NCBI GenBank assembly: GCA_000997405.1
Contig: LCBU01000021.1
Location: forward strand, 1-10,006
DNA from: Candidatus Woesebacteria bacterium GW2011_GWA1_41_7
GTDB taxonomy: Bacteria > Patescibacteriota > Microgenomatia > UBA8517
Reading direction: 5' to 3'
Length of the DNA stretch: 10,006 bases
The position numbers and the translations under genes were made by a program. The first letter of the stretch is position 1. Each line of letters starts with the position of its first letter. Shown in pieces: positions 1-10,006 of the stretch. A model generated the notes under the pieces. That model was given only the letters and a program-made list of their open reading frames with translations. It was not told where the DNA came from and did no database searches.

Positions 1-441
1 GCCGTCCGCTTTAGTTGAGTAAGACAGCATCAAAAAACTTCCAGTGCTATCGGGGAATCTTCCGATTGGAAAATCCCTTCCCGGATCAGACGTATATTGG
101 AATTGGTCTAGCATCATCCCATTCTGATCAAATAAGATAATCCAATCACCGGAATTATTAAAAAACGAGGTTGTTTCAAAGTACGGAAATGTCGGGTTTA
201 AAGTATTAAGTGAAGTTAAAAGTTTTTTAGTTCCGGACCCCGTATCGTCTAAAAAATTCTGATCGTCATCCAAATAATAGTTTTTAATATAATCTGCGGA
301 CGGACTCGAATTATAAAACTCCACCCATTCGGGTGTCCCGTTTGCTACAAATTCATTTATCACTACCTGGGCCTTAACTTTTTGAGGAAAAATACTAGCC
401 ATCACCAAAAGGCCAACAACAAAAAGCGTGAACTTTCTCAT
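1..441 (-). CDS. Secreted lamin-tail-domain (LTD) protein, 3' end beyond window
   Basis: The frame is open from an ATG at 439-441 to the window edge (147 codons seen), so the C-terminus is missing. Residues 1-24 form a signal peptide: MRKF, then a hydrophobic stretch, ending near VKAQ. After it comes VVINEFVANGTPEWVEFYN, the usual opening of a lamin-tail domain (a beta-sandwich). The pattern continues with a D-D-x-x-F segment near 58-63, SGDWIILFD around 97-105 and LDQFQY around 111-116. LTD domains in bacteria occur on exported proteins, often next to nucleases or adhesion modules; which partner follows here cannot be seen. The preceding gene ends 86 bases upstream, and this gap holds a possible promoter and a perfect inverted repeat. 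The family call is good; any function beyond an exported LTD protein is unknown. Confidence 0.8.
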   Translation of the reverse strand, partial: MRKFTLFVVGLLVMASIFPQKVKAQVVINEFVANGTPEWVEFYNSSPSADYIKNYYLDDDQNFLDDTGSGTKKLLTSLNTLNPTFPYFETTSFFNNSGDWIILFDQNGMMLDQFQYTSDPGRDFPIGRFPDSTGSFLMLSYSTKADG

Positions 442-456
442 GCAATATTGGCAACC

Positions 457-480
457 GATTAAATCGTTGTTGATTTAATC
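457..480. repeat. Perfect 9-bp inverted repeat with 6-base loop
   Basis: GATTAAATC at 457-465 and GATTTAATC at 472-480 are exact reverse complements, separated by GTTGTT. The repeat lies between a possible -10 box (483-488) and the start codon of the LTD gene (441), about where transcription would begin. That position suits an operator or a 5'-UTR hairpin. It is AT-rich and no T-run follows it on the minus strand, so it is not a good intrinsic terminator for the peptidase gene upstream. Confidence 0.5.
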
Positions 481-482
481 AT

Positions 483-512
483 ATCATATACATGAAGTTT
501 AGGATTATTGAA
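483..512 (-). promoter_or_regulatory. Possible sigma-70-type promoter of the LTD gene
   Basis: On the minus strand TTCAAT (507-512) is followed after 18 bases by TATGAT (483-488), a fair -10 with a weak -35. A second reading uses TTGATA at 526-531 with AATAAT at 504-509. Either would place the start of transcription next to the inverted repeat at 457-480. Weakly supported. Confidence 0.3.
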
Positions 513-527
513 ACTATAAATGTATTA

Positions 528-1706
528 TCAATTAAAACTAACCAAACGAAGACTGGTAATATCTGAGAAACTGTACTTGTCGGTAAGTGGCCTGCCAGAT
601 CCGTCTGACCCCGCACCATTCTCCATAAAAGGATCTCTCATTATATAATTATCACCGTCTTTTCTTGTAAGAACAATAAAATGATCAGGCCCGGAATAGA
701 GTCCGGCAATTACAGGTCTGCCTGCCGATAGCTCAGAATCAATGATGCTTTTTGAAACACTGGAAATCGAAACAGTAATGCCATTTACGGAAAAGGAATG
801 ATACAAATAACCCGTTGCGGGGACAAATGCATCATTGGAAACCGCTATGTCGCCGGGTTTTATATTTTTCCCATAGTGGCTGGCTACCATTGAGACCGAA
901 GAAACTAAACAGCCATAATTTGCCATTGTGTACGAGGACCCTCCCATACCAATATTTCCCCATTCGGAGTCTCGTTGGTTGTAATAACATCCCCAATCAT
1001 TACATTTTGTCTGATTACTGAGAATTGAGGCTCCACCCTGCCTGGTAACGAAGCTTTGAAAGGCTGATAATTGGGCTTTCGCCTGACTTAAAAGTTGCTG
1101 ATATTTTACCTCGTCATTTTTAGTCGCCAGAAGAAGGTTGTTTTTGGCCAGTTTCTGTGCATTAAGATTTGCCTGCTGGGTTTTTAGTTGTTTTTGTAAA
1201 ACTTCCTGGTCGGCTTTTTGTCCTTCGTAGGTGGTTTGTGCATCTTCAAGCCTTTTCAGGAGACTTTGATCTTCTTCCTGGATTTTTTCCAAATAGTGAA
1301 ACTTTGAGACAGCATCTTCGATATTATATGCGGTTAGAATGTATACCAAATTATTTTCAAATTTTGATAATTTATAAGTTTCCACAGCTCTCGAATTAAA
1401 AGCCTCTGTAAGTGCAGCCAAAGAATCTCCTAGCTGATTTATTCTTCCTCCGAGCATTTTAATTTGTTCTGCGGTTTGAGCAATTTTTACAGTGGTAAGT
1501 TTAATCTGCGTATCAAACTGCGCAATCTGATTTTTTAGAGTACTTGCCTGCCCCTGAAGTTTTGAAATCTCATTCTGATATTCCTGAATTAATCTATTAC
1601 ACTCCTCCGTATTACTACATGTTTGGGCAGAGACGGTTTTTGTAAATGCAAAGAAGACTAGGCATATGCCAAGAAGTATAGATACTTTTTTAACATGAAA
1701 TTTCAT
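528..1706 (-). CDS. Secreted coiled-coil protein with C39-like peptidase domain, probable FtsEX-partner cell-wall hydrolase
   Basis: 392 residues. A signal peptide spans 1-27 (cut near VSA/QT). Residues 30-220 are a long Gln/Lys/Leu-rich coiled coil of the EnvC/PcsB kind, with a likely hinge around 105-140. Residues 239-392 are a Peptidase_C39_2-like (papain-fold) domain: YNQRDSEWG with Q244 as the probable oxyanion residue, YGCLVSSVSMVA with nucleophile C266, GPDHFIVL with H342, and MRDPF with D358. The start ATG lies 13 bases after the ftsX stop. A GAGG overlapping that stop, about 11 bases upstream of the ATG, is one of the few plausible Shine-Dalgarno sites here. Coiled-coil hydrolases next to FtsEX (EnvC, PcsB) are held inactive and released by FtsX during septation. 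By analogy this protein would cleave peptidoglycan peptides, which is inference. It could instead be a secreted protease. Confidence 0.85.
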   Translation of the reverse strand: MKFHVKKVSILLGICLVFFAFTKTVSAQTCSNTEECNRLIQEYQNEISKLQGQASTLKNQIAQFDTQIKLTTVKIAQTAEQIKMLGGRINQLGDSLAALTEAFNSRAVETYKLSKFENNLVYILTAYNIEDAVSKFHYLEKIQEEDQSLLKRLEDAQTTYEGQKADQEVLQKQLKTQQANLNAQKLAKNNLLLATKNDEVKYQQLLSQAKAQLSAFQSFVTRQGGASILSNQTKCNDWGCYYNQRDSEWGNIGMGGSSYTMANYGCLVSSVSMVASHYGKNIKPGDIAVSNDAFVPATGYLYHSFSVNGITVSISSVSKSIIDSELSAGRPVIAGLYSGPDHFIVLTRKDGDNYIMRDPFMENGAGSDGSGRPLTDKYSFSDITSLRLVSFN

Positions 1707-1719
1707 CTTAAAACAAACC

Positions 1720-2034
1720 TCATCTCGCCTTTTTTACTCTGGAGATAGTAACCAAACTTCCGGCTAGCGCCAATATTGCTCCGGCAAAAAATTCTATCCC
1801 CAGGATTGCCCCGAAAAGCTTAAAAAGACCCAGTGCGTCTTTGGGTAAAATCGGAATATCTCCAAAATAGCCCACTATTGACGGCGATAAATATAGTACT
1901 GATATAAAAGCGATCGCCCAGCCCATGACCACTCCGGCAATTGTATAAATTGACGCCTCAATTACCAAAGGGCTTCTGATAAAACCTTTTGTGGCACCGA
2001 TCAGATTAAGAATTTCAACCTCTTCGCGTCTGTT
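1720..2034 (-). pseudogene. ftsX: ftsX, 3' part, out of frame with the 5' part
   Basis: This frame, open from 2064 to the TGA at 1720, encodes the C-terminal third of FtsX. It begins with NRREEVEILNLIGATKGFIR, the conserved cytoplasmic loop (the family usually has RR-x-E/I-x-x-M-x-L-x-GA). After that come LVIEASIYTIAG with TM3 and, near the end, TM4 (FFAGAILALAGSLVTI). No convincing start codon of its own exists: the TTG at 1966-1968 lies inside the conserved loop. It is in a different frame from the 5' part, and the residues joining the two, including all of TM2, are absent. It ends 13 bases before the peptidase gene. Confidence 0.8.
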
Positions 2035-2561
2035 CCACCAATCCTTACATAATTTGTCACCGTCTTAAGGCGGCCTATGACATCGTCCAGACTTGTCTCT
2101 CCTCCGAGGGCTGCCGTAAAACCCACCGAGTCTACAATATTTTCACCTTTGACATTGTTAATAGCGTTTTGTGCAAAAGACAGATCGTTGACAGAAAATT
2201 CCAAAGACGCCGGGAAAATGGAAGGACTCACAAGCTGTCCCAAAAGCGGATTGTCGCTGGTTGCTTCCTGGTATATGGAAAGCGCTTCCTCCTTGCTGAC
2301 ATATTTTACATCCCTAATTTGTGCATCTGCTTCCAGCCTGTGCTGTAAATCCGCGATCTCCGTATCTTTCACATCGCTTTTTATAAACGCAATAATTTGA
2401 GGCCTGGTTTCAAAATAAGTCAGCATTTTTGAAGAGGAATAAACAAGCACGTAAACTACTGTGGAAACAAAAAATGTAAGAGTCAATACAAAAGAAACAG
2501 CCAAAGCCTGAAACGGAGAACGTCTAATATAACCCCATGCAGTTTTTAAATGTGTACTCAT
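2001..2561 (-). pseudogene. ftsX: ftsX, 5' part (cell-division permease FtsX, interrupted)
   Basis: FtsX is the membrane subunit of the FtsEX division complex and passes the ATPase signal to a cell-wall hydrolase outside the membrane. The start ATG overlaps the ftsE stop (ATGA), so the two are translationally coupled. Visible parts are a cytoplasmic N-terminus, TM1 (about 20-45), the extracellular domain (about 46-155) and the conserved LDDVIGRLKTVTNYVRIGG (158-176). The hydrophobic TM2 should follow, but the frame runs into TDAKRLKFLI and stops at 2001. The +1-shifted frame immediately carries the loop that normally follows TM2. Roughly 25 residues plus one base (3n+1 bases) appear to be missing near 2032-2043. 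A real inactivating deletion and a metagenome assembly or polishing error are both possible. Confidence 0.85.
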
Positions 2562-3334
2562 TTCTCTTTTATTTTACCACCCTCGGGGTGGCTTTCCTCA
2601 CCCTCCTTGATGTCTTTTATTTCATCTGTATTGTCTTTTTTGTTATTAGGTTCTTTCCCGATATCAACTTGCTCTTTTTTACCGTCAACATGAATTACCC
2701 GTTTTTTATATTTGTCGACTATCTCCATGTTGTGGGTAGCCATTATTATGGTTTTTCCTTCCTTATTAATTTTCTCCAGAAGATCCATCAAGCCGTCTGC
2801 AGTTTTCCAATCAAGATTCCCTGTAGGTTCATCTGCCAGAATTATTTTAGGATTTATTGACAGCGCCCTGGCAAGAGAAACCCGCTGAAGCTCACCTCCG
2901 GAAAGCTGTGACGGAAAAAAGTTTGCCTGGCGGGACAATCCAACCAACCTTAAAATGTGTTTTACTCTTTCTTCCCACTGCGGCTCGGGAAGCCCTATCA
3001 CTGCAAGGGCTACAGCCACATTCTCATAGACAGTGCGATCCGAAAGAACTTTAAAATCCTGAAAAATTACCCCGATTCTTTGTCGGTATGATGGAAGATT
3101 TTTATCGTTTAAATTAGCTAAATTCAAGCCATCAACTCTAACCTCCCCTTTAGTGGGAAGTACCTCGCCCAAAATAAGCTTTAAAATTGTGGTTTTTCCG
3201 GCACCGGAAGGTCCTGTGATAAATACAAATTCACCTTTTTTGACATCGAAAGACATGTCACTTAAGGCTACTATTGAACCGTAAGATTTTGTTACGCTTT
3301 TGAAATTGATTAATACAGGTTCTTCTTGTGACAT
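2558..3334 (-). CDS. ftsE: Cell-division ATP-binding protein FtsE
   Basis: 258 residues from the ATG at 3332-3334. A longer TTG start (3385) would add a non-conserved hydrophobic leader and is rejected because FtsE proteins begin just before the INFKSVTKSYG segment. ABC-ATPase motifs in order: Walker A GPSGAGKT 41-48, Q-loop Q92 (IFQDFK), signature LSGGE 144-148, Walker B IILADEP 164-170, D-loop GNLD 172-175 and switch His H201. FtsE hydrolyses ATP at the inner face of the membrane and drives FtsX. Compared with typical FtsE proteins (about 220-230 residues) there is a highly charged Lys/Glu/Asp tail of about 35-40 residues with no predicted fold. The gene overlaps ftsX by four bases and follows a small membrane protein gene by 54 bases. 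Confidence 0.95.
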   Translation of the reverse strand: MSQEEPVLINFKSVTKSYGSIVALSDMSFDVKKGEFVFITGPSGAGKTTILKLILGEVLPTKGEVRVDGLNLANLNDKNLPSYRQRIGVIFQDFKVLSDRTVYENVAVALAVIGLPEPQWEERVKHILRLVGLSRQANFFPSQLSGGELQRVSLARALSINPKIILADEPTGNLDWKTADGLMDLLEKINKEGKTIIMATHNMEIVDKYKKRVIHVDGKKEQVDIGKEPNNKKDNTDEIKDIKEGEESHPEGGKIKEK

Positions 3335-3388
3335 AGGTTTAAGTAATTCAGAGTAACAAGTGAAAACAAATAAAGCCAGCCCCAAAGG

Positions 3389-3802
3389 CTATTCAATAAC
3401 TTTAATTTTGGCCACATCCATAAGCCAGCCACCCGGTCTTGTTGAAGATATAGTTTCTCCCCAGATATCAACTTTCTTATTCAAAAATTCACCTAAATCA
3501 ATCGTACTTGAAGTCAAAGCCACATCCTTTGAGGAACCTCCACCGTTTCGTGCGAGACGGTAAGTTCCCTCGCCATTTATTCCGCCTTCAGTCAAAACTC
3601 CCGTTGCCGCGTCATACTTAACGTCCGGATCAAGTTTACCGGCTTCTGTTGAAGTTACTTTTACACCCGGAGCACCTTTTCCCGAATTTCCTGAGCCGCC
3701 AAATACGTTTGCAGAAAGCATCCACGCAGTTACCACACCTGCCAAAACAACCAGAAAAGCTCCAATTACCAGGGGAAGTACACTTTTACGCGCCGATTGC
3801 AT
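3389..3802 (-). CDS. Membrane-anchored small beta-domain protein, function unknown
   Basis: 137 residues from the ATG at 3800-3802. The in-frame TTG at 3811 falls in the predicted -10 box and is rejected. A short basic N-terminus (MQSARK) precedes a single TM (about 8-30), then a Gly/Ser linker (34-47) and a compact domain. That domain has the pattern TYRLARNGG, DVALTSSTIDLGEFLNKKV, DIWGETISS and GWLMDVAKIKVIE. The last part, strand-G-x-T followed by a terminal D-V-x-x-I-x-V-I strand, suggests a small OB-like beta barrel outside the cell. I do not recognise a named family. It lies between prfB and ftsE with its own promoter and probably co-transcribes with ftsE-ftsX-peptidase, so a role at the division site is possible but unproven. 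Confidence 0.75.
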   Translation of the reverse strand: MQSARKSVLPLVIGAFLVVLAGVVTAWMLSANVFGGSGNSGKGAPGVKVTSTEAGKLDPDVKYDAATGVLTEGGINGEGTYRLARNGGGSSKDVALTSSTIDLGEFLNKKVDIWGETISSTRPGGWLMDVAKIKVIE

Positions 3803-3809
3803 AGACTTC

Positions 3810-3839
3810 AATATACCATTAAAAAAGCCAAAAACGCAA
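3810..3839 (-). promoter_or_regulatory. Extended -10 promoter for the 137-residue protein and ftsEX
   Basis: On the minus strand TGG-TATATT (3810-3818) is an extended -10. TTGCGT (3834-3839) lies 18 bases upstream as a weak -35. Only seven bases separate the -10 from the ATG at 3802, implying a leaderless or near-leaderless mRNA. The box overlaps the alternative TTG start, which argues against that start. Confidence 0.5.
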
Positions 3840-3854
3840 CTCCGGAATAAACGA

Positions 3855-4904
3855 TTAGCTTTTAACTAACTTAACTTCAGCATCAACAAACTCTTCTATC
3901 TCCCCGCCCAGCACTGCTTCTGTATTTCCGGTTTCAACTTCGGTTCTCAAATCTTTAACCATCTTGTAGGGATGAAGAACGTACGAACGAATTTGGGTTC
4001 CCCATGAAGCAGGGCGGTAATCGCCTTTCAGTTCTTTCTTTAACCCCTTTGCAATTTCTTGCTGTCTCAACCACAACTTTCCTCTAAGTAAATCCAAAGC
4101 TATTTTTCTGTTTTGTTCCTGGAAACGCTCGGTTGAGGCAGTAATGACAATACCTGTCGGTATATGAGTAAGCCGGACGGCAGTAGCAACTTTATTAACA
4201 TTTTGCCCGCCATGCCCCCCTGCGTGAATAAATTGCCAATCCAAATCTTCATCTTTTATCTGAATATCTTTAAGGTCTGTTTCCTGAAGTTCAGGCATAA
4301 CCTCAACAAGAGCAAATGATGTTTGCCTTAATTTATCTGCGTTAAACGGCGATTGCCGCACCAGGCGATGTGTACCGGCCTCATTTTTTAAGTATCCGTA
4401 AGCATAATGCCCGGTAACTTTAAAGATAACGCTTTTTATTCCGGCTTCTTCCCCGGCTGTGTAGTCCAAGGTTTCCGTAGACCAACTTTTCCTCTCGCAA
4501 AACCGCGTATACATTCGGAAAAGCATTCCTGTCCAATCCATTGCTTCGGTTCCTCCCTGGCCTGCATGAACCGAAAACAGGGCGTTTTTTCCGTCATATT
4601 CACCCGAAAGGTAAGACATCAGTTCAAGCTCTGCCAGAGTTTTTTCTGCTTTAGCTGCCTCAGCATCGTCCTGAACATGTTTCAAAATTTCCACTGTTTC
4701 GGAAAGCTCCGTAATACTTTCCACCTCTTTTTTAAGATCAGAGAGCTCTTGGGTAACCGCTCTTGCATTTTCAGGATTCTCCCAAAGATCGGGATCAGAT
4801 ACTTTTATTTCAAGATCTTTTATTTTTTCCTTCTTTTCTGAAAGGTTAATTACTTCCTTCAGTTTTTCCAAACGTACCGAGAGCGCCTCAATTTTTTCCT
4901 GCAT
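3855..4904 (-). CDS. prfB: Peptide chain release factor 2 (RF2)
   Basis: 349 residues, close to the family's usual length of about 365. RF2 reads UAA and UGA stops and triggers peptide release on the ribosome. The N-terminal helical domain (1-100) is followed by the conserved HAGQGGTEAMDW (113-124). The stop-recognition tripeptide SPF (185-187) identifies RF2 rather than RF1 (PxT). The catalytic GGQ is at 232-234 in GGHGGQNVNK. Many RF2 proteins have SGAGGQ here, so the two residues before GGQ differ. The frame runs unbroken through the N-terminus: no internal UGA or programmed frameshift, unlike E. coli prfB. The start ATG is nine bases after a -10-like box and lacks a Shine-Dalgarno site. 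Its presence, with TGA used as a stop, supports the standard code. Confidence 0.96.
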   Translation of the reverse strand: MQEKIEALSVRLEKLKEVINLSEKKEKIKDLEIKVSDPDLWENPENARAVTQELSDLKKEVESITELSETVEILKHVQDDAEAAKAEKTLAELELMSYLSGEYDGKNALFSVHAGQGGTEAMDWTGMLFRMYTRFCERKSWSTETLDYTAGEEAGIKSVIFKVTGHYAYGYLKNEAGTHRLVRQSPFNADKLRQTSFALVEVMPELQETDLKDIQIKDEDLDWQFIHAGGHGGQNVNKVATAVRLTHIPTGIVITASTERFQEQNRKIALDLLRGKLWLRQQEIAKGLKKELKGDYRPASWGTQIRSYVLHPYKMVKDLRTEVETGNTEAVLGGEIEEFVDAEVKLVKS

Positions 4905-4913
4905 ATATGAAGA

Positions 4914-4942
4914 AGTATAACCAAAGATGGGTAAAAGGTAAA
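4914..4942 (-). promoter_or_regulatory. Probable prfB promoter
   Basis: On the minus strand TTTACC (4937-4942) is followed after 17 bases by TATACT (4914-4919), a good -10. The prfB ATG begins nine bases after the -10, so the transcript would have almost no leader. The -35 lies inside a 7-bp tandem repeat. Confidence 0.5.
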
Positions 4943-4957
4943 AGGTAAAGAGTAAAT
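4930..4957. repeat. Four degenerate 7-bp tandem repeats (GGTAAAA)
   Basis: Units are GGTAAAA (4930-4936), GGTAAAA (4937-4943), GGTAAAG (4944-4950) and AGTAAAT (4951-4957). The array fills the prfB upstream region and supplies its -35-like box. The far end overlaps a small inverted repeat, GTAAAT-GCT-ATTTAC (4952-4966), across the stop codon of the upstream gene. That hairpin is too AT-rich to call a terminator with confidence. Confidence 0.5.
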
Positions 4958-4958
4958 G

Positions 4959-5417
4959 CTATTTACAAAAAATCGCTTTTACAGTTTTCGTATCGGCAGG
5001 ATTCAAACTTTGTAAGACGTCAACCGCCTTCTCCACTCCCACGTCTACATTTGCATAAGATGAAGGAATTTCCATATTAATTCCCAAGACCTGGACCAGC
5101 TTTGAGCGTCCCGCATCAAGGGCTGAAGTAATTGCAGGGGGCGGGTTTTTCCAGCCCAATATCGAAGTCAGGGCAGTTCTTCCTCCAATTATCAGAAATC
5201 CTTCTAAAATTAATGCCAAAAGAAATCCGAAAAATACTCCGAAAGCTGCTCCTTTAAATGACCAATCAACATAATGGCGTCTAAACTTGGCCATCATGAA
5301 TACCAAAACAAAAAGAAGGATCACAATTGTTATTGCTTGCCAATAAGGTATAGGTAAATTTATCTTACCCAAACTAAAATTGAAATTAGCCGAAAATATT
5401 TTTAGAAAATTTCCCAT
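4959..5417 (-). CDS. Two-TM membrane protein, function unknown
   Basis: 152 residues with no family I can name. TM1 is at about 27-44 (ITIVILLFVLVFMMA). A basic stretch KFRRHYVDW (44-52) and TM2 at about 57-78 (FGVFFGFLLALILEGFLII) follow. The C-terminal 70 residues are soluble and mildly amphipathic: SALDAGRSKLVQVLG, then VEKAVDVLQSLNPADTKTVK. The positive loop between the two TMs suggests both ends face outside. It sits between the hairpin repeats and prfB, all on one strand, and ends 54 bases before the prfB start. Length, membrane pattern and codon use look like a real gene. Confidence 0.75.
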   Translation of the reverse strand: MGNFLKIFSANFNFSLGKINLPIPYWQAITIVILLFVLVFMMAKFRRHYVDWSFKGAAFGVFFGFLLALILEGFLIIGGRTALTSILGWKNPPPAITSALDAGRSKLVQVLGINMEIPSSYANVDVGVEKAVDVLQSLNPADTKTVKAIFCK

Positions 5418-5425
5418 AACACTTC

Positions 5426-5434
5426 ATTCTACCA
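5426..5434 (-). promoter_or_regulatory. Extended -10 promoter for the two-TM protein
   Basis: On the minus strand TGG-TAGAAT (5426-5434) matches the extended -10 pattern, eight bases before the ATG at 5417. No good -35 is present. The expected spacer is occupied by the GGAAAC-ACA-GTTTCC hairpin of the adjoining 40-bp repeat unit. Only this outermost unit is followed by a usable -10. Confidence 0.45.
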
Positions 5435-5550
5435 TGAGGAAACTGTGTTTCCGATTGGCAAGCTCGTCTTATCATGAGGAAACTATGTTTCTGAATGACA
5501 AGGTTTCCTTACCATGAGGAAACTGTGTTTCCGATTGGTAAGCTCGTCTT
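5431..5550. repeat. Three tandem 40-bp hairpin-bearing repeats
   Basis: Units are exactly 40 bp: 5431-5470, 5471-5510 and 5511-5550. By hand alignment units 1 and 3 differ at one position. Unit 2 differs from unit 1 at about nine, mostly in its second half. Units 1 and 3 contain the perfect hairpin GGAAAC-TGT-GTTTCC; unit 2 has a degraded version (GGAAAC-TAT-GTTTCT). Unit 2's tail GTTTCCT also pairs with AGGAAAC of unit 3. The array fills the gap between the LytR_C stop and the two-TM gene. There is no unique spacer between units, so it is not a CRISPR array. It resembles a dispersed palindromic (REP/MITE-like) element that was locally duplicated; whether copies occur elsewhere cannot be seen. 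Confidence 0.9.
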
Positions 5551-5557
5551 TAAAGAC

Positions 5558-6187
5558 TTAAGGGGTAGCAGTAGGTGTGGCGGAGGGTTTGGCAGTGGCA
5601 CCTTTTCGAAGTCCTGTAACGATGATGACGTCATAGGAGGTGCTGGTTGAACTGGTCTTCTTAACAGTTTGGTAAGTGGCGTTAAGTTTTGTAGTAATTT
5701 CGTTTACGACATCACTTGAAACTGAGCTTGAAAAACTCACTTCCGTGTCCGTATTGTCCTGGGTAGTGGAATTCCCGACAGTCACATTAGTGTAGCCCAA
5801 TCCTTTTAGTAAAGTTTGCAAGTAAGCTGCTTCCCCTGTTATACCTGTGCCGTTTTGAACCTGAATTTTGACTTTTGTCTTATCAACATTTGCGGAAGGG
5901 CTTGCTGAAGGTGATACCGAAGGAACCGGGGTTGGCTCCTGAATAGGCGCGGCTGTGTTTTGGTAAGGAGTCGGTTCTGTCAGAGATGGTGTTGCACCAT
6001 CCGATGTGGCACTTTTGTAAATTACGTATCCTAAAATTCCGATTAAAGCCAAAATCCCGATTATTAAAAGGGTTTTTGCTCCTCCTCCTTTATTTTGTTC
6101 ACCGACCGTAGGAAAAGAAACTCCGTTATCTTGGGTCTGAGAAGTGCCCTGAGAGAATCCTTGAGATTGATTTTGCGTCTCTTCCAT
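5558..6187 (-). CDS. Membrane-anchored LytR_C domain protein
   Basis: 209 residues from the ATG at 6185-6187. An in-frame TTG at 6199 overlaps the -10 box of the promoter and cannot be the start. A Gln/Ser-rich cytoplasmic N-terminus leads to a single TM (about 38-57) and a Pro/Ser/Thr linker (66-100). Residues 104-192 are a LytR_C-type domain: VKIQVQNGTGITGEAAYLQTLL followed by GLGYTNVTVGNS, and at the end DVIIVTG. A short KPSATPTATP tail follows. LytR_C domains accompany LytR-CpsA-Psr cell-envelope enzymes or stand alone on membrane anchors; their biochemical role is poorly known. No catalytic LCP domain is present. The gene has the best housekeeping promoter in the window and is followed by the hairpin repeats. 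Confidence 0.85.
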   Translation of the reverse strand: MEETQNQSQGFSQGTSQTQDNGVSFPTVGEQNKGGGAKTLLIIGILALIGILGYVIYKSATSDGATPSLTEPTPYQNTAAPIQEPTPVPSVSPSASPSANVDKTKVKIQVQNGTGITGEAAYLQTLLKGLGYTNVTVGNSTTQDNTDTEVSFSSSVSSDVVNEITTKLNATYQTVKKTSSTSTSYDVIIVTGLRKGATAKPSATPTATP

Positions 6188-6198
6188 AGTTGTGGGCA

Positions 6199-6228
6199 AG
6201 TATAGTCATTAAATCAGGTATTTGTCAA
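6199..6228 (-). promoter_or_regulatory. Strong sigma-70-type promoter of the LytR_C gene
   Basis: On the minus strand a perfect -35 TTGACA (6223-6228), an 18-base spacer and -10 TATACT (6199-6204) are present. The ATG at 6187 starts 11 bases after the -10, leaving a leader of only a few bases. The promoter lies just past the tgt stop (6246), so the LytR_C gene is its own transcription unit. Confidence 0.8.
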
Positions 6229-6245
6229 GCGCACTTTCCGCCTAC

Positions 6246-7340
6246 CTAAATACTTTTCTGTAACTTCTCCATTAATAGAGAGTAAAACCTAAGATTATGA
6301 ATAGTAGCAAGCCTCCCTGCTGTAAAATCACCTATTCTAAATAAATGTGCCAGATATGCTTTTGAATATCTTTTACAGAGCACACAGTCACATGCGGTAC
6401 TGACGGAACTGTCGTCTTTAAAGTATTTTTCCTTATCGGGAGTATAAAACGAATAGAAGTTTAGCTTGTAAACATCAATTTCTTCGATAGAAATTGCGTC
6501 GTAGACGTAAAGTCTTCCATGCCTGGCATCACGTGTCGGAAGAACACAGTCAAAAATATTAAAACCCATTTTGCTTAAAGCAACGATTTCTTCAGGCTTT
6601 CCGACTCCTAATCCATAAAGGAAATAATCCTCGGGGGCACCTTCCGCAATCGTTTTTGCCGATTCAAAATCAAAATCCCCGTTTTCGTCTATCGGCCATC
6701 CACCGTAACCCAGTCCGTCAAAGCCGATTTTAACAAGTTCTTTGGTACAATACTCCCTTAAATCCTGATATTTTCCACCTTGAACAACTCCTAAAATATA
6801 AGGCCTTTCTGTATCATTAAGTTTCTTCGATTTACAAATTTTTTCAAATTCGGCCTTGCTGCGTTTTGCCCAGGAAATTGTTCGCATAACCGAATCTTTT
6901 GCTTCTTCATAGGAAGATTTCGGATCCGTAAAGTCATCCAAAACAACAACCATGTCTGTTCCCAGTTTTATTTGAAAAGCAATGGACTTTTCGGGAGTCA
7001 AAATCTTTTTTGATTTTTTGGTTGGATGGAAAATTACTCCTTCGTCTGTCACTTTACCTTTTACATTACCGGATTTTATTACGGACATTACCTGGAAACC
7101 TCCCGAGTCTGAGATTGTTCCACCCTTAAAATCCATGAAATTTCCGATTCCTTCAAATTTGTCCAAGACATCCCCGCCAAGCTCCTGCCATAAGTGAAAA
7201 GTGTTGACTAAAATTCCCAATGTCTGGGTTTTTTCTAAATCTGAAGTGTCTAATGACTTGATTACTCCACGAGTCGCGTCGGGAAAGAAAAGTGGTACGG
7301 GAATATTCCCGTTTTTGGATTTAAAAAATTTGCGCGCCAT
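6246..7340 (-). CDS. tgt: tRNA-guanine transglycosylase (TGT family), divergent active site
   Basis: 364 residues from the ATG at 7338-7340, one base after the FKBP stop (TAGCATG); residue numbers here include three more from an upstream TTG at 7349. TGT swaps guanine-34 of certain tRNAs for a 7-deazaguanine base. Visible: catalytic Asp D81 in DSGGFQVMS, nucleophile D267 in IFDCVLPTRDARHGRLY, and the zinc site C320-x-C322-x2-C325 with H351 (ATIHNL). Positions that bind preQ1 in bacterial TGT differ. The usual D-E-C-T is LDDFT here (138-141), so the preQ1-contacting Cys is Phe. The usual GGLAVGE loop is GGWPIDE (216-222). The enzyme fold is certain, but the base it inserts may be queuine or another deazapurine. 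No preQ1 synthesis gene is in the window. Confidence 0.9.
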   Translation of the reverse strand: MARKFFKSKNGNIPVPLFFPDATRGVIKSLDTSDLEKTQTLGILVNTFHLWQELGGDVLDKFEGIGNFMDFKGGTISDSGGFQVMSVIKSGNVKGKVTDEGVIFHPTKKSKKILTPEKSIAFQIKLGTDMVVVLDDFTDPKSSYEEAKDSVMRTISWAKRSKAEFEKICKSKKLNDTERPYILGVVQGGKYQDLREYCTKELVKIGFDGLGYGGWPIDENGDFDFESAKTIAEGAPEDYFLYGLGVGKPEEIVALSKMGFNIFDCVLPTRDARHGRLYVYDAISIEEIDVYKLNFYSFYTPDKEKYFKDDSSVSTACDCVLCKRYSKAYLAHLFRIGDFTAGRLATIHNLRFYSLLMEKLQKSI

Positions 7341-7341
7341 G

Positions 7342-7890
7342 CTATTCAACTTTCAGAAGTTCGACCTCAAAAATTAATGTCGCACCACCCGGAATAGCAC
7401 CGGGAATTCCACTGTCTCCATAAGCAAGGTCTGACGGAATTACCAGCTTCCTCTTCCCGCCAACTTTCATTCCGGCCACTCCCTGATCCCAACCCGGAAT
7501 AACTTCCCCTGCCCCAAGAGCAAACGAAAAAGCCTGATTCCTATCGTAGGAACTGTCAAACTTTGTTCCATCGGTTAAAGTTCCTACATAGTTTACCGTA
7601 ACAGTTTTACCGGGAACGGCAATATCGCCCGTTCCGACTTTTATGTCTTCTATTTGTAATTCAGTTGCATTCATAATTGATATTTTTGACGATGGTGTTT
7701 TTACCGTCTGAGAACTTTCGATTGCCGATGTAATAGTATCAGATGGGGTCGAAGTTTGTAATACCTGTCCGACTTCATCCTTCTTAGAAACAATAAGAAA
7801 AATCCCCACAACTATCAGAAGTGCGAGAAAGATTGTTACAAATAAATATTTCTTATCAGGGCTTTGACCGGCTAAGTTTTGATCGTCCAC
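7342..7890 (-). CDS. Membrane-anchored FKBP-type peptidyl-prolyl isomerase
   Basis: 182 residues starting with GTG (7888-7890); no nearby ATG is available. A short cytoplasmic N-terminus, one TM (about 15-35) and a Ser/Thr linker (45-72) are followed by one complete FKBP domain (about 76-182). Its signature residues are present: VNYVGTLTDGTKFDSSYDR (Y101, F111, D112), GEVIPGWDQGVAGMKVGGKRKLVIP (V130, I131, W134), LAYGDSG (Y157) and the final FEVELLKVE. The enzyme should speed cis-trans proline isomerisation of exported proteins outside the membrane. Its Pro-rich neighbours (the LytR_C protein and the Ser-Pro protein) are conceivable clients, which is speculation. It is coupled to tgt by a one-base gap and follows the anti-sigma gene by 43 bases, so it may be read from the ECF operon. 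Confidence 0.93.
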   Translation of the reverse strand: MDDQNLAGQSPDKKYLFVTIFLALLIVVGIFLIVSKKDEVGQVLQTSTPSDTITSAIESSQTVKTPSSKISIMNATELQIEDIKVGTGDIAVPGKTVTVNYVGTLTDGTKFDSSYDRNQAFSFALGAGEVIPGWDQGVAGMKVGGKRKLVIPSDLAYGDSGIPGAIPGGATLIFEVELLKVE

Positions 7891-7899
7891 GAAAAGAAT

Positions 7900-7921
7900 A
7901 TTATCACGGATAAAATTATCC
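7900..7921 (-). promoter_or_regulatory. Possible FKBP/tgt promoter with adjacent inverted repeat
   Basis: A GATAAT box (minus strand, 7900-7905) lies nine bases before the GTG start. Immediately upstream is the inverted repeat GGATAA-AA-TTATCC (7908-7921). No convincing -35 is present, so the hexamer could be chance. The repeat has no T-run after it and is not a terminator. Confidence 0.25.
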
Positions 7922-7933
7922 TTCCACTGTTAA

Positions 7934-8512
7934 CTAATCGTCTGTCTCGTGTTCCTCCGTATCCGAAGCTTCTTTTGCATCCTCAATTTCTTCTTCAATA
8001 TCCGGGTTGTCCGAACTAATCCGTTCAAATTCCGAGTGTTGTTCATTAAGTTTATTCTCAAAATCCGCATTTGATTCACCTGTAGCTTCAAAGTTTTCCT
8101 TGGCCTGGTCTACGTTTTCTTTATACTCTGCAACAACCTGCTCTAAATTTTGACCGTTAACTTCCCGCTCTTTTGACAAATCAATAATTTCGTCAGCTCT
8201 GTGATCAATTACGACTTGGTTACTACCGCTTGTCTCCTCGATAATTTTTTCCGACAAGATCTTAACTGAATAAAACGGATCTCCGGGAAGCGCAGCCAGT
8301 GCAATTTGATAGGTTCCGAAAAATATTATCAAAAGCGCCAAGACGGCAAGCGAGACACGGGCAAAACCGCTCAAAAATATTCTTTTGTAGAAAGGCTCTT
8401 TTGTGTCGATCTTTTTGGCAACATCGCTCCACCCGGATGTTTTTAAATGCAGGGTGGCATTTGTCTTTCTGTACTCATTTTTTAGATCTGTCAAAAAATT
8501 ATTATTGCTCAT
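7934..8512 (-). CDS. Probable anti-sigma factor with DUF5667-like extracellular domain
   Basis: 192 residues. The ATG overlaps the sigma-factor stop (ATGA, 8509-8512), the usual arrangement for ECF sigma/anti-sigma pairs. The cytoplasmic N-terminus (1-47) is short and has no His-x3-Cys-x2-Cys zinc motif. One TM spans about 50-72. Right after it is ALAALPGDPFYSVKILSEKI (71-90), the hallmark start of DUF5667 domains, followed by charged helices (about 95-165) and a very acidic tail (EEEIEDAKEASDTEEHETDD). It should hold the sigma factor at the membrane and release it on an outside signal. The acidic exterior suggests sensing of cations or a basic ligand, but this is a guess. The assignment rests on gene coupling and the DUF5667 motif. 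Confidence 0.8.
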   Translation of the reverse strand: MSNNNFLTDLKNEYRKTNATLHLKTSGWSDVAKKIDTKEPFYKRIFLSGFARVSLAVLALLIIFFGTYQIALAALPGDPFYSVKILSEKIIEETSGSNQVVIDHRADEIIDLSKEREVNGQNLEQVVAEYKENVDQAKENFEATGESNADFENKLNEQHSEFERISSDNPDIEEEIEDAKEASDTEEHETDD

Positions 8513-9048
8513 ATATTTCCCTCCAATTTCTTTCTCAATATACCTAATAGCCGATGAACTTTCACACGTATAGCACCTGATTTTTTAGCTGTAATTAAAG
8601 CGATTTCATTAAAAGACAGCTCTTCAAAATACCTCAGGATTATAATTTGCCTATCGTCCTCATCAAGAACCGATAAAACCTGCCTTACTTTACTCATCGA
8701 CTCGTTTCTTAAGAGGTTTTCCTCAATGTTCGTATCCGACTTAAAATTATCTCCGATCGTCAGTTCCAAAGAAATTTCTTTTTTCTTTCTTTGATGATCT
8801 ATTACCAGATTTCTGGCAATTGTATATAAATACGATTGGAATGTTCCCCCCGTTAGTGAAAAGGTTGTGATTTTGTTCCAGGCTTTAACAAAAGTATTCT
8901 GTGTAATATCTTCAGCCAAAAATTCATCGTCAACCAGGTAATAAGTAAACCTATAAATCCTATCCAAAAATATGTTATAAAGCTCGGCGAATGCGTTTTT
9001 ATCACCGACGATTGCCCTTTTTACAAACCTGTTGTAATCGTCTGACAT
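8509..9048 (-). CDS. ECF-family RNA polymerase sigma factor
   Basis: 179 residues from the ATG at 9046-9048. The open frame reaches 9195, but the extra 49 residues would run through the promoter and into the divergent gene. Region 2 spans about 15-90: FAELYNIFLDRIYRFTYYLVDD, then LAEDITQNTFVKAW (44-57), then YLYTIARNLVIDHQRKKKE for -10 recognition. Region 4 spans about 121-176: LSVLDEDDRQIIILRYFEELSFNEIALI and a helix-turn-helix ending VKVHRLLGILRKKL, for -35 recognition. Regions 1 and 3 are missing, as in ECF sigma factors. It is translationally coupled to its anti-sigma gene. A promoter of ECF type, TGTTAC-N16-CGTT, lies in front of it, so it probably drives its own synthesis. Confidence 0.94.
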   Translation of the reverse strand: MSDDYNRFVKRAIVGDKNAFAELYNIFLDRIYRFTYYLVDDEFLAEDITQNTFVKAWNKITTFSLTGGTFQSYLYTIARNLVIDHQRKKKEISLELTIGDNFKSDTNIEENLLRNESMSKVRQVLSVLDEDDRQIIILRYFEELSFNEIALITAKKSGAIRVKVHRLLGILRKKLEGNI

Positions 9049-9057
9049 TACCACACA

Positions 9058-9072
9058 TTCTATCAAATAGAA
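9058..9072. repeat. Inverted repeat over the sigma-gene -10 box
   Basis: TTCTAT (9058-9063) and ATAGAA (9067-9072) are perfect reverse complements with a CAA loop. They overlap the minus-strand -10 element and transcription start of the sigma gene. This could be an operator; an AT-rich match of this size can also arise by chance. Confidence 0.3.
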
Positions 9073-9096
9073 CGAAATATGGGTTGTTTTGTAACA
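9068..9096 (-). promoter_or_regulatory. ECF-type promoter of the sigma/anti-sigma operon
   Basis: On the minus strand TGTTAC (9091-9096), exactly 16 bases, then CGTTCTA (9068-9074). This is the same layout as known ECF promoters (for example TGAAAC-N16-CGTA/C of Bacillus SigW and SigM). The -10 lies 19 bases before the sigma ATG. Its -35 shares a palindrome with the promoter of the divergent gene. Confidence 0.7.
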
Positions 9097-9118
9097 AATT
9101 ATCATACTATCCGTTGTA
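9090..9118 (+). promoter_or_regulatory. ECF-type promoter of the exported acidic protein
   Basis: TGTAAC (9090-9095), exactly 16 bases, then CGTTGTA (9112-9118). The ATG at 9125 is six bases after this -10, so the transcript would begin at or next to the start codon. An 8-bp inverted repeat, TCATACTA (9102-9109) and TAGTATGA (9121-9128), brackets the -10 and could be an operator. Confidence 0.7.
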
Positions 9119-9124
9119 TTTAGT

Positions 9125-9535
9125 ATGAAAATGAAAAAGATCCTGACTACACTTTCGATAATTTCCATTCTTGCTTTCGGGGCAATGTTAGCCAAAACGA
9201 TTCAAGTAAGAGCAAGCTCTCATGACGACCAGGAGGAGAACGAAACCCTTGAAATTGAAGATGAAGAAGAAATTGACGACCAGGAGGAATTAGATGATAT
9301 TTACGAAGATGAATCAGAAGAAGACAAATCCCCAAGTCCGTCTGCCAGTCCTACAGCCAGCCCATCAGTAAGTCCCAGCCCTTCCCCAAGTCCGTCCGCA
9401 AGCCCCAGTGCAAGTCCCTCCGAGACTCCGGAAGCAGTAGTAGAAGAAAATACAAATGACGATGCTTTAAGCGCACTTTCAAATTTGATTAAACAGCTTC
9501 TTCAATTTATTGAGTCAATCGGGCAAAGAGACTAA
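9125..9535 (+). CDS. Exported acidic Ser-Pro-rich protein, likely ECF sigma target
   Basis: 136 residues, the only plus-strand gene in the window. Residues 1-30 are a signal peptide (MKMKK, hydrophobic core, cut near VRA/SS). Residues 33-68 are almost all Asp/Glu, with DDQEE twice, 17 residues apart; the underlying 15 bases are repeated exactly at 9223-9237 and 9274-9288. Residues 69-103 are Ser-Pro/Ala repeats of low complexity. The C-terminus (about 112-134) is an amphipathic helix, DALSALSNLIKQLLQFIESIG. No enzyme domain is seen. The protein is probably disordered, negatively charged and released or held by its C-terminal helix. Its promoter matches that of the divergent sigma gene. Its stop lies one base from the secA stop. 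I recognise no family; an ion-binding or surface-coating stress product is one possibility. Confidence 0.8.
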   Translation: MKMKKILTTLSIISILAFGAMLAKTIQVRASSHDDQEENETLEIEDEEEIDDQEELDDIYEDESEEDKSPSPSASPTASPSVSPSPSPSPSASPSASPSETPEAVVEENTNDDALSALSNLIKQLLQFIESIGQRD

Positions 9536-9536
9536 T

Positions 9537-10006
9537 TTAGTTTGCAGGCAGTTGCGGATAATGACAGTGCTTCCACTTTTTTCCGGATCCACACCAACAA
9601 GGGTCGTTGCGGCCGAGCTTTTTGGATGATTGACTACTTGATGAGGAAAAAGCAGGTTCTCCGGATCTTGCTGTTGAAGCAGCATCGCCGGACAATCCTG
9701 TTTGATCGGACCTGTCCACATTTTCCCGAGCCAAGTGTAAAGGAATTTCGGGTTGGGGCCTTGCAACTCCTATTCTCAAAATCCTCCTTGAAAGCTCTGT
9801 ATTTATTTTATTAACCAAATTTTCGAATAAATTATATGCCTCATTTTTAAATTCAATTAAAGGATCCCTTTGTCCGTAAGCCCTTAAGGTAACGCCTTCC
9901 CGGAGGTCGTCAATGTGATCAATATGATCCATCCAAAGGTGGTCTATTGAACCTAAATATGCGAATTTCTCAACTTCGCGCATAACGGTTGAGGTTAAAT
10001 CCTTTT
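9537..10006 (-). CDS. secA: Protein translocase ATPase SecA, C-terminal part (5' end outside window)
   Basis: About 155 codons are seen, open to the window edge. The start codon is beyond it; the ATG at 9983 is internal. SecA is the motor that pushes preproteins through SecYEG. The visible part is the end of the helical scaffold/wing region: FAYLGSIDHLWMDHIDHIDDLREGVTLRAYGQRDPLIEFKNEAYNLF matches the highly conserved SecA block (usually WREHL-x-x-MD-x-L-R-x-G-I-x-L-R-x-Y-x-Q). A Ser-rich linker follows, then the zinc-binding tail RNDPCWCGSGKKWKHCH with the full C-x-C-x8-C-H ligand set. That tail binds SecB or ribosomes in other bacteria. The gene ends one base from the stop of the convergent plus-strand gene, with no room for a separate terminator. 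Confidence 0.95.
   Translation of the reverse strand, partial: KDLTSTVMREVEKFAYLGSIDHLWMDHIDHIDDLREGVTLRAYGQRDPLIEFKNEAYNLFENLVNKINTELSRRILRIGVARPQPEIPLHLARENVDRSDQTGLSGDAASTARSGEPAFSSSSSQSSKKLGRNDPCWCGSGKKWKHCHYPQLPAN

Follow-up and report, generated by a model that had tools for sequence, protein, structure and literature searches.

The window analyzed here, a stretch of 10,006 nt, is the whole of contig C21 of the source genome (G000), an assembly of 548 kb that is 84% complete. Towards its right end two divergent genes lie back to back: an ECF sigma factor gene, recognized by Pfam and NCBIfam profiles for regions 2 and 4 (8509..9048, minus strand), which runs leftwards from 9048, and a gene for an exported acidic protein (9125..9535, plus strand; hereafter the target), which runs rightwards from 9125. 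The sigma gene is overlapped by a gene for a single-pass membrane protein with a DUF5667-like outer part (7934..8512, minus strand). The target protein has 136 aa, with an acidic stretch and a Ser/Pro-rich linker, and what were judged by eye to be a signal-like N-terminus and a C-terminal amphipathic helix. The nearest named relatives are found in records of Candidatus Woesebacteria, with sigma factors 69% and 59% identical.

The 180-aa stretch of the sigma factor scores 59.7 bits against PF04542, 37.9 bits against PF08281 and 104.8 bits against TIGR02937 (cut-off 42.9), and there is no region-3 family among its Pfam matches. Possession of sigma-70 regions 2 and 4 and lack of region 3 identify it as an ECF sigma factor, and the predicted AAC-N16-CGT-type promoter before its own gene agrees with that assignment. 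Its best NCBIfam match is to the BldN family (TIGR02952), at 116.1 bits against a curated cut-off of 206.45, and SigW is likewise below its cut-off (102.5 against 209). A second ECF gene in the same genome (C52:895-1380; L044 and L046) is 30% identical, and has no TGTWAC in the 160 bases upstream of it.

The membrane protein is a probable anti-sigma factor, judging from its position and topology; no anti-sigma domain model in Pfam or NCBIfam matched it. Its score against DUF5667 (PF18915), 18.1 bits, lies below the gathering cut-off of 27, and six of eight aligned members (the window protein included) match that family at E 0.01 or better. An AlphaFold2 model (mean pLDDT 77.8, with 56-68 over the first 50 residues) has two N-terminal helices of low confidence, a TM-like helix and a helical outer part, and a fold search with this model gave no match at E 0.001. 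A PG-x-x-(L/F)-Y motif follows the hydrophobic stretch in 18 of 19 loci examined from the sigma clade described below, L092 being the one without it (L009 was not among the 19). At the G004 locus (L037, 8897-9034), the listed frame covers the membrane protein from its TM part onwards (8496-8897) and the N-terminal part is off-frame, owing to a frameshift or an assembly error.

Between the divergent genes lies a 45-bp core (9071..9115) in which two putative ECF-type promoters overlap; read towards the sigma gene, it is AACG-N15-TGTTACA-N15-CGTT. At its center is a shared -35 box, TGTAACA on one strand and TGTTACA on the other (9090..9096), an interrupted palindrome of the form TGT-A-ACA. The target promoter has its -35 hexamer, TGTAAC, at 9090..9095 (plus strand) and its -10 element, CGTTGTA, at 9112..9118, the first C of which is 13 nt before the target ATG. 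The sigma promoter has TGTTAC at 9091..9096 (minus strand) and CGTTCTA at 9068..9074. The two -35 hexamers are offset by one base and overlap by five, with a single central base interrupting the palindrome (TTTGT-A-ACAAA, 9088-9098), and the spacers are 16 bases in both arms (9096-9111 plus, 9090-9075 minus). The initial annotation had proposed two ECF-type arms with exactly 16-base spacers, and both are present with -10 elements where it had placed them; its coordinates for the 12-mer TTTTGTAACAAA need correcting by one base, from 9088-9099 to 9087-9098. A TAGAAT preceded by TGA (9057..9062, minus strand) may be a second, housekeeping-type -10 element of the sigma gene.

The DNA upstream of sigma relatives was scanned in both directions, at 32 loci with TGTWAC-N15-17-CG[TC]N and at 80 loci with a somewhat looser pattern, some genomes being common to both sets; about 10 weaker sigma-relative places had no locus, and their genomes were covered only by the 373-genome pattern scan described below. 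The overlapping pair was found in 15 distinct genomes, namely the 11 that carry the 45-bp pattern (G000, G004, G097, G136, G146, G170, G224, G229, G242, G258 and G317) plus G001, G360 (with a sigma spacer of 17), L086 and L092. In a 43-row tree, for which rows were picked by hand, these 15 and G037, G312, G161, G198 and G059 (the last on a long branch) form one clade of 20 with support of 100/99. A quick 116-row tree of the scanned loci recovered the same 20 plus L097 with a local support of 0.995; L097 was left out of the counts, since only 32 bases of its contig precede the match. Both trees fall short of proving that the shared layout was gained only once.

In all 20 scorable clade members a TGTTACA, always in the same polarity, lies no more than 130 bases ahead of the sigma gene, and both arms are present on the shared box in 15 of them; in the other five (G037, G312, G161, G198 and G059) an arm has been lost or split off. 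Among sigma arms, CGTW occurs at N16 in 17/20 and at N17 in one more, with a stray extra CGTW at N9 in G136, while target arms have CGTW at N16 in 17/20 and at none of the other spacings between 8 and 24. This clade spacing scan used TGTTAC only; the scans open to TGTAAC were the 32-locus, 80-locus and 130-base upstream ones. The arm counts exclude the TGTTAC-N15-CGCC found 273 bases upstream in G198, as well as those matches that precede out-of-clade sigma genes in G072, G093, G150 and G225, and the target arm of L133, which lies outside the clade and has a CGTTACA box, was not counted as shared. Across the 15 shared cases the pairwise identity is 95% in the boxes, and in the spacers 39% compared to the 30% expected from composition. 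Beyond the two nearest relatives, sigma identity to the window protein drops to 38-51%. A single -35 box for two divergent ECF promoters, as suggested by the initial annotation, is thus well supported by the conservation of both the box (20/20) and the complete pair (15/20), and so is the spacing it had described (17/20 for each arm). The promoter pair is also intact in L047 (G258), in which the sigma frame has an in-frame TAG at about residue 134, from either a sequencing error or a decaying gene.

A single genome proves little about chance: TGTWAC-N16-CGTT has two matches in the source genome, both at this site, and the reversed control also has two. The decisive test was the cross-genome count of the two-armed 45-bp pattern (with CGTW ends). 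In 373 genomes of the class it has 11 matches, against four for the reversed control, and all 11 lie directly upstream of orthologs of this sigma gene. Among 379 genomes sampled from the phylum, the pattern was found in G000 and G097 only (control, one), and in none of the 347 that are outside the class. The one-armed motif TGTWAC-N16-CGTW was also counted in 17 genomes, giving 59 matches; the sigma locus accounts for 30, relocated targets (G312:C60 and G198:C29) for two and other places for 27. Used as the proposed search motif for a regulon, it retrieves the sigma locus and the two relocated targets and reveals no wider regulon in these 17 genomes, where the 27 off-locus matches stay below the 90 of the reversed control. 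All five of the off-locus matches that were inspected are inside an open frame on one strand; the relocated G312 promoter also sits close to the end of an opposite-strand open frame. The predicted regulon is the sigma gene plus one exported protein, and no wider one shows, although degenerate motifs may mark further members.

The clade members without the complete shared layout are informative about the individual arms. In G037 there are two promoters about 100 bp apart, each intact. In G312 a DUF5666 target lies about 2 kb away with its own TGTAAC-N16-CGTA, and the sigma gene retains TGTTAC-N16-CGTA, while in G198 an exported acidic protein is encoded on another contig behind TGTAAC-N16-CGTT. 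In G161 and G059 the box and the target arm are kept and the sigma -10 is absent. These cases suggest that each arm can stand alone as a promoter, and the three split ones (G037, G312 and G198) tie the target to the sigma factor independently of a shared box. Behind the target arm of L009 (G059) there is only a very short frame and then, by eye, a GC-rich hairpin, so this locus may have lost its target gene or had it replaced. In the outgroup, TGTAAC-N16-CGT[ACT] directed towards the sigma gene occurs within 150 bases in 17 of 65 loci, with at most one case at any other spacing; the remaining 48 loci lack it, and TGTTAC-N16 occurs in two. Such a distribution would be expected if some members of the wider family were autoregulated ECF factors. 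One Magasanikbacteria outgroup locus (L113) has a TGTAACA box with TGTAAC-N16-CGTC towards the sigma gene and TGTTAC-N16-CGTT in the opposite direction, so the arms overlap as in the clade but with the polarity inverted, which may be due to chance.

The two arms are consistently unequal. All 18 clade sigma arms that have a -10 read TGTTAC, and the target arms read TGTAAC, be they shared (17) or separate (G037, G198 and G312); among outgroup sigma promoters, TGTAAC is the commoner form. Where the box is shared (15 cases), every target arm has a CGTT -10, and the sigma arms have CGTT 11 times and CGTA four times (the N17 case included); the targets of G037 and G312, which are separate, have CGTA. 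A co-variation of CGTA with the sigma factor, raised by the two CGTA promoters of G037, was considered and dropped, as in each of G242, G170 and L086 a single box has CGTA on the sigma side and CGTT on the target side. A hexamer that agrees with TATAAT in at least 5 of its 6 positions occurs within 46 bp after the sigma -10 in 16 of 18 arms, compared to a mean of 7.0 and a maximum of 12 in 300 shuffles of the sigma arms, the only side for which this control was run; on the target side it is found in 1 of 15. This element in the sigma leader probably provides basal, housekeeping-driven expression of the sigma gene. The differences in -35 form, in the variability of the sigma -10 and in the second -10-like site argue against a simple 1:1 output, and the asymmetry probably favors that of the target. 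The target ATG is 13-17 nt after the first C of the -10 in 11 of the 15 shared loci, so the target mRNA would be nearly leaderless. In the other four it is at 44 (G242), 42 (G097), 45 (G360) and 26 nt (L086), with alternative in-frame starts in G097 (GTG at 12) and L086 (ATG at 11).

The element is real and conserved and probably serves as the pair of promoters in an ECF circuit with one target, and we consider it likely that 9071-9115 is a bidirectional ECF promoter whose single -35 box is read both ways by the encoded sigma factor, for its own operon and for the target. Since the targets of the split cases keep their own TGTAAC-N16-CGTW, both arms are most likely read by that sigma factor. 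Holoenzyme carrying it (8509-9048) would recognize the common box in either orientation, leftward binding leading to transcription of the sigma/membrane-protein operon, and so to autoregulation, and rightward binding to transcription of the single exported protein. With five bases common to the -35 hexamers, one holoenzyme would bind at a time, two at once being implausible, and each binding event would yield either regulator or product. The membrane protein encoded downstream would exert anti-sigma control, and when the sigma factor is released and its activity is high, competition between the arms could limit autoamplification. Competition, or a fixed ratio of outputs, as was first envisaged, is plausible; bidirectional promoters of Escherichia coli, which have another geometry, are described in the available part of one report as having too little basal activity for competition (PMC12825309).

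The palindrome could instead be the operator of a dimeric transcription factor, with the -10-like matches incidental, which we regard as very improbable. Interrupted palindromes between divergent genes are typical of operators, and the box is kept in 20/20 members even where an arm is gone; an operator would not account for CGTW exactly at N16 on both sides, for the separated or relocated copies (G037, G198 and G312) that keep TGTWAC-N16-CGTW one way and lack a second arm, or for the like promoters directed towards their own gene in 17 of the 65 outgroup loci, so that this explanation is already disfavored. There is only a slight chance that both arms are promoters for another sigma factor. 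The genome does have a second ECF gene, and TATAAT-like hexamers in the sigma leader would suit the housekeeping sigma; however, the 11 pattern matches are all upstream of orthologs of this sigma gene, the 160 bases upstream of the second ECF gene are devoid of TGTWAC, CGTT is unlike a housekeeping -10, and only one target arm in 15 has a TATAAT-like hexamer.

A weightier alternative, if still an unlikely one, is that two ordinary ECF promoters came to overlap through genome compaction and have no regulatory role as a pair, being kept because loss of the overlap would break both. The genomes are small (0.5-1.3 Mb in the 18 G-numbered clade members), the intergenic region is short, and five of the 20 members manage without the full shared layout. 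Set against this are the retention of the layout in 15/20 at sigma identities of 38-51% and the invariant polarity of the box, with both of which a neutral origin is still compatible. Selection on each arm alone would also keep the overlap, so conservation is no proof of a benefit from sharing as such. Reporters could separate a switch from a neutral overlap, given the conserved asymmetry and the natural split cases.

In autoregulated ECF operons such as that of SigW, the sigma gene is followed by a membrane protein gene and preceded by an AAC...CGT-type promoter. The sigma operon described here resembles the SigW and BldN sigma/anti-sigma operons in both respects, but its apparent regulon is one divergent gene reached through a common box, and the sigma factor is below both cut-offs. 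Among bacterial bidirectional promoters, those described by Warman, Grainger and colleagues have the -10 element in common, with starts mostly 18 and also 10 or 23 bp apart (PMC12825309, PMC10268837, as far as their accessible text goes), and for the common-10 promoters of E. coli mutual exclusion was argued and tested, with competition seen only if activity increases (PMC12825309, same part). As in those promoters, RNA polymerase would be engaged by a pseudo-symmetric element in either of two orientations, but not in both at once. Unlike them, as they are presented in the text available, it is the -35 that is common here and the -10 elements (9068-9074 and 9112-9118) flank the 45-bp core, the starts would be roughly 60 bp apart, the sigma factor is of the ECF type, two mRNAs would result and the geometry is conserved; the core thus has neither a shared or overlapping -10 nor starts at 10, 18 or 23 bp.

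In the hrpL/hrpJ region of Pseudomonas syringae, hrpL is sigma-54 dependent and has been proposed to be repressed by occlusion, and there too the ECF holoenzyme, bound at the promoter of a divergent target, is proposed to affect transcription of its own gene; a common ECF -35 is not described in the part of that report at hand (PMC5263251). The accessible portion of PMC5402319 concerns another kind of sigma factor. No ECF promoter with a shared -35 was found among the literature matches listed (titles and beginnings of abstracts, with subscription journals mostly uncovered), and the matches listed for Patescibacteria together with sigma factors gave two passing mentions. Within these sources a -35-based geometry appears new among bacterial bidirectional promoters, whose descriptions concern the -10, and it supplies a regulatory motif for uncultured Patescibacteria, in records of Woesebacteria, Daviesbacteria, Curtissbacteria and Levyibacteriota. 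Its occurrence in many distant relatives suggests a choice, made by the cell at a single site, between more of the regulator and more of its product. More tentatively, and with a little less than even confidence, such promoters may form a class based on -35 symmetry and acting as a one-polymerase switch in a minimal circuit (either sigma factor or product per recruitment, never both), in which box polarity and the basal sigma start set the ratio and autoregulation is self-limiting. On this reading the switch would go back to the common ancestor of a sigma clade that spans the class, the exported product having switched family since.

The targets behind this promoter belong to several families, with acidic/linker proteins, DUF5666 proteins and others that carry an NHG-x-(Y/F)-VS motif. 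By eye, they have in common a signal-like start and mostly a C-terminal amphipathic helix, which is absent in G360 and G161. The acidic target of the window has no Pfam or NCBIfam family over cut-off and no match to DUF5666 (PF18914), the gathering cut-off of which is reached by the targets of G360 and G312 (two of six proteins scanned). The two NHG-x-(Y/F)-VS proteins that were scanned (G229 and G317) have no Pfam family at E 0.01, and the motif recurs in the exported targets of G229, G317, G224, G146, G136, L092 and L133.
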